Assembly (NCBI RefSeq): GCF_017168335.1
Contig: NZ_JABFAU010000003.1
Span: 136,589 to 200,588, forward strand
Direction of reading: 5' to 3'
Source: Rhodococcus sp. KRD162
Lineage (GTDB): Bacteria; Actinomycetota; Actinomycetes; Mycobacteriales; Mycobacteriaceae
DNA: 64,000 nucleotides
Below, piece after piece: positions 1-64,000 of this stretch (position 1 is its first letter; each line of letters starts with the position of its first letter). A model generated the notes under the pieces. It was not told the origin of the DNA. It was given only the letters and a program-made list of their open reading frames with translations, and searched no databases. The position numbers and the translations under genes are program-made.

Positions 1-2
1 CG

Positions 3-1228
3 TTTCCGATCCAGATCGCTGCCTTGCCGGATGCGCTCGCCGGCCGCGACATCCTCGGGCGCGCACCGACCGGCTCGGGCAAGACGCTCGCATTCGGACT
101 GCCTCTGCTCGTGCGGCTGGCCGGGCGCCGAAGCGAACCGGGCGCACCGCGCGGGCTCGTGCTGGCTCCGACTCGGGAACTCGCGCTTCAGATCCACGAG
201 GTACTGGACCTACACGGTGCCGTCTTCGGTCTGCGCACGGTCGCGGTCGTGGGAGGAGTGCCACTCGAGCGCAACGTCCGCGACATTCAGCGCGGTATCG
301 ACATCGTGGTCGCCACCCCCGGCCGACTCCGAGATCTGCTCGAGCGGCGGTCGATCACGTTGCGCCAGGTCGAGATGACCGTGATCGACGAAGCGGATCG
401 GATGGTGGACATGGGATTTCTGCCCCAGGTCGAAGCCCTGCTCGCCGCGACACCCGCCGACGGCCAGCGGTTGCTGTTCTCGGCCACCCTCGATCAAGAC
501 ACCGACCGACTGGTCGAGAAGTTCCTGACCGACCCCGCCGAACATTCACTTGCCGAATCGGTGAGTGAACCCGACATCGTGCACTACGTGTTTCGCGTCG
601 ACGCTGCCCGCAAGACCGAAATAGCTGCCGCCGTTGCCAACAGAGACGGTCGCACGCTGCTGTTCGTCCGCACGACTCACGCGGTCGATCGACTCGCCGA
701 CGAATGCCGCCGGCTGGGCGTTCCGATATCGTCGTTGCACGGCAACAAAACTCAGGCACACCGCACGCGTGCACTGGCCGAATTCGCTGACGGTAGCTCG
801 CTCGCCCTGATCGCGACAGACGTCGCTGCGCGTGGCGTTCACGTCGATGACGTCACGCTGGTCGTGCACGTCGATCCGCCTCTCGATTCCAAGGATTACC
901 AGCATCGAGCAGGCCGCACTGCCCGGGCCGGAGCGAGCGGGACAGTCGTGACGTTGGCCACTGCAGAGCAACTGGATCTCGTGTGCGCTATGGCGGAGGA
1001 GGCCGGTGTCCTTCCCATTGTGGTCGACACCGACACCGATTCGACCTCGTGGCGTCAGGCAACCGGTGCGCGAACGCCCTCCGGTCGGCCGACGCTCGCG
1101 CCCTCACGAACCTCCGGGGTCGACGGCGGCAATCGCCGATCGCGCGGGTCACGCGGCTCCGTGCCCTCCCGGCACGAGCGAAGCGGGCGCACCGGGGGCA
1201 GGCGGGGCGAGCGCCGAGGACGGCGCAG

Positions 1229-1232
<4 letters not shown>
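3..1232 (+). CDS. DEAD-box RNA helicase, 5' end outside window
   Basis: ATP-dependent RNA helicase of the DEAD-box (superfamily 2) class, probably acting in RNA unwinding, ribosome assembly or mRNA turnover. The reading frame is already open at base 3 with the Q-motif (FPIQ), so the start lies upstream of the window. Visible motifs in order are Walker A (APTGSGKT, about base 63), PTRELA, TPGR, DEAD (VIDEADRMVDMGF, about base 381), SAT (LFSATLD), and in the second RecA lobe ATDVAARGVH and HRAGRTARAG. The C-terminus is a short Arg/Gly/Ser-rich basic tail, common in actinobacterial RhlE-like helicases and likely to bind RNA. The stop overlaps the GTG of the next gene (GTGA), suggesting coupled translation. 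The family is certain; the exact paralogue is not. Confidence 0.93.
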
Positions 1233-3576
<2,344 letters not shown>

Positions 3577-3630
3577 CGGGCAGGCACGGTTAGACTCACT
3601 CACAGCACACGCACACGTTCGCGCGCCGCT

Positions 3631-3670
3631 CGTCCGAACTTCGTTCGGACGGGTGGCCGATTTTGTCGGC
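3631..3670 (+). terminator. Two consecutive hairpins between guaB1 and the CNNM genes
   Basis: A perfect 9-bp stem (CGTCCGAAC / GTTCGGACG, loop TTC) at 3631-3651 is followed by a 5-bp stem (GCCGA / TCGGC, loop TTTTG) at 3656-3670. There is no clear T-tract. They may terminate guaB1 transcription or form a structured leader for the metal-related CNNM genes. I could not match them to a known riboswitch such as the M-box. Confidence 0.35.
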
Positions 3671-3717
3671 TTCCCGTAGGGCGGGTCCACAGCGCGAACC
3701 AGACAGAAGGGAATCAG

Positions 3718-3909
3718 GTGCCCGAGGCACCCACTATTTCGGTTGCCGCTCCGGCAACTGCCGAGCAGCACGACGACGGTTCCACGTCGGAGGGCTCCTC
3801 TATCGAGCCGGGAGAGAAACCCGGCGACACCACTTCGAGCAACTCCGCCCACTCCGGTGGCGCGACTTTGTTGTCCCAACTACGACGGCCCCAGCCCAGG
3901 CGGCGTTGA
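3718..3909 (+). CDS. Small hypothetical protein upstream of CNNM gene
   Basis: Possible 63-residue protein starting at GTG 3718, preceded by a purine-rich AGAAGGGA that could serve as ribosome binding site. The product is acidic and low-complexity (many Ser, Glu, Gly, Asp), probably disordered, and ends in a basic QLRRPQPRRR tail. Its stop lies 3 bases before the GTG of the CNNM gene, so translation of the two could be coupled. No signal peptide, membrane segment or known domain is visible. It could be a leader peptide, a real small protein or chance; composition alone cannot decide. Confidence 0.4.
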   Translation: MPEAPTISVAAPATAEQHDDGSTSEGSSIEPGEKPGDTTSSNSAHSGGATLLSQLRRPQPRRR

Positions 3910-3912
3910 CAC

Positions 3913-5292
3913 GTGGCCACGTTCCTCACCATCGTCAGCCTGCTCGGATTCGTCGCTCTGACTGCAGGCACCGCCTTGTTCGTCGCGGCCGAATTCTCAC
4001 TCACGGCGCTCGAACGCAGCGCCGTCGAGTCGCGAGCCGAGAACGGCGATCTACGTTCTCGTCAGGTTCTGCACGCTCACAAGACGCTGTCTTTCCAGCT
4101 GTCCGGCGCGCAGCTCGGCATCACGATCACCACCCTGATCACCGGTTATCTTGCCGAACCTGTCCTGGCGGGCTTCATTCGGCCGGTGGCAGGTGCGCTC
4201 GGCGCCTCGCAAACACTGGCGTCGGGCATCTCGCTTGCGGTGGCGCTGATTCTGGCCACCTCGTTCTCGATGATCTTCGGTGAATTGGTCCCGAAGAACA
4301 TCGCGATCGCCAAGCCGATGTCGACCGCTCGTGTCACCGCCGGTGCCATGGCCGGTTTCTCGCTGATCTTCAAGTGGGCGATCAACGGACTCAACGGCTC
4401 GGCCAACTTGCTCGTCCGCCGGCTCGGGATAGAGCCGGCCGAGGAGCTCAGATCGGCACGGTCACCACAGGAACTGGGCTCACTGGTTCGCACATCGGCC
4501 CAACAGGGATCGATCGACGAGAACACTGCAAGATTGGTCGATCGATCGTTGCAGTTCGGCGACCGCACAGCAGAGGAACTGATGACGCCGCGGGTGAAGA
4601 TCGAAACGCTCGACACCGACGCCACCGTGGCCGATCTGATCGAAACCGCTGCTCGCACTGGCTTCTCCCGGTTTCCTGTGGTCGACGGCGATCTGGACGA
4701 CACCGTGGGTGTCGTCCACATCAAGCACGCATTCACCGTCGCAGCAGCGCAACGCCGCTCGACGACGGTCGAGTCCTTGGCCCGTGATGTTCCGGTGGTC
4801 CCGTCGAGCCTGGACGGCGATGCGGTGATGGAGCGGGTGCGTGCGGACGGTATGCAGGTGGCCCTCGTCGTCGACGAGTACGGCGGTACCGCAGGCATGG
4901 TCACGATGGAAGATCTCATCGAGGAGATCGTCGGCGACGTTCGTGACGAGCACGACGAGCCGGAGCTCGACGTCGCTCGATCGGGTGACGGGTGGGACTG
5001 CGCCGGTCTGCTGCGAATCGACGAAGTGGCTTCGGCCACGGGATATTCGGCACCCGAAGGCGAGTACGAAACGATCGGCGGACTGGTGTTGACCGAGCTG
5101 GGTCGTATCCCGACCGAAGGGGACGCAGTTCTGCTACCGCCCACGTCGAGCGAGGACCCGCACGAGAGCAACGGCGGTTGGATCGCGCGGGTGGTTCGGA
5201 TGGACGGTCGCCGGATCGACCGGGTGCTGATCTTGCCTGTCGACGCCGCAGCGGTTGCTCGACTACGTTCGGAGGGAGAGGTCGATGGGTGA
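3913..5292 (+). CDS. CNNM/CorC-family membrane protein (DUF21, CBS pair, CorC_HlyC)
   Basis: 459-residue membrane protein of the CNNM/CorC (hemolysin C-like) family, linked in other organisms to Mg2+/Co2+ efflux or resistance. An N-terminal DUF21 domain with three or four membrane segments (about residues 1-190, including AAEFSLTALERS and FGELVPKNIAIAKP) is followed by a CBS pair (about 210-330, ending GTAGMVTMEDLIEEIVGDV) and a CorC_HlyC transporter-associated domain (about 345-440). The start is GTG 3913, giving a hydrophobic N-terminus. It overlaps the next CNNM gene by 8 bases, so the two proteins probably form a pair. Orthologous in position to Rv1842c. Confidence 0.9.
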   Translation: MATFLTIVSLLGFVALTAGTALFVAAEFSLTALERSAVESRAENGDLRSRQVLHAHKTLSFQLSGAQLGITITTLITGYLAEPVLAGFIRPVAGALGASQTLASGISLAVALILATSFSMIFGELVPKNIAIAKPMSTARVTAGAMAGFSLIFKWAINGLNGSANLLVRRLGIEPAEELRSARSPQELGSLVRTSAQQGSIDENTARLVDRSLQFGDRTAEELMTPRVKIETLDTDATVADLIETAARTGFSRFPVVDGDLDDTVGVVHIKHAFTVAAAQRRSTTVESLARDVPVVPSSLDGDAVMERVRADGMQVALVVDEYGGTAGMVTMEDLIEEIVGDVRDEHDEPELDVARSGDGWDCAGLLRIDEVASATGYSAPEGEYETIGGLVLTELGRIPTEGDAVLLPPTSSEDPHESNGGWIARVVRMDGRRIDRVLILPVDAAAVARLRSEGEVDG

Positions 5293-6427
5293 CTTCCTCG
5301 GTGTGGGCCTGGCAGTACTGCTGCTGGCGGGCAACGCATTCTTCGTCGGAGCCGAGTTCGCGCTGATCTCCGCCCGACGCGACCGACTCGAAGCACTGCT
5401 CGCGCAAGGCAAGAAGCGTGCACAGAGCGTGATCGAGGCCGGTCAGAATCTCTCGCAGATGCTGGCAGCTGCGCAGCTCGGTATCACGATCTGTTCGATC
5501 CTTCTCGGCCGTGTGGCCGAGCCCGCGGTGGCGCACCTCATCGAGGTTCCACTCGAGGCGATCGGCATTCCCGATTCGTTCCTGCACCCGATCGCCTTCG
5601 CCATCGCATTGACCCTCGTTGTCGTGCTGCACATCCTGGTCGGTGAGATGGTTCCGAAGAACATCGCGATCGCGGGCCCCGAGAGCACCGCCATGATTCT
5701 GGTGCCGATCCATCTGCTGTTCATCAAAGTGGCGTTGCCGCTGATCTCGTTCTACAACCTGTGCGCCAATCTGACCCTTCGGTTGCTGCGAATCGAGCCC
5801 AAGGACGAGTTGAGCTCCTCGGTCTCGGCAGTGGAGTTGTCGCAGATGATCGGCGAATCACGATCCGAGGGCTTGATCGACGCCGAAGAGCATCGCAGAC
5901 TGCGGCAGGCTCTCGACACGTCCGGTCGGACTGTCGGCGAGGTGCTCATTCCCAACCATCAGGTTCGTACCATCGAGTTGTCCGGCCCCGATCACCTTCT
6001 CGGACCGACGCTCGGCTCGGTCGAACGTGCTGTCATCGAGACGGGCTTCTCTCGCTACCCCGTACGGGATTCGGCAGGTGCGCTGGTCGGGTACCTACAC
6101 CTGAAGGACGTGCTCGACGACATGGCCGACGAGTCGGCCGGACCGGACACCGTCATTCCCCGCAGCGACGTTCGGTCACTGCCCGTCGTCTCGATCGACA
6201 CGGTGCTCGACGACGCCCTGACCAAATTACGGCGTGCCAGCAGCCACCTCGGGGCTGTTCACGACGCGACGGGTGCCACGGTGGGCATCGTCGCTCTCGA
6301 GGACCTGGTCGAGGAATTCGTCGGTACCGTCCGAGACGGAACGCACCGGGTCGCCGGCCCGCGACCGGGTCAGTCCGCACCCGGTACCGGGCCCGCCACG
6401 TCGACCGCTCCCCCACGGAACCTGTGA
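5285..6427 (+). CDS. Second CNNM-family membrane protein, lacking the CorC_HlyC domain
   Basis: 380-residue paralogue of the preceding protein. The ATG at 5285 is preceded by GGAGGGAGAGG and lies inside the end of the upstream gene. A DUF21 membrane domain (about residues 1-190, with VGAEFALISARRDRLEALL and VGEMVPKNIAIAGP) and a CBS pair (about 205-350, ending ALEDLVEEFVGTV) are visible. The protein then stops after a short Pro/Gly-rich tail, so the CorC_HlyC domain present in its partner is missing. An asymmetric pair of one full-length and one shortened CNNM protein is the usual arrangement at this locus (compare Rv1842c/Rv1841c), which suggests a heteromer. Confidence 0.88.
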   Translation: MGDFLGVGLAVLLLAGNAFFVGAEFALISARRDRLEALLAQGKKRAQSVIEAGQNLSQMLAAAQLGITICSILLGRVAEPAVAHLIEVPLEAIGIPDSFLHPIAFAIALTLVVVLHILVGEMVPKNIAIAGPESTAMILVPIHLLFIKVALPLISFYNLCANLTLRLLRIEPKDELSSSVSAVELSQMIGESRSEGLIDAEEHRRLRQALDTSGRTVGEVLIPNHQVRTIELSGPDHLLGPTLGSVERAVIETGFSRYPVRDSAGALVGYLHLKDVLDDMADESAGPDTVIPRSDVRSLPVVSIDTVLDDALTKLRRASSHLGAVHDATGATVGIVALEDLVEEFVGTVRDGTHRVAGPRPGQSAPGTGPATSTAPPRNL

Positions 6428-7342
6428 ATGCTCGGCTCGACATCGCTGAGCGAGGCAGAGTGGACCGGCAGGCGCACCGCCCATGCCGTGCGGATCGAGA
6501 ACCTAGTCGGTGACTATTTGACCGACCGAGGACATGGCGAGGTCCATCCGGTCCTGGATTTTCTGTTCACCTATTACAGTCATCGGCCGGGCCAGTTGCG
6601 GCGGTGGAATCCGGGCCACGGCGTCGTTCTCACCGGCCCTGGTGCCGGTGACTACGCGGACTTCGCGTCCTACGAGCGGGTGGACACGCCCGAGGGCCCG
6701 GGTTACCGGGTTCGATCGGATCTCGTGGAGCGTCGGCGATCGAGTATCGAGTTCACTCTCGGACTGCTGACCGCCACCACCGAAAGAGCACCGTTGCTCG
6801 GCTGCTTCGGGCTGCACGAGTGGGCCATGGTCTACCGCGGGGGTAGTTCCGCGCAACGGCACGAGCAGGTGCCGCTTCGGCTCGGCCGCGAGGGCACGGA
6901 CGCTGTGGTCGACTCGATGACGTTGCGGTGTACCCACTACGACGCCTTCCGGTTCTTCACCCCCGACGCCGCGCCGCGCAACGCAGTGCCACTGTCGCCG
7001 CAATCGCGTCTGACATCCGAGCAGCCCGGCTGCATCCACGCATCGATGGACCTGTACAAGTGGTGCTACAAGCTGGGACCTCTGATCGATTCCGAGTTTC
7101 TGACCGACTGCTTCGAGTTGGCTCTGCACGCGCGAACGATCGATATGCGTGCGAGCCCGTACGACCTCAGCGACTACGATCTCGAACCCATTCGTATCGA
7201 GACCCCGGTCGGTCGAGCAGAATATGTGCGCGCGCAGGGTGAACTGTCGGCCGAAGCGGCACCATTGCGCTCGGCGCTCATCGCTCGATGCCAGAATCTA
7301 CTGATCGGCGGCGAGTACGGTGTCGGAATTACCGCCGAGTAA
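6428..7342 (+). CDS. Conserved actinobacterial protein of unknown function
   Basis: 304-residue soluble protein whose ATG follows the stop of the CNNM gene directly. I do not recognise an established domain. The N-terminal third has a striking motif ([21 protein letters not shown]) followed by NPGHGVVL, and the middle contains several Cys and His residues ([49 protein letters not shown]), which could bind metal or form an active site. I have a weak recollection that relatives are labelled 3-methyladenine DNA glycosylase in automated annotation, but I see no helix-hairpin-helix or other support for that. Likely co-transcribed with the CNNM genes. Confidence 0.7.
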
Positions 7343-7406
7343 CATTGGCCTCGTTGTCGTGGGGACACCGTCACGGGTGTCCGTGACCGAAAAGAGTGAG
7401 GATTTC

Positions 7407-9581
7407 ATGACCGATCGTGTGCAGGCTGGTGGACTTCAAGTCGCCAAGGTCCTATTCGATTTCGTCGAAAAGGAGGCGCTGCCGGGTACCGATGTAGATT
7501 CCGAGGCCTTCTGGACCGGTGCCGCATCGGTGATCGCCGATCTTGCTCCGAAGAACAAGTCACTGCTGGCCGTCCGCGACGAGATCCAAGGCAAGGTCGA
7601 TGCCTGGCACGGCGAACATGCGGGCCCCGACTACGATCGCGCCGCGTACAAGGCATTCTTGAAGGAAATCGGCTATCTACTCGACGAGCCTGCCGATTTC
7701 CAGATCACCACCTCCGGGGTCGATACCGAGATCACCACCACTGCGGGACCTCAGTTGGTGGTGCCGGTGCTCAATGCCCGATTCGCGATCAACGCCTCCA
7801 ATGCACGATGGGGCTCGCTGTACGACGCCCTGTACGGAACCGACGCCATCCCCGAGACCGACGGTGCCGAGAAGGGGTCGAGCTACAACAAGGTCCGCGG
7901 CGACAAGGTCATCGCGTTCGCACGTGACTTCCTGGACGAGGCACTGCCACTGAGCTCCGGCTCGCACGTCGGCACCACCGGATACGTCGTCGACGCGGCA
8001 TCGCTGACCGTGACGCTGGCAGACGGAAGCACCGTCGGTCTCCAAGACCCGTCGCAGTTGCTCGGCTACCAGGGCACCCCGGACGCACCGTCGGCGATAC
8101 TGTTCGTGCACAACGGCTTGCACTTCGAGATCCAGATCGATCCCGAGAGCCCGATCGGCAAGACCGACGGTGCCGGAGTCAAGGACGTGCTGCTCGAATC
8201 CGCCGTCACGACGATCATGGACTTCGAGGACTCCGTCGCTGCCGTCGATGCCGAGGACAAGGTTCTGGGATATCGCAACTGGCTCGGGCTGATGAAGGGC
8301 GATCTCACCGAGGAGGTCTCCAAGGGCGGCAAGACGTTCACTCGCGAGCTCAACAAGGACCGCACCTACACCTCTGTCGAAGGTTCGGAGCTCACGCTGC
8401 ACGGTCGCTCACTGCTGTTCGTCCGCAACGTCGGACACCTGATGACATCCGACGCAATTCTCGATGCCGAGGGCAACGAGGTGCCGGAGGGCATTCTCGA
8501 TGCACTGTTCACCTCCCTCGCCGGGATGCACTCGCTGACCCCGGACCATGTGCTCTCCAACTCGCGCACGGGTTCGCTGTACATCGTCAAGCCGAAGATG
8601 CACGGACCGGACGAGGTCGCGTTCACCGCCGAGTTGTTCGGCCGTGTCGAGCAGGTTCTAGGACTGCCGACCAACACGCTCAAAGTCGGAATCATGGACG
8701 AGGAACGCCGCACGACCGTCAACCTGAAGGCGTGCATTCAGGCCGCCTCCGAACGGGTCGTGTTCATCAACACGGGCTTCCTCGACCGCACCGGCGACGA
8801 GATCCACACCTCGATGGCAGCAGGTCCAGTCGTTCGCAAGGGCGCGATGAAGGGCGAGAAGTGGATCGCCGCGTACGAGGACTTCAACGTCGACACCGGC
8901 TTGGCTGCCGGCCTCGAAGGCAAGGCACAGATCGGTAAGGGCATGTGGGCGATGCCGGATCTGATGCACGACATGCTCGAGCAGAAGATCGGCCACCCCA
9001 AGGCCGGGGCCAATACCGCGTGGGTTCCCTCCCCCACCGCGGCGACCCTGCATGCCCTGCACTATCACAAGGTCGATGTCTTCGCCCGTCAGCACGAGAT
9101 CGCGAAAGCCAAGCGCGCCACGGTCGACGACATTCTCGAAATTCCTCTCGCGCCGTCCACGGACTGGACCGACGAGGAGAAGCAGAACGAGCTCGACAAC
9201 AACTCGCAGTCGATCCTCGGCTACGTGGTGCGGTGGATCGACCATGGCGTCGGATGCTCGAAGGTTCCCGACATCAACGATATTGCTCTCATGGAAGACC
9301 GTGCGACGCTTCGTATTTCGAGCCAGTTCATCGCGAATTGGCTGCGTCACGGCATCGTCACCGAAGAGCAGGTCCGTGAGTCGTTGAAGAGAATGGCTCC
9401 GGTGGTCGACCGACAGAACGAATCGGATCCGACGTACAAGCCGCTCGCTCCCGACTTCGACACCAACATCGCATTCCAGGCTGCCAGTGATCTGATCTTC
9501 CAGGGCACCAGCCAGCCCAACGGCTACACCGAGCCGATCCTGCATCGCCGCCGACGGGAGTACAAGGCCGTCAACGCCTGA
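7407..9581 (+). CDS. glcB: Malate synthase G
   Basis: 724 residues, the normal length for malate synthase G. It condenses glyoxylate with acetyl-CoA to give malate and CoA, the second step of the glyoxylate shunt, in the cytosol; Mg2+ dependent. Characteristic stretches are visible: [50 protein letters not shown] and [20 protein letters not shown]. The ATG at 7407 has a purine-rich GAGTGAGGA just upstream; in-frame codons further upstream lie in the intergenic region. Orthologous to Rv1837c by sequence and by neighbours (CNNM genes before, VWA protein after). Confidence 0.96.
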
Positions 9582-9597
9582 CGGACTTGTCGACCAC

Positions 9598-11316
9598 GTG
9601 GGTGAACATCGGAACACAGGGCGCGGGCGCTCGGTAGCCGCCGGACCGGTGATCGTCGTGATCACGATCGCGGTGGTCGTCGCGGCGGTGTTCGGGTGGT
9701 TCGCTCTGCGTGATCGAATTTCCGATCAAGGGGTCGACGCTGCCAATCAATGTGTGGAGGGATCGGCGGTACTCACCGTGGCCGCCGATCCCGACATCTC
9801 CGGACCGGTCGAACAGTTGGCCGCTCGTTTCAACGAATCGGCCCCTGTGGTGCGGGATCACTGTGTGACGGTGCAGGTTCGGGCCACCGCCTCGGACACG
9901 ATTCGGGCGGCCGTGAACTCCGGTATCGACAACTGGGACACCGCGGTGCTCGGCAATCGGCCGGGGCTGTGGATACCGCAGTCCTCTGCCGATGTCGAGT
10001 CCGTCACCGATCGCGGAGCCATCGACGGAACACCCCGGGCTGTCGCGTCCAGTCCGGTTGTCCTCGCCGCGCCGCCCACTGTGGCCGATGCCGTGGTCGC
10101 GGCCGGCGCGAGCTGGGCGGATCTCGTTCGGTTGCAACGAGACCCGCAAGCCCTCGGTCTGCCGGAATGGGGTGGACTTCGCCTCGCGTTGCCCACCGGC
10201 TCCGACACCGGAGCAACTACTCTCGCCGTTGCGGCGATCGCAGCAGGCGTACGCGGAGACCCGAGCTCCGCACTGACCGTCGATCAGGTCTCGTCGAGCC
10301 AACTGGTGTCGGCGATATCGGAGCTGGCGGTCACCGACACCCAGGCCGCCGCTGTCTCACCCACCACTACTTACGACGCACTGGCGACGCTCGACAACGC
10401 CGCGGGTCCCGGCGATGCCATCCACGCGGTTCCGGTCACCGAACAGCAACTGGCGTCGACCGATTCGTCCACGCTGACCGCCGTTCGACCACTGGGTCCG
10501 ACGCCTATCGCGGATCACCCCGCAGTCGTACTGTCCGGCGATGAGACGTCCACCCGCGCGGCGGCCAGGTTCGTCGAGTTCATTCGCCAGCCGGACGGTG
10601 CACAGACACTGCGCGAGGCAGGGTTCGACGTCGGTGACGATGGCGACGGCGGTACCGTCGCCGCTCCATCCGGCCCGGTATCCGACGCACTCCTGACGGT
10701 GCTGCGCAATCCGGTGCTGCCGCGTCGAGCGACGGTTCTACTGGATGTCTCCGAGTCGATGGGTACCACCGAAGGCGGTGCGACAAGGCTCGAGAACACC
10801 GTGCGCGCACTGAGTGCACAGTTTCAGCGGGTCCCCGACTCCACCGAGCTCGGCCTGTGGAGCTTCAGCGAGAACCTCGACGGCGGGCGGGCCTATCGGA
10901 TCGATGTACCGACAGGCCCGATGACAGTTCCGGTAGGCACGACCTCCCGACTCTCCGCCCTCGATTCCGCCGCGGCAAGATCGACTCCGGCGAGTGCGTC
11001 GTATTCCTACGTATCGCTGCTGGCGGCCTACCGTGATGCGGTATCCGGGTACGTGCCGGGACGCGCCAATTCCGTCGTGTTGATCACCGACGGACCCGAC
11101 GACGACCCGTCTGTGCCCACAGAAAAGCTACTCACCGACCTGACCTCCGCGTCCGATCCGGCGCGCCCGGTCGCGGTGAACATCCTGCGCATCGGAGACG
11201 ACTCCGGTTCCTCCGCGTTCGACGAGATCGCCGCCCGCACCGGCGGAACCGTGGAAGCGGTGTCGAGCTCGGATTCACCGGACCTCACCGATCGACTCGG
11301 AAAGTTGTTGTACTAG
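9598..11316 (+). CDS. Membrane-anchored substrate-binding-like plus VWA-domain protein
   Basis: 572 residues, homologous by position and architecture to Rv1836c next to glcB. A short Arg-rich N-terminus leads into one membrane segment (about residues 17-40, VIVVITIAVVVAAVFGWFAL), then an extracytoplasmic region resembling bacterial solute-binding proteins (about 50-345), then a C-terminal von Willebrand A domain (about 365-570) with an intact MIDAS start (LLDVSESMG) and VVLITDGPDDD. VWA domains bind Mg2+ and mediate protein-protein contacts. The role is unknown; a cell-envelope scaffold or assembly factor is plausible. The stop is 3 bases before the metallophosphoesterase ATG, so the two are probably one operon. 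Confidence 0.8.
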   Translation: MGEHRNTGRGRSVAAGPVIVVITIAVVVAAVFGWFALRDRISDQGVDAANQCVEGSAVLTVAADPDISGPVEQLAARFNESAPVVRDHCVTVQVRATASDTIRAAVNSGIDNWDTAVLGNRPGLWIPQSSADVESVTDRGAIDGTPRAVASSPVVLAAPPTVADAVVAAGASWADLVRLQRDPQALGLPEWGGLRLALPTGSDTGATTLAVAAIAAGVRGDPSSALTVDQVSSSQLVSAISELAVTDTQAAAVSPTTTYDALATLDNAAGPGDAIHAVPVTEQQLASTDSSTLTAVRPLGPTPIADHPAVVLSGDETSTRAAARFVEFIRQPDGAQTLREAGFDVGDDGDGGTVAAPSGPVSDALLTVLRNPVLPRRATVLLDVSESMGTTEGGATRLENTVRALSAQFQRVPDSTELGLWSFSENLDGGRAYRIDVPTGPMTVPVGTTSRLSALDSAAARSTPASASYSYVSLLAAYRDAVSGYVPGRANSVVLITDGPDDDPSVPTEKLLTDLTSASDPARPVAVNILRIGDDSGSSAFDEIAARTGGTVEAVSSSDSPDLTDRLGKLLY

Positions 11317-11319
11317 AAC

Positions 11320-12459
11320 ATGTCTCGTGTACTTTTTGTCGGCTTTTTCCTCCTCCTGATCTCACTGTTTCTACATTGGCGGTTTCTGTCTGTCACCAGG
11401 GCACCGGCCAGATTCACGCGAACGGCAGATGCGCTGTTGGTAGTGCTGTGGTTGTGCGCCACGATCGGATTCGGCAGCGGTGTGGTGCTCGACCCGTCGT
11501 GGGCCCGCGTTCCGGCGTTCGTGGGTCTCACGTGGTTGGCGGTGGTGCTGTACCTGTTCTTGGGAACAGTGCTCGTCGGGTTGGTCTGCACGGTTCTTCG
11601 AGTGGCCTCGAGGGCCATGGGCCGCGATTCGGCTGCGCTCCGGTTACGCGTGTCGAGGGTCGGCTCCGCGATGGTCGCAGTGGTCAGCGTCAGCGCTGTC
11701 GCGTACGGACTCGTCGAGGCGTCGACCCCGCGCGTGACGAACACGGCCGTGTCGCTGGGCGGGCTACCACCGGAGTTCGAGGGCCTGCGAGTGGCGTTGG
11801 TGTCCGATATTCATGCCGGGCCGACTCGCGGTGCGGGCTTCGTACGCACGGTCGTCGATTCGGTCAACGCCCAGAATCCGGACGTGGTGTTGCTCGACGG
11901 CGATCTGATCGACGGCACCGTCGACCTGGTCGGTGCCGACCTCGATCCGCTGCGCGAACTTCGCGCGCCCTCGGGAGTGTTCGCCGTCAGTGGCAATCAC
12001 GAGTTCTACGCAGGCGACGGCGGAGAATGGCTCGATTTCTGGTCGACCCTCGGTATCGACGTGCTGCGCAACGAACGAACGACGATCACCCGTGGCGATG
12101 GCGCAATCGACATCGCCGGCATCAACGACGCCACTGCGCCCGCCCCGTACGAACCGGACCTCATCGAAGCACTGAACGGGATCGAGACCGATCGATTCGT
12201 ACTGCTGATGGCACATCAGCCCAAGCAGGCTCTGGAGGCATCGGACCTCGGTGTCGACCTGCAGGTGTCGGGCCACACGCATGCGGGCCAGATCTGGCCC
12301 CTGCGCTACCTGGTGCCGCTGCAGCAGCCGAGTGTCGAAGGTCTGGACACGATCGACAACACGACGCTGTACACCACCCGCGGAGCAGGCGCGTGGGGTC
12401 CGCCGGTGCGGGTGGCCGCCCCGCCCGAGATTTCGATGCTCGAGCTCACGCGGGGCTGA
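11320..12459 (+). CDS. Membrane-bound metallophosphoesterase (YkuE-like)
   Basis: 379 residues. Four hydrophobic segments occupy about residues 1-140; the rest is a calcineurin-type metallophosphoesterase domain with every metal-binding motif visible: VSDIHAG, LLDGDLIDG, GNHEFYAG, MAHQPKQ and SGHTHAGQIWP. Related proteins hydrolyse phosphodiesters or lipid-linked phosphates at the membrane; the substrate here cannot be told. It converges on gcvP, with about 63 bases between the two stops and no strong terminator hairpin visible there. Confidence 0.85.
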   Translation: MSRVLFVGFFLLLISLFLHWRFLSVTRAPARFTRTADALLVVLWLCATIGFGSGVVLDPSWARVPAFVGLTWLAVVLYLFLGTVLVGLVCTVLRVASRAMGRDSAALRLRVSRVGSAMVAVVSVSAVAYGLVEASTPRVTNTAVSLGGLPPEFEGLRVALVSDIHAGPTRGAGFVRTVVDSVNAQNPDVVLLDGDLIDGTVDLVGADLDPLRELRAPSGVFAVSGNHEFYAGDGGEWLDFWSTLGIDVLRNERTTITRGDGAIDIAGINDATAPAPYEPDLIEALNGIETDRFVLLMAHQPKQALEASDLGVDLQVSGHTHAGQIWPLRYLVPLQQPSVEGLDTIDNTTLYTTRGAGAWGPPVRVAAPPEISMLELTRG

Positions 12460-12522
12460 CCACTCGGCTCACCCGGAGAACGGTGCGAGACGAAACGGAC
12501 GAAGAAGGCCAAGCGCCTCGGA

Positions 12523-15375
12523 TCAGGCGAAGGCCTCGATCGGCGGGCACGAGCACACCAGGTTGCGGTCGCCGTGCGCGCCGTCGATCCGTCGCACCGC
12601 CGGCCACACCTTCGGACGGTCGTACCCTGCAGGGTAGGCCGCCAGCTCCCGTGAGTACGGGTGATCCCACTCCGCGACAAGACACTGAGCGGTGTGGGGC
12701 GCACCTCGAAGCGGATTGTCCTCGACGGTCCACTCGCCCGATCCGACGCGATCGATCTCGCCCCGGATGGCGATCATCGCATCACAGAATGCGTCGATCT
12801 CCTCCAGGTTCTCGCTCTCGGTGGGCTCAACCATCAGTGTTCCCGCAACCGGAAAGCTCATCGTCGGCGCGTGGAATCCGTAGTCGGCCAATCGTTTCGC
12901 AACATCGTCGACTGTGACGCCGGTGTCCTTGGTCAGGCCCCGTAGATCGAGAATGCACTCGTGGGCAACCATTCCGTTGTCACCGGTGTACAGAACAGGG
13001 AAGTACTCGTCGAGGCGTCTGGCGATGTAGTTGGCCGACGCGATCGCCGTCAACGTCGCTTTCCGCAGACCCGTCGCGCCCATCATCGCGATGTAGGCCC
13101 AGGTGATGGTCAGAATCGAGGCACTACCGTACGGGGCACCGGAGACCGTCGGGCCCGATCCGAGCTGAGGAGCCAGCGGGTGGCCGGGTAGGTAGGGCTG
13201 CAGGTGCGAGCGAACTCCGATCGGTCCCACGCCCGGCCCGCCGCCGCCGTGCGGGATGCAGAACGTCTTGTGCAGGTTCAAGTGGCTGACGTCGCCGCCG
13301 AAGCGGCCGGGTCGCGCGAGCCCGACGAGAGCATTGAGGTTGGCACCATCGACGTAGACCTGACCGCCGGCATCGTGGACTGCCGCACATATTTCGGAGA
13401 TCTCGTGCTCGTAGACGCCGTGCGTCGAGGGGTACGTGATCATGATCGCGGCGAGCGTCTCGCCGTGCTCGGCGATCTTGGCGCGTAGATCATCGACATC
13501 GACGTCGCCATTGGTGCGGCACGCGACGACGACCACGCGCATGCCCGCCATCACGGCCGAGGCCGCGTTGGTGCCGTGGGCGCTCGACGGGATCAGGCAG
13601 ACGACCCGTTGGGCATCGCCGTTGTCGTGGTGATAGCGGCGGATGGCGAGCAGCCCCGCGTACTCGCCCTGGCTTCCTGCATTCGGCTGCAGGCTCACCG
13701 CGTCGTAGCCGGTGATGTCGACGAGCCACCGTTCGAGGTCGTCGATCACGCGCAGCAGCCCAGGCACCTGCGACGCCGGCGCGAAGGGGTGTTGACGGGC
13801 GAACTGCGGCCAGGTGATGGACTCCATCTCCGCGGTTGCGTTCAGCTTCATCGTGCACGAACCCAGCGGAATCATGCTGCGGTCGAGGGCAATGTCCTTG
13901 TCGGACAATGCACGCAGGTAGCGCAGCATGGCAGTCTCGGTGCGGTACCGGGTGAAGGCCGGGTGCGTGAGGTACTCCGAGGTGCGAGTCATGGTCGTCG
14001 GCAGCGACTCGGCCCCGCATCCGTCGACCTCGGTACCGAATGCTGCGAGCACGCTCGATATCGTCTCGGGCGTGGTCGCCTCGTCGCACGAGATGGCCAC
14101 GTGATCGGCGTCCACCAGCCGGAGATTGATCCCACGTTGTTCGGCACTGTCGACGATTGCCTGCGCCCGTCCGGGCACCTTCGCGAGGACGGTATCGAAG
14201 AACTCGGCGTGCACCACCTCGATCCCGGCCTTGCGCAGTCCCTCCGCAATGGTTCGAGCGTGCGTATTGACGCGAACCGCTATGGCACGCAACCCGTCTG
14301 CGCCGTGGTAGCTGGCGTACATCGCAGCCACGATGGCCAGCAGAACCTGAGCCGTACAGATATTGGAGGTCGCCTTCTCCCGACGAATGTGCTGCTCACG
14401 GGTCTGCAAGGCCAATCGGTAGGCGCGGTGGCCGTCCGCGTCGAGCGAGACCCCGACCAGTCGTCCGGGAAGCTGACGAGAGTGACCCGACCGCACCGCG
14501 AGGTACCCGGCGTGGGGTCCGCCGTAGCCCATCGGAACACCGAATCTCTGGGTGGTGCCGAAACAGACATCTGCGCCGATCTCGCCGGGCGGAGTCACGA
14601 CGGTGGCGGCCAGCAGGTCGAGCCCGACAGCAACCAACGCGCCGCGCCCGTGCGCCGCCTCGACGGTGGCCGAGTGATCGAACAGGCGTCCGGATGCGCC
14701 GGGCAGCTGCATCAACACGCCGAAGAACTCGCCGTCCGGCAGGCCGTCGGCCAGGTCGGCATACACCAGTTCGATACCCAGCGGCTCGGCGCGAGTAGCC
14801 AGAAGAGCGGCGGTCTGCGGAAAGACATCGGCGTCCACCAGCAGCCGAGGCGATTTCGATGCCTTGTTCGCGCGTCGCATCAGCGTCATGGATTCTGCCG
14901 CCGCAGTGGACTCGTCGAGCATCGATGCATTGGCGACGTCCATGCCGGTGAGGTCCGCGACCATGGTCTGGAAGTTCAGCAACGCCTCGAGCCTGCCCTG
15001 GCTGATTTCGGGCTGATACGGCGTGTATGCGGTGTACCAGGCCGGGTTCTCCAGAATTCCGCGGGTCAGCACCGGCGGCGTCAAGGTGTCGTAGTAGCCG
15101 AGGCCGATCATGGACGTCGACACGGTGTTCTGGCCCGCGAGTTCGGCGAGCGCTGCGAGCGCTTCGTGCTCACCGAGCGCAGGCGGCAACGTCGCCAGTC
15201 CGGTGGGTACGCCGTCCGCCACGGTATCGAGAATCGACGAGGGCACTGCCTTGCGCGCAAGCTCGTCGAGACTGTCGACGCCGATCGAGTCGAGTATGCG
15301 GACCAGTTCCGCGGAGTCGGGTCCGATGTGGCGGTCCACGAAAGTGCGTACGGACGAGGCGTTTCGGTCGGTCAC
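12523..15375 (-). CDS. gcvP: Glycine dehydrogenase (decarboxylating), P-protein of glycine cleavage system
   Basis: About 950 residues, the full-length single-chain P-protein. It is PLP-dependent, decarboxylates glycine and passes the aminomethyl group to the lipoyl arm of GcvH. The PLP-lysine region [17 protein letters not shown] is intact, as are the N-terminal FVDRHIGP and the family stretch [16 protein letters not shown] place the start at GTG 15375 because it is preceded by GGGAGAAG and begins directly at the family N-terminus ([19 protein letters not shown]); the open frame upstream runs through the riboswitch and is not protein-like. gcvH lies 3.3 kb away on the same strand; gcvT is not in the window. 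Expression is very likely controlled by the glycine riboswitch just upstream. Confidence 0.95.
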
Positions 15376-15457
15376 GATCTTCTCCCAGGTGCCGGAAAGA
15401 CGAGGCTTCGGACGACCGAGGCATACGCGTCGGCCGCTCCTCCCCCTCTGTCGTGTG

Positions 15458-15672
15458 CCCGTTGACCCGAGCGCCTGAGAGATTCGGTCGAACACGCCAC
15501 GCCGATACGGGCGCGCCGGTACCTTTCCCCTTGGGCGGGTGGGTGCTCCCACCACTTTCCAGAGTTGCCGAAGCCCACACGGTCCGTGTGCCTGAGAGAT
15601 TGACGGGGAGGTATTGCTCCTTCGGCGTCCGAGACTGGATGCCTCGGAACTCTCCCGCGCGGGCGCGACGGA
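15458..15672 (-). promoter_or_regulatory. Tandem glycine riboswitch upstream of gcvP
   Basis: Read on the minus strand, this region holds two glycine aptamers in tandem. The first starts with GGGAGAG near 15656, carries the core GCCGAAGGAGCAA near 15620 and closes with AATCTCTCAGGC near 15595. The second carries CCCAAGGGGAAA near 15530 and closes with AATCTCTCAGGC near 15478. These are the hallmark elements of the tandem gcvT-type riboswitch. About 80 bases separate it from the gcvP start; there is no obvious intrinsic terminator, so control of translation or of a Rho site is more likely. Its 5' end lies within about 10 bases of the upstream merR stop codon. Confidence 0.93.
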
Positions 15673-15679
15673 GGAAAGT

Positions 15680-16459
15680 CTAGCCGGTCTTGCGGCTCGC
15701 GCGATTCTTGCGCCGCGACGCCAGCTCGTCTTCGGGGCTCGGCTGGCTTTCGCCGCCGTCCGCTCGTTCTGCCGGGAAGTCCGCGATAGTGCCGGTGAGC
15801 TCGCGCATCGCACCGTTCACGGCGATTCCGAATACGCCCTGACCGCCCTGGAGCAGGTCCACCACTTCTTCGGCGGACGTGCACTCGTAGACGGTTGTGC
15901 CATCGGAGAACAGGGTGATGTTGGCGAGGTCACCCACGCCGCGCTGGCGTAGATGGTCGACGGCGACGCGGATGTTCTGCAGCGAGATACCGGTATCGAG
16001 CAGCCGCTTGACGATCTTGAGAACGAGCATGTCCTTGAAGGAGTACAGCCGTTGACTCCCCGAGCCTGCGGCACCGCGAATTGACGGTACGACGAGCCCG
16101 GTGCGGGCCCAGTAGTCGAGCTGCCGGTAGGTGATACCGGCGATCTGGCAGGCGCTCGGTACGCGGTATCCGACGAGTTCGTCGGGAACGGAGTCGTCGG
16201 GGAACAAACCTGGCTGAATGTCCTGCGGTGCATCGAACCGGCCGTTCGACGCCTGGTCGGCGGTGTCGCTCCGAGCATCGGCACCGACGGGCGTGTCCTC
16301 GGTCCGGCCTGCGGCGTCGGACTCTCGGCTGCCGTGATGCTGCTGCGGCTGATCTCCCACTGACTGCTCCCTCTCGGATGTCTCACTGCGTTCGGATCGT
16401 CGGTACTGCGATCCGCCCCGGGACGTGACTACGGCCCCGGTGTACTCGCGTGAATTCAT
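15680..16459 (-). CDS. MerR-family transcriptional regulator (Rv1830-type)
   Basis: 259 residues. A long hydrophilic, probably disordered N-terminus (about residues 1-85) precedes a MerR winged helix ([26 protein letters not shown], about 103-130), and the C-terminal half has coiled-coil character ([22 protein letters not shown]). By position between the BFN gene and gcvP it corresponds to Rv1830 of M. tuberculosis, described as a regulator (ResR/McdR) affecting growth and division. The ATG at 16459 is used; a later start would shorten only the disordered part. A dyad typical of MerR operators lies upstream at 16603-16623. The gcvP riboswitch begins immediately after its stop. Confidence 0.88.
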
Positions 16460-16602
16460 GCCGTGTACCAGGCCAGACTACGCCTCGACGGGTATCGAAG
16501 AGGCGTGAACTGCAACAGATCCAACCAGCGGCGGCGATGAGCTTCACTGACACAGACGTTATGGGGACGATCGCGCAGATTCAATGCAACGCGCCGTAAA
16601 CC

Positions 16603-16623
16603 TGAACCTAAAGTTGAGGTTGA
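16603..16623 (-). promoter_or_regulatory. Candidate MerR operator upstream of the Rv1830-type regulator
   Basis: An inverted repeat AACCT-N7-AGGTT (16605-16621), with flanking T/A pairing at 16603/16623. It resembles operators bound by MerR-family proteins. It sits between the BFN gene and the merR gene that starts at 16459, about 145 bases upstream of that start. Autoregulation by this protein, or control by the nearby FtsR paralogue, is an inference. Confidence 0.4.
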
Positions 16624-16633
16624 GACTATTCCG

Positions 16634-17107
16634 TTATCCGTCGGTGGCCTTGAAGTCGTCCGGCGATACCGAATCGAGGAACTCCTTGAACTTCTCGACC
16701 TCGTCCTCGCGCTCGTCCGGCATGATCAATCCGGCCTCGGCCAGCACAGGTTCCTCGGCGAAGATCGGCACCCCGGCCCGCAGCGCAATCGCCACGGAGT
16801 CCGACGGCCGAGCAGAGACACGAACATCCTTGTCGAATACGAGATCGGCGTAGAAGGTGCCCTCCTGCAGGTCCACGATGCGAACTTCTTTGAGCTCGTG
16901 GCCCAGAGCCGAAATCAGATTCTTGACGAGATCATGAGTGAGGGGACGAGCAGGTTGCACCCCTTGCTGCTCCAAAGCAATTGCCGCAGCCTCGGTTTGA
17001 CCGATCCAGATAGGGAGGTACCTGTCGCCGTCCGCTTCACGCAACAACAACACGGGCTGATTCTGCGGCTGTTCGACACGAATACCGACTACACGCATTT
17101 CACTCAT
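16634..17107 (-). CDS. BFN-domain (DUF151) protein, Rv1829-type
   Basis: 157-residue soluble protein of the bifunctional nuclease family. Hallmarks are visible: VLLLREADGDRYLPIWIGQTEAAAI, RPLTHDLVKNLI, ARPSDSVAIALRAGVPIF and an acidic C-terminus. Nuclease activity is reported for some family members, but the function in actinobacteria is not settled. It lies between the two MerR regulators in the same order as Rv1828-Rv1829-Rv1830. The gap upstream to ftsR is 97 bases. Confidence 0.9.
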   Translation of the reverse strand: MSEMRVVGIRVEQPQNQPVLLLREADGDRYLPIWIGQTEAAAIALEQQGVQPARPLTHDLVKNLISALGHELKEVRIVDLQEGTFYADLVFDKDVRVSARPSDSVAIALRAGVPIFAEEPVLAEAGLIMPDEREDEVEKFKEFLDSVSPDDFKATDG

Positions 17108-17204
17108 CGTGTCTACCTCTCACTTCGAGAAATCCGAGCTGCGCTTCACTGTTTCAGCTCGTCGCAGCCGAGTCTATTTGAATTCGTACCGACACGAGCA
17201 CGGG

Positions 17205-17942
17205 TCAGCGGTCGAGTGCACCGCGCACCGCGGCCTTGACCAGGCAGGTGTGCAAGGTCAGCGACAGCGCCGCCAACTCCCGAATCATTTCTTCCGCTCG
17301 ATCACGTGCTCCGGCATCTCGCCCCTTGGCAACCGGCCCGGCGATCTGTGCGACCAGGCCAGCTTCTCGGTCGGCCGCGAGTTTGAACGCTCTCAGGTGA
17401 CGCACTTCGAGACCGAACTGCAACATTGCATGTGCTGTTCGTGCCAGTGTCACGGCTCCGTCGTCGTAGAAACCGGCCTGTCCCGGAGTGATCAACCCGC
17501 TGCGCAACAGCTCGGTCAGGAATGCATCGTCGATACCGGCCTGCGACAGCAGATCGGCCTTGCTGATACGGACCTCTCGATCCGGCAGGAACTCCTCCGG
17601 GGACACCTCGCCCACGGCGACGGTCAGCGACCTGGGCCGCTTGACCGACGAGTCCGCTCGCTCGACTGTGGCGACGCCGTGATCGATGGCTTCGAGCTGT
17701 TCCTTGATCACCTTCAGCGGGAGGTACTGATCACGCTGGGCGGTCAGGACGAACCGAAGCCGCTCACAGTCCGCGATCGAGAACCGCCGGTACCCGGACG
17801 GAGTGCGCTCCGGAGAGATCAGACCCTCGGCTTCGAGGAATCTGATCTTCGAGATGGTCACATCGGGAAAGTCGGGCCGAAGTCGATCCAGGACGGAGCC
17901 AATCGACATCCCCCCGTTGGACTGCTGCCCGACGGCGGTCAC
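17205..17942 (-). CDS. ftsR: MerR-family regulator FtsR (Rv1828-type)
   Basis: 245 residues. The N-terminal MerR winged helix (MSIGSVLDRLRPDFPDVTISKIRFLEAEGLI, then RTPSGYRRFS) is followed by a longer C-terminal region. The Corynebacterium glutamicum homologue FtsR activates ftsZ, and Rv1828 is its M. tuberculosis counterpart, so a role in cell-division gene expression is inferred. The GTG start at 17942 overlaps the garA stop (GTGA), so the two genes are translationally coupled. An internal ATG 11 residues on (MSIGSV) is an alternative start. Confidence 0.9.
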   Translation of the reverse strand: MTAVGQQSNGGMSIGSVLDRLRPDFPDVTISKIRFLEAEGLISPERTPSGYRRFSIADCERLRFVLTAQRDQYLPLKVIKEQLEAIDHGVATVERADSSVKRPRSLTVAVGEVSPEEFLPDREVRISKADLLSQAGIDDAFLTELLRSGLITPGQAGFYDDGAVTLARTAHAMLQFGLEVRHLRAFKLAADREAGLVAQIAGPVAKGRDAGARDRAEEMIRELAALSLTLHTCLVKAAVRGALDR

Positions 17943-18436
17943 TGGCTTCCTGCACCCGCAGACGCATCGCCGACCTGAGATCCGTTGCCGCCTCTGGGCC
18001 CGGTCAGGAACACCAACCGGAACTTGCCGATCTGCACCTCGTCGCCGTTGGCGAGCACAGCGGAATCGACCGGCTCCCGATTGACGTAGGTGCCGTTCAG
18101 GCTGCCGACGTCGACGACCTGGAACTCGTCCTCGTCCTGCCGAAACTCGGCGTGACGGCGGCTGACGGTGACATCGTCGAGGAAGATGTCGCTATCGGGG
18201 TGCCGTCCGGCGGAGGTGGTCGGCTGGTCGAGCAGAAATCGCGATCCGGCATTGGGGCCGCGTTTGACGACGAGCAGAGCAGCACCGACAGGCAATCCCT
18301 CGACACCCGATACCGGAGCTTCGGTGCTCTGGGCGGCCGCGGAGTTGTCCAGCTCCTGGAGGAAATCAGCGCGGAAGACCGAGGTGGTCTCGGCCGGCGA
18401 CTCCCCGTAGTTGCTGTCGTTGTCGTTCTGGCTCAC
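17939..18436 (-). CDS. garA: GarA, FHA-domain regulator of 2-oxoglutarate metabolism
   Basis: 165 residues. The N-terminal ETTSVFR motif (about residues 16-22) carries the two adjacent threonines that PknB and PknG phosphorylate in mycobacteria. An FHA domain follows (about 50-145) with GRHPDSDIFLDD, TVSRRHAEF and SLNGTYVN intact. In the known family, unphosphorylated GarA binds and inhibits 2-oxoglutarate dehydrogenase and glutamate dehydrogenase and activates glutamate synthase; phosphorylation turns it off by intramolecular FHA binding. The start GTG 18436 has a strong GAAGGAG. Neighbours gcvH and ftsR are in the same order as Rv1826-Rv1828. Confidence 0.95.
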   Translation of the reverse strand: MSQNDNDSNYGESPAETTSVFRADFLQELDNSAAAQSTEAPVSGVEGLPVGAALLVVKRGPNAGSRFLLDQPTTSAGRHPDSDIFLDDVTVSRRHAEFRQDEDEFQVVDVGSLNGTYVNREPVDSAVLANGDEVQIGKFRLVFLTGPRGGNGSQVGDASAGAGSQ

Positions 18437-18643
18437 CGTTACTCCTTCTCAGTCCGTTCACCCGGGCAGAGAGCGCCGCGGGTAACGCAGTACATGGTCT
18501 TCACATCTGGTGTTACTTGGCGTTCGGTGTTGCGTAGTACAGCTTGCTGGACCTGCGCCCCGACAGGGTATTCGCTCGGTGTCGACCGTACCCTGCGCGA
18601 CAGGGGCCGTGTGGCCGGTTGGCCGGTGTCGACAACTGACCGA

Positions 18644-19048
18644 TCACTCGGCTGTGATGAGAGCATATCCGGCGGCGTCGAGCATCTGCGCCAGTGCCGC
18701 TTCCAACTCCTCCGACGAGGAAACCTCGAGGTCGATCAACCAGCCGCCGGAGTACGGGGCAGAGTTCACCTTGTCCGGCTCTCCGTCCAGATCCTGGTTC
18801 ACGCCAGTCACTTTCGCAGTCAGTGGGCTGAACACGTCGGAGACGCTCTTGGTCGATTCGACTTCGCCCAGAGATTCGCCTGCGGTGACGGCGTCGCCCA
18901 CCGCAGGTAGCTGCACGAACACCACGTCACCGAGTTGGCCCTGCGCGAAATCGGTGATTCCGATTCGCACCGTCGCGGGCCCGGTGCGCTGCACCCACTC
19001 GTGCTCGGGGGTGTAGTACAGATCAGCTGGTGCTTCGATGTCGCTCAA
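18644..19048 (-). CDS. gcvH: Glycine cleavage system H protein
   Basis: 134 residues. The lipoyl-carrier protein shuttles the aminomethyl group between the P, T and L proteins. The lipoylated Lys (about residue 67) lies in the standard context GEVESTKSVSD, and the N-terminal YYTPEHEWV is typical. I chose the TTG at 19048 because it gives the family N-terminus (LSDIEAPADLYYTP) with GAAGGGA 8 bases upstream; there is no better ATG or GTG nearby. The gene is monocistronic-looking towards garA, which begins 207 bases further on. Confidence 0.94.
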   Translation of the reverse strand: MSDIEAPADLYYTPEHEWVQRTGPATVRIGITDFAQGQLGDVVFVQLPAVGDAVTAGESLGEVESTKSVSDVFSPLTAKVTGVNQDLDGEPDKVNSAPYSGGWLIDLEVSSSEELEAALAQMLDAAGYALITAE

Positions 19049-19088
19049 CGCGGCATTCCCTTCGATCGTGGCCCGGGCGATCGGGCTG

Positions 19089-19841
19089 TCAGTTTCCGGG
19101 CTGAGCGTATTGACGCGGGCGCGGATCCCGCAAGGCGGAGACCGTGACCTGGTCCGACTGAGTGATGCTCGACGTCGCCCCGTTGCGAGTGACCGTATCG
19201 ACAACTCCGCCTGGGATGTTCAGTGCCGATGCCAACGTGGGAGGGTCCCCGATGGCTGTGAAAGTGTATGGGGCCTGCAGTTCTCGACCGTCGACCACGA
19301 TCCGCCCCGCGGGGCCGGCGATCCAGGAGTCGACACCGATCCGGACGGTGTCGCCGCCGCCGCCCTCGATCTGGATTGCTTCGGCACCGGCGGCCCGCAA
19401 CTCCTGCATCGCGTCGAGCAGCACGGCCGATCCCACACCCGAGTTCGGGTCCTCGATCACCAAGGCCACCCCCGGGCCCTGAGCAGCGACGGTCCCCACT
19501 TGAATCGACAACGCCGACAAGCGTTCCTGAGCTTGTGCAACTGCCGCCTCCGAGCCGGACCCGGACTGATTCAGGGTCGCCAACGTGCTCTGAAGTGTGC
19601 TGATCTCATCACGGATCGATGCCTCACGGCGGGTCAGCGAATCCAGCAGGATCAGCAGGTCCTCGGGCCGGGAGCTCTCCAGGTTGTCGGCGGTACTCGT
19701 CTCACGAACCTGCGTGGCGATACCGATTCCGAGAACGCACAGCAGTGCGAGCGCGAGGAGGCCGAATGTCGTTCCGAGCCTGCGTCGATTCGAGTCGGGG
19801 CGGCGGGCACGCCAGCCGTGCCGGTTGCTGCGTTCGGCCAT
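19089..19841 (-). CDS. DUF881 membrane-anchored protein (Rv1825-type)
   Basis: 250 residues. A basic N-terminus and one membrane helix (about residues 22-42, TFGLLALALLCVLGIGIATQ) are followed by a coiled-coil stretch (about 60-115) and the DUF881 globular domain (ALVIEDPNSGVGSAVLLDAMQELRAAGAEAI, then RIVVDGRELQAPYTFTAIGD). The function is unknown. DUF881 proteins are found next to the small basic protein Sbp and division-linked genes in actinobacteria and are presumed to act outside the membrane. The stop of sbp is 3 bases upstream of its start, so the DUF881-sbp-DUF881 set is one operon. Confidence 0.87.
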   Translation of the reverse strand: MAERSNRHGWRARRPDSNRRRLGTTFGLLALALLCVLGIGIATQVRETSTADNLESSRPEDLLILLDSLTRREASIRDEISTLQSTLATLNQSGSGSEAAVAQAQERLSALSIQVGTVAAQGPGVALVIEDPNSGVGSAVLLDAMQELRAAGAEAIQIEGGGGDTVRIGVDSWIAGPAGRIVVDGRELQAPYTFTAIGDPPTLASALNIPGGVVDTVTRNGATSSITQSDQVTVSALRDPRPRQYAQPGN

Positions 19842-19844
19842 CGT

Positions 19845-20273
19845 CTACGCACCGAACAGTCGGCGACGCAGAGCGGCAGCATTACCGAAGATCCGAATGC
19901 CGAGAACCACGACGATGGCCGTGGACAACTGGGTTCCCACCCCGAGCTGATCACCCAGCCACACGATCAGTGCGGCGACGAGGACGTTGAAGACGAACGA
20001 GACGACGAAGACCTTGGCATCGAAGATGCCGTCGAGAAATGCCCGTAGACCACCGAAGACCGCATCGATCGCGGCGACGACGGCAATGGGAAGATACGGC
20101 GCGACGACAGTGGGAACCTGCGGGCCTGCGACCGTGCCGATGACAACTCCGGCGATCAAGGCAATGAGCGCGGCGAGGGCGTAGGCACCGTGAGTGGTGG
20201 TGATCTGCTTCTCCGCAGGCGACTCCGCGTCGACTTCGACCGGTACGGCAGTCGTCGGATCGTGCTCCGTCAT
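19845..20273 (-). CDS. sbp: Small basic protein (Sbp family), membrane
   Basis: 142 residues with an acidic N-terminal extension of about 30 residues and then three or four membrane helices (YALAALIALIAGVVIGTVAG, APYLPIAVVAAIDAVFGGLRA, VVSFVFNVLVAALIVWLG) ending in a basic tail (RRRLFGA). The family stretch PYLPIAVVAAIDAVFGGLRA is typical. It is associated with division/DUF881 operons; its molecular role is unknown. The ATG overlaps the upstream DUF881 stop (ATGA). The N-terminal extension looks longer than I would expect for the M. tuberculosis homologue Rv1824. Confidence 0.88.
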   Translation of the reverse strand: MTEHDPTTAVPVEVDAESPAEKQITTTHGAYALAALIALIAGVVIGTVAGPQVPTVVAPYLPIAVVAAIDAVFGGLRAFLDGIFDAKVFVVSFVFNVLVAALIVWLGDQLGVGTQLSTAIVVVLGIRIFGNAAALRRRLFGA

Positions 20274-21133
20274 GGTGGACCGGCCTCCTCTGCCTCGAAC
20301 GACTCTCTCACAACGGCTGGACCGAGTTCGAGATCGGCGGCCGGGCGCACCGAGAACCCGACCCCGTACAGCTGAGCCACCGTACTCATCCGCAGGTAGG
20401 CGTCGCTGACGACGAACTGAACCTGCATACGCTGTGGCGGTCCTATCGCGTCGATGTCGTACGGCGAGCCGATCGGGCGATTGTCGACGAGCATGGCGCC
20501 ACCGGCCTGCCTGATCGTCACGTTCGGGCCGACTCGGATGTCGTTGACGGACACCGCCTCGGCACCGCTGACCCACAACGAGTTGACGATCGATGCGATG
20601 TCTCGATCGAGCACAGCGGCACCGGAACCCGTGCGGGCCGACGAACCCCTCTGGCCCGATGGCTCGGTGACGGTGACCGACAGGCCAGGACCGACGACCG
20701 TGTCGATTCCTGCGGCAGATTCGACGGCGCTCAAACGGTCCAGGAGGGCATTACCGGAGGCGTCCGCATGCAGAGCACGATCGCGCTCGATCGATACCCT
20801 CTCGGCGAGGTCGTCTCGTGTCGTTTCGAGTTCCGCGCCGCGGTCCTGTGCGGACCGGACAGCGGCCGAGGCATCGGCACCGGCGCGTTCGACGGCGGCC
20901 CCGGAAACCAATTGGGAAAACGCGATGCCGAATATCACCCCGATGACGACGGCCCCGGTCAGCAACCAAAGCGCCGCCGGTATTCGCGGCTCGCGGGTGT
21001 GTCGTGCGGTCTGTTCGTCGGCCGCAGCGCGGTATCCCGGATCGAGATGATCGGTCAGCAACGAGGTCAACAACGACGGGACAGGATTTCTCCGTGGACC
21101 TTTCGGTGGTCGCTGCGCGGGCTCCGCCGTCAC
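20270..21133 (-). CDS. DUF881 membrane-anchored protein (Rv1823-type)
   Basis: About 287 residues. The cytoplasmic N-terminus has a basic patch. One membrane helix follows (LWLLTGAVVIGVIFGIAFSQL), then a coiled coil (about 100-155) and a DUF881 domain (GPGLSVTVTEP, VNSLWVSGAEAVSVNDIRVGPNV, SPYDIDAIGP). I place the start at GTG 21133, which overlaps the pgsA stop (GTGA); the frame further upstream is antisense-like, Arg-rich sequence inside pgsA. With the Rv1825-type paralogue on the other side of sbp, it forms a conserved three-gene envelope/division cluster of unknown function. Confidence 0.85.
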   Translation of the reverse strand: MTAEPAQRPPKGPRRNPVPSLLTSLLTDHLDPGYRAAADEQTARHTREPRIPAALWLLTGAVVIGVIFGIAFSQLVSGAAVERAGADASAAVRSAQDRGAELETTRDDLAERVSIERDRALHADASGNALLDRLSAVESAAGIDTVVGPGLSVTVTEPSGQRGSSARTGSGAAVLDRDIASIVNSLWVSGAEAVSVNDIRVGPNVTIRQAGGAMLVDNRPIGSPYDIDAIGPPQRMQVQFVVSDAYLRMSTVAQLYGVGFSVRPAADLELGPAVVRESFEAEEAGPP

Positions 21134-21732
21134 ATGCCGGCCTCGGTCGGATCGACTGCCCTGGCGACGGCGATGGCCTTGCCCAGGTACAACACGCCGG
21201 TCCAGGTGTACAGCACGGTGCCCCAGATCAGCAGTGCGTAGCCGAGTGGGCCCGCGGCGTCGGCCACCGAACCGGTGCCGGTCGACACCAGCAGCACCGG
21301 CAGCGCGATCATGACGACGAACGTCGCGGCCTTTCCGAGGTAGATGACGTCCGGCGGCGGGAGCGAACGACGTCGGTAGACGAACATGGTCAACCCGAGC
21401 ACGATGTCGCGTCCGATGAGGATCGCGGCAACCCACCACGGGATGATCCCGCGCAGCACGAAGGCAACCAGGGTGCTGACGACGTAGAGCCGGTCGACCA
21501 AGGGATCGAGAACCGCACCGAGCTTCGACGCCTGACCCAGTAGTCGCGCGAGTTTGCCGTCGAGCCAGTCGGTTCCGCCGCTGACGAGCAGGATCACCAG
21601 AGCCCACCCGTCGGCTTCGGGGCCGAGCAGCAAGTACAGGAACAGGGGAACGCCTGCGAGTCGGATGGCGCTGAGGAGGTTGGGAACGGTGGCGATGCGA
21701 TCGGAGACCTCGAGTTCGCTGCTGCCCGTCAT
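21130..21732 (-). CDS. CDP-alcohol phosphatidyltransferase (PgsA2-type)
   Basis: 200-residue membrane enzyme transferring a phosphatidyl group from CDP-diacylglycerol to an alcohol. The signature DG-x2-AR-x8-G-x3-D-x3-D is present in TDWLDGKLARLLGQ followed by GAVLDPLVDR. Four or five membrane helices are apparent. It is positionally equivalent to Rv1822 (annotated pgsA2). Whether it makes phosphatidylglycerol phosphate or cardiolipin cannot be settled from sequence. The gene overlaps the DUF881 gene downstream. Confidence 0.88.
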   Translation of the reverse strand: MTGSSELEVSDRIATVPNLLSAIRLAGVPLFLYLLLGPEADGWALVILLVSGGTDWLDGKLARLLGQASKLGAVLDPLVDRLYVVSTLVAFVLRGIIPWWVAAILIGRDIVLGLTMFVYRRRSLPPPDVIYLGKAATFVVMIALPVLLVSTGTGSVADAAGPLGYALLIWGTVLYTWTGVLYLGKAIAVARAVDPTEAGM

Positions 21733-21802
21733 CGATGATCACCTCCTGACGTTGTGCTCGTCGTGCGCACGGGCGCCGTCCGCACCCGTGTCTGCGGCTA
21801 CG

Positions 21803-22438
21803 TTAGCGCCATGCGAACACGGGCTGCTCGAAGTCCGCGACTCGGGTGTGGCGACCGTGCAACGCAACCTCGCGGAACTGGTGAACGATTGCGCCGGTCG
21901 GAGCATGGATGGCCCCGGTTCGGTACGGCCACCTGATGACCGGTCGGGGCGACTCCTCGATGGCCACGAATTGGGCGTCCACGTCCAGCTCGTCGACCGT
22001 CACCTCGAACACCTCGGCTACCTCGTCTGCACTGGGCCGCATCGAGGACGAGTAGTCCCCCACCCACACGACGAACGGCGTGATGACGTAGCCGGATCGA
22101 GTGACGTAGTCGTCCAACCTGCCGAGCACGTCGCCCGTTCCGGCACCGATACCCAACTCCTCGTGCAGTTCGCGCAAGCACGCCTGCACACTCGACTCGC
22201 CGGGATCCACTCCGCCGCCGGGGAGGGCGTACTGGCCGGGATGCGCGCGAAGTCGGCTCGGTCTCTTCGTCAGGAGCATTCGCCTGTCCCCCGGTGCCCC
22301 GCCGACGGCAACGGCGACCGACGCGGCGCGGAGCCCGTCGACGGCGGCCGTGCGATGGGTGAAGCGCGCGAGCTCGCGCGCGATCGACACTCGATCGAGA
22401 CGGTCCTGGCCGGGCTCACCCGACGTATCGACACTCAC
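21803..22438 (-). CDS. Nudix hydrolase, CoA-pyrophosphatase-like
   Basis: 211 residues. The Nudix box is complete (GGVDPGE then RELHEELGI). The sequence just before it, LLTKRPSRLRAHPGQYALPGG, matches the extra motif of CoA-pyrophosphatase (NUDT7-type) Nudix enzymes, which cut CoA or acyl-CoA to phosphopantetheine and 3',5'-ADP. The start is GTG 22438. It lies 27 bases downstream of idi on the same strand and 70 bases upstream of pgsA. Confidence 0.85.
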   Translation of the reverse strand: MSVDTSGEPGQDRLDRVSIARELARFTHRTAAVDGLRAASVAVAVGGAPGDRRMLLTKRPSRLRAHPGQYALPGGGVDPGESSVQACLRELHEELGIGAGTGDVLGRLDDYVTRSGYVITPFVVWVGDYSSSMRPSADEVAEVFEVTVDELDVDAQFVAIEESPRPVIRWPYRTGAIHAPTGAIVHQFREVALHGRHTRVADFEQPVFAWR

Positions 22439-22465
22439 TGCGCGATCACCATGGCCTCGACGTGA

Positions 22466-23074
22466 TCAGCCGGTGACGACACGGCGGGCCGCGGGAGGCA
22501 GCAGATCGTCGTCTTCGGTCGGCCAGCAGAGCGGCTCGTCGGCCGAAGCGGACAACTGCTCCACTTGTGTTCGACACCACGGCGATACCTCGATGCTGCC
22601 GTCGAGCACCCCGGCAGAGAACTCCGGCCACGAGACCCATCGCGTCTCGTCGACTTCGTCGGGATCGGGATCGAGCGTCGCGTTCTCGCCCACGCGCACG
22701 CGGTACACCGGACAGATCTCGTTCTCCACGATGCCGTTGTCCATGACGGCTCGGTACCGAAAATGTGGGAGTACCAGTTCGGCCGAATCAGCGCGCAGAC
22801 CGAGCTCTTCACCGAGCCTGCGCAGCACCGCATCCGCGAGATTCTCACCCGGTGCCGGGTGGCCACAGCAGCTGTTGGTCAGCACCCCTGGCCACGTCTT
22901 CTTGCTCGACGCTCTGCGCGTGAGGAGCACAGCACCGTCGGATCTGACGACGTAGCTGGAAAATGCCAGATGTAGTGGCGTCGAGAGCGTATGGACCTCA
23001 CTCTTGGCCTGTGTACCCACTGCGCGGCCGTCGTCGTCGAGCAGCACTACGTGCTGCGCCCGGGATCGCTCCAT
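22466..23074 (-). CDS. idi: Isopentenyl-diphosphate delta-isomerase, type I
   Basis: 202 residues. It interconverts isopentenyl and dimethylallyl diphosphate for isoprenoid synthesis (menaquinone, carotenoids, polyprenyl carriers). The catalytic Cys is in TNSCCGHPAPGE and the catalytic Glu in GIVENEICPVYR; the Nudix-like fold motif RRLGEELGL is present. I use the ATG at 23074 (MERSRAQHVVLLDDDG); the frame upstream is Arg/Pro-rich and not family-like. The gene is divergent from the repeat-peptide gene at 23257. Confidence 0.92.
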   Translation of the reverse strand: MERSRAQHVVLLDDDGRAVGTQAKSEVHTLSTPLHLAFSSYVVRSDGAVLLTRRASSKKTWPGVLTNSCCGHPAPGENLADAVLRRLGEELGLRADSAELVLPHFRYRAVMDNGIVENEICPVYRVRVGENATLDPDPDEVDETRWVSWPEFSAGVLDGSIEVSPWCRTQVEQLSASADEPLCWPTEDDDLLPPAARRVVTG

Positions 23075-23170
23075 CGTTCCATCGTCGCACGGCAGACCCG
23101 CGGGTCCACGGTCGAACCGTCGGAGCCGAAGGGGACGCGGAGGATGCGTCGGAAAATCTCGATCCCGCGG

Positions 23171-23185
23171 CTGTTTGAAAAACAG
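23171..23185 (+). promoter_or_regulatory. Short perfect dyad upstream of the repeat-peptide gene
   Basis: CTGTTT-GAA-AAACAG, 6-bp arms with a 3-base centre, in the 182-base region between divergent idi and the repeat-peptide gene, about 70 bases before the peptide ATG. It is AT-rich compared with its surroundings. It could be an operator or lie in the promoter; no cognate regulator is encoded next to it. Confidence 0.3.
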
Positions 23186-23256
23186 AGTTTGCGTCAATAC
23201 CCCCGATGTTCTCGCACTGCGCGGGCACACGAACCTCCACGACTGGAAGGACCTCG

Positions 23257-23514
23257 ATGAGCATCAACGACGACGACATCACCACTTCGGGCGGAGCCGC
23301 AGGCGAAGGCCCGGCCGACGGCGGATCGAACCCAGGCGGTCACGACGGCGGAGCAGACGGCTCGCCCGGAGCGGGCGAAGGCCCCGCCGACGGCGGATCC
23401 AACCCCAACGGACACGACGGCGGAGCAGACGGCTCGCCCGGAGCAGGCGAAGGCCCCGCCGACGGCGGATCCAACCCCAACGGACACGACGGCGGTGCGG
23501 ACGGTACCGCTTGA
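23257..23514 (+). CDS. Tandem-repeat small peptide, candidate substrate of the adjacent JmjC oxygenase
   Basis: 85 residues. The ATG at 23257 has GGAAGGA about 7 bases upstream. After a 15-residue leader (MSINDDDITTSGGAA) the protein is three tandem copies of a 24-residue unit, GEGPADGGSNPxGHDGGADG followed by SPGA, at residues 16-39, 40-63 and 64-85 (the last shortened to end in TA). It is very rich in Gly, Asp, Asn, Pro and Ala, with one His per repeat, no Cys, no aromatic residue and no membrane segment, so it is probably disordered. The stop overlaps the TTG start of the JmjC-type oxygenase (TTGA). Leader plus identical repeats plus a coupled modifying enzyme is the layout of a multi-core modified peptide; that function is inferred, not known to me from any named family. 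Confidence 0.75.
   Translation: MSINDDDITTSGGAAGEGPADGGSNPGGHDGGADGSPGAGEGPADGGSNPNGHDGGADGSPGAGEGPADGGSNPNGHDGGADGTA
23302..23511 (+). repeat. Three tandem 72-base coding repeats
   Basis: Units at 23302-23373, 23374-23445 and 23446-23511 (last shortened). Units two and three are nearly identical at DNA level; unit one differs by synonymous changes and a GGC for AAC codon. The unit length is a whole number of codons, so unit gain or loss keeps the frame. This points to recent expansion by recombination or slippage within a coding sequence. Confidence 0.9.
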
Positions 23515-24773
23515 TCACTGGGGCGGGCGGCGAGCGCGGATCGGATCACCGGTCCGCGCTTCGCCGTCTCACCGGCGTCGATCTCGACACTTTTGCCGAT
23601 CGGTTCTGGGGCGTCGCCCCCAAGCTCACCAGGTCCGCGGATCTGCCCGGATCGTTCGAGGACTTGATGACGGTCGACGCGGTCGACGAGCTCATTGCCG
23701 AACGCGGCGTTCGCACCCCGTTCGTACGCATGGCCAAGGACGGCCGCCTGGTGGACCGAGCGAAGTTCACCGCCTCGGGTGGGTTCGGGGCCGAGATCAC
23801 CGATCAGGTGGACTCCGGTGCCGTACTGGAATCGTTCGCGGCCGGAAATACTCTCGTGCTGCAGGGGCTGCACCGGCTGTGGCCGCCGCTGATCCATTTC
23901 GTCGGTGATCTCGTTCGAGAACTCGGCCACCCCGTCCAGGTCAATTCCTACGTCACACCCGCTGCCTCGCAGGGATTCTCACCGCATTACGACGTGCACG
24001 ACGTATTCGTCGTCCAGATCGCAGGCACCAAGCGGTGGACCGTTCACTCGCCGGTACACATGCATCCGCTCGACGACCAACCCTGGTCGGACCGGCGTTC
24101 GGCCGTCGAGGAGCGAGCATCGCAGACCTCCGCACTGGACGTCGTCCTCGAACCCGGCGACGTGCTCTATCTGCCCCGCGGTTGGATTCACTCCGCGCAG
24201 GCGCTCGGTACCACGACCGTTCATCTCACGATCGGCGTCGCGTCGTTCAACGACTACGACATCGCACAGCGCACCCTCGAAGCACTCGCCGATGTGGAAG
24301 CTCTGCGCGCGCCGCTTCCGGCCGGGCTGGACCCGACCGATCTCGAGTCCGTCGGTCCCCACGTCCGTCGAGTGCTCGATGCGATGCGCACCGCCCTCGA
24401 CGATATGGCCCGAGATCCGGAGTCGGTGCGCCGTCTCGCGAACCGACTCGCCGATCGCTACGACGCTCTCGTTCGCCCGGAACCGGTGCGTCCACTACGC
24501 AGTGTCACCGCAATGGAAGCACTCAGTGGCGAGGACTCCATCCGCCTGCGACCCGGCATCCTCGCGCGCATCACGCGCGGAGCCGAAGGGGTTTCGCTCG
24601 TACTTCGGAACAAGACCGTGACGATGCCACTTCAGTGCGCCGACGCCCTCGAGCACCTACTGGCCGGTTCGCCGTGCCGACTCGACCTGTTGCCCGGGCT
24701 GGACACCGACGACGCGGTGGTGGTCGCACGCAGGCTGATACGCGAGGGCATCGCCGTGTCGGTAACCCACTGA
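23511..24773 (+). CDS. JmjC/cupin_4-type 2-oxoglutarate, Fe(II)-dependent oxygenase
   Basis: About 420 residues starting at TTG 23511, which overlaps the stop of the repeat peptide. It belongs to the RoxA/NO66/MINA53 (cupin_4) group of JmjC oxygenases, which hydroxylate Arg or His side chains in ribosomal proteins. The metal triad is visible: H159-x-D161 in SPHYDVHDVFVVQ and H227 in GDVLYLPRGWIHSA; GTKRW (about 172-176) supplies the likely 2-oxoglutarate-binding Lys. The N-terminal RFWGVAPKLTR and the C-terminal winged-helix-like region (about 290-420) also fit the group. The usual ribosomal target gene is not adjacent; instead it is coupled to the repeat peptide, so that peptide is the best substrate candidate. 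Hydroxylation of the repeated His, Asn or Asp is an inference. Confidence 0.88.
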   Translation: MITGAGGERGSDHRSALRRLTGVDLDTFADRFWGVAPKLTRSADLPGSFEDLMTVDAVDELIAERGVRTPFVRMAKDGRLVDRAKFTASGGFGAEITDQVDSGAVLESFAAGNTLVLQGLHRLWPPLIHFVGDLVRELGHPVQVNSYVTPAASQGFSPHYDVHDVFVVQIAGTKRWTVHSPVHMHPLDDQPWSDRRSAVEERASQTSALDVVLEPGDVLYLPRGWIHSAQALGTTTVHLTIGVASFNDYDIAQRTLEALADVEALRAPLPAGLDPTDLESVGPHVRRVLDAMRTALDDMARDPESVRRLANRLADRYDALVRPEPVRPLRSVTAMEALSGEDSIRLRPGILARITRGAEGVSLVLRNKTVTMPLQCADALEHLLAGSPCRLDLLPGLDTDDAVVVARRLIREGIAVSVTH

Positions 24774-24779
24774 CGACCG

Positions 24780-25547
24780 TCAGGTGATGGTGACACCGCC
24801 GTCGACGACGATCGTTTGACCGGTCACGTATCCCCCGGCTGGGGAGGCGAGCCAGATCGCCGAGGCTGCCAGTTCCTCGGGGTCGCCGGTGCGCCCGAGG
24901 ATCATTCGCGGGGACAGTGAATCGAGGTACCCGGGTCGATAGGAGTCCGTCATCTCGCTCTGGAAGAAGCCGGGCGCAATAGCATTGACCCTGATTCCCT
25001 TTCGCGCTCCCCATTGCTGAGCGAGGTCGCGGGTGAGACCGATGATCGCGGCCTTGCTGGCACTGTAGGCCGCTTGCGGTAGGCCCGCGGTGGTCAGCCC
25101 GAGCACGCTCGAGATGTTGATGATCGAGCTGCCCGGTTCCATCACCCGGCCGCACGCCTGCGCCGCCCAGTACGATCCGTTCACGTTGATGTCGATGACC
25201 GAGCGAAACTGCTCGGGCGTCTCCCGAGTGGCGGGGTACGCGGTGCCCACTCCGGCGTTGTTGATCAGCACGTCGACCTTGCCGAACTCTGCCATGGCCG
25301 CGTCGACCATCGCGGTGCACTGGTTCGGATCGACCACGTCGGTCGCCACGGAGATCGACCGACCGCCGACGCTGTCGATCAACTGTGCGGTCTGCGCCAG
25401 TTTGTCCACTCGCCGCGCGGCAAGCACCACATCGGCACCGGCCTCGGCTGCTGCTTTCGCGAACGCCACACCGAGTCCTGAGGACGCTCCGGTGACGATG
25501 ACGACTCGGCCGTCCAGGCGAAACTTGTCCAGAACAGACATCTGCAT
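24780..25547 (-). CDS. Short-chain dehydrogenase/reductase (SDR)
   Basis: 255 residues, classical SDR. NAD(P)-binding TGASSGLG near the N-terminus, NNAGVG, catalytic Ser in NISSVLG, and YSASK with the catalytic Tyr and Lys are all present, with the typical C-terminal GYVTGQTIVVDGG. The substrate is unknown; it is likely a 3-hydroxyacyl or alcohol/ketone type because it is co-directional with the acyl-CoA dehydrogenase gene upstream (gap 21 bases). The ATG at 25547 has AGGAG 5 bases upstream; a second ATG two codons later is possible. It converges with the JmjC gene, 6 bases apart. Confidence 0.88.
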   Translation of the reverse strand: MQMSVLDKFRLDGRVVIVTGASSGLGVAFAKAAAEAGADVVLAARRVDKLAQTAQLIDSVGGRSISVATDVVDPNQCTAMVDAAMAEFGKVDVLINNAGVGTAYPATRETPEQFRSVIDINVNGSYWAAQACGRVMEPGSSIINISSVLGLTTAGLPQAAYSASKAAIIGLTRDLAQQWGARKGIRVNAIAPGFFQSEMTDSYRPGYLDSLSPRMILGRTGDPEELAASAIWLASPAGGYVTGQTIVVDGGVTIT

Positions 25548-25568
25548 CGATCTCCTTGTCGGATGTTC

Positions 25569-27365
25569 TCAGAACCAGGCGGGTGACATATCCAGGGTGG
25601 TCCGGTCCAATGCCGCCAGCAGGTCGAGCTGAACCGCTACCTTCGGCAGCTCGTACACGTAGAAGTACCTGGCCGCGGAACGCTTTCCGTCGTAGAAGTC
25701 TCCGGTTTCGTCGCTGACGGCCAGCAACTGCTCCAGCCACATCCAGGCGACGACGATGTGCCCCATCGCTTCGAGATAGGCCGTCGAATTCGCCAGGGCC
25801 ACAGCCGCATCGCCGGTCCCCCACACGGCCGCGGTGACCTCGACGATTCTGTTGAACTGGGCCTGCAACTCGAGGCCGTATCGGGCTGCGTCGCCACCGG
25901 CGGTGTGCGCGCGGCCCACCGTCTCCGCGATCTTCTCGCCGAGCAGCGCCAATCCCGCGCCGTTCTGCATGACGACTTTGCGGCCGAGCAGGTCCAACCC
26001 CTGAATACCGTGCGTACCTTCGTGAATCGGATTGAGACGGTTGTCGCGGTAATGCTGTTCGACGTCGTAGTCGCGGGTGTAGCCGTACCCGCCGTGCACC
26101 TGAACAGCCAGACTGTTTGCTTCGAGGCACCACTGCGAGGGCCAGCTCTTGGCGATCGGCGTCAGAACGTCGAGCAGCAGTGTCCAACGCGCTGCATCTG
26201 CGTCGTCGGCGGCCGTGGCCTGATAGTCCACCAGACGCGAGCAGTAGAGTCCGAGCGCCAGCGCACCCTCCACATAAGCCTTCTGTGCCAACAACATTCG
26301 GCGCACATCGGCATGCTCGATCAACGCAACCGGGGGCGCTGCAGGGTCTTTCGCGCCGAGCGGCCGTCCCTGAGTGCGTGTCTTCGCATATTCGACCGAT
26401 TTCAGGTAGCCGACGTAGCCGAGCGAAATGGCCAGGAACCCGACTCCGATGCGGGCTTCGTTCATCATGTGGAACATGTACGACAGTCCGCGGTTCTCGT
26501 CGGCGACCAGGAATCCGACGGCCCCGGGTCGACCAGCGGGACCATGAGTTCCGTCACCGAACGCCAACAGTGTGTTGGTGGTACCACGGTTGCCCATCTT
26601 GTGATTGAGGCCGGTCAGCACGATGTCGTTGCGCTCGCCCACACCGCCGTCACCGTCGGGGAGGAACTTCGGCACGATGAACAGCGAGATTCCCTTGACC
26701 CCTGGCGGTCCACCGGGGGTTTTGGCGAGAACCAGATGGACGATGTTCTCGGTGAGTTCGTGATCGCCACCGGAGATCCACATTTTGGTACCGGTGATAC
26801 GGAAACTGCCGTCGTCCTGCGGTACTGCTTTCGTGGTGATGTCGGCCAACGACGATCCCGCCTGCGGCTCCGACAGACACATGGTTCCGAACCAGCGTCC
26901 GTCGAGCATCGGCCGGACGTAGTCACGTATTTGATCGGGTGTGCCGTAGGTCGCGATCAGATTGGCATTCGCCATGGTGAGGAACGGATAGGACGATGTC
27001 CCGGCGTTCGCGGCCTGGAAGAACGCCATCGCCGCCCGAGCTACGGTCGCAGGCAATTGCATACCGCCGATCGACTCGTCGAACTGTCCGGCAATCAGAC
27101 CTGCCGATGCATAGACGTCGAGAGCCTCCTTGACCTCGGGTATCAACTCGACAGTGCCGTCCGACTTCATGGTCGGCTCCTGCGCGTCTGCTTTCTTGTT
27201 GTGCGGTGCGAAGTGCTTGCGCGCGATGTCCGCACTGAGGTCGAGCACGGCATCGAAGGTCTCGCGCGAGTGTTCCGCGAAGCGTGGACGGTTGGTCAGA
27301 CCCGCCACGTCCAGCCATTCGTACAGCATGAAGTCCAGGTCGCGGCGCGAAAGACCTTCCGACAT
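25569..27365 (-). CDS. Acyl-CoA dehydrogenase, FadE5/DmdC-like long form
   Basis: About 598 residues, longer than ordinary acyl-CoA dehydrogenases because of an extra C-terminal helical domain, as in mycobacterial FadE5. It is an FAD enzyme forming the trans-2-enoyl-CoA in beta-oxidation. Visible are MCLSEPQAGSSLADI (FAD/substrate region), KMWISGGDHELTENIVH, MNEARIGVG, QVHGGYGYTRDYDVEQ, and the catalytic Glu in NPIHEGTHGIQGLDLLGRK. I place the start at ATG 27365 (MSEGLSRRDLDFM), which has GGAG 7 bases upstream; the ATG two codons earlier is too close to it. It is divergent from the carboxylic acid reductase gene, with a 276-base regulatory region between. Confidence 0.9.
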   Translation of the reverse strand: MSEGLSRRDLDFMLYEWLDVAGLTNRPRFAEHSRETFDAVLDLSADIARKHFAPHNKKADAQEPTMKSDGTVELIPEVKEALDVYASAGLIAGQFDESIGGMQLPATVARAAMAFFQAANAGTSSYPFLTMANANLIATYGTPDQIRDYVRPMLDGRWFGTMCLSEPQAGSSLADITTKAVPQDDGSFRITGTKMWISGGDHELTENIVHLVLAKTPGGPPGVKGISLFIVPKFLPDGDGGVGERNDIVLTGLNHKMGNRGTTNTLLAFGDGTHGPAGRPGAVGFLVADENRGLSYMFHMMNEARIGVGFLAISLGYVGYLKSVEYAKTRTQGRPLGAKDPAAPPVALIEHADVRRMLLAQKAYVEGALALGLYCSRLVDYQATAADDADAARWTLLLDVLTPIAKSWPSQWCLEANSLAVQVHGGYGYTRDYDVEQHYRDNRLNPIHEGTHGIQGLDLLGRKVVMQNGAGLALLGEKIAETVGRAHTAGGDAARYGLELQAQFNRIVEVTAAVWGTGDAAVALANSTAYLEAMGHIVVAWMWLEQLLAVSDETGDFYDGKRSAARYFYVYELPKVAVQLDLLAALDRTTLDMSPAWF

Positions 27366-27556
27366 CTTCATTCTCCGATCGCGAGGGCGCGCCAGCACAT
27401 CGGTGTTCGCTGTGACGCAGGTGACTACGCCATCACCATACAAGTCGGGATTCGAGCACGTCCCGAGCCTCGACCCCGGTCCTGCCAGTCCACGGACGAC
27501 GCATCGGAGACCGCATCGCCTATGAGGAGCGTCACGATTGAAACTGCACAACCGTG

Positions 27557-27583
27557 CATATACTTACCTTGGGTAACGATATG
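27557..27583. promoter_or_regulatory. 27-bp imperfect palindrome between acyl-CoA dehydrogenase and car
   Basis: The centre TTACC-TTG-GGTAA (27564-27576) is a perfect dyad, extended outwards by CATAT/ATATG matches after two mismatched positions. It lies in the shared divergent region, 59 bases before the car ATG and about 190 before the acyl-CoA dehydrogenase start. Size and symmetry fit a TetR-type operator. No regulator gene adjoins, so the cognate protein would be encoded elsewhere. Confidence 0.5.
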
Positions 27584-27641
27584 ATCGGATGATCGCGATG
27601 CCGAAAACAGGTTCGGCGCGCATCGTCGGAGGGAGTCGAGC

Positions 27642-30600
27642 ATGACGCACACACTGACCATCGACAGCGAACATGAGCGAATCAGCAGACTACACAGCCG
27701 ATTTCAGGAGCTCCACGACAACGATCACGCGTTTCGAGCCGCCGAGCCCGACAGCGCGGTAGCCGACGCGGCGCAGGAACTGGCTCCGAGCCTCGCCCGC
27801 GTGATCGCCGAGATCATGGAACGCTACGCACAGCGGCCTGCGCTCGCCCGCCGCGCACGAGAAATCGTATCCAGTGGTGGTGAACGCACTCGCCGGCTGC
27901 TCCCGCGGTTCGAGACCATCACCTACGGCGAGGCCTGGAACGACGCGGGTGCGCTCGCGTCGGCACTGACACACGACGATGTCGGTATCGCGCCAGGAGA
28001 CTTCTTCGCAACACTGGGATTCGCCGGTGTCGATTACGTGATCGCGGAGTTGGCCACGATCAGGCTCGGTGCAATCGCCGTTCCACTGCAGGCCGGAGCC
28101 ACCGCCGGTCAGCTGTCTGCCATCGCGGACGAGGTCGAACCCGTCGTACTGGCTGCGGATGTCGACAATTTGCCCGTAGCAGTTCAGGTTGCCACGCACT
28201 GCCGATCCATCCGCAGGATCATCGTGCTCGACTACGACGGCGCGATCGATGCACACGCGCGAGCCCTGACCGCTGCCCGCGAAGACGCTCGCGAGGTGAG
28301 ACTGGTCGTGCGTCCACTGAACGAGATGGTCGACGACGGCGTACAGCTTCCCGAGGTTCCGCTGCCCGACGGTGAGGATCCCACCCGGCTCGCGACGCTG
28401 ATCTACACCTCGGGTAGCACCGGTACCCCCAAGGGAGCGATGCACACCGAACAGATCGTGTGCGGGGCATGGACCGGTGCCCTGCACCGCACAGGGACAT
28501 CGAGCGAAGCCGCCGACCGGCAGGCCTTTCCGGTCATCACCCTCGACTACCTTCCGATGAGTCACCTGGCCGGCCGCGGACTCGTCTTCACGACGCTCGC
28601 CGCGGGTGGGACCGTGCACTTCACCGCAGCCAGCGATCTGTCGACCCTGTTCGAGGATTTCGCACTTGCTCGACCGACGTTGGCACTGCTGATTCCCCGT
28701 GTGTGCGAGATGATTCGACACACCGTGCTCGCCGAGATCGACCGGGAACTCCAACGTTCCACGGAAAAGGACGAGGAGCAGACGCGTCGGGCAGTGTTGG
28801 AGCGCAACAGAGTCGAGCAGTTCGGCGGGCGGGTTCTGGCGGCGATGGTCGGCACCGCACCGATCGCCCCCGAGGTCAAGGACTTCGTCACAGAACTGCT
28901 CGATGTGCATGTCGCGGACAACTACGGCTCGACCGAAGCCGGAACGGTATCGCTCGACGGCGTCGTCGCACGCCCCCCGGTGCTGGAATACAAGCTGTGC
29001 GATGTACCGGAGCTCGGATATTTCTCCACCGACACACCACATCCACGCGGCGAGCTACTGCTCAAGACTGCATCGATCATCCCCGGGTACTACAAGCGTC
29101 CGGACGTCACTGCCTAGGTCTTCGACGCCGAGGGCTTCTACCGCACCGGTGACGTCGTCGCCGAGATCGGGCCGGACCGGCTCGCATACGTCGACCGGCG
29201 CAAGAACGTTCTCAAGCTTGCGCAGGGCGAATTCGTGGCGCTGGCACGCCTCGAAGCGCTCTTCGGTACCAGCGAGCTGGTCGATCAGATCTTCGTGTAC
29301 GGAAACAGCCAACGCTCCTACCTTCTGGCTGTCGTCGTTCCGTCCCGGCCGGATACCACCGCGGCTGCGATCGTCGAATCACTGCAGGACATCGCACGTA
29401 CCGAATCGCTGAATTCGTACGAGATTCCCCGCGAGGTAGTGATCGAGAGCCGTGCGTTCACTCAGGAGAACGGGCTGCTGTCCGGTGCAGGCAAGCAATT
29501 GCGCCCCAAGCTCGTCGAGCGATACGGTGCCGACCTCGAGCGCCGCTACGCCGAAATGGAGTCGGGTCAGAACGAACGTTTGCGCGAGCTTCGACGCAGC
29601 GGTGCCGACGCCCCCGTCTCCACCACGGTCGGTGACGCAGCTCGAGCAGTGCTCGGATGCGAGGGCTCCGAGATCCGTCCCGACGCCCACTTCAGCGATC
29701 TCGGCGGAGATTCGTTGTCGGCGTTGACGTTCTCGACCCTGCTGCGTGACATCTACGGTGTCGACGTCCCCGTGGGCGTGATCACCGGTCCTGCGATGGA
29801 CCTGTCGGCACTGGCCGAGTACATCTCGTCCGCTCGGGACAGCGAGTGCGACACCGCAACATTCGCATCGGTTCATGGTCGCGACGCCGCCGTCGCCCAT
29901 GCATCCGACCTGCGCCTGTCTGCTTTTCTCGACGATGGACTACTCGATGCCGCCCTCGGTGTTCCTGGCCCGAGAAACAGAACCGATACCGTTCTGTTGA
30001 CCGGTGCCAACGGATATCTGGGCCGGTTCCTGTGCCTGGAATGGCTCGAGCGAATGGCAGAGGTCGGCGGCACGGTGATCTGTCTGGTACGTGGACGCTC
30101 CGATGCCGATGCACGCGCTCGACTCGATGCCGCGTTCGACAGTGGCGACGCCGAGCTGATCGATCGCTACCGGACTTTGGCGAAGGCCGTTCTCGAAGTA
30201 GTTGCCGGTGATCTCGGCACGCCTCGCTTCGGCATGGACGAGGATGCCTTCGCGGCGCTGGCCGATCGAGTCGATCGCATCGTCCACCCCGCAGCGCTGG
30301 TCAACCATGCACTCCCCTACGAGCACCTGTTCGGCCCCAACGTGGTCGGAACCGCCGAGGTGATCCGGCTGGCGCTCACCCACCATCTCAAGCCTGTCAC
30401 CTATCTGTCGACGGTCGCCGTTGCCGTGGGCGTCGACAATTTCCGGGAGAACGGCGACATCCGCATCGACAGCCCGTCGCGCGCAGTCGACGATTCGTAC
30501 GCCAACGGATACGGCAATTCCAAGTGGGCCGGTGAAGTGTTGTTGCGCAATGCCTTCGACGAGTTCGGCCTGCCTGTGTCGGTTTTCCGCTCCGATATGA

Positions 30601-31169
30601 TCCTGGCGCACAGCACGTGGTCGGGTCAGCTCAACGTTCCGGATGTGTTCACCCGCCTGATCCTGTCGGTGGTGGCCACCGGCTTGGCTCCGCGGACGTT
30701 CTACGCCCTCGGCACCGGGGCACCGACCGACGAGCAGGGCCGACCATGTGCCCATTACGACGGACTCCCTGCAGATTTCAGTGCAACTGCCATCACGTCC
30801 ATTGCCGGTGAAGATCTGTCCGGCTACCGAACCTTCGACATTCTCAACCCACACGACGACGACATCTCACTGGACACGTTCGTCGACTGGCTTCGTGAAG
30901 CCGGTCGCGATATCGAGATCGTCGAGAACTACGACGAGTGGTTCCGCCGTTTCAGCGACGCGGTCGAGGATCTTCCGGACAAGCAGCGCTCCCACTCACT
31001 GCTCCCCCTGATCGACTCGTACGCGCGGCCGCAACCGCCTTCCTCCGGGGCGATGCTGCCTGCGGACGAGTTCGCGGCTGCTGTCGGTGATATTCCGCAT
31101 CTCGGGCGCGAACTCATCGAGAAGTACCTGGCCGATCTCGTCGCACTCGATCTGGTGAGCGAACGCTAG
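27642..31169 (+). pseudogene. car: Carboxylic acid reductase, interrupted by one in-frame TAG
   Basis: Over its whole length this encodes a carboxylic acid reductase (ATP- and NADPH-dependent reduction of carboxylic acids to aldehydes), about 1175 codons, the normal size for the Nocardia/Mycobacterium enzyme. An adenylation domain (TLIYTSGSTGTPKGA, about 251-265; NYGSTEAG), a phosphopantetheine-binding carrier domain ([11 protein letters not shown], Ser about 691) and a terminal reductase domain ([10 protein letters not shown], about 786; YGNSKWAGE, about 956-964) are all intact. One TAG at 29115-29117 (codon 492) splits the frame just before [14 protein letters not shown], where relatives usually have AEVFDEDGFYRTGD; a single G-to-T change of GAG would explain it. 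Truncation there removes the adenylation C-lobe, carrier and reductase, so the product should be inactive unless the TAG is a base error or is read through. Confidence 0.88.
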
Positions 31170-31176
31170 AGCGGTT

Positions 31177-31206
31177 CCCGATGCGGGTCGTGCGACCCGC
31201 ATCGGG
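31177..31206. terminator. Strong hairpin between convergent car and permease genes
   Basis: Perfect 14-bp inverted repeat (CCCGATGCGGGTCG / CGACCCGCATCGGG) with only TG between the arms, starting 7 bases after the car stop and 21 bases before the end of the convergent permease gene. There is no T-tract. It is placed to act as a bidirectional terminator. Confidence 0.7.
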
Positions 31207-31227
31207 TACATCTGCGCCGCAGGCTCG

Positions 31228-32811
31228 CTAGTGCACCGGCTCGGGTTCCGGTTCGTCCGTGGACCGTGGAGCCGGAATCAGCCTCGAGTACGCCAGACAC
31301 ACCAACCCGAACAACAGATATCCAAGGGCAACTTGGGGGTTGGCTGCCCATCCCACTTCGTGCGAGTGGATCAAGCCGACCCACGCCAATGCTGCGGCTA
31401 CCCCACCCGCCACTGCGGCGGCGAGAAAACGTTTGTCCAGAACGAACGTGACGATAGTGCCGAGCATGAGCCCGGCAAGCACCGCACCGGATCCGAACAT
31501 CTTCAGACCCTCGTATACGACACCCGCCTGGCCGAGCGCCTCACTGCCGACCTCGGAAGCCGACGTACCCGCCGCACTGAGCGCATTGTCTATCAATCCG
31601 ACTGCCCACTCTGCCAGGTTGGGCAGCAGCGCCACCACCACCGCGATGGCGTGCAGCCTCGGTACCGTTTGGAATGCTTGGGCACCGATCAGCAGGCCGA
31701 TGTAGAGCAGAATCGGGACGATCGCCGGAATGGGCAGAAGTGTTGCCAGCAGCCCGAACAGCCCGAGGAAGCACATCAGCCCGATCGCAATGCCCGACAC
31801 CAGTGAGTACCCGGTTCGGCCTCCGGCGTCCTTCCAGCCCGGATGGCCGATGTAGACCGCGGGCGGGAAGGGCGATCCGAAGGCAGAGCCGATGATCGCA
31901 CCGAGTCCGTCCGCGAGCAGCACGCTGCGCAGGTTGTAGTTGTCCCCCGCAGCAGACGCGCTTTCGACGTTGCTCATCGCTTCGGTGAAGTTGTAGACCC
32001 CCAACGGAATTGCGGTGGCCAGCAGTGGCGCAAGATTGCCGAGACCATCGAGGAGTAGATCGAGCCGCAGATCGGGCAGGCCGAGTGCAATGTTGCCGGC
32101 GGCCTCGGTCACGTCCGGAACGGACATGTATCCGCCGATCCAGCCGATCGCGGTACCCACCAGGAGCGCAGCGAGACCGACCGGAATATTGCCCGGTAGC
32201 TTCACATCGGTGAAGAAGCCGATCAGAATGATTGCGAGAACGGGCAATCCGATCCAGGCCGCCTCCCACATCTGAGCCGCAGGTCGCATGGCGATGAAGG
32301 TGATGGAGATGCCGGCGAGCGTGCCCAGCATCGCTGCCCGCGGAGTGATCCTGCGAATGTAGGGTCCGACGAACGCCCCGATCATGACGATGATGCCGAT
32401 CATGAATGCCCAGGCCAGCCCCGCCGCCCACGCCTGCAGCGGGTCACCCGTCGACAGGTAGACCGGCAGCATCACCACGAAGACCACGATGAACATGTGC
32501 GGAACACTCGGCCCGTAGGGCAGGGCCGTCACGTCGGTTCGATTCTCGCGCTTGGCCAATCGACGGGCGAGAACCATGTAGTACAGGTTTCCGAGAATCA
32601 AGGCGATGCCGAGGGCAGGCAGCAACGTGCCGAGAACATCGCTCCCCGGAATCGCGACCACCGCGATACTCAGGGTCGTCAGTGTGAGCACATTGACGAG
32701 TATGTTGAAGCCGAGTCCGAAGAACGCGTTGGTGTCTCCCTTGGTCCACCACGAGAGGCTGAAGGAAGACGGCGGGCCGGCCGTAGTCGAATTCTTGACG
32801 TCCGTGGTCAT
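31228..32811 (-). CDS. NCS2/AzgA-like permease (xanthine/uracil family)
   Basis: 527 residues with about 12-14 membrane helices and a charged C-terminal tail (EPEPEPVH). Recognisable family stretches are GLGFNILVNVLTLTTLS, GPSVPHMFIVV, GVYNFTEAMSNVESASAAGDNY and GSPFPPAVYIGHPGWK. Nucleobase-type substrates are known for the family; here it is the last gene of an operon with a biuret-hydrolase-like enzyme and allophanate hydrolase, so uptake of biuret, an s-triazine-derived or ureide nitrogen source is the better inference. It starts 9 bases after the upstream stop. Confidence 0.82.
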   Translation of the reverse strand: MTTDVKNSTTAGPPSSFSLSWWTKGDTNAFFGLGFNILVNVLTLTTLSIAVVAIPGSDVLGTLLPALGIALILGNLYYMVLARRLAKRENRTDVTALPYGPSVPHMFIVVFVVMLPVYLSTGDPLQAWAAGLAWAFMIGIIVMIGAFVGPYIRRITPRAAMLGTLAGISITFIAMRPAAQMWEAAWIGLPVLAIILIGFFTDVKLPGNIPVGLAALLVGTAIGWIGGYMSVPDVTEAAGNIALGLPDLRLDLLLDGLGNLAPLLATAIPLGVYNFTEAMSNVESASAAGDNYNLRSVLLADGLGAIIGSAFGSPFPPAVYIGHPGWKDAGGRTGYSLVSGIAIGLMCFLGLFGLLATLLPIPAIVPILLYIGLLIGAQAFQTVPRLHAIAVVVALLPNLAEWAVGLIDNALSAAGTSASEVGSEALGQAGVVYEGLKMFGSGAVLAGLMLGTIVTFVLDKRFLAAAVAGGVAAALAWVGLIHSHEVGWAANPQVALGYLLFGLVCLAYSRLIPAPRSTDEPEPEPVH

Positions 32812-32820
32812 CGCTGGGTC

Positions 32821-33534
32821 CTATCGAGTGGCCGAAGTGGGGACGGTGGCTGACAACGCGCTCACGACGTCGTCCGAGGGGGCGGTCCACCCGAAGATGC
32901 CGCCCTGAGCCGAGATCATCTCGAGGCCGACACGGTGGAATTCCGGGAAATACGAACCGACACAGTCCGTCACCACCAGGCACTCGTATCCGCGATCGTT
33001 GGCTTCCCGAACGGTGGTGTGCACACACACCTCGGTCGTCACACCGGTGACGAGCAGCGTGGTGATTCCTGCGCTCGCAAGAATGTCGGAGAGTTCGGTT
33101 GCATAGAACGCCCCCTTTCCGGGTTTGTCGATGACCGTCTCGCCTTCGATCGGTTTCAACTCGTCGATGATGTCGTGACCGAACTCGCCGCGAACGAGGA
33201 TGCGGCCGAACGCTCCCGGATCTCCTATTCGTTGCGATGGGGTCCCGCGTCGCAACTTGGCCGGTGGACAGTCCGACAGGTCCGGAAGGTGGCCCTCTCG
33301 AGTATGGATCACGGGAATCCCAGCCTCCCGTGCGACCGACACGAGTGCTGCGAGGGGTTCGATCACGCATCGAAGCAGGCCGACGTCGTTGCCGAGACTC
33401 TCACCGAACCCTCCGGGCAGCAAGAAGTCACGCTGCATGTCGATGACGAGTAGTGCGGTCGTTTCGGGATCGAAAGTGAATTCCGACGGCGATGCCGACG
33501 GAATCCTCGCCTCCCGAACTTGTGTTGAGGTCAT
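32821..33534 (-). CDS. Isochorismatase-family amidohydrolase, biuret hydrolase-like
   Basis: 237-residue cysteine hydrolase. The catalytic triad is visible: Asp in [10 protein letters not shown], Lys in DKPGKGAF and Cys in [12 protein letters not shown]. The stretches [24 protein letters not shown] and [16 protein letters not shown] closely resemble my memory of the Rhizobium biuret amidohydrolase BiuH (biuret to allophanate and ammonia). The next gene upstream is allophanate hydrolase, which would use that product. The ATG at 33534 overlaps the atzF stop (ATGA). A ureidoacrylate (RutB-like) or another amide substrate cannot be excluded, but no other rut gene is present. Confidence 0.8.
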
Positions 33535-35363
33535 GAGATCTCCTGTGCTGCAGTGGAAATATCGGGTATGGATTTGATCGCCCGGGAATATGCCCGCCAG
33601 CCACCGAACTCGCTGATGTCGTCGACGGTGTGACGGTCCGCCCCGGTCTGCACAGTCGCGTCGCAGACGTAGCCGAGAACGTCGGACCCGTCGGCCAGCT
33701 GCACTCGTCCCAGAGCGAGCACCGCCGGCAGTCTGCCCGCGAGTACAGCAAGAGAGGCGACGGGCAGACGCCACCTCTCCACGTCTATTGCGCTGCCGCC
33801 GAATGGAACTCGCAGCAGGCCGGGCGTCGGATCGGAGGTTCCGATCCGGAGCAGGGTGTACGTCGGTGCGGTGGTCGTCGCCTCCACCAGAGATCCGCCC
33901 AGATCGAGCAGCTGAGGATTGGCCCGCTCACCCGACAGGTGGTGCCCGGCAACGACGATGTCGAGGGTCTCGACTGCCGATTCTGCGGCCGCACTCGGTG
34001 TCGAGACGACTCGTCGCTCTCCGAGCAATTCGGCCGCAACCGCGAGAACGGTGTCGTCGGCCAGCGCAGGCCCGATCACCATGAGGCTGACCGGTCGACC
34101 GTCCTCGGTCAGTCCGACGGGAACGGCCACCGCCGTCAGGTCGAGCAGGTTTCCGAAGTGGGTGTAGTGACCGAGCGCTGTATTGCAGGCGATGGGATCC
34201 GCCAATACCTCCGTGACGGTGAAGGTGGTTCCGATGGTCGGCACGACCATCACATCCATCGTGGTCCACAATTGCTCCACCCGTGCACGGAGCTGCTGAA
34301 GCGTCTGCAATGCCCGAAAAGCATCGACGGCGGTGTAGGCCCGTCCGCCCAGGAAGATGTCGCGGACGACGGGCACGATCGAGTCCGAGTGCTCGGTGAG
34401 GAAATCATCGAACTCGACCAGGCGCTCGGCCACCCACGGTCCCTGATACAGCAGCGATCCGGCGTCGAGGAAGGGAGTGAGATCGACTGCTGTGGTTCGG
34501 AATCCGTGCTCGGGTAGCGAACTGCGCGCGGCCGAGTGCGCGTCGGCCATGGTCGTGTCACCGAAGAACTCCAGCTGTCCTGGGTCCGGCAGTCCGACGG
34601 TGATGTCGTGGCCGTCGTATCGGCTACCTCGCGGACGTGACCAACCATCAGCCGGATCCTCACCACATACGACGTCGAAGACGAGATCCAGATCCTCGAC
34701 GGTGGACGCCATCAGGGTGATGCAATCGAGCGACTTGCATGCGGGTACGAGTCCGGTGGTACTGATCAGGCCACGCGAGGGCTTCCAGCCCACGATTCCG
34801 TTGAGCGCAGCAGGCACTCGACCGGACCCGGCGGTGTCGGTGGCGACGCAGAACGGCACCTGCCCCAGAGCGACCGCCAGTGCCGATCCGGAACTCGAGC
34901 CGCCCGAGATCATGTCGTTGCCGTAGACACTGCGCGGGATGGTGTGCGGCGTGCGGGTGCCGTTCAGGCCGGTGGCGAACTGATCGAGGCTCGTCTTGCC
35001 GACGAATATCGCTCCCGCGTCGAGCAGTGCTTGAACTGCCGGCGCCGTCGAATCGGGTGTGTGGGCATAGTCGGGGCAGGCCAGCGTGGTCGGGTACCCG
35101 GCTACATCGATGCTGTCTTTCACGCCGAATGGAATTCCGTACAGGGGCAGAGAACGCGCATCGGGTCGAGCATCTATCGCTGCTGCCGCAGCGAGCAGAT
35201 CCGTACGAGATACGACGGTGATCCACGTTCCGTCGTCACCGCGTGTGGCGACGGCTTCCGAGAACTCGTCGACAACGTCGACGAGAGTGACCTCGCCGCG
35301 GCGGTACGCGTCGAGCATCGCGGCGATGGTCGGCCTTGGCCCCGGAACCTGATCTGAATTCAT
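33531..35363 (-). CDS. atzF: Allophanate hydrolase
   Basis: 610 residues, the AtzF type (stand-alone, not fused to urea carboxylase). It hydrolyses allophanate to ammonia and CO2. The N-terminal amidase-signature domain (about residues 1-450) has the Lys-Ser-Ser triad: Lys in [26 protein letters not shown], and Ser in [11 protein letters not shown]. The C-terminal AtzF domain (about 470-610) includes [16 protein letters not shown] and [14 protein letters not shown]. It is first in the operon with the biuret hydrolase-like gene and the permease, 57 bases downstream of a GntR regulator on the same strand. Confidence 0.92.
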
Positions 35364-35420
35364 ACCGTCGATTGTCGACAGTTTTCTGTTACCGCAGGTT
35401 GATGCCGTGTTTCGAGTCTG

Positions 35421-36095
35421 TTAGGAAATGCTCTCGAGGTGCAGGTACGTCAGTTCACCGTGTTGCCGCAGTGCGGCGAGCGCAACCGAGACGTCGTTCG
35501 ATTCGATCGCATCCAGCAAGCATTCATGGCGCCGGATCCCGTCGACCGGATTCGCGACCCTCGCTTCCTCCCTGAGGTTGCGCGCCATCGGAAGCTGCAA
35601 CTTCAGCAGGATGGGCGCATACGCCACATCCAACTGTCGACTGCCGGCCAACGCCACGATGGCTTCATGGAATCGGCGGTGCGCGTCGTCCTTCTCCAGG
35701 GTGTCCCCTCGAGCATCGGCCTCACGCATCTCGTCGAGTGCTGCCCGCACCGACCCGAATGCTCTCTCGGGCGGCGATTCGAGTGGGAGCGCACGCGTGA
35801 TCGCGTGCTGTTCGAGCACTTGGCGCAGCTCGAACAGTTCGAGAATATCCTCTGCGGACCAGACCGTCACCCGAAATCCCCGCCGCGGGAGATGTTCTAC
35901 GAGGCCCTGCTGAGCAAGCAGCCGCAGCGCCTCGCGCACCGGCGCTCTGCTGATGCCGAGGCGTGCGCAGAGCGTTTCCTCCACCACCCGAGAGCCGGGC
36001 TCGAGTGCCCCACTGAGCACCTCGGAACGCACCTGTCGGGTCGCCATTTCGACAAGGCTCGGCGGTAGGGGGCCCTGTCCTACCGGTGCGGTCAT
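35421..36095 (-). CDS. GntR-family regulator (FCD subfamily)
   Basis: About 224 residues from ATG 36095 (a GTG 7 codons earlier is the alternative; neither has a clear ribosome binding site). The N-terminal winged helix (ARLGISRAPVREALRLLAQQGLVEHLPRRGFRV) and C-terminal FCD ligand domain (FELRQVLEQHAIT, HRRFHEAIVALAG, RHECLLDAI) are clear. FCD regulators sense small carboxylates; as the gene lies directly upstream of the biuret/allophanate operon it is the likely regulator of it. Confidence 0.88.
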   Translation of the reverse strand: MTAPVGQGPLPPSLVEMATRQVRSEVLSGALEPGSRVVEETLCARLGISRAPVREALRLLAQQGLVEHLPRRGFRVTVWSAEDILELFELRQVLEQHAITRALPLESPPERAFGSVRAALDEMREADARGDTLEKDDAHRRFHEAIVALAGSRQLDVAYAPILLKLQLPMARNLREEARVANPVDGIRRHECLLDAIESNDVSVALAALRQHGELTYLHLESIS

Positions 36096-36198
36096 GTCGC
36101 CAGTGTACGAACCCACGCGCCTGATGGCGTGTATCCACCCGCATCGCCGAGTCGAGTGTGCAGCGTCGGTCGCCCCTCAGCGGTACGCTGACGGGCAT

Positions 36199-36495
36199 AT
36201 GTGGATTGGATGGATCGAATTCGACTTTCTCCTCGGCGACGTGCACTCACTCAAAGAGAAGCGTTCGGTGATCCGGCCGGTGATTTCGGAAATGCACCGA
36301 AAGTTCGCTGTCTCGGTCGCAGAGACCGATCATCGCGAACTTCACCGCCGAGCAGGCGTGGGCGCATCGGTCGTAGCGGGAGACCTCGAACACGTCGTCG
36401 ATGTTCTCGACCGACTCGAACGCGTCGCGGCCTCGCGGCCCGAACTTCAACTGGTGTCGGTCCGGCGGCGCACCATTCGAAGCGACGACGTCTGA
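36199..36495 (+). CDS. DUF503 protein
   Basis: 98 residues. The family pattern is clear: WIGWIEFDFLLGDVHSLKEKRSVIRPVI, FAVSVAETDHRELHRRAGVG and VDVLDRLERVAASRPELQLV. The function is unknown; relatives elsewhere lie next to rbfA/infB and are called YlxP. A TACGCT element 9 bases before the ATG, with no ribosome binding site, suggests a leaderless transcript. Divergent from the GntR gene. Confidence 0.85.
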   Translation: MWIGWIEFDFLLGDVHSLKEKRSVIRPVISEMHRKFAVSVAETDHRELHRRAGVGASVVAGDLEHVVDVLDRLERVAASRPELQLVSVRRRTIRSDDV

Positions 36496-36517
36496 CCTGA
36501 TGTCACCGTGTTGTGCG

Positions 36518-37081
36518 TCAGTGGCGAACGTCGAATACCTGCTTCTGAATTCCGTTGCCGTACACCTGATGTTCGATCAGTTCGAGATGTGTGGTGTCCT
36601 TGTCGGCTGAACTGAACAGCCGCTTTCCCGCGCCGAGCAGGAGCGGAAAGACGAGTAGGTGGTATCGATCGACGAGGCCCGCATCGGCCAGTGATCGGCC
36701 GAGGGTGGCACTGCCGTGTACCGAAATGGGCCCGCCATCGGAGTCCCTGAGCTCGGCGACATCATCGATAGAACGCAGAACGGTTGCAGGCCAGCGCGAG
36801 TCGTCCTGCTCGAGCGTCGTCGACACCACGTACCGTGGCATCGCGTTGTACCCGGCGAAATCGTCCATGGTGGGCCAGATCGGCGCGAAGGCCTCGTACG
36901 AGGTGCGCCCGAGCAGCAGCGCCGTCGCCTCATCCTGTTCGCGGCCCTTGATCTCGTAGGCCGCCGGATCGAACTCGATGCCGGTGAACGTCCACCCGGA
37001 GTTACGGTAGCCCGCTTCGCCTCCTGGGGCTTCCATCACGCCGTCGAGAGAGACGAAGGCGGTCACGATCAGAGTGCGCAT
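36518..37081 (-). CDS. Dihydrofolate reductase-like (RibD C-terminal) protein
   Basis: 187 residues. RibD_C/DHFR-fold reductase: TAFVSLDGVMEAPGG at the N-terminus, LLLGRTSYEAFAPIWPTM in the middle and DRYHLLVFPLLLGAGKRLF near the end. These proteins bind NADPH and are usually of unknown physiological role. The ATG at 37081 has GAGGACCTCC upstream. Single gene, convergent with DUF503. Confidence 0.87.
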   Translation of the reverse strand: MRTLIVTAFVSLDGVMEAPGGEAGYRNSGWTFTGIEFDPAAYEIKGREQDEATALLLGRTSYEAFAPIWPTMDDFAGYNAMPRYVVSTTLEQDDSRWPATVLRSIDDVAELRDSDGGPISVHGSATLGRSLADAGLVDRYHLLVFPLLLGAGKRLFSSADKDTTHLELIEHQVYGNGIQKQVFDVRH

Positions 37082-37148
37082 GGGAGGTCCTCACGGGTTC
37101 TCGGGATGGCTCTCGGAATCGTAGATCATGCACCCGGCGTTCCGCAGA

Positions 37149-37154
37149 TACTAT
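37149..37154 (+). promoter_or_regulatory. Candidate -10 element, leaderless start of oxidoreductase gene
   Basis: TACTAT ends 7 bases before the ATG at 37162, and no Shine-Dalgarno sequence is visible. In actinobacteria this spacing usually means transcription begins at the A of the ATG (leaderless mRNA). The -35 region is poor. Confidence 0.35.
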
Positions 37155-37161
37155 CGACACG

Positions 37162-38322
37162 ATGATCGGCATCGACGCGAGCGGAAAGTCCAGGCCTGCA
37201 TGGGACGACGACCCTGTCGTGTCCGGCTGGACCGGTCTGCCTTCGATGGACGGCCATTGCACCGCCGAGGTCTGCGTCGTCGGCCTCGGGGGTTCCGGTC
37301 TCGCCGCTGTCGCTGAACTCCAGGATCGTGGCCTCGACGTCGTGGGAATCGACGCCGGTCGGGTGGCCGCCGGTGCCGCAGGTCGAAACGGTGGCTTTCT
37401 GCTCGGCGGTCCTGCAACGTTCTTGCACACCGCGCTCGCGGAATGGGGGCCGTGCGCTCTCGATCTGTATCGGGCTACCCTCGCCGAGATCGATTCGCTC
37501 GAAGCACGTCTCGGCTCCGAGGTGGTGCGCCGCACCGGGTCAATTCGGCTCGCGGGGATTCCGGGTGCTCCCGCCGATGCAGCCGATGAACAGGATTGCC
37601 AGGCATTGGCGCACTGCTTGGGCGAGCACGACATTGCGGTGGAAACCTACGCAGGCGCGCTCGGCGACGGGATATTCCTACCCGACGACGCAGTGGTGAA
37701 TCCTGCGCGTCGAGCGCTGGCGATGGCATCGATGTTGGCCGGTCGCGCTCGGCTGTTCGAGCACACCCCGGCGGTTGCACTCGAGCCGGGCGTGGTGACG
37801 ACGCCCCGCGGGGTTGTTCGGTGCGGTCTGATTCTGGTCGCCGTGGACGGTCGACTCGAACGGATACTGCCTCAACTCGACGGCCGAGTTCGGACGGCAC
37901 GTTTGCAGATGCTCGCTACCGCGCCTGTCTCGGCGGATCGGCTGCCGTGCCCTGTCTACGGCCGATGGGGGTACGACTATGCGCAGCAGGACGCGTCCGG
38001 TCGACTGTTCGTCGGCGGTGGCCGCGATCGGTTCGCCGAAGACGAATGGACGCAGTCGGGCGAACCGACTGCTCAGGTACAGAAATATCTCGATTCGGTC
38101 GCCGCATCATTTGCTGGGCAGTCGGTTTCGGTGAACGCGCGGTGGGCGGCGTCGGTCGGGTTCACCACGGACGGACGCCCCCTGTGCACCCATGTCGACG
38201 ACGGGATGATCGCATTCGGCGGCTACAACGGAACCGGCAATCTGGTGGGGCCGGTCACCGCACGTGCTGCCGTGGCATTGGGCATCGATGGGATCGAAGT
38301 GCCGCAGTACCTCGGTAGCTGA
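37162..38322 (+). CDS. FAD-dependent amine/amino-acid oxidoreductase (DAO family)
   Basis: 386 residues. The dinucleotide-binding VVGLGGSGLAAVAEL lies near residue 40 and a flavin-anchoring AGAAGRNGGFLLGG follows, with the C-terminal TTDGRPLCTHVDDGMIAFGGYNGTGNL completing a D-amino-acid-oxidase-type fold, similar to gamma-glutamylputrescine oxidase or glycine-oxidase-like enzymes. Substrate unknown. The first 30 residues precede the Rossmann motif, as in PuuB-like proteins. Confidence 0.82.
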   Translation: MIGIDASGKSRPAWDDDPVVSGWTGLPSMDGHCTAEVCVVGLGGSGLAAVAELQDRGLDVVGIDAGRVAAGAAGRNGGFLLGGPATFLHTALAEWGPCALDLYRATLAEIDSLEARLGSEVVRRTGSIRLAGIPGAPADAADEQDCQALAHCLGEHDIAVETYAGALGDGIFLPDDAVVNPARRALAMASMLAGRARLFEHTPAVALEPGVVTTPRGVVRCGLILVAVDGRLERILPQLDGRVRTARLQMLATAPVSADRLPCPVYGRWGYDYAQQDASGRLFVGGGRDRFAEDEWTQSGEPTAQVQKYLDSVAASFAGQSVSVNARWAASVGFTTDGRPLCTHVDDGMIAFGGYNGTGNLVGPVTARAAVALGIDGIEVPQYLGS

Positions 38323-38341
38323 CACATGGCAGGGTGGGGTC

Positions 38342-38641
38342 ATGACCGCAGAGCCCGAGTCGACCGAAGACGGTCGCTACGTCGTCATCAAGGGGCGGCG
38401 CTGGCGCGCAACGGATCCCAAGATTCCAGAGCAGCGCGATGCAGAGCTGCGATCGATCCTCATGGACTGGCGCAGGGAGGTGAAACGCACATCGGGTGCT
38501 CCTGAGGCTCGCGCCGGTGTACAGGCCACCAAAGTTGCATTGGGTGAGCGCGGAACACCGTGGTGGGAACAGTCCGACGACGAACGCCGAAGGCGCTGGG
38601 AAACAGAGCTCCCGCGACCGGGCGGCGAACGCAAGAGCTGA
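38342..38641 (+). CDS. Conserved hypothetical protein, small and charged
   Basis: 99 residues from ATG 38342. No membrane segment or signal. It reads as a hydrophilic actinobacterial conserved protein: VVIKGRRWRATDPKIPE, then a helical RDAELRSILMDWRREVKR and GVQATKVALGERGTPWWEQ. I recognise the pattern as widespread in actinobacteria but know no function. 19 bases after the oxidoreductase stop. Confidence 0.7.
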   Translation: MTAEPESTEDGRYVVIKGRRWRATDPKIPEQRDAELRSILMDWRREVKRTSGAPEARAGVQATKVALGERGTPWWEQSDDERRRRWETELPRPGGERKS

Positions 38642-38656
38642 CCACACCAATGGTTG

Positions 38657-38693
38657 CCATAGTGGAAACTATCCAATACAGTTTCCACTATGG
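38657..38693 (+). promoter_or_regulatory. Perfect 14-bp inverted repeat overlapping a start codon
   Basis: CCATAGTGGAAACT at 38657-38670 and its exact complement AGTTTCCACTATGG at 38680-38693, separated by ATCCAATAC. The right arm contains the ATG (38690) of the small membrane protein gene, and the spacer region is the natural place for the -10. The gene after the membrane protein encodes a winged-helix regulator, so this is very likely its operator, giving autoregulation with the gene possibly leaderless. Confidence 0.75.
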
Positions 38694-39109
38694 AAAACAT
38701 CGGCAAGCCCACCCCGTCCGAAGCACGATCCGCTCTCGATGACATCGACCGAGTCCAGCGCGCAGTACGCGATACCCCGTGGCCGGTATGGCTCTATCCG
38801 GTCAACGCACTCCTCATCGGGGCGATGGCACTCGCACCTCTGCTGTCCGACCCCGCCCGCTTCGTGGCACTGGTTGCCCTGGCAGCGGCAATCGTGGGGG
38901 TCAACACGATCACCGGATACCGCATGGGCACCCCGTGGGCATTGCCCACCAACAGGACATTCCAGTTCTCTGTGATCCTGTGCGCGGTCTTCGTCGTGGC
39001 GTCGGTGGCGTTCACTCCCCCGACCTGGCCAACGGTGCTACTCGCGATCGCCGCATCCATCACATATTCGATCGGCGCGTTCGCTCACTACCGCAGCACG
39101 AGCCGATGA
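38690..39109 (+). CDS. Small membrane protein, partner of HTH regulator
   Basis: 139 residues. A hydrophilic N-terminal helix (ARSALDDIDRVQRAVRD) precedes four membrane segments (WLYPVNALLIGAMALAPLL, FVALVALAAAIVGVNTI, FQFSVILCAVFVVASVAF, TVLLAIAASITYSIGAF). No transporter family is recognisable. The stop overlaps the regulator start (ATGA). The pair resembles small membrane protein plus HTH modules where the membrane protein senses or is the regulated target. Confidence 0.75.
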   Translation: MENIGKPTPSEARSALDDIDRVQRAVRDTPWPVWLYPVNALLIGAMALAPLLSDPARFVALVALAAAIVGVNTITGYRMGTPWALPTNRTFQFSVILCAVFVVASVAFTPPTWPTVLLAIAASITYSIGAFAHYRSTSR

Positions 39110-39402
39110 CCGACGATCTCGATCCGATCATTCACCCTGCGCACCGACTCCGGATCTGCGCACTCCTCGCGGCCGGCACCACCGTCGAACTCGCAATCGT
39201 CAAAGAACACTGTGGGCTCAGCGCGTCGGCTCTGAGCAAACAGGTCAGTGCTCTGGTCGATGCGGGATACGTCGACCAGCAGCGATCTCGCACGGACTCG
39301 CGTCGGATATGGCTGTCGCTGACCCACGAGGGCAAGACCGCCTATCGCCGTCATGTGCACGCTTTGCGCGCACTTCTCGCGGACTCCGAGGCCTCGATCT
39401 GA
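39106..39402 (+). CDS. Winged-helix transcriptional regulator (HTH_34/MarR-like)
   Basis: 98 residues. IIHPAHRLRICALLAAG, CGLSASALSKQVSALVDAGYV (recognition helix) and TDSRRIWLSLTHEGKTAYRRH (wing) match the short single-domain winged-helix family. No sensor domain. It is cotranslated with the membrane protein upstream and is the likely binder of the palindrome at 38657-38693. Confidence 0.85.
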   Translation: MTDDLDPIIHPAHRLRICALLAAGTTVELAIVKEHCGLSASALSKQVSALVDAGYVDQQRSRTDSRRIWLSLTHEGKTAYRRHVHALRALLADSEASI

Positions 39403-39492
39403 CTCGATCGGTGAGTTCACAACGTGACCGTTGTCTATTCTTTCGACGGATGCCGATCCGGCGAGCATCGTTCAGCGAATAGAGGAGCCACC

Positions 39493-39912
39493 ATGCCTGT
39501 TCTCAATCCCTATCTGTCGTTCCGCGACAACGCCCGCGAGGCGATGGAGTTCTACCGGTCGGTGTTCGGTGGCGAACTCACCTTCACCACGCTCGGCGAG
39601 GCCAACGCCAGCGAGGATCCCGCCGACCAGAACAAGATCATGCACGGTCAGCTGACCACACCCAGCGGATTCACGCTGATGGGTTCGGACACCCCGTCGT
39701 CGATGGAGCACACCACCGGAAACAACATGAGCGTCTCGCTCAGCGGCGTCGAAGCGGATGAACTGACCGGCTACTGGAACGGCTTGACCGTCGATGCACA
39801 GTTCACGATGGGCCTGGACAAAGCCCCGTGGGGCGATACGTTCGGCATGTTGACCGACAAGTTCGGTGTGCAGTGGATGGTGAACATCATCGGTTCGCCC
39901 GACGGTAACTGA
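39493..39912 (+). CDS. VOC-superfamily protein (PhnB-like)
   Basis: 139 residues. One glyoxalase/VOC fold of the PhnB type: PYLSFRDNAREAMEFYRSVFGGE, MHGQLTTPSGFTLMGSD and WGDTFGMLTDKFGVQWMVNI. Family members bind metal and small molecules; no specific function can be assigned. AGAGGAG is 6 bases before the ATG. Confidence 0.88.
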   Translation: MPVLNPYLSFRDNAREAMEFYRSVFGGELTFTTLGEANASEDPADQNKIMHGQLTTPSGFTLMGSDTPSSMEHTTGNNMSVSLSGVEADELTGYWNGLTVDAQFTMGLDKAPWGDTFGMLTDKFGVQWMVNIIGSPDGN

Positions 39913-39930
39913 GCCACGCCGCCGGATCGG

Positions 39931-41211
39931 TCAGCGGGCGAGGGTCTTCGGCGGAACGACCTGTCGCAGACCCTCGGGGCCCCAGCCTCTGTCCAGCGCG
40001 AAGATCAGTAGCGCGCAGCCGAATCCGGACAGTACGAAAGCAGATCCGAACATCGCCGTGTAGCCCAGAAGGTCACCCACCACACCTGCTGCCAACCCGG
40101 CCACACCCTGTGCGAGGACGATCGCGCACGCCATCAGTGTGTAATCGCTCCCCGCGAACCGCTTCTCGGATGCATCCATCATCAGTGCGAACACCGCGAC
40201 AGTGGCTGCCCCACCGAGCACGTGCTCGGTGATGTTGGCCGTGACCAACAGCGGAAATCCGCCGACGCCGAAGGACGCGACGACATACAACGCGAGGCTC
40301 AGGGTTTGGCTCACTCCTCCGATCAGTAGTGCGTGGCGTCGCCCGTACCGAAACGACATCCATGCCCCCAATGCTGCGCCGGCCAGCGCGGCGACCGAGG
40401 ACACACCGCCCTCGACCAACGCGATCTGGCGAAGCGACAGTCCACTGTCGGACAGAAACGGGCCGACGAGCGCCGAACCCATCGAGTTTCCGAATTTGAA
40501 GCCGATGATGAGCAGGATGAACGCCACCATGCCGGGCCTGCGTAGCCGGGACCACCACGCGCCGGCAAGCCGTGCCGGAGTCTCCGACTCGACATGTCGA
40601 CCGAAATCGCCATCTGCTGCGTTCAACTGCGTGCGCATCCACCACACCGGGATCGTTGTCAGCACGATGAGCAATGCCATTGCGACGAACAGCACCCGCC
40701 ACCCGGAAAAAGTGAACAGCCACAGCAGCAGCCCTCCGCCGCACACCATTCCGATTCGATAAGCACCGACTTGGAGACCGTTTCCGAGTCCCCGCTGCGC
40801 CGCGGTGAGCGTACGTACGGCGATACCGTCTGTCGCTATATCCTGCGTAGCCGAGATCGCGTTCATGACGAAAATACCGACGAACAGCCAGCGCAAGGTC
40901 GACGACAGATCGAGGAACGACAACGCCAGTGCCACCAGGGCAGCCGCGCACTGCAGTGACAGCAGCCACCGTCGCCTGGATCCGTAGCGATCGACGTACG
41001 GTGCCCACAGAAACTTCAGTGCCCACGGAGCGAACAGCACACCGGTGGCACTGATCTCGACGAGCGAAAATCCCGACTCTCGTAGCACCACCGGCAGTGC
41101 CTGGGTGAAGAATCCGAAGGGCAGTCCCTGAGCAAAGTAGAGCGCACCGAGCAAGGTCAGGGTGCCGGCCGTGAACGACGCCGGACGCACCGCGTTGGTC
41201 ATGACGGTCAT
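39931..41211 (-). CDS. MFS transporter, AmpG-like
   Basis: 426 residues with about 12 membrane helices. The first helices and loop (GALYFAQGLPFGFFTQALPVVL, PWALKFLWAPYVDRYGSRRRWLL) are typical of the AmpG/SLC33 branch of the major facilitator superfamily, whose characterised members import anhydro-muropeptides or move acetyl-CoA. The substrate here is unknown. An internal ATG at 41202 is an alternative start. Confidence 0.85.
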   Translation of the reverse strand: MTVMTNAVRPASFTAGTLTLLGALYFAQGLPFGFFTQALPVVLRESGFSLVEISATGVLFAPWALKFLWAPYVDRYGSRRRWLLSLQCAAALVALALSFLDLSSTLRWLFVGIFVMNAISATQDIATDGIAVRTLTAAQRGLGNGLQVGAYRIGMVCGGGLLLWLFTFSGWRVLFVAMALLIVLTTIPVWWMRTQLNAADGDFGRHVESETPARLAGAWWSRLRRPGMVAFILLIIGFKFGNSMGSALVGPFLSDSGLSLRQIALVEGGVSSVAALAGAALGAWMSFRYGRRHALLIGGVSQTLSLALYVVASFGVGGFPLLVTANITEHVLGGAATVAVFALMMDASEKRFAGSDYTLMACAIVLAQGVAGLAAGVVGDLLGYTAMFGSAFVLSGFGCALLIFALDRGWGPEGLRQVVPPKTLAR

Positions 41212-41230
41212 CGTGTCAGAGCATCGTGGA

Positions 41231-41857
41231 CTACGCGCACTGCGTCACCGGCTGGCGCAGGATGGTCCGCAATTTCGCCGGTTCGACTCGGCGCGGATCA
41301 CCGAGGTAGATCTCGTGATGTCTGCCGGTCATCGTCAGCCCCGCCTTCGAAATGGCTTCGTCGTGCATGACGGCAAGCACACCCGCCTCGTCGTCGTAGG
41401 AACCGATATGCAACGTTTGCACGCACAGCCCCTCGTCGAGGATCTCGAACCGGATCCTGCTCACCGCGGCGACATCGCGCTTGACGCGCGTCGTCGCGAT
41501 CGCCTCCTCGAACATCTGTCTATCGATCCAGTCCGGCACCATGATCATGGCGGTCCATCTCCAGCGTGCCTTGTTTCGCGCCGTGGTGAACGAGGCCATG
41601 TCCTCGGCCCACCACAGCGCCTCGAGCGGCATGACGACGTAGTCCCGCTCGAGCTGCTTCTTGCTGGCGAACTTCAGTGCATAGGCCACTGGATAGAGGG
41701 CGGCGAGTGCCTGCGCATACTCCGGCGCTGTGTTCGGATCGCCGCTGCCGTCGATCATCAGGTAGCTCAGCGGCGGCACAACGACGGTGCGAAAGACGTT
41801 GTGCCGCGCCGAGTATGCGTCGAGAGTCTTCTTGAAATCGATCTTCGACGACGCCAT
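41231..41857 (-). CDS. GyrI-like small-molecule-binding domain protein
   Basis: 208 residues from ATG 41857. Family stretches: KIDFKKTLDAYSA, PLSYLMIDGSGDPN, EYAQALAALYPVAYALKF, DYVVMPLEALWW and WRWTAMIMVPDWI. GyrI-like domains bind small hydrophobic molecules; this long form is widespread in bacteria with no agreed function. No DNA-binding domain is attached. 19 bases downstream the MFS gene begins on the same strand. Confidence 0.85.
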   Translation of the reverse strand: MASSKIDFKKTLDAYSARHNVFRTVVVPPLSYLMIDGSGDPNTAPEYAQALAALYPVAYALKFASKKQLERDYVVMPLEALWWAEDMASFTTARNKARWRWTAMIMVPDWIDRQMFEEAIATTRVKRDVAAVSRIRFEILDEGLCVQTLHIGSYDDEAGVLAVMHDEAISKAGLTMTGRHHEIYLGDPRRVEPAKLRTILRQPVTQCA

Positions 41858-41908
41858 GACTACCTTCGGACGATCCGCTTCACTCCGGAGCGTCGAGGGC
41901 ATACACGC

Positions 41909-43453
41909 TCAGCCATCGACATCTACCTTGTCGGGCTCACCCCGTCGCATCGCCATGTATTCGGACAGTTCACGCTTGACCACAGGCAACAGCAGGTACA
42001 GGCCGGTGATGTTGATGAATGCCAGCAGGAACAGGGTGGCGTCGGCGAAGTCCAACACCGAGCCGAGCGAGAGCACAGTTCCGATGACGGTGAACACGCA
42101 GAACATGACGTTGAAGAAGGTGCGCGAGAGTCGGCTGCGACCGAACAGTGACGTCCATGCCTGCAGTCCGTAGTACGCCCAGGTGATCGCTGTCGACAGA
42201 GCGAACAACGCCACCGCGATCGTCAGCACGTACGGGAACCACGGCAGCACGGTCTCGAAGGCGTCCGAGGTCAGCGTCACTCCGCCCGCCGGTAGTTCGC
42301 CGGTCTCGGCGACGATCGCGCGCTGGTCCTGCCAGGTGACGGTGTTTGCGATGACGATAGTCAAAGCCGTTGCGGTACAGATGACGACTGTATCGATGAA
42401 CGGCTCGAGCATGGCCACGAAGCCCTCGGTGACCGGGTGTCGGGTCTTGACCGCCGAGTGAGCGATGGAGGCCGATCCCAAGCCCGCTTCGTTGGAGAAT
42501 GCGGCTCGCTGGAAACCGATGATCATGACCCCGAGCACACCTCCTGCAACGCCCTCGGGCGAGAATGCGCCCTCGAATATCGCGCTGAATGCGCTAGGGA
42601 CCGAACGAAAGTTGACGCCGATGACGACAGCACAGGCGACGATGTAGACCAGCGCCATGGACGGAACGAGCTTGGCAGTCACCGACGAGATCGACTTCAT
42701 GCCGCCGATGATCACCAGACCGATGATCGTGGCGATGAACAGTCCGAAGGCTGCCTTTGCCCCGTCGGAACCAAGGAACCCGTCCGCGCCGCCGGTAACG
42801 GAGCGAACCTGGGCGTAGGTCTGGTTGGCCTGGAACATGTTTCCGCCGCTGACGGCGAAAAAGGTGATGATGATGGCGTAGAAGACGGCCATGACCTTGC
42901 CCAGCTGTGCAAGCCCTCGCTCCGCGAGCCCCTTGGTGAGGTACTTCATCGGACCGCCGGAGACGGTGCCGTCCTCGTTGATGTCTCGGTACTTCACACC
43001 GAGGGTGCACTCGACGAATTTCGACGCCATACCCAGTAAGCCGGCGAGAATCATCCAGAGGGTGGCACCGGGTCCGCCGAGCGTTACCGCGACCGCGACG
43101 CCGGCAATGTTGCCGAGTCCGACGGTTCCCGACACCGCGGCCGTGAGTGCCCTGAAGTGACTCACCTCCCCCGGAGCATCGGCCTCGTCTTCCTTGCCAC
43201 TGACCAGAATCAGGGATCTCTTGACTCCGCGAAACTGGATGAACTTGAACGTGAGCGTGAAGACGATGGCACCGAGGATCAACCACAGCACGATCAGCGG
43301 CACAGCGGCACCGCCGATGTCGACGGTGAAGAAGACGACGTTCGACACTGCGGCAGAAATCGGATCGAACGCGTTGTTGATCGCTGTTTCGATCGATTTG
43401 AGTGTGCCTCCGTCCGCGGCCAGAAGATCTGTTGCGAGAGGATGAGAGCTCAT
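41909..43453 (-). CDS. Sodium:alanine/glycine symporter (AGCS family)
   Basis: About 514 residues from ATG 43453 with 10-11 membrane helices. Family motifs: TVGLGNIAGVAVAVTLGGPGA, WMILAGLLGMASKFVECTLGVKYR, GGPMKYLTKGL, FSNEAGLGSASIAHSA and WAYYGLQAWTSLFG. It imports alanine or glycine with Na+. A second member of the family lies at 47820. A dyad with repeated GTAAATT lies just upstream (43487-43502); I see no glycine riboswitch. Confidence 0.93.
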   Translation of the reverse strand: MSSHPLATDLLAADGGTLKSIETAINNAFDPISAAVSNVVFFTVDIGGAAVPLIVLWLILGAIVFTLTFKFIQFRGVKRSLILVSGKEDEADAPGEVSHFRALTAAVSGTVGLGNIAGVAVAVTLGGPGATLWMILAGLLGMASKFVECTLGVKYRDINEDGTVSGGPMKYLTKGLAERGLAQLGKVMAVFYAIIITFFAVSGGNMFQANQTYAQVRSVTGGADGFLGSDGAKAAFGLFIATIIGLVIIGGMKSISSVTAKLVPSMALVYIVACAVVIGVNFRSVPSAFSAIFEGAFSPEGVAGGVLGVMIIGFQRAAFSNEAGLGSASIAHSAVKTRHPVTEGFVAMLEPFIDTVVICTATALTIVIANTVTWQDQRAIVAETGELPAGGVTLTSDAFETVLPWFPYVLTIAVALFALSTAITWAYYGLQAWTSLFGRSRLSRTFFNVMFCVFTVIGTVLSLGSVLDFADATLFLLAFINITGLYLLLPVVKRELSEYMAMRRGEPDKVDVDG

Positions 43454-43486
43454 GACTTCGAGTGAACAGCAGATGGACGACGGGCG

Positions 43487-43502
43487 ATGCAATTTACTGC
43501 AT
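43487..43502 (-). promoter_or_regulatory. Short dyad upstream of AGCS symporter gene
   Basis: ATGCA-N6-TGCAT in an AT-rich patch 34 bases before the symporter ATG. On the coding strand GTAAATT occurs twice nearby (about 43492 and 43513). A possible regulator site, for example of an Lrp/AsnC-type protein, or simply part of the promoter; the evidence is weak. Confidence 0.25.
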
Positions 43503-43544
43503 TTCGAGCGAGAATTTACGTGATCTTGACTGGCAGGCGTCGAC

Positions 43545-44798
43545 TCATATCACGGTTCGATCGGGTACTCGTCGGAGCAACACGGTGGCCGCGTCGAGTA
43601 CCACGTGGCGGTCGTAGGTGAGTCGGTAATCGTAGTTCGGTCTGCCGTCATCGCCCACACCACGTTCGACCGCTATCAGCGCCGCGCTCGACATCGGAGC
43701 CACGACCACGACACAGCGTTCTATCGCCAAAGGTTCGTCTGCGCCCACGAGCACTGCTCTGAAGCTGTGCTCCATCGGCGCTGGATGCGTGTCGAACACA
43801 GCAGTGAGAGCGGTGCAGGCCGCCAATTCGTCGTAGATCGCCGCGCGGGCGGGGGTGAGTCCAGTCGACGTGTCGAGCGTCGCCAACACGACGGTGGAGC
43901 TGCCGGTGCCGCAAGCACTGCGAAGCAGGCTGTTCTCGATGGCGTCGAGCAAGGTCGAATCGGCGTGTCGGGGAGCACTGAGGGGCTGGGTCACGCCATA
44001 GGGCGTGACCGCTAACGGTGCACGCACGGTCACTGTCGCATTCAGCTCGAGCGAGCGAACCGGCTGGGACGCCACACCGAAGTCCGGCAATGATCCCGGT
44101 TGCCCGTACAGGTACCCCTGCCCCAGGACTGCCCCCATGTCTCGGGCGTAACCCTCGTGTCGATCGGTTTCGATTCCCTCGGCCAGTACCAGGGCACCGG
44201 TGCATTCGGCCTCGGCGGCGACGGCAGCAACGATGGCTGCAGTCTCGTCGGTCGAGCGTCCTTGCACGAGTGTCATGTCGAGCTTGATCACGTCGGGTCG
44301 CAACAGCGGGATCAGCGCCAGGCTGGTCGAATCCGCACCTACATCGTCGATGGCGACTCGCCAACCCAGGTTTCGGGCGTGCTCGGCCGCCCTCAGCAGC
44401 CCGGCCGGATCGCCCATCAGGTCGCGCTCGGTGATCTCGACGACGATCGACAGTGCCGAGGCTTCGGCGAACATCGGCAAGCAATCCGGTGGAGGCGGCA
44501 CATCCAGCGCAGTGGGTTCGGCGTTGACGAACAGCGCCAACCGGTCGGGATAGCGAGCTTCGACGGCACCTTGGAGGGCAGTTGCCCTGCACCGCCAGTC
44601 GAACTCGGCCGTGAGCGACTGCTCTCGTGCTGCGCGCAGTAGGTCCGTCGGCGTCGTCGGTGGCCCCTCGCCGCAGGTCCGGACGAGTGCCTCGTACCCC
44701 ACTACGGATCGGTCGTCCAGGGCGACGATCGGCTGGTACGCGGACGTGATCGGAACAGACATCGGCGAGATCGGCACACCAGTCGAATGGGGACGCAT
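43545..44798 (-). CDS. EAL-domain c-di-GMP phosphodiesterase with C-terminal DICT domain
   Basis: 417 residues from ATG 44798, which has GAGGAAGG upstream. An EAL domain (about residues 10-250) keeps the catalytic set: EAL in GYEALVR, Asn in LFVNAEPTAL, EITERD, the DD pair in IDDVGADSTS, Lys in VIKLDM, Glu in LAEGIET and Gln in YLYGQPG. So it probably degrades c-di-GMP. The C-terminal part (about 270-417) looks like the DICT sensory domain found with EAL/GGDEF in actinobacteria and cyanobacteria. No GGDEF domain is attached. Divergent from the Ser/Thr kinase gene. Confidence 0.85.
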   Translation of the reverse strand: MRPHSTGVPISPMSVPITSAYQPIVALDDRSVVGYEALVRTCGEGPPTTPTDLLRAAREQSLTAEFDWRCRATALQGAVEARYPDRLALFVNAEPTALDVPPPPDCLPMFAEASALSIVVEITERDLMGDPAGLLRAAEHARNLGWRVAIDDVGADSTSLALIPLLRPDVIKLDMTLVQGRSTDETAAIVAAVAAEAECTGALVLAEGIETDRHEGYARDMGAVLGQGYLYGQPGSLPDFGVASQPVRSLELNATVTVRAPLAVTPYGVTQPLSAPRHADSTLLDAIENSLLRSACGTGSSTVVLATLDTSTGLTPARAAIYDELAACTALTAVFDTHPAPMEHSFRAVLVGADEPLAIERCVVVVAPMSSAALIAVERGVGDDGRPNYDYRLTYDRHVVLDAATVLLRRVPDRTVI

Positions 44799-44947
44799 GG
44801 TGGGGCCTTCCTCGACGCTGTTCGCTCTGTCCCCACCCAACCGATCATCATGCCCGATGGGACCGTGGACGGGACGTCCGACTGCTCGTTGTAGGCCGAT
44901 TCTGTGGATATATGGTGCTCGAAGTAGTCGACGAACGGCGGTTGATC

Positions 44948-46348
44948 ATGGCGGGAGCAGATCCGCGTGCCCATGGCACCGACGATCACCTTTTCGCGGG
45001 TCGCTATCGACTCGGTGCCGTTCTGGGACGCGGCGCGATGGCGGACGTCCGAGCGGCCGATGATCGAGTGCTCGGCAGGTCCGTGGCAGTGAAAATCTTC
45101 CGCCACGGCGAGCCGGAGGACATGGCGGGACGCATCGACGCCGAAATTCGGACACTTGCGTCGCTGTCTCATCCCGGCCTGGTGACATTGCACGATGCAG
45201 GAGCGGCACCGGATACCACCGGGGTGCCGGTGCCGTACCTGGTCATGGAACTGATCGACGGTGCGACGCTCGAGTCCTATCGCGCAGGCCGATCGATGCC
45301 AGGTGCCGATGTCGCACGGATCGGTGTCGAGATCGCAGAAGCACTCGCCTACATTCACGACCGAGGGGTGGTGCACCGGGACATCAAACCGGCCAACATA
45401 CTCGTTGCGCAGCCACCGGACGTCCGCGTCGGGCAGTGCGCGAAGCTCGCCGATTTCGGTATCGCCCGCATCGTCGACGCCGAACGACTCACCGCACACG
45501 GAACCACGGTCGGTACCGCGCACTACCTCAGCCCCGAGCAGGCCACGGGAACGTCTGCGGGACCGCCGACCGACATCTATACCTTGGGCCTGGTCCTCAT
45601 CGAGTGCCTCACCGGCACAATGGTATTCGCGGGCAGCGCCGTCGCGTCGGCCGTTGCGCGCCTGCACCGTGATCCTGAAGTTCCCGAGACTCTCGGGCCG
45701 CACTGGCACTCGCTGCTGACGGCAATGACTGCGCGGCAGCCGGAGGATCGCCCGGACGCTGCTGCAGTTGCGCACCGACTGCGTCGGCTCGCGCGAGGTT
45801 CCGATTCTCTTCCGGCGACTACCGCACTGCCCGTTCCACCCGTTGACACAGTTGCCGCCGAGCAAGTTCGGCACTCCACAGCGGATGCCTCGTCGCCCCG
45901 GCGATGGATCGCGCCTGCCGCGGCCGTCCTCTTCATCGCGCTGGGAGCCGGGATCGTCTGGTTGGCCACCGGTTCGCAAGACCGCTCCGTCGAAGTGCCG
46001 GCGTCGCCCGATGCCTCGACGGTGTCGGAGTCGACGGCGGCCGTGACCACAACTCCCGCGCCGGTACCGCAGCCGGTGATTCCGGCGTTCTCGAACCCGT
46101 CCGAGACCGCGCCGGTGCCAGGGTCCGATCCGGTGCCCACAGACTCGGTCGCGCCCGCCCCTCGACAAGGGAACGGAAACAACGGCAATGGCAACGGCAA
46201 CGGCAACGGGCGTGGCAATGGAAACTCGGACCCCGTGAATCCCCGAAACATCAACCCCGGCAACAGCAACCCCGGCAACAGCAACCCCGGCAACGGAAAC
46301 CCGAGCAACGGCAACTCCGGTAACGGAAACTCGGGTCGAGGAAATTGA
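44948..46348 (+). CDS. Transmembrane Ser/Thr protein kinase with N/G/P-rich tail
   Basis: 466 residues from ATG 44948. A Hanks-type kinase domain (about 17-280): GRGAMADV loop, VAVKIF lysine, VVHRDIKPANIL catalytic loop, ADFGIAR, activation loop TAHGTTVGTAHYLSPEQ, and DIYTLGLVLIECLTG. A Pro/Thr linker, one membrane helix (WIAPAAAVLFIALGAGIVWLA, about 320-340) and an external tail rich in Ser, Pro and Thr follow, ending in tandem Asn-Gly and Asn-Pro-Gly-Asn-Ser repeats. No PASTA domain. The kinase is complete; the sensory tail is unusual. It lies 27 bases before the flavin oxidase gene. Confidence 0.92.
   Translation: MAGADPRAHGTDDHLFAGRYRLGAVLGRGAMADVRAADDRVLGRSVAVKIFRHGEPEDMAGRIDAEIRTLASLSHPGLVTLHDAGAAPDTTGVPVPYLVMELIDGATLESYRAGRSMPGADVARIGVEIAEALAYIHDRGVVHRDIKPANILVAQPPDVRVGQCAKLADFGIARIVDAERLTAHGTTVGTAHYLSPEQATGTSAGPPTDIYTLGLVLIECLTGTMVFAGSAVASAVARLHRDPEVPETLGPHWHSLLTAMTARQPEDRPDAAAVAHRLRRLARGSDSLPATTALPVPPVDTVAAEQVRHSTADASSPRRWIAPAAAVLFIALGAGIVWLATGSQDRSVEVPASPDASTVSESTAAVTTTPAPVPQPVIPAFSNPSETAPVPGSDPVPTDSVAPAPRQGNGNNGNGNGNGNGRGNGNSDPVNPRNINPGNSNPGNSNPGNGNPSNGNSGNGNSGRGN
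46165..46345 (+). repeat. Low-complexity AACGGC/AACCCCGGC coding repeats in kinase tail
   Basis: Short tandem repeats coding first for Asn-Gly dipeptides (46171-46230) and then for a five-residue NPGNS unit (46255-46300), ending in NG/NSG variants. Period is 6 and 15 bases, always in frame. Such tracts change length easily and may vary between strains. Confidence 0.8.
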
Positions 46349-46374
46349 GTACCGCCCAAGCGATCGGAGGGCAG

Positions 46375-47709
46375 ATGACGCGATTCGACACCATCGTGGT
46401 GGGAGCGGGAATATCCGGTTCGACCGCTGCCCGACTTCTGCACAGGGCGGGTCAACGCGTCGTTGTTCTCGAAGCTCGTGACCGCGTGGGTGGTCGTGTG
46501 TGGACGGTACGGACCGACGGCACCATCCTGGACGTCGGTGCGTCGTGGATTCACGGTATCGACAACAACCCCCTCGCCGATGCCGTGCGGGCTTTCGGAA
46601 TTCGGACAGCCGAGTTCACCGTGGGCAGCTACCAACCCGACGGCCGACCCATTGCGTACTACTCCCCCGCGGGTATCAAGTTGAGCGACGCCGATGCAGC
46701 GCAGTTCGCCGCCGACATCCATCACTTCGATGCAGGCCTTGCCGCGACAGTCGCCGAGGTACCACCAGGAACGTCGTTCGAAGAGGCAGTGGAAGTGACT
46801 CTTCGACAACTGGATTGGGGCCGCGATCGACTCGACCGGGTGCGCGAGTTCGTCGGTCACCGAGCCGAGGAACAGCTGGGAGTAGGGCCCGGACATCTCG
46901 ACGCACACGGCTTGGACGACGATTCCATCGATGGAGACGAAGTCGTATTTCCCGACGGGTACGACGAAGTCGCTCTGCAGCTGACCGATGGCCTGGATGT
47001 TCGACTCGAGCATGTGGTGACGCACGTTCAGTGGGGCGAAGGCGGAGTTCGGGTGCACTGCGGGTCGCAGTCGTTCTCGGCCGACCGTGCTGTGGTCACT
47101 GTCCCGATCGGGGTTCTGAAGTCGGGGAACTTCACCATCGAACCTCCGCTGCCCGAGCCGGTGTCGGGTGCACTGGGCCGCCTCGAGATGAATGCATTCG
47201 AGAAGGTGTTTCTTCGATTTCCGATCGCGTTCTGGGACGAGAACGTCTATGCCGTACGGCAGCAGGGTGAGGCGGGGCGTTGGTGGCACTCGTGGTACGA
47301 CGTGACCCTGCCGGGCGGGCGGCCCACATTGCTGACGTTTGCCGCCGGCCCCTCCGCTCGACACACCCGGCACTGGTCGGACGGCCGCATCGAGGATTCG
47401 GTCGTCCGGGCGCTGCGCGGCATCTACGGCGACCGCGTCGTTCGGCCGGAGAGCGTGTACGTCACTCGATGGCAGGACGATCCGTTCTCGTACGGTTCGT
47501 ACTCGTACATGACGGTGGGCTCACGAACGGGCGATCACGACGATCTAGCCACGCCGATCGGTGGTGTACTCCACCTCGCGGGTGAGGCCACCTGGACGGA
47601 TGATCCAGCGACGGTCACCGGTGCGATGAAATCGGGACACCGTGTTGCACAACGCATTCTGGAGCGCTCGGTGCCGTATCGGCTCATCTGGGATTCGCTG
47701 GCGCGTTGA
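46375..47709 (+). CDS. Flavin-containing amine oxidase
   Basis: About 444 residues. ADP-binding motif TIVVGAGISGSTAARLL near the N-terminus followed by LEARDRVGGRVWT, substrate-side LDVGASWIHG, VTVPIGVLKSG and the C-terminal LHLAGEATWTDDPATVTGAMKSG. These are hallmarks of monoamine/polyamine oxidases. The ATG at 46375 has GGAGGG 3-4 bases upstream; a TTG at 46345 inside the kinase stop is the alternative. Substrate unknown; polyamines are plausible. Confidence 0.9.
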   Translation: MTRFDTIVVGAGISGSTAARLLHRAGQRVVVLEARDRVGGRVWTVRTDGTILDVGASWIHGIDNNPLADAVRAFGIRTAEFTVGSYQPDGRPIAYYSPAGIKLSDADAAQFAADIHHFDAGLAATVAEVPPGTSFEEAVEVTLRQLDWGRDRLDRVREFVGHRAEEQLGVGPGHLDAHGLDDDSIDGDEVVFPDGYDEVALQLTDGLDVRLEHVVTHVQWGEGGVRVHCGSQSFSADRAVVTVPIGVLKSGNFTIEPPLPEPVSGALGRLEMNAFEKVFLRFPIAFWDENVYAVRQQGEAGRWWHSWYDVTLPGGRPTLLTFAAGPSARHTRHWSDGRIEDSVVRALRGIYGDRVVRPESVYVTRWQDDPFSYGSYSYMTVGSRTGDHDDLATPIGGVLHLAGEATWTDDPATVTGAMKSGHRVAQRILERSVPYRLIWDSLAR

Positions 47710-47819
47710 GAGGGTCGCCGACGTCGAACTCGGCAGACCATGTTCGGTGCAAACCTCGAGCAATCTGCGAGTAACGTGCTGTCGACGCACCCGCACACCG
47801 AGCACTTCAGGATGGCACC

Positions 47820-49262
47820 GTGGACACCGTCAATTCAGTAATCGACTTCTTGGCAGATCGTCTCTACAGCGTTTTCCTCATCTACTTGCTGATCGGCGTC
47901 GGACTGTATTTCACCGTCCGCACCAAGTTCGTTCAGGTCCGGCTACTCCCCTCGATGTTCAAGGCGATCGGTGGGTCGCGATCGGATGCCGAAGGCGGCA
48001 TCTCGGCATTCCAAGCATTCTGTGTCGGACTGGCGTCCCGAGTGGGTACGGGAAACATCGCCGGCGTCGCCATCGCGATCACTCTCGGTGGACCGGGTGC
48101 CATCTTCTGGATGTGGTTGGTCGCTGTGGTCGGCATGGCGACTGCCTTCATCGAGGCCACGCTGGCACAGATGTACAAGGTCAGAAATCCGGACGGCAGC
48201 TTTCGCGGCGGCCCCGCCTATTACATTCAACTCGGCCTCGGCTCACGGCGCTGGGGAATCGTCTTCGCCTGCCTGCTGATCTTCGCTTTCGGCTTCGCCT
48301 TCAACATGGTTCAGGCAAATACGATCACCGAGTCCTTCTCGTCCACGATGAACATCGACGCAGGCTGGATCGCCGTGTTCCTGGTGGTGCTGTCGGCTCC
48401 GATTCTCTTCGGTGGCGTCCGGCGGATTGCTCGGGTGGCCGAATATCTCCTGCCCGTCATGGCCGTGATCTACGTGCTGCTTGCAGTGGTGATCGTGGCG
48501 ATGAACATCGGTGAAATCCCAACGGTGTTCGGTCAGGTCGTCTCCAGCGCCTTCGGCTTGAACGAGGCGATCGGCGGCACGACGGGCGGAATCTTGGCTG
48601 CCATGCTCAACGGCGTCAAGCGCGGCCTGTTCTCCAACGAAGCCGGAATGGGAAGCGCACCGAACGCAGCGGCGACGGCGACGGTATCGCATCCGGTCAA
48701 GCAGGGACTGATTCAGTCGCTCGGAGTCTTCTTCGACACCATCGTCATCTGCAGCGCGACTGCGTTCATCATCCTGGTCTCGGGTGTGTACGACGTCGAG
48801 AATCCAAGCGGGGTCGCGGGTGCGGTGCTGACCCAGGATTCGATCTCTGCCCAGCTCGGAACATGGACGACGATTCCGTTGACCCTGCTGATCTTCACGT
48901 TTGCGTTCTCGTCGATACTCGGCAATTACTCGTACGCCGAGATCAATCTCAACTTCCTCGGAGTCGAGGGCAAGTTACTCAATGTGCTGCGCACCATCGT
49001 TCTTGCGGCTATCGGCTTCGGTTCACTGTCTGCGTTGACGACGGTATGGGCATTGGCAGACGTCGCTATGGCGGCAATGGCCACTGTCAACCTGGTAGCG
49101 ATTGCGCTGCTGGGCAAGTGGGCATTCGGCGCATTGGCGGACTTCGAGGCAATGCGGCGGGAGGGCCGAGACGACAAGTTCGTCGGCCGCGGGAACAGCC
49201 ACCTACCCGGCGACCTGCCGGGAGATGTCTGGGACCCAGTTCTCGACGAGAAATTGAGCTGA
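47820..49262 (+). CDS. Sodium:alanine/glycine symporter (AGCS family), second copy
   Basis: 480 residues from GTG 47820, with AGGA 9 bases upstream. Motifs as for the family: ASRVGTGNIAGVAIAITLGGPGA, WMWLVAVVGMATAFIEATLAQ, GGPAYYIQLGLG, FSNEAGMGSAPNAAATA. It is clearly divergent from the AGCS protein at 41909, so this is an old paralogue and not a recent duplicate. Followed after 168 bases by another Na+-coupled transporter on the same strand. Confidence 0.93.
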   Translation: MDTVNSVIDFLADRLYSVFLIYLLIGVGLYFTVRTKFVQVRLLPSMFKAIGGSRSDAEGGISAFQAFCVGLASRVGTGNIAGVAIAITLGGPGAIFWMWLVAVVGMATAFIEATLAQMYKVRNPDGSFRGGPAYYIQLGLGSRRWGIVFACLLIFAFGFAFNMVQANTITESFSSTMNIDAGWIAVFLVVLSAPILFGGVRRIARVAEYLLPVMAVIYVLLAVVIVAMNIGEIPTVFGQVVSSAFGLNEAIGGTTGGILAAMLNGVKRGLFSNEAGMGSAPNAAATATVSHPVKQGLIQSLGVFFDTIVICSATAFIILVSGVYDVENPSGVAGAVLTQDSISAQLGTWTTIPLTLLIFTFAFSSILGNYSYAEINLNFLGVEGKLLNVLRTIVLAAIGFGSLSALTTVWALADVAMAAMATVNLVAIALLGKWAFGALADFEAMRREGRDDKFVGRGNSHLPGDLPGDVWDPVLDEKLS

Positions 49263-49430
49263 GTCGAATCCCCACCCGAGTACTCGGTTCGCCCGAACGC
49301 GAGGGTGGGGATCCGTCCTCGTGCGAATCCGTACCCCCTTCGAGGTCGCCGTGCCCAACAGCCCGATAATGAGACAGATAGGACATTTCGGGCTATAGGC
49401 TGGCAGGACGCCGAGAACGAGGAGGTACGT

Positions 49431-51053
49431 GTGACGCAACTGGGTGGCGAAGACAAGACTGGTCGCCGATCGGAGGATCAGGATTTCGCCGAAGTTGATC
49501 AGCGATCAGCTGGTGAACGCGAAGCCGAAGTGGCACCCGGTCGTCGAAAGCGTCAGTGGATCGGACTCGCGGTCGGCCTGATTCTCGCAGCGCTCGTCTA
49601 CGCACTGCTCCCGGATGACGTGGGACATTCGGCTCGCCTGACCGCAGGCACGGCAGTGCTGATGGGGATCTGGTGGATGACCGAGGCAGTCCCGATTCCC
49701 GCGACAGCGCTGTTGCCTCTGATCGTCTTTCCGGTCTTCGATTCGAGCGTCACTGTCAACGGCGTTGGGGCCTCGTACGGCAACAGCATCATCTTCTTGT
49801 TCATGGGCGGATTCCTGCTGGCCTTGGCCATGCAGCGCTGGAACCTGCATCGACGCATCGCATTGCTCACGGTCAACGCCATGGGCACGAAACCGACGAT
49901 GGTCATCGCAGGTTTCATGATCGCGACAGGCTTCCTGTCGATGTGGGTATCCAACACCGCAACCGCAGTGATGATGATTCCGATCGGCGTCTCGGTGCTG
50001 GTGTTGGTACTCGATATCGGCAAGAAATCCGGTGCCGTGCCTTCTTCCGAGGGAACGGATTCAGGCCGCGAGGGTGCCGCACCCGACGACAAGACCATCA
50101 TGGACGCGGTCATAGCGAGCAATTTCGGTACGGCTCTGATGTTGGGTATCGCCTACGCCGCCTCGATCGGTTCGCTCGGCACCATCATCGGCACGCCGCC
50201 CAACACCTTGCTCGTCGGTTACCTCGAAGGGCAAGGAATAACGATCGGATTCCTACAGTGGATGATGGCGGGGGTTCCTCTTGCCGTCGTTCTCCTGTTG
50301 GTCGCCTGGTTCCTACTCACACACGTGATGTTCAAGCCTGAAATCGACGACATCCCTGGCGGAAAGCAATTGATCCGGGGAGAACTGGACTCCCTGGGAA
50401 AGATGTCGCAGGGCGAGATCAGAGTGGGATCGATCTTCGTGGCGGCCGCCGCGTCGTGGGTCGGGGTGCCGCTGCTCTTCGACAGCCCGCCCATCTCCGA
50501 CACCGGCATCGCCATGACGGCGGCCGTACTCCTGTTCCTGCTCCCCAGCGGCAGCAAAAAGGGTGTTCGCCTCATCGACTGGGACACTGCGGTCAAGCTG
50601 CCGTGGGGCGTGCTGCTGCTGTTCGGCGGCGGCCTCGCGCTGTCCGCCCAGTTCCAGGCAAGCGGCCTGACCGACTGGATCGGCAGCGTCGCGGGAGGTC
50701 TCGATACGATCCCGGTGATCTTGCTTGTCTTCGTTGTGGCCGCGGCGATCGTCTACCTGACCGAGATCACCAGCAATACCGCGACCGCGGCGACCTTCCT
50801 CCCCGTCGCAGGCGGCGTCGCTATGGGGATGGACATCGACATTCTCATCTTGGCGGTTCCAGTGGCGTTGGCCGCGACCTGCGCCTTCATGTTGCCCGTG
50901 GCCACGCCGCCGAACGCGGTGTCCTACGCCAGTGGCTACATCACGATCGGACAGATGATGCGGGGTGGCTTCTGGCTCAATCTGATTGCCATCGTGATGA
51001 TCACGATTGCCGCGTACACGGTATTCGCGTGGTCTCTGGACATTCAGTTCTGA
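49431..51053 (+). CDS. DASS/SLC13-family Na+:dicarboxylate (anion) symporter
   Basis: About 540 residues from GTG 49431, which has GAGGAGG 5 bases upstream. A charged 40-residue N-terminus leads to about 11 membrane helices. The two duplicated SNT signatures are visible (WVSNTATAVMM and ITSNTATAATFLP), together with LGTIIGTPPNTLLVGYL and LPVATPPNAVSYASGYI. Likely substrates are C4-dicarboxylates or other anions. This would fit with glcB-dependent C2/C4 metabolism but is not tied to it by an operon. Confidence 0.92.
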   Translation: MTQLGGEDKTGRRSEDQDFAEVDQRSAGEREAEVAPGRRKRQWIGLAVGLILAALVYALLPDDVGHSARLTAGTAVLMGIWWMTEAVPIPATALLPLIVFPVFDSSVTVNGVGASYGNSIIFLFMGGFLLALAMQRWNLHRRIALLTVNAMGTKPTMVIAGFMIATGFLSMWVSNTATAVMMIPIGVSVLVLVLDIGKKSGAVPSSEGTDSGREGAAPDDKTIMDAVIASNFGTALMLGIAYAASIGSLGTIIGTPPNTLLVGYLEGQGITIGFLQWMMAGVPLAVVLLLVAWFLLTHVMFKPEIDDIPGGKQLIRGELDSLGKMSQGEIRVGSIFVAAAASWVGVPLLFDSPPISDTGIAMTAAVLLFLLPSGSKKGVRLIDWDTAVKLPWGVLLLFGGGLALSAQFQASGLTDWIGSVAGGLDTIPVILLVFVVAAAIVYLTEITSNTATAATFLPVAGGVAMGMDIDILILAVPVALAATCAFMLPVATPPNAVSYASGYITIGQMMRGGFWLNLIAIVMITIAAYTVFAWSLDIQF

Positions 51054-51244
51054 TTGCCCGTCGCCCCAAGGCCGAGGAATCTGCCGGGAAGGAAGAAGTT
51101 CGACCGATTCCACACGTGAACCATGCGCGGGGATTACCATAGCGATTTCATCCAGGCGGATGACCCGTTCCAGGTACGCGCGGCCATCCCCTGGTCGGTG
51201 CTGGAGCGGCGTCTGTGCCGTCTCGGCGGTTCAGGGGGTGGGCA

Positions 51245-53308
51245 ATGGTATCGGACGTCATCGACTGCAACGTGGTGTTCGCACACGATGTCGAGCAGGT
51301 CTGTGCAGTACTGAGCGCAGTCGAGCTGTTCCCGCGCTTTTTCACCGGACTCGAATACTGCGTGCTTCATGAGTCGGCATCGAGGTACTTGTGTGCGGTC
51401 GGCGGCCGAGAGCACGAGCTCGCGCTGGTGGTCAACCGACGAAACCAGCCGATCATCACCGTCGAACACACCGAGTCGGGCGGCTTCGTCAGATTCACCC
51501 TGACGGCTCTGTCCCCGACCGAGACGAAGATCGACATCACCGTGTTCAGAGCGGGTCTCGGTGGGGCCTACTCACCTCAGCCCGCCGGCAACCGCGCGGT
51601 CATAGACTGGGTCCTGGCCGGTCTCGGCAGATTGCAAGATTCCCTGTCGGGGACTCCCACATCGCTCGTGTCCAACAGCGGAGACTCGCGATCGATACAG
51701 CTTGCGATCCTCAAGACGATGATCACCAGTGGCGTCGTGCGCGCCGCGCGGCCGGACCGCGCATTCCGGCAGTTGAACTCCCTCGCGAAATGGGGCTTCA
51801 CGCTGGGAGGCGGCTTCGCGGCCGCCACCGCGAAGTCTCCGGACGAGATTGCTGTGATCGACGACCGGGGAACCCGAACATTCGCCGAGATCCACCACCG
51901 GTCACATCGCATCGCGGCAGGTCTCGATGCATCCGGAATCCACCCGGGAAGCACGGTTGGAATTCTGGCGCGCAACCACTCCGCGATGATCGAGTGCACT
52001 GTCGCCTGCGGCATGCTCGGGGTGGAGGTGGTGCTGCTCAACACCGGCCTGGCCTCGCGGCAGATCGAGACGATCGCCGCTCGTCATCAGCTCCGAATGG
52101 TGTTCGTCGACGACGAATTCGACTCGATGGTGCGTTACTTGGGCGAGGATGTCACCCGCGTCAGCCTCTCGTCCCACACCGCGATTCCGCGTCGACGCAC
52201 CCTCGAGCATTTCGTCGCGCCGCCGTCTGCCACATTCGTGCGCCCTGATCGCCCAGGGGCGGTAGTGGTGTTGACATCAGGGACCAGCGGGTCACCGAAG
52301 GGTGCGCTCCGGCCGACCCCGAGAGGCTTCGGGACCATCGCCGCTATGTTGTCTCGGATGCCGTTGCGGACGGGCGAGCGCATGCTCATCGCGGCACCTA
52401 TGTTCCACAGCTGGGGACTGGCGGCACTCCAGATCAGCACATCCCTTCGAGCCACGGTGGTGCTCCAGGAACGGTTCGATGCCGAAGACTGCCTGCGTGC
52501 AATCGAGGAGAATCGATGCACCTCGCTGATCGCCGTCCCGATCATGCTGCAACGCATCCTCGACCTGCCCGAGGCAGTGCGCTCCCGCTACGACACCTCC
52601 AGCTTGCGTGTCGTTGCTTGCAGTGGTTCGGCGCTGAGCGGATCCACCGTCAGCAACTTCATGGATGTGTTCGGCGATATTCTCTACAACTTCTACGGCT
52701 CCACCGAGGTTTCGTGGGCCACCATCGCTACACCGGACGACCTGCGCGCCTCCCCCGGCACTGCGGGACGGCCGCCGCTCGGCACGACCATCGCTGTGCT
52801 CGACGCCGAGGGCACAGCTGTTCCGATGGGAAGCGTCGGTCGGATCTTCGTCGGCAACGACATGCTGTTCGACGGCTATACCAACTCCGAGCCACCGCCG
52901 ACCACCTCGGCGCGCGGTACCGCGTTGATGGACACCGGCGATCTCGGCTACCTCGACTGCAACGGCCGACTGTTCGTCAGTGGCAGGGACGACGAGATGA
53001 TCATTTCCGGCGGCGAGAACGTATTTCCGGGCCCGGTCGAGGATGCAATTGCCAATCTGCCTCAGGTCGGCGAGGTCGCTGTCGTCGGTGTGCCCGATAT
53101 CGAGTACGGCCAACGTCTGGCGGCTTTCGTCGTCGGGCGAGGTGCAGCCGGCCTCGATGCCGACATGGTGCGCGCGTATATCAAAAATCGCTTGAGCCGC
53201 TTCTGCGTACCCCGAGACATCACTTTCCTCGACGAGCTCCCTCGCACTGCGACCGGCAAGGTCATCAAGAGAATGTTGATCGAGCCACCCACCGCCGCGG
53301 GAACCTGA
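51245..53308 (+). CDS. Acyl-CoA synthetase with N-terminal START-like (SRPBCC) domain
   Basis: 687 residues. Residues about 1-140 look like a START/SRPBCC ligand-binding domain (DCNVVFAHDVEQVCAVLSAV, RFTLTALSPTETKIDITVF, VIDWVLAGLGRLQDSL). Residues about 180-680 are a complete AMP-forming ligase: VVVLTSGTSGSPKGALR, LIAAPMFHSWGL, FYGSTEVSWATIA, ALMDTGDLGYLDCNGRLFVSGRDDEMIISGGENVFP, and the C-terminal catalytic Lys in LPRTATGKVIKRML. It activates a carboxylate, probably a fatty acid, to acyl-CoA. The fusion of a lipid-binding-type fold to the ligase is unusual. ATG at 51245 follows CAGGGGG. Confidence 0.87.
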   Translation: MVSDVIDCNVVFAHDVEQVCAVLSAVELFPRFFTGLEYCVLHESASRYLCAVGGREHELALVVNRRNQPIITVEHTESGGFVRFTLTALSPTETKIDITVFRAGLGGAYSPQPAGNRAVIDWVLAGLGRLQDSLSGTPTSLVSNSGDSRSIQLAILKTMITSGVVRAARPDRAFRQLNSLAKWGFTLGGGFAAATAKSPDEIAVIDDRGTRTFAEIHHRSHRIAAGLDASGIHPGSTVGILARNHSAMIECTVACGMLGVEVVLLNTGLASRQIETIAARHQLRMVFVDDEFDSMVRYLGEDVTRVSLSSHTAIPRRRTLEHFVAPPSATFVRPDRPGAVVVLTSGTSGSPKGALRPTPRGFGTIAAMLSRMPLRTGERMLIAAPMFHSWGLAALQISTSLRATVVLQERFDAEDCLRAIEENRCTSLIAVPIMLQRILDLPEAVRSRYDTSSLRVVACSGSALSGSTVSNFMDVFGDILYNFYGSTEVSWATIATPDDLRASPGTAGRPPLGTTIAVLDAEGTAVPMGSVGRIFVGNDMLFDGYTNSEPPPTTSARGTALMDTGDLGYLDCNGRLFVSGRDDEMIISGGENVFPGPVEDAIANLPQVGEVAVVGVPDIEYGQRLAAFVVGRGAAGLDADMVRAYIKNRLSRFCVPRDITFLDELPRTATGKVIKRMLIEPPTAAGT

Positions 53309-53549
53309 CACGGGCATAGTCTTCACTCGACTCGACAGCCCGAGTGGCACTACCCGACCGGTGACGGTCGCGCGGGAACGCCGAGCACATTCGAGATTTT
53401 TCCACCTGTTCTCGGAGGCGACCCTCGCGGAGCAACAGGCCCGCGCCAACCTGCCCTCTCGCGACGACGGGTCCACTTTGAGCACCGACGTTTGACAGGG
53501 CCGTACCGATGTTCGACGGTAGGAGAACGAACGAACACGGGAGGGGCCC

Positions 53550-53819
53550 ATGGACACAGTATTGGTGCTCGTCGTCATCGTCGCGGTTCCTGTCGTTTTC
53601 GTCGTGATCGCGCGTGTACTGCGCGCGCGGATGCGAAGCGGACGCTTCCACGGGATCGACAGTTCGGTCGGCGGCTCGGCGTTCATGGGCGCGACACGTG
53701 GGCCGGGCATCGCCCCGCCTGACCATCGCGATCTACCCACGGACTCGAGTCGGCACGAGCCGTCGTCGTTGGAGGACATCCCAGAGAGACAGAAGCGGTT
53801 GCCACACCCGGAGTGGTGA
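53550..53819 (+). CDS. Small single-pass membrane protein
   Basis: 89 residues. A single N-terminal membrane helix (VLVLVVIVAVPVVFVVIARVL) is followed by a basic stretch and a disordered hydrophilic tail. The ATG at 53550 has GGGAGGGG upstream. No known domain. The 241 bases before it (53309-53549) contain no gene that I can see; a TTGACA at about 53493 may be part of its promoter. Confidence 0.7.
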   Translation: MDTVLVLVVIVAVPVVFVVIARVLRARMRSGRFHGIDSSVGGSAFMGATRGPGIAPPDHRDLPTDSSRHEPSSLEDIPERQKRLPHPEW

Positions 53820-54015
53820 TTCCGCCCGATAGCGACAATCGCGATCGCGCTTGCCCCACCACCCCTTTCATCGATCCGACCACAGCGGATGCGCGCTCGC
53901 AACCACTCCGAACCAGGGCCGGAGGACATGGTTCTCTGCACGCTGGACGGAGACGTTTTCTCCGGTTTCAGTTGGAGGGCGAGCTTGTTTTGCGAAGATC
54001 GGGTACACCGGATCC

Positions 54016-54834
54016 ATGCCCGAACTCCCCGAGGTCGAAAATGCCCGGCAGGTCGTCGAGAAGGCGCTCGGCCGCGTCATCGTCGATATCGACGACACCG
54101 ACACTTTCGAGTGTCGCCCGCACATGCCGGGCGAAATCGCCCAGGCGCTGACCGGCGGGAAGCTGACCGAGGCGTGTCGCCGCGGCAAGGCGATGTGGTG
54201 CGAAACCGTCACCGCCGACGGGTCGAGCGGGCCGACGCTCGGCATTCACCTGGGCATGGGCGGACGCGTCATCGTCACCGCGCCGGACGGCGAGCGGACG
54301 TCGCAATACGGCGGCGGAGATCCTCATGTGGGCGAGCGCCCTACCGACAAGCCGGAGTGGACGCGGTTCTCGATGACGTTCGACGACGGCGGGCAGCTTC
54401 GACTGTTCGACAAGCGACGCCTCGGACGGGTTCGACTCGAACCTGACATCGACGCACTGGGCCCGGATGCTGCGGAGATCACCCGCGACGAATTTCGCCA
54501 CCGAATCGGTTCGAGCGGGGCACCTCTCAAGGCACGGCTGTTGGATCAGGCCGCGATTGCAGGGGTGGGGAACCTTCTTGCCGACGAGGTGCTGTGGCAG
54601 AGCCAGCAATCGCCGTCGAGGCGAGCCAAGACGCTCACCACCGAGGAACTCGATGAGCTCCGGGTGATTCTGCGGCGAGCGATCAGATCTGCGATCAAGA
54701 AGGGAGGCGTACACACCGGTGAGGTGATTGCGTTCCGTCAAACGGATGCGACGTGTCCGCGATGTGGGGCACCCATGTCACGCGGGACGGTGGGCGGCCG
54801 AACCACGTGGTGGTGTTCGCGCGAGCAGACGTGA
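54016..54834 (+). CDS. Fpg/Nei-family DNA glycosylase with altered zinc finger
   Basis: 272 residues. The N-terminal MPELPEVE gives the catalytic Pro1 and Glu2 of Fpg/Nei base-excision enzymes; GIHLGMGGRV, FDKRRLGRV, LLDQAAIAGVGNLLADEVLW (helix-two-turn-helix) and GGVHTGEV follow. The C-terminal zinc finger CPRCG-x11-WWCSREQT has only three of four cysteines: the last pair, normally CxxC, is CSRE. The protein may bind zinc weakly or through another ligand. ATG 54016 is forced by the requirement for Pro directly after Met. Confidence 0.9.
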   Translation: MPELPEVENARQVVEKALGRVIVDIDDTDTFECRPHMPGEIAQALTGGKLTEACRRGKAMWCETVTADGSSGPTLGIHLGMGGRVIVTAPDGERTSQYGGGDPHVGERPTDKPEWTRFSMTFDDGGQLRLFDKRRLGRVRLEPDIDALGPDAAEITRDEFRHRIGSSGAPLKARLLDQAAIAGVGNLLADEVLWQSQQSPSRRAKTLTTEELDELRVILRRAIRSAIKKGGVHTGEVIAFRQTDATCPRCGAPMSRGTVGGRTTWWCSREQT

Positions 54835-54989
54835 TCCGGCTTCACATGCATGAACAGCTCTCGATAGTGGTGTAGGACAGCAATTTTCGGAATTGTCAAC
54901 CCCGTTCGAATGCGGCGAAGATCCGACGAACGACGTACCGTGTTGTCAGCTTCGGGCCTACCGAGGCAGCAAACTTCGCCGGAGGGTGC

Positions 54990-56834
54990 ATGCTTTCGAC
55001 CGCTGACACTGATACCCCGCACGTCACCTATGTTCCGCATCGTCATTGTTTCGCCGTCTGGCACAGCAACAGAACAGCGCCGCTCTCGGGCGAGACGACC
55101 TCGATCGACCTGGCGGTGCCCGATGAACACGGCAGGGTCAGCGTGCGCACCATCGGAGCTCAGCTCGTGGACGCGACCAGCAACGAGCTCCGGTCCGCCG
55201 TCGGGACCGCGGACTCTTTGTCGGCACGCAGCTGGTTGGCGATTCTCGATCATGTCGAGCAAGACCACGGTGCAAGCGTGGTTCCCGTATTACTGGCCGA
55301 CGCGCTTCCGCCTGCAGCGCATGCGGTTCCGAACACCGGCGGATCGAGCATGCTTACCGCGCACGGCGCCGTGGACGCACTGCGCTCGAGTCTGCGTATC
55401 GAGCATCAACTCACTCGGAGTGCGTCGACCTTCACCCCTCGCCCTTACCAGCTGCACGGTGCGTCGTGGATACCGACTGTTCACGAGATCGGCGGTGGAG
55501 GAATTCTCGCCGACGAGATGGGCTTGGGCAAAACACTCCAGGCCATCGCGCACATGATCGTCGGTGCGCGACGCGGTGAGGGCTCTTACCTGGTGGTGTG
55601 CCCGACATCTCTGATCAGCAACTGGCGGCGAGAGATCGAGACCTTCTCTGCCGAAGAACTTGTCGTCACTGTGTATCGCGGCGCATCTCGCACCCTCGAA
55701 CACTGCTCCGAACAGGGCTCGGTGACCGTGACCGGTTATCCCACATTGCGCACCGACGCAGATCGATTGAGCGAAATATCCTGGAACACAGTGTTCTTCG
55801 ACGAGGCGCACGTCATGAAGAATTCGCGAACCAAAATTGCCAGGGCTGCACGTCGGTTGACGTCCACAGCGCGCATAGCGCTCACCGGCACGCCGATCGA
55901 GAACCGGATGGACGAACTCTGGGCCTTGGTCGATCTCACCAATCCCGGTCTCCTGGGCACCCACGCGCGTTTCACTCGCCGATTCTCCGCGCCCATCGAG
56001 AACGGGGGTTCGGCCACCGCACTCGCACAGCTCTCCCATGCCATCGCGCCCGTCGTACTCCGCCGAACCAAAGCGGAAGTCGCGACCGACCTTCCACCGA
56101 AGCACCACATCGAAGTGCTGTGCCCCATCACGAGCGAGCAAGAGAGACTGTACAACTCGGCCGTAGACGAAGCCTTCGATGCCGGTTTCGGCACCGGTCG
56201 CGGCCGAGGCACCGCTGTGCTGGCGTTGCTCACCTCACTCAAGCTGATCTGCAACCATCCGGGACTCGTCAACGGAGACCTGTCCGGATCGGCCGAGCGG
56301 TCAGGCAAACTCGTCAGGCTCACGGAAATCGTCGAAGAGCTCGCCGAATCATCGCAGGCTGCCCTCGTTTTCACCCAGTACCGCCGAACCGGCGAGATAC
56401 TCGCCGATCATCTCGGACGCATCACCGGAACAACAGTCCCGTTCTTTCACGGCGGTCTCGATGTGGACAAGCGAGAGACCATGGTCGACGAGTTCCAGAA
56501 CAGCGATGCGTCAACCGTCATGATTCTCAGCCTGAAGGCGGCGGGGTACGGGCTCAACCTCACCCGCGCAAGCACCGTGATCCACTACGACCGCTGGTGG
56601 AATCCGGCCGTCGAAGCGCAGGCCACCGACCGGGTTCACCGCATCGGTCAGACGTCGACGGTGACCGTCATGGCACTGACCACTGAAGGAACGCTCGAAG
56701 AGCACATTGCATCACTGCACACCCGCAAGAAAGCCATCGCCGGCGTGACCGAGAGCAACAACGAGATGGCCCTCGCGGCGCTCGACGACTCGACATTGCG
56801 AGAAACGTTGTCGTTGAGAGCGGTGATGCGCTGA
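54990..56834 (+). CDS. SNF2-family DNA-dependent ATPase (Swi2/Snf2 helicase)
   Basis: 614 residues. An N-terminal region of about 140 residues without a known domain precedes the SNF2 core: Walker A GGILADEMGLGKTLQAI, CPTSLISNWRREI, DEAH in FFDEAHVMKN, ALTGTPIENRMDELWALVD, and motifs in the second lobe LVFTQYRRTGEIL, LKAAGYGLNLTRAS and YDRWWNPAVEAQATDRVHRIGQT. It remodels protein-DNA or polymerase complexes rather than unwinding DNA. Compact in comparison with the roughly 1000-residue HepA-type proteins. The stop overlaps the ATG of the SWIM gene (TGATG), so the two proteins probably act together. Confidence 0.92.
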   Translation: MLSTADTDTPHVTYVPHRHCFAVWHSNRTAPLSGETTSIDLAVPDEHGRVSVRTIGAQLVDATSNELRSAVGTADSLSARSWLAILDHVEQDHGASVVPVLLADALPPAAHAVPNTGGSSMLTAHGAVDALRSSLRIEHQLTRSASTFTPRPYQLHGASWIPTVHEIGGGGILADEMGLGKTLQAIAHMIVGARRGEGSYLVVCPTSLISNWRREIETFSAEELVVTVYRGASRTLEHCSEQGSVTVTGYPTLRTDADRLSEISWNTVFFDEAHVMKNSRTKIARAARRLTSTARIALTGTPIENRMDELWALVDLTNPGLLGTHARFTRRFSAPIENGGSATALAQLSHAIAPVVLRRTKAEVATDLPPKHHIEVLCPITSEQERLYNSAVDEAFDAGFGTGRGRGTAVLALLTSLKLICNHPGLVNGDLSGSAERSGKLVRLTEIVEELAESSQAALVFTQYRRTGEILADHLGRITGTTVPFFHGGLDVDKRETMVDEFQNSDASTVMILSLKAAGYGLNLTRASTVIHYDRWWNPAVEAQATDRVHRIGQTSTVTVMALTTEGTLEEHIASLHTRKKAIAGVTESNNEMALAALDDSTLRETLSLRAVMR

Positions 56835-57406
56835 TGGTCTCGTCACCGCAGCCTCCCCCCTTCGGGTCGACGCCCTGGGGCAAGGACTGGCTTCGGCGAG
56901 TCGAACCTCTCGCCGCCACCCGCCCGAACCCGATGCTCCCGCGGGCGCGGGGCCTGGTGCGCAACGACGCAGTTGACGTGGAGCACAATGAAATCGGCAG
57001 ATTCCGGTGCAGAGTTTCTGCGGCCAAGAAGATCGAGACAGCGGTCATCACCGTCCCCCGATTCACCGCGGCAGAGAGGAAGTCGATACTTCGCATACTT
57101 GCCCGCCAGATACCCGGCACTTCATCGAGCGGCGATCTTCCCGACGAAGTTCATGCCGAACTCGTGTCACGGAAGATGACACCGGTGCCAGAGACAGTAA
57201 ACACTTCCTGCACGTGCTCAGGAAAAATCCAGCCCTGCCTTCACGTCACCGCTGCCACCTACGCGATCAGTCTGCTGACCGATCAGTCACCCGCAATTGC
57301 GCTGGCCGTCCGCGGAGTCGATGTGTTGGCCGGGACGGCGTCGAGAAATCACCCGCCGCGGTGGACAGTCATCGACAGTGTCGACGCTGCAGGGTTTTTC
57401 GGCTGA
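56834..57406 (+). CDS. SWIM zinc-finger protein, partner of the SNF2 ATPase
   Basis: 190 residues. The SWIM motif CxCxnCxH is present as CTCSGKIQPCLHVTAATYAI (about residues 126-145). The N-terminal part carries WGKDWLRRVEPLAA and LPRARGLVRNDAVDVEHNEIGRFRCRV, as in SWIM proteins that accompany bacterial SNF2 ATPases. SWIM domains bind DNA or proteins. It is translationally coupled to the SNF2 gene. Confidence 0.88.
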   Translation: MVSSPQPPPFGSTPWGKDWLRRVEPLAATRPNPMLPRARGLVRNDAVDVEHNEIGRFRCRVSAAKKIETAVITVPRFTAAERKSILRILARQIPGTSSSGDLPDEVHAELVSRKMTPVPETVNTSCTCSGKIQPCLHVTAATYAISLLTDQSPAIALAVRGVDVLAGTASRNHPPRWTVIDSVDAAGFFG

Positions 57407-57437
57407 TGAACAGCCATCCGTGGGAATATGCTACTGG

Positions 57438-57902
57438 TCAGGATGTCGCTTCGACTGCGAGCCGTGCAAGTGTGTCATTCAGCTGATCTTCGGTGACCAG
57501 CGGAAACTTGATCTGCTCCAGCAGCTTTTTGTCCGTCACCTTCGACCAGTCGTACGTGTGGCGGACCAAGGTTTCGTTGGGGCCCTGGGACTCCAGCTCC
57601 CACAACCACTCCCATCCGGGAGGCTCGTTGCCCGCCGGTGCGGTCTTCCATGCCAGGAGCTTGTCCTTGGCATACCCGCTCACGATGTTGTCGGTTTGGT
57701 ATTCGCCGCCCATGTGGTCGCCCTGCATGTTCATCGTGAACTTCTCGCCGACCTTCTGGATCCGGTCGGCGTGGTCCACGCCGCGCACGAATCCTGAACC
57801 GTCGAGTGCTTGATGCCGCTCGGGGTTGGAGAGGACATCGAAAACCGCGTCGACGGGAGCTTCGATGGTGCGTTCAACTGTGACCTTGGAGTTCTCTGTC
57901 AT
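57438..57902 (-). CDS. SRPBCC-family protein (polyketide cyclase/START-like)
   Basis: 154 residues from ATG 57902. One SRPBCC fold: VTVERTIEAPVDAVFDVLSNPERHQALDGSG, KFTMNMQGDHMGGEYQTDN and GWEWLWELESQGPNETLVRHTYDW. Family members bind hydrophobic ligands; no catalytic function can be assigned. Convergent with the SWIM gene. Confidence 0.88.
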   Translation of the reverse strand: MTENSKVTVERTIEAPVDAVFDVLSNPERHQALDGSGFVRGVDHADRIQKVGEKFTMNMQGDHMGGEYQTDNIVSGYAKDKLLAWKTAPAGNEPPGWEWLWELESQGPNETLVRHTYDWSKVTDKKLLEQIKFPLVTEDQLNDTLARLAVEATS

Positions 57903-57955
57903 GTCTACAAGGTGCCCACTGTTCGGTGTCCTCAATCATCGAACGTGTATCGAAC

Positions 57956-58594
57956 TCACTCGGCCTCGACCGGCTGCACAGCGAGCTGCGTGATCGACGG
58001 GTCCACCGAGCTGCACCCAGTCGTGGGATATGCCAGATACACGACCTCGGTGGTGTTGGGCGAGTAGACGTCGATTCCGGATACAGCAGTCGGCACACAC
58101 GCGTCCGCCGGGTAGTTTTCGACCACTGCCGCTTTGACGGTTGCTACCGCCACCGCGCCAGGTACCAATTCGACCGGCACTGGATCCGATTCGGATCGGA
58201 CCGCCGCCTGCCCCACCCGAGCACCACCTCGGCTCGAGACATACGAGACGCCGGGATAGCCGACGAGTCTGCATGTTCGATCTCCGATATTGGTGAATTC
58301 GATAGGTAACTCCGTCGAGCCGGCAGCTCCTCGTGGCGTGGCGAGAGACACCGACAGCTCCGCCGCTGCGCAGTTCGGATTGTCGGCAGCGGTGGGGTCA
58401 GCTGATGTGGGCGGAACAGTACTGGTTGCGTCTGCGCCGGCTGTCGGACCCGTAGTCGTTGTCGAACGCGCAGCAGTCGAAGGCGCTTGCGCTTGTCCGG
58501 GCTCCGATACCGGGGCACCGTCGGTTGCACAGGCGGTCATGACCATTGCCGAGGCCAGCAACAGCACCGGAGACAGAATCCGCATCTTGTTCAT
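57956..58594 (-). CDS. Secreted lipoprotein with DUF4232 domain
   Basis: 212 residues from ATG 58594. A lipoprotein signal peptide (MNKMRILSPVLLLASAMVMTAC, lipobox MTAC) is followed by a Thr/Ser/Ala/Pro-rich linker (about 25-75) and a DUF4232 domain (about 80-212) with CAAAELSVSLATPRGAAGS, IEFTNIGDRTCRLVGYPGVSYV and paired cysteines. DUF4232 proteins are common envelope lipoproteins of actinobacteria of unknown function. It lies 113 bases downstream of the TerD gene on the same strand. Confidence 0.87.
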   Translation of the reverse strand: MNKMRILSPVLLLASAMVMTACATDGAPVSEPGQAQAPSTAARSTTTTGPTAGADATSTVPPTSADPTAADNPNCAAAELSVSLATPRGAAGSTELPIEFTNIGDRTCRLVGYPGVSYVSSRGGARVGQAAVRSESDPVPVELVPGAVAVATVKAAVVENYPADACVPTAVSGIDVYSPNTTEVVYLAYPTTGCSSVDPSITQLAVQPVEAE

Positions 58595-58707
58595 CGTAAG
58601 CAATGCTACCGATTTGTTCGTGCGTCTGCCGCAATGCGCCGAGACCTTCAGAACACCAGTGATGCGACCCACAACCTGCACCGTCCCCGGCCGAGCGTTC
58701 CGCGGCT

Positions 58708-60702
58708 CTACTCGTTCGCATCCCCCGTAGTAGCCGTTTCCGGTGCCGAAGGTACCCATGGTTTGAGGGGCTGCAGCACGTCCCGGTAGAACGCGTCGAG
58801 TCCGTCGGTCACGCTACCGATGAAGCTCGCTGCGGTCCCCGAGCGCTTGCTGCCCATCTTCGTCGGCGAGGTCAGAGTGAAATAGTGCAACTCGCTGATG
58901 CGGCCTGCCGTCAAAGACTTCGTATCTGCTCGTACCGTCGCCAAGTTTTCGCACGAGATCTTACTCGAGTCTGCGAACACCGCTTCGACCAGGATGTCTG
59001 CTGGGGCGTTCTTGAGTTGTTTGAGGAGCCACGATGCTCGGCGAAACGCGGTTCCGTCTGTCGGCGCGTCTATCGAGGTGCTGCACTGAATTTTGTTGGT
59101 ACGCATATCCGCTTCCACAGTGATATCACCGGCCGCATCTGGGACGCGCAAGGTTGCCGAGAGACAACCCGAGGCAACAAGTTTTTCGACGATGTACTCG
59201 TTTCGTAACTGTGGGTCACCACTCAGCTTTCTCGGGAGATGATGTTTGACCGGCACCCCGAGATCGCTGGTCATCCGTAGCGCCAAGTGCCTCGACAGCG
59301 ACGCCCACGTGTTCGCAACCGCCAATGCCTTGACGTCACTGGCGCGGAGAGTCCCAGCGGCGACCGAATCACGGACCGCGACCCAATGCCGACCCATATC
59401 GACGAACTCCGTGGCACCGGATTTCGGATGCGTGAGATAGCGTACGAGTTCACCGAGAATCCAAACCTGAAGTGGATCCGTGAGATCTCCGTGCGACAAC
59501 AACATTCGTGCTTCGTGTATGACTTCCGACCACGAAATGTGTCGCAATGAGACTCTGTTGAGCTTGGACTTGTTCACCTGGACCGGGAGTTCGCCTGCGG
59601 AGGCAGGTATGTCGTTGGACAGACTCAGAACGACGTCGTACCTGTGTTTTTTGGCGACCTCCAAATAGTTCTCCAGCTGCTCCTTGTACAGCTTGCCGGT
59701 CCCCGTCTTCACTTCGAGCAACGCTGTCCAGACCTGACCTGCGCGCGACACTCGGAAGACACCGTCGGGAATGACCTTGCCTTCCCCCTTGGCGAACTGA
59801 ACTTCGGCGTAGCCCTCGAAGGGTCCGGAAGGGGCTCCCGCATGCGCGCAAATTGCCCGAGCGAACGGGCGTACCGCCTGCATCGTTGCAATCAAGGCAG
59901 AGGTGGCTCTCTTCTCCTGTTCCTCTCCAGCCCCGACGCCGGACACCGAGAACAGACGAGCTGTCTGCCAGCCGTCGCCTCCTGCCAACGTGAACTGGGG
60001 CGGGACGACCCGCTTGGAGATGGGCCTCTTCTTGGTGCGGACCCCGCGTTTGGGCGGTTCGACATCGACGATCGACACATCGACGATGTCACCGGTGGCA
60101 TCGACTGCGTGCACATGCGCATCAGCTACCTCGACGACGACCACCTCGTCCGGTGACTGATCCGGGTCCACATCGTCCACGTCGACACCGAAATCCCGCG
60201 CCAGTCCGCCCAACCCGGTTACCCAGCCCTGCCCGACCGCCCGGAGCTTCCACGCACCGTTTCGTCGATACACCTCGCCGAACACCAACGCACGTTCGGA
60301 GGTCGCGTCAGCAGTGAGGAATTCCCCCAGCACCGAACCGGACTGGTCGCGCACCTGGAGGGAGAGCTTCCCGAAATCTCCCAGAGGCAATTCGTCGGAG
60401 CTTCCCGCGATGACGACCTTGTCTACTTCGGCAGCAAGAGAATCGAGATGGACGGCGACCCGCTCCTGTCGGCCTTCGTCGGTCCGGCTACTACCGAGAT
60501 AGCGCACGGTGGCGTCCTCGGACTCCGGCTGGTTGTAGAAGACGAAGTCTGCGTCGGAACGCACCCTGCCCGCCGACGTCACCAGCAACGCAGAGGCATC
60601 GAGATCTCGTTCGTGGTCAACCCAGGACACGATGACGTCCAACTCCGTCACGTCGTCCGGTAGCGAAATATTCTGGCCCTTGACGAGAATGGGTGAACTC
60701 AA
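58708..60702 (-). CDS. TerD-domain protein fused to a PD-(D/E)XK nuclease-like domain
   Basis: About 664 residues using TTG 60702 (GGAG 9 bases upstream), which gives the TerD-family start (LSSPILVKGQNISLPDD); an ATG 18 codons earlier is less family-like. Residues about 1-185 are a TerD domain: WVDHERDLDASALL, DADFVFYNQPES, and the typical end VFGEVYRRNGAWKLRAVGQGW. After an acidic linker, residues about 300-390 show a nuclease-like pattern: PDGVF (Asp about 313), LLEVKTGTG (Glu 330, Lys 332) and QLENY (the QxxxY pattern of RecB/Cas4 nucleases). The C-terminal 270 residues match nothing I know. TerD proteins belong to tellurite/stress and phage-resistance systems. The nuclease call is from motifs only. 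Confidence 0.78.
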   Translation of the reverse strand: MSSPILVKGQNISLPDDVTELDVIVSWVDHERDLDASALLVTSAGRVRSDADFVFYNQPESEDATVRYLGSSRTDEGRQERVAVHLDSLAAEVDKVVIAGSSDELPLGDFGKLSLQVRDQSGSVLGEFLTADATSERALVFGEVYRRNGAWKLRAVGQGWVTGLGGLARDFGVDVDDVDPDQSPDEVVVVEVADAHVHAVDATGDIVDVSIVDVEPPKRGVRTKKRPISKRVVPPQFTLAGGDGWQTARLFSVSGVGAGEEQEKRATSALIATMQAVRPFARAICAHAGAPSGPFEGYAEVQFAKGEGKVIPDGVFRVSRAGQVWTALLEVKTGTGKLYKEQLENYLEVAKKHRYDVVLSLSNDIPASAGELPVQVNKSKLNRVSLRHISWSEVIHEARMLLSHGDLTDPLQVWILGELVRYLTHPKSGATEFVDMGRHWVAVRDSVAAGTLRASDVKALAVANTWASLSRHLALRMTSDLGVPVKHHLPRKLSGDPQLRNEYIVEKLVASGCLSATLRVPDAAGDITVEADMRTNKIQCSTSIDAPTDGTAFRRASWLLKQLKNAPADILVEAVFADSSKISCENLATVRADTKSLTAGRISELHYFTLTSPTKMGSKRSGTAASFIGSVTDGLDAFYRDVLQPLKPWVPSAPETATTGDANE

Positions 60703-60858
60703 GCTGACACGCTCCTGTCGGGCAAAACGGACCTCGACCACGCAGCCTATGCACACTCGCAGCGCCGAAAGTCCTCCTTCCTCAACAAATCATTCATTCG
60801 ATCTACCAACATCTCGGGTCCCACGCTGAGCGTCAATACTCGTACGAATCCCGAGGTT

Positions 60859-61240
60859 TCAGAGGATTCGGCTCAAGAACTGTTTCGTGCGGACATTCGT
60901 GGGATTGTCGAAGAATTCGCTGGGCGGTGCCTGCTCGACGATCTTTCCGTCGCTCATGAAGACGACCCGGTCGGCGGCAGCCTTCGCAAAACCCATCTCG
61001 TGGCTGACCACCACCATCGTCATGCCCTCGTCACGCAGCCGAAGCATGACGTCGAGTACCTCGTCGACCATCTCCGGATCGAGCGCAGAAGTAGGCTCGT
61101 CGAACAGCATCACTTCCGGTTTCATCGCCAGTGCACGAGCAATTGCGACGCGCTGCTGCTGGCCACCGGACAGCTGCGCAGGGTAGTTCTCACCCTTGTC
61201 CGCAAGTCCGACGCGTTCGAGCAACTCTTCGGCCTCGCTC
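60859..61240 (-). pseudogene. 3' fragment of a GlnQ-type polar amino acid ABC ATPase
   Basis: The C-terminal half (about 125 residues) of an amino-acid ABC transporter ATPase: [21 protein letters not shown], signature [15 protein letters not shown], Walker [13 protein letters not shown] and H-loop [17 protein letters not shown]. The Walker A and the whole first half are missing: homology stops at about 61240, where the sequence runs into the 5'-truncated hydantoinase gene on the other strand. The open frame continues antisense through the hydantoinase gene, but that part is not protein-like. No permease or binding-protein gene remains nearby. It cannot bind ATP and is a remnant. Confidence 0.85.
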
Positions 61241-61244
61241 GATG

Positions 61245-62320
61245 CCGCCGAAATCCAGCGAGCGAAAGCATCCAGCGGACTGTGCGATTCGGCCTTGCAC
61301 GCCTGTGTCGTCGACTGGGACGAGACCACCGCCGAACAATTGAAAACCCTGTCGGAAGCCGGCATTCGCACGGTCAAGATGTTCACCACGTATGCGGGCG
61401 AGACTATGGCGAACGAGCACACCATTCTCAATACGATGCAGGCCACTCGCGACCTCGGCGGAATGGTGGTCATCCATTGCGAATCCGACGCAATCGTCAC
61501 CGACGCGCAGAACGTCGCGGCGGCTTCGGATGGCGTCGATGCAGCGCACATGTCGCAGACCCGTCCGGAGCTCGCGGAAACAGCCTCGGTAGCCGCGATT
61601 CTCGCGATCGCAGAATCGCAGGAGGCACCGGTGTATTTTGTGCACCAATCGACCCCGGCTGCAGTCGAACTCGTCGTCGACGCCCGTAAACGAGGGCTGG
61701 TTGCCTTCACCGAATCGGTTGCTCACCATCTGATCCTCGATGACTCTGCCTACGAGGGTGAGCAACCGGAACGATTTGTCTGCTGCCCTCCGCTGCGCTC
61801 GGCACAGGTGGTCGAGGAACTCGGGCGTCATCTGTTCACCGGTGCCATCACTACCATCGGCTCCGACCACTGCTGTTACGACACCGCACAAAAGCAGGTA
61901 CACAGCCACGACGTGCGGCACATGCCCAACGGCCTGCCCGGCGTCGAGACCCGCCTTCCGGTGATGTTCTCGCACTACGTGGACGGATTGGGCCTGACGC
62001 CGAGCAGGTTCGTCGAGTTGACGTCGGCGAATCCTGCCCGCACAAACGGTCTGTATCCACGAAAGGGTTCACTGATGCCGGGTTCCGACGCCGACATCGC
62101 GATCTGGGATCCGAAACGGGAATGGACGGTGACTACCGAGACACTGCACATGGCGACGGACTACACCCCGTACGAGGGTCAGCGCCTCCGAGGCAAGCCC
62201 GTCACGGTCCTGGTGAGGGGCGAGGTCGTCGTCCATGAGGGCTTGCTCGTCGACGCCACTGCGCGCGGACGACACCTCGAAGCCGCACCCCTCGACTTCG
62301 GTGGAGCTTTCAGCATGTGA
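61245..62320 (+). pseudogene. 5'-truncated hydantoinase/dihydropyrimidinase
   Basis: About 355 residues of a D-hydantoinase/dihydropyrimidinase-type amidohydrolase (ring-opening of hydantoins or dihydropyrimidines). Visible are [12 protein letters not shown] (the Lys that is carbamylated in the family), [30 protein letters not shown] (catalytic Asp) and the C-terminal KGSLMPGSDADIAIWDP. The normal N-terminal third, about 110 residues with the HxH metal ligands, is missing. Homology begins around 61245-61275, exactly where the GlnQ fragment on the other strand ends. There is no credible start codon, so it is a remnant or a chimeric join. The stop is shortly before the K+ channel gene. Confidence 0.82.
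61253..61277 (+). repeat. 8-base direct repeat at the junction of two truncated genes
   Basis: ATCCAGCG occurs at 61253-61260 and again at 61270-61277, a 17-base period, right where homology switches from the GlnQ fragment to the hydantoinase. This could be a trace of the end-joining event that created the junction, or coincidence. Confidence 0.4.
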
Positions 62321-62367
62321 ATCTCGTTTTCGAGCGATCCGATCGGCACGCAGTACAGTCCCCGCTC

Positions 62368-63135
62368 ATGAACTATCGGCAGTGGGAGCGCGTAACGGAA
62401 TGGCCGCTCGCCGGATCGGCGCTGACGTTTCTGGCTATCTACACCTGGACTGTGCTGAGCCAACCGACCGGCACGAGTGCACGCGTCGCGGAGTACGCAA
62501 TCCTCGCGATCTGGGCTCTGTTCGGGATCGACTACCTGGTGCGATTGGCCCTTGCCGAGCAACGCGCGCGCTGGTGTGTGCGACATCTGCACGAACTCGC
62601 CATCGTGGCACTGCCGATGCTGCGTCCACTACGACTGCTCCGCTTGCTCACCTTGGTCAGCCTGCTGCAACGTTCGATCGGCGGCGCGCTCCGTGGGCGG
62701 GTGGTCACATACGCTGTCGCCGGTACGGCGATATTGGTGTTCGTGGCGTCGCTCGCGATGTTCGACGCCGAACGCGCCGCACCGGCCGGCAGTATCAAAA
62801 CCTTCCCCGATGCCTTGTGGTGGGCAACGACGACGGTCACGACAGTCGGCTACGGCGACTACTCGCCCACCACAGCGACTGGCCGACTCATCGCCGTCGG
62901 ACTGATGGTGGCAGGGATTGCACTGCTCGGCGTCGTGACCGCGACCTTGGCATCGTGGCTCGTGCAGAAGGTTGCCGAACAGGACGACGCGAACCAGGCT
63001 GCTACTGCACAACAAGTGGCCGAACTGACCGCCCACATCACTGCACTGCGCACCGAATTGGCATCACAGCGAACCACAGTAGCGACGCCGGTGTCGACGA
63101 CACCAGATGCTCGATCGGACAAGCACATCCGCTGA
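62368..63135 (+). CDS. Voltage-gated-type potassium channel (ion transport family)
   Basis: About 255 residues from ATG 62368; a GTG at 62317 overlapping the previous stop is possible. Helices S1-S4 (with RPLRLLRLLTLVSLL as a short Arg-bearing S4), pore helix DALWWATTTVT, selectivity filter TVGYGDYSP, and a final helix GRLIAVGLMVAGIALLGVVTATLA form a one-pore Kv-like channel. The cytoplasmic C-terminus is a coiled coil (QQVAELTAHITALRTELASQ). It conducts K+ and is a tetramer in the known family. Confidence 0.9.
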   Translation: MNYRQWERVTEWPLAGSALTFLAIYTWTVLSQPTGTSARVAEYAILAIWALFGIDYLVRLALAEQRARWCVRHLHELAIVALPMLRPLRLLRLLTLVSLLQRSIGGALRGRVVTYAVAGTAILVFVASLAMFDAERAAPAGSIKTFPDALWWATTTVTTVGYGDYSPTTATGRLIAVGLMVAGIALLGVVTATLASWLVQKVAEQDDANQAATAQQVAELTAHITALRTELASQRTTVATPVSTTPDARSDKHIR

Positions 63136-63360
63136 GCCAGAGCCACACCCTGACCGTCACTACGGCTCGTGCGCGAATTGCGACTTTCGGCGACAGTCAT
63201 GACTTCTCCGTTTTCGGTAATGGCGTACAGCCGTGGAGCCGGCACCGATAAGGAAAACCCCTATGTACGCCACGTCACAGTGGCGGTAGCTTCGTCGGAT
63301 CAGTCAACAAATGTAGATTTTCGATCCCGTCGATACCTACCACCGACAAGGACACCCGCA

Positions 63361-64000
63361 ATGTCATCGAACTCCAATCAATTGAGAGGCTCCATCGGGG
63401 TGGCGGGAATCGTCTTCCTTGTTCTGGCCGCCGCCTCCCCACTGACCACAGTGGCCGGTTCACTGCCGGTCATGATCGCTCTCGGTAACGGTGCCGGCGC
63501 ACCGTCGACGTACGTGGTCGCTGCACTGGTCCTACTGGTGTTCAGCGTCGGATACGCCGCGATGAGTGGTCACATCACCGACACCGGTGCGTTCTACGCA
63601 TACGTCACGCGAGGCTTGAACGCTCGGTTGGGAGTGGGAGCAGCGGCATTGGCCATATTCGCCTACACGGCCATTCAGGCCGGAATCTACGGCCTGGCCG
63701 CGAATGCGATCGACTCGCTGGTCGTCCAGTACGGCGGACCGGATCTGCCCTGGTGGGTGTGGGCTTTCGTGCTCATCGCCTGCGTCGCCTTGGTGGGTTA
63801 TCGAAACATCGAAGTGGGAACGAAGGTCCTCGGGTGCCTGCTGGTGCTCGAAATCGTTGCGATCGTGGCACTCACAGCAGCGGTGTTCATCAAGGGCGGG
63901 GCGCACGGCGTCGACTACCAATCGTTCACCCCTCATGCGTTCTTCTCGGCCTCACCCGGCATCGCCATGATGTTCGCCGTCGGGTCCTTCGTCGGATTCG
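63361..64000 (+). CDS. APC-family amino acid permease, 3' end outside window
   Basis: The first 213 residues of an amino acid-polyamine-organocation permease, open to the window end. ATG 63361 has AAGGA 7 bases upstream. Visible: VAGIVFLVLAAASPLTTVAGSLPV, the Gly-rich loop LGNGAGAP, GHITDTGAFYAYVTRGL and AIFAYTAIQAGIYGL, about six membrane helices so far. The substrate cannot be told. The 225 bases before it (63136-63360) hold no gene that I can see and presumably its promoter. Confidence 0.9.
   Translation, partial: MSSNSNQLRGSIGVAGIVFLVLAAASPLTTVAGSLPVMIALGNGAGAPSTYVVAALVLLVFSVGYAAMSGHITDTGAFYAYVTRGLNARLGVGAAALAIFAYTAIQAGIYGLAANAIDSLVVQYGGPDLPWWVWAFVLIACVALVGYRNIEVGTKVLGCLLVLEIVAIVALTAAVFIKGGAHGVDYQSFTPHAFFSASPGIAMMFAVGSFVGF

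Follow-up and report, generated by a model that had tools for sequence, protein, structure and literature searches.

The DNA stretch analyzed in this work (the window) comprises 64,000 nucleotides of Rhodococcus sp. KRD162, and carries a small gene for an acidic repeat peptide followed by a gene for an oxygenase of the JmjC_2 family (Table 1). The original prediction described a peptide of 85 residues with three repeats of 24 residues, whose stop codon overlaps the start of the enzyme gene; this description was confirmed by the coordinates of the open reading frames and by Tandem Repeats Finder, which reported an array with 92% matches and a score of 349. The peptide TGA (23512-23514) overlaps the TTG at 23511, and the resulting TTGA was found at the peptide stop in 35 of the 36 loci of the genus that were printed, and in 51 of 173 loci overall. 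The locus is present as a single copy in its own genome. When the window's own peptide, the only one scanned, was compared with Pfam and NCBIfam, no model was matched up to E = 1, in agreement with the original remark that no named family with such a pairing was known.

Table 1. Location of the features of the peptide-oxygenase locus in the window
Feature	Position	Strand	Basis
Acidic repeat peptide, 85 aa, candidate precursor	23257..23514	+	ATG start, TGA stop; orthologues; dN/dS
Leader MSINDDDITT, motif [IL]xD[DE]D[IM]xT	23257..23286	+	Counts over 154 distinct peptides
Tandem repeat, 72-bp period = 24 aa, GEGPADGGSNPxGHDGGADGSPGA, 2.9 copies	23299..23504	+	Tandem Repeats Finder
JmjC_2 (PF08007) 2-oxoglutarate oxygenase, ROX (NO66/MINA53) type, 420 aa	23511..24773	+	TTG start overlapping the peptide stop
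Fe(II) ligands His159 and Asp161 (HxD)	23985..23993	+	Invariant in 46/46 and 51/51; aligned with HyD of NO66
Lys174, probable 2-oxoglutarate-binding lysine	24030..24032	+	Invariant in 46/46
Distal Fe(II) ligand His227	24189..24191	+	Invariant in 46/46
C-terminal winged-helix domain, residues 343-418, proposed leader-binding site	24537..24764	+	Structure model; NO66 alignment
Promoter-like element GTTTGA-N13-CGTCAA	23173..23197	+	84 bp before the peptide start; conservation in the genus

The enzyme matches the PF08007 (JmjC_2) model with an E value of 1.7e-29 and 102.4 bits (the cut-off is 22), and no NCBIfam model was matched. The same Pfam family was recognized in all 46 diverse homologues that were aligned, and H159, D161, K174 and H227 are invariant among them, as expected from the claim that the enzyme retains the HxD...H triad and the lysine that binds 2-oxoglutarate; this last role we take to be that of Lys174 after NO66/MINA53. 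The predicted fold of the full-length protein is of the NO66/MINA53 type, according to a structure comparison of the model with VIA-align. Residues 343-418 were modelled as four strands with helices after them, in a block with pLDDT values of 90 or more, and this C-terminal domain aligns with NO66 through to the NO66 end. A winged-helix domain is thus present in the enzyme model. Sequence homology of this domain to PqqD-type RREs was not found when it was compared with 23 PqqD sequences using hhalign (probability 2.6%; two control regions taken from the enzyme gave 7.1% and 0.1%), a result that leaves room for a shared fold; the absence of PqqD among the 50 matches listed by VIA-align excludes nothing.

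Upstream of the peptide gene, 34 of the 36 loci of the genus carry the pattern GTTTRR-N13-YGTCAA at a distance of 69-116 bp from the start of the peptide, as compared with a mean of 0.02 and a maximum of 1 in 200 shuffles. It was also present in 9 of 137 other loci, each from Rhodococcus/Rhodococcoides or a duplicate of one. This element may be a promoter recognized by an alternative sigma factor. With spacers of 12-14 there is one match in its own genome and the reversed control pattern gives 2, so that the count alone tells little; because the single match is at chance level, nothing points to a larger regulon that shares this exact sequence. A weak test of 172 upstream regions with consensus strings gave no clear sign of iron control through IdeR-, Zur- or Fur-like boxes: the best mismatch averaged 9.5 vs 9.1 in the single shuffled set for the IdeR-like box, 7.0 vs 7.4 for the Zur-like box, and 6.7 vs 7.0 for the Fur-like box.

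Distribution and gene neighbourhood of the pair

The enzyme was detected in 61 of 101 genomes (its own genome and 100 relatives) at E <= 1e-10. Among 396 genomes sampled from the whole phylum, 58 had it at E <= 1e-20; its distribution across Actinomycetota is wide but patchy. In a set of 30 loci that includes the one studied here (L002-L031), the peptide is located immediately upstream in every case, with one to three repeats. From a scan of named genomes the best 80 of 556 confirmed relatives were taken, and all 80 show DGGADG repeats upstream on the same strand; three of these loci are cut by the end of the contig and one is partly masked. These 80 loci belong to Rhodococcus, Dietzia, Herbiconiux, Cellulomonas, Curtobacterium, Gordonia, Mycolicibacterium, Leifsonia, Agromyces, Cryobacterium, Pseudonocardia, Williamsia and others. 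In a peptide probe of 23 genomes, the peptide was found in the 4 that have the enzyme and in none of the 19 enzyme-negative genomes, which were drawn from 40; very divergent repeats would escape the probe.

A strict test based on the leader motif and on composition recovered an acidic repeat peptide directly upstream in 173 of 205 JmjC loci (some of them duplicates), representing 154 distinct peptides. Of the 32 loci that failed, 15 show repeats on direct reading, 3 are at a contig end (L102, L126 and L129), and 14 have no recognizable repeat peptide. Together with the named loci, these counts sustain the dedicated pairing of peptide and oxygenase that had been claimed. A check for oxygenases without the peptide yielded the 14 loci mentioned above. 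Thirteen of these are distant homologues, whose best segments show 27-41% identity. In a tree built from 67 of the 114 homologues from loci L002-L129, obtained after a redundancy filter and the exclusion of contig-end loci, the presence of the peptide changes 3 times as compared with a mean of 8.6 when labels are shuffled, and none of 500 shuffles was as low. This tree holds 9 of the 14 peptide-less loci; 5 are absent from it, and two peptide-less loci, L079 and the long-branched L122, are placed inside peptide-bearing groups.

Outside the Actinomycetota genomes, records of the same kind were looked for in a plasmid collection, which gave 65 matches; the 15 listed are all from Streptomyces with at most 32% identity. 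On a plasmid of Streptomyces clavuligerus (L246), a JmjC homologue with 29% identity is preceded by a 48-residue peptide (L246:5844-5987) with an acidic leader, the sequence LEPDEIEV and Asp-Pro repeats, and an S9 peptidase and an ABC transporter are encoded nearby; this locus looks like a separate RiPP-like cluster. Another distant homologue is encoded on a plasmid of Streptomyces sp. NBC_00557 (L245), where two cupin genes lie among genes for S9 and M13 peptidases, a Zn hydrolase and a carbamoyltransferase. The two loci support a peptide-modifying ancestry with Asp in the core, and the 10 of 14 peptide-less loci for which no small candidate ORF is listed count against such an ancestry.

Two further small ORFs were noted among the Streptomyces-type loci. 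The one upstream in L245 holds the sequence FEDIEFIET. In L124, the stop codon of a small ORF with the leader-like sequence EDEELEALSGG is 576 bp before the start of a Streptomyces-type JmjC homologue; this motif is reminiscent of double-Gly leaders.

A third gene is frequently associated with the pair. In 150 of 209 loci, duplicates included, a gene encoding a Suc_Fer-like protein is found directly downstream of the JmjC gene on the same strand (for instance L141:7233-8132, L154:6481-7380 and L194:1441-2337), and the three products tested match PF06999 with E values of 1e-15 to 7e-22. Both large clades of the tree include loci with this gene; none of the 14 loci that lack a recognizable peptide has it. 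Among 28 aligned Suc_Fer-like proteins, the motif CxHxxHDxCC, C8 and H165 are invariant, a pattern that would be compatible with the binding of a [2Fe-2S] cluster; we take the PF06999 proteins to be kin of yeast Apd1/Aim32, a family of [2Fe-2S] proteins. The clade of the window lacks this gene, and in the window its place is occupied by a convergent short-chain dehydrogenase gene; moreover, PF06999 gave no match in the whole genome of the strain. It is also absent in other members of the genus (for example L020, L021, L023, L027 and L030-L034), for which reason we consider that peptide and JmjC enzyme form the core unit, and the window holds a two-gene form; the Suc_Fer-like protein is not essential, the three-gene order elsewhere being peptide, JmjC and Suc_Fer.

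The original prediction had also stated that no transporter, protease or other tailoring gene is adjacent. This is correct for the six neighbours in the window, which by Pfam encode a CDP-alcohol phosphatidyltransferase, two NUDIX proteins, a short-chain dehydrogenase, an acyl-CoA dehydrogenase and an AMP-binding enzyme, with no protease or exporter among them; it does not extend to the relatives in which the Suc_Fer-like gene follows. Using a crude ORF caller on the 80 named loci (the best 80 of 556), no recurring protease, exporter or immunity gene was found, and beyond JmjC, Suc_Fer and shadow frames no neighbour family occurs in more than 6 of the 80. Two large clusters of neighbours consisted, on reading, of the Suc_Fer genes and of shadow frames in antisense.

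Leader, core and candidate target residue of the peptide

The 154 distinct peptides share a leader/core layout, with a constant N-terminal motif followed by repeats that vary. The short leader that had been proposed for the peptide of the window recurs throughout: I/L is present at position -2 in 141 peptides, D at +0 in 149, D at +2 in 148, I/M at +3 in 149 and T at +5 in 136. Positions +0 to +3 belonged to the search pattern, and -2 and +5 are independent of it. A variable number of repeats had been anticipated as well, and the segment HDGGADG occurs 0 to 6 times per distinct peptide. The leader motif and the predicted full-length fold of the enzyme would fit a RiPP-like leader/core system.

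Regarding the core, only Ala, Asp and Gly are common to all 154 distinct peptides; Ser is present in 150, Pro in 147, Thr in 144, His in 125 and Asn in 119, and Cys is absent from every one. Asp accounts for 17.5% of the core residues, with 4 to 34 per core, most often spaced 2, 3, 4 or 9 residues apart and usually preceded by Ala and followed by Gly. Since the peptide finder favoured frames rich in D/E/G/A/S/T as a group, the contrast with His, Asn and Pro counts more than the plain count of Asp. From this composition, Asp appears likelier than His as the target of the enzyme, and the chance that it is the main one may be put at even.

The site proposed originally was the His of NPxGHDGG. If this residue (or the Asn or Pro of the segment) were modified, the pairing of peptide and enzyme would be unaffected, and the divergent clade would have switched its target. 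The names of NO66 and MINA53, which are His hydroxylases, agree with such a site, and so does the presence of GHDGG in 103 of the 119 distinct peptides of the nearer clade. In the divergent clade, in contrast, the segment is found in none of 35 peptides, and the repeats often read like DGDATD or DADGTD, so that its expected conservation held in one clade only. In addition, L045, L049, L052 and L061 also lack the His outside the divergent set, one repeat of L200 has Gln in its place (GQDGG), and one repeat of L020 reads NAHDGG. Given these counts, the 29 of 154 cores without His and the Asp found in all 154, His would be a feature of a clade and Asp the common denominator; the original choice of residue was not borne out, and we regard His as a rather unlikely main site.

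Proposed role of the peptide and relation to known systems

The reading that we favour, with a probability of about 0.72, is that peptide and enzyme make up a RiPP-like unit of two genes, reduced from the three-gene operon, in which the JmjC enzyme hydroxylates the Asp repeats; its first element, a peptide that serves as dedicated substrate for this enzyme, is highly probable. The leader [IL]xD[DE]D[IM]xT would dock on the enzyme, most likely on its C-terminal winged helix, and the Fe(II)/2-oxoglutarate site would then hydroxylate the Asp-rich repeat residues one by one. The likeliest residue to be produced would be beta-hydroxy-Asp, and the His of HDGG could be an additional or alternative site in the clade of the window. 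The modified peptide would be anionic and would carry several hydroxyl groups; it could plausibly bind metal, a property that we propose tentatively. In most of the relatives examined, the Suc_Fer-like protein would perhaps act as a redox or iron partner, which the lineage of the window manages without. We refrain from filing the system as a proven RiPP because we infer the modification, and because no exporter or protease was found to recur at the loci. Other points that speak against this reading are the lack of sequence homology between the C-terminal domain and PqqD, the winged helix of ROX type known from enzymes whose substrates are ribosomal proteins, the two peptide-less loci inside peptide-bearing groups of the tree, and two loci with broken repeat frames.

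A broader version of this scheme would be a new class of ribosomal peptides that extends through Actinomycetota (Mycobacteriales, Micrococcales and more distant classes). Here a JmjC enzyme of the ROX type would turn Asp-rich tandem repeats into a polymer of poly-beta-hydroxyaspartyl type that binds metal, a Suc_Fer [2Fe-2S] protein would be the redox or iron partner, and the product would serve in intracellular iron or calcium handling and not as an antibiotic; taken as a whole, this version is speculative.

The peptide could instead be a partner of the enzyme: acidic and disordered, it would bind the winged helix as an activator, inhibitor or mimic and so tune the enzyme, the real substrate being a ribosomal protein as for NO66, MINA53 and YcfD. 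The enzyme shares its whole-length fold with the ribosomal oxygenases, the peptide has a strongly acidic, Gly-rich composition, and no processing gene recurs at the named loci, all of which would agree with a partner. However, a leader that stays constant while copy number and repeat sequence vary is what a leader/core peptide looks like, the cores diverge widely between clades and yet keep Asp, and the distant homologue of S. clavuligerus lies near a peptide, a peptidase and a transporter. For these reasons a role as partner seems improbable to us.

The peptide itself is under purifying selection. In three groups of relatives of equal length within each group, which together include 29 of the 36 sequences of the genus, dN/dS was 0.047 (12 sequences, from a group of 13), 0.055 (12 sequences) and 0.105 (5 sequences), and the differences fall mostly at the third codon position (158/44/1222, 214/206/1796 and 36/28/185 for positions 1/2/3), so that both frame and residues are kept. 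Two records, L174 (Mycolicibacterium pyrenivorans) and L188 (M. litorale F4), have a break of the frame within the repeats, by natural slippage or by assembly error; with dN/dS values of 0.05-0.11 and breaks in only these 2 of the 80 named loci (best 80 of 556), the claim of a conserved repeat frame is upheld. That the small ORF is merely a translated upstream ORF or attenuator, with an irrelevant product and repeats arisen by replication slippage, would agree with the TTGA overlap in the genus and with the two broken frames, and it is scarcely credible in view of the leader common across the phylum, the low share of loci with TTGA at the stop and, above all, the selection test, which largely rules it out.

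With respect to known systems, the enzyme resembles NO66, MINA53 and YcfD (ROX, PF08007) in its JmjC_2 domain, the HxD...H triad, the lysine, the C-terminal winged helix and the whole-length fold. It differs in that the substrates of those enzymes are, by the titles of their entries, ribosomal proteins, whereas here a peptide gene adjoins the enzyme gene; we know of no peptide gene alongside the genes of NO66, MINA53 or YcfD. The third gene belongs to the Suc_Fer-like family PF06999, with the conserved Cys and His, and no link of this family to a peptide or to a JmjC enzyme was seen in the papers listed by the literature search, none of which contains "sucrase ferredoxin" or "Apd1".

Hydroxylation of ribosomal precursors by related enzymes has been described. 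BipG, PbsQ and BpmG are presented, in the available parts of the reports, as JmjC- or cupin-type hydroxylases of biphenomycin RiPP clusters (PMC12257519, PMC12707348); they are alike in that a JmjC-related enzyme hydroxylates a ribosomal precursor, as would occur in the present system. According to the same parts, they are unlike in that the hydroxylated residue is an Orn within one short motif and the clusters also carry MNIO, B12-rSAM, arginase and protease genes, whereas here the peptide is Asp-rich with multiple repeats and these four genes are missing. The portion available of Bregman et al. 2025 (PMC12710340) reports a JmjC protein (PF08007) with an RRE-like domain whose bacterial homologues occur in "RiPP-like genomic contexts"; the Pfam domain, the claimed winged-helix/RRE-like domain and the RiPP-like context are shared with our locus, but in that portion the bacterial case takes one sentence, with no precursor family, Asp repeats, Suc_Fer protein or bacterial taxon. 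Asp beta-hydroxylation in RiPPs is ascribed, in the sections available of PMC13060819 and PMC12636437, to MNIO or aKG-HExxH enzymes, which have in common with the system proposed here a ribosomal peptide with hydroxylated Asp, predicted in our case, and differ in enzyme families and precursors. The accessible text of PMC10783134 holds one unrelated cupin passage, and in that of PMC9576775 no JmjC, cupin or hydroxylase was found. A literature text search with six peptide fragments and with "GGADGGADGG" returned 0 papers, and neither the peptide family nor the peptide-JmjC-Suc_Fer operon was found in the literature searched, in which subscription papers were mostly not covered. The combination of repeat peptide, JmjC enzyme and, often, Suc_Fer-like protein appears to be undescribed so far.

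The pair is under strong selection and recurs through a phylum. Provided that the repeats are hydroxylated, the enzymes described here would be a bacterial branch of the NO66/MINA53 oxygenase family dedicated to peptides, a relation that would bear on the kinship of peptide-modifying and ribosome-modifying oxygenases; in that case, the product would possibly be a genetically encoded metal-binding polymer of tunable length.
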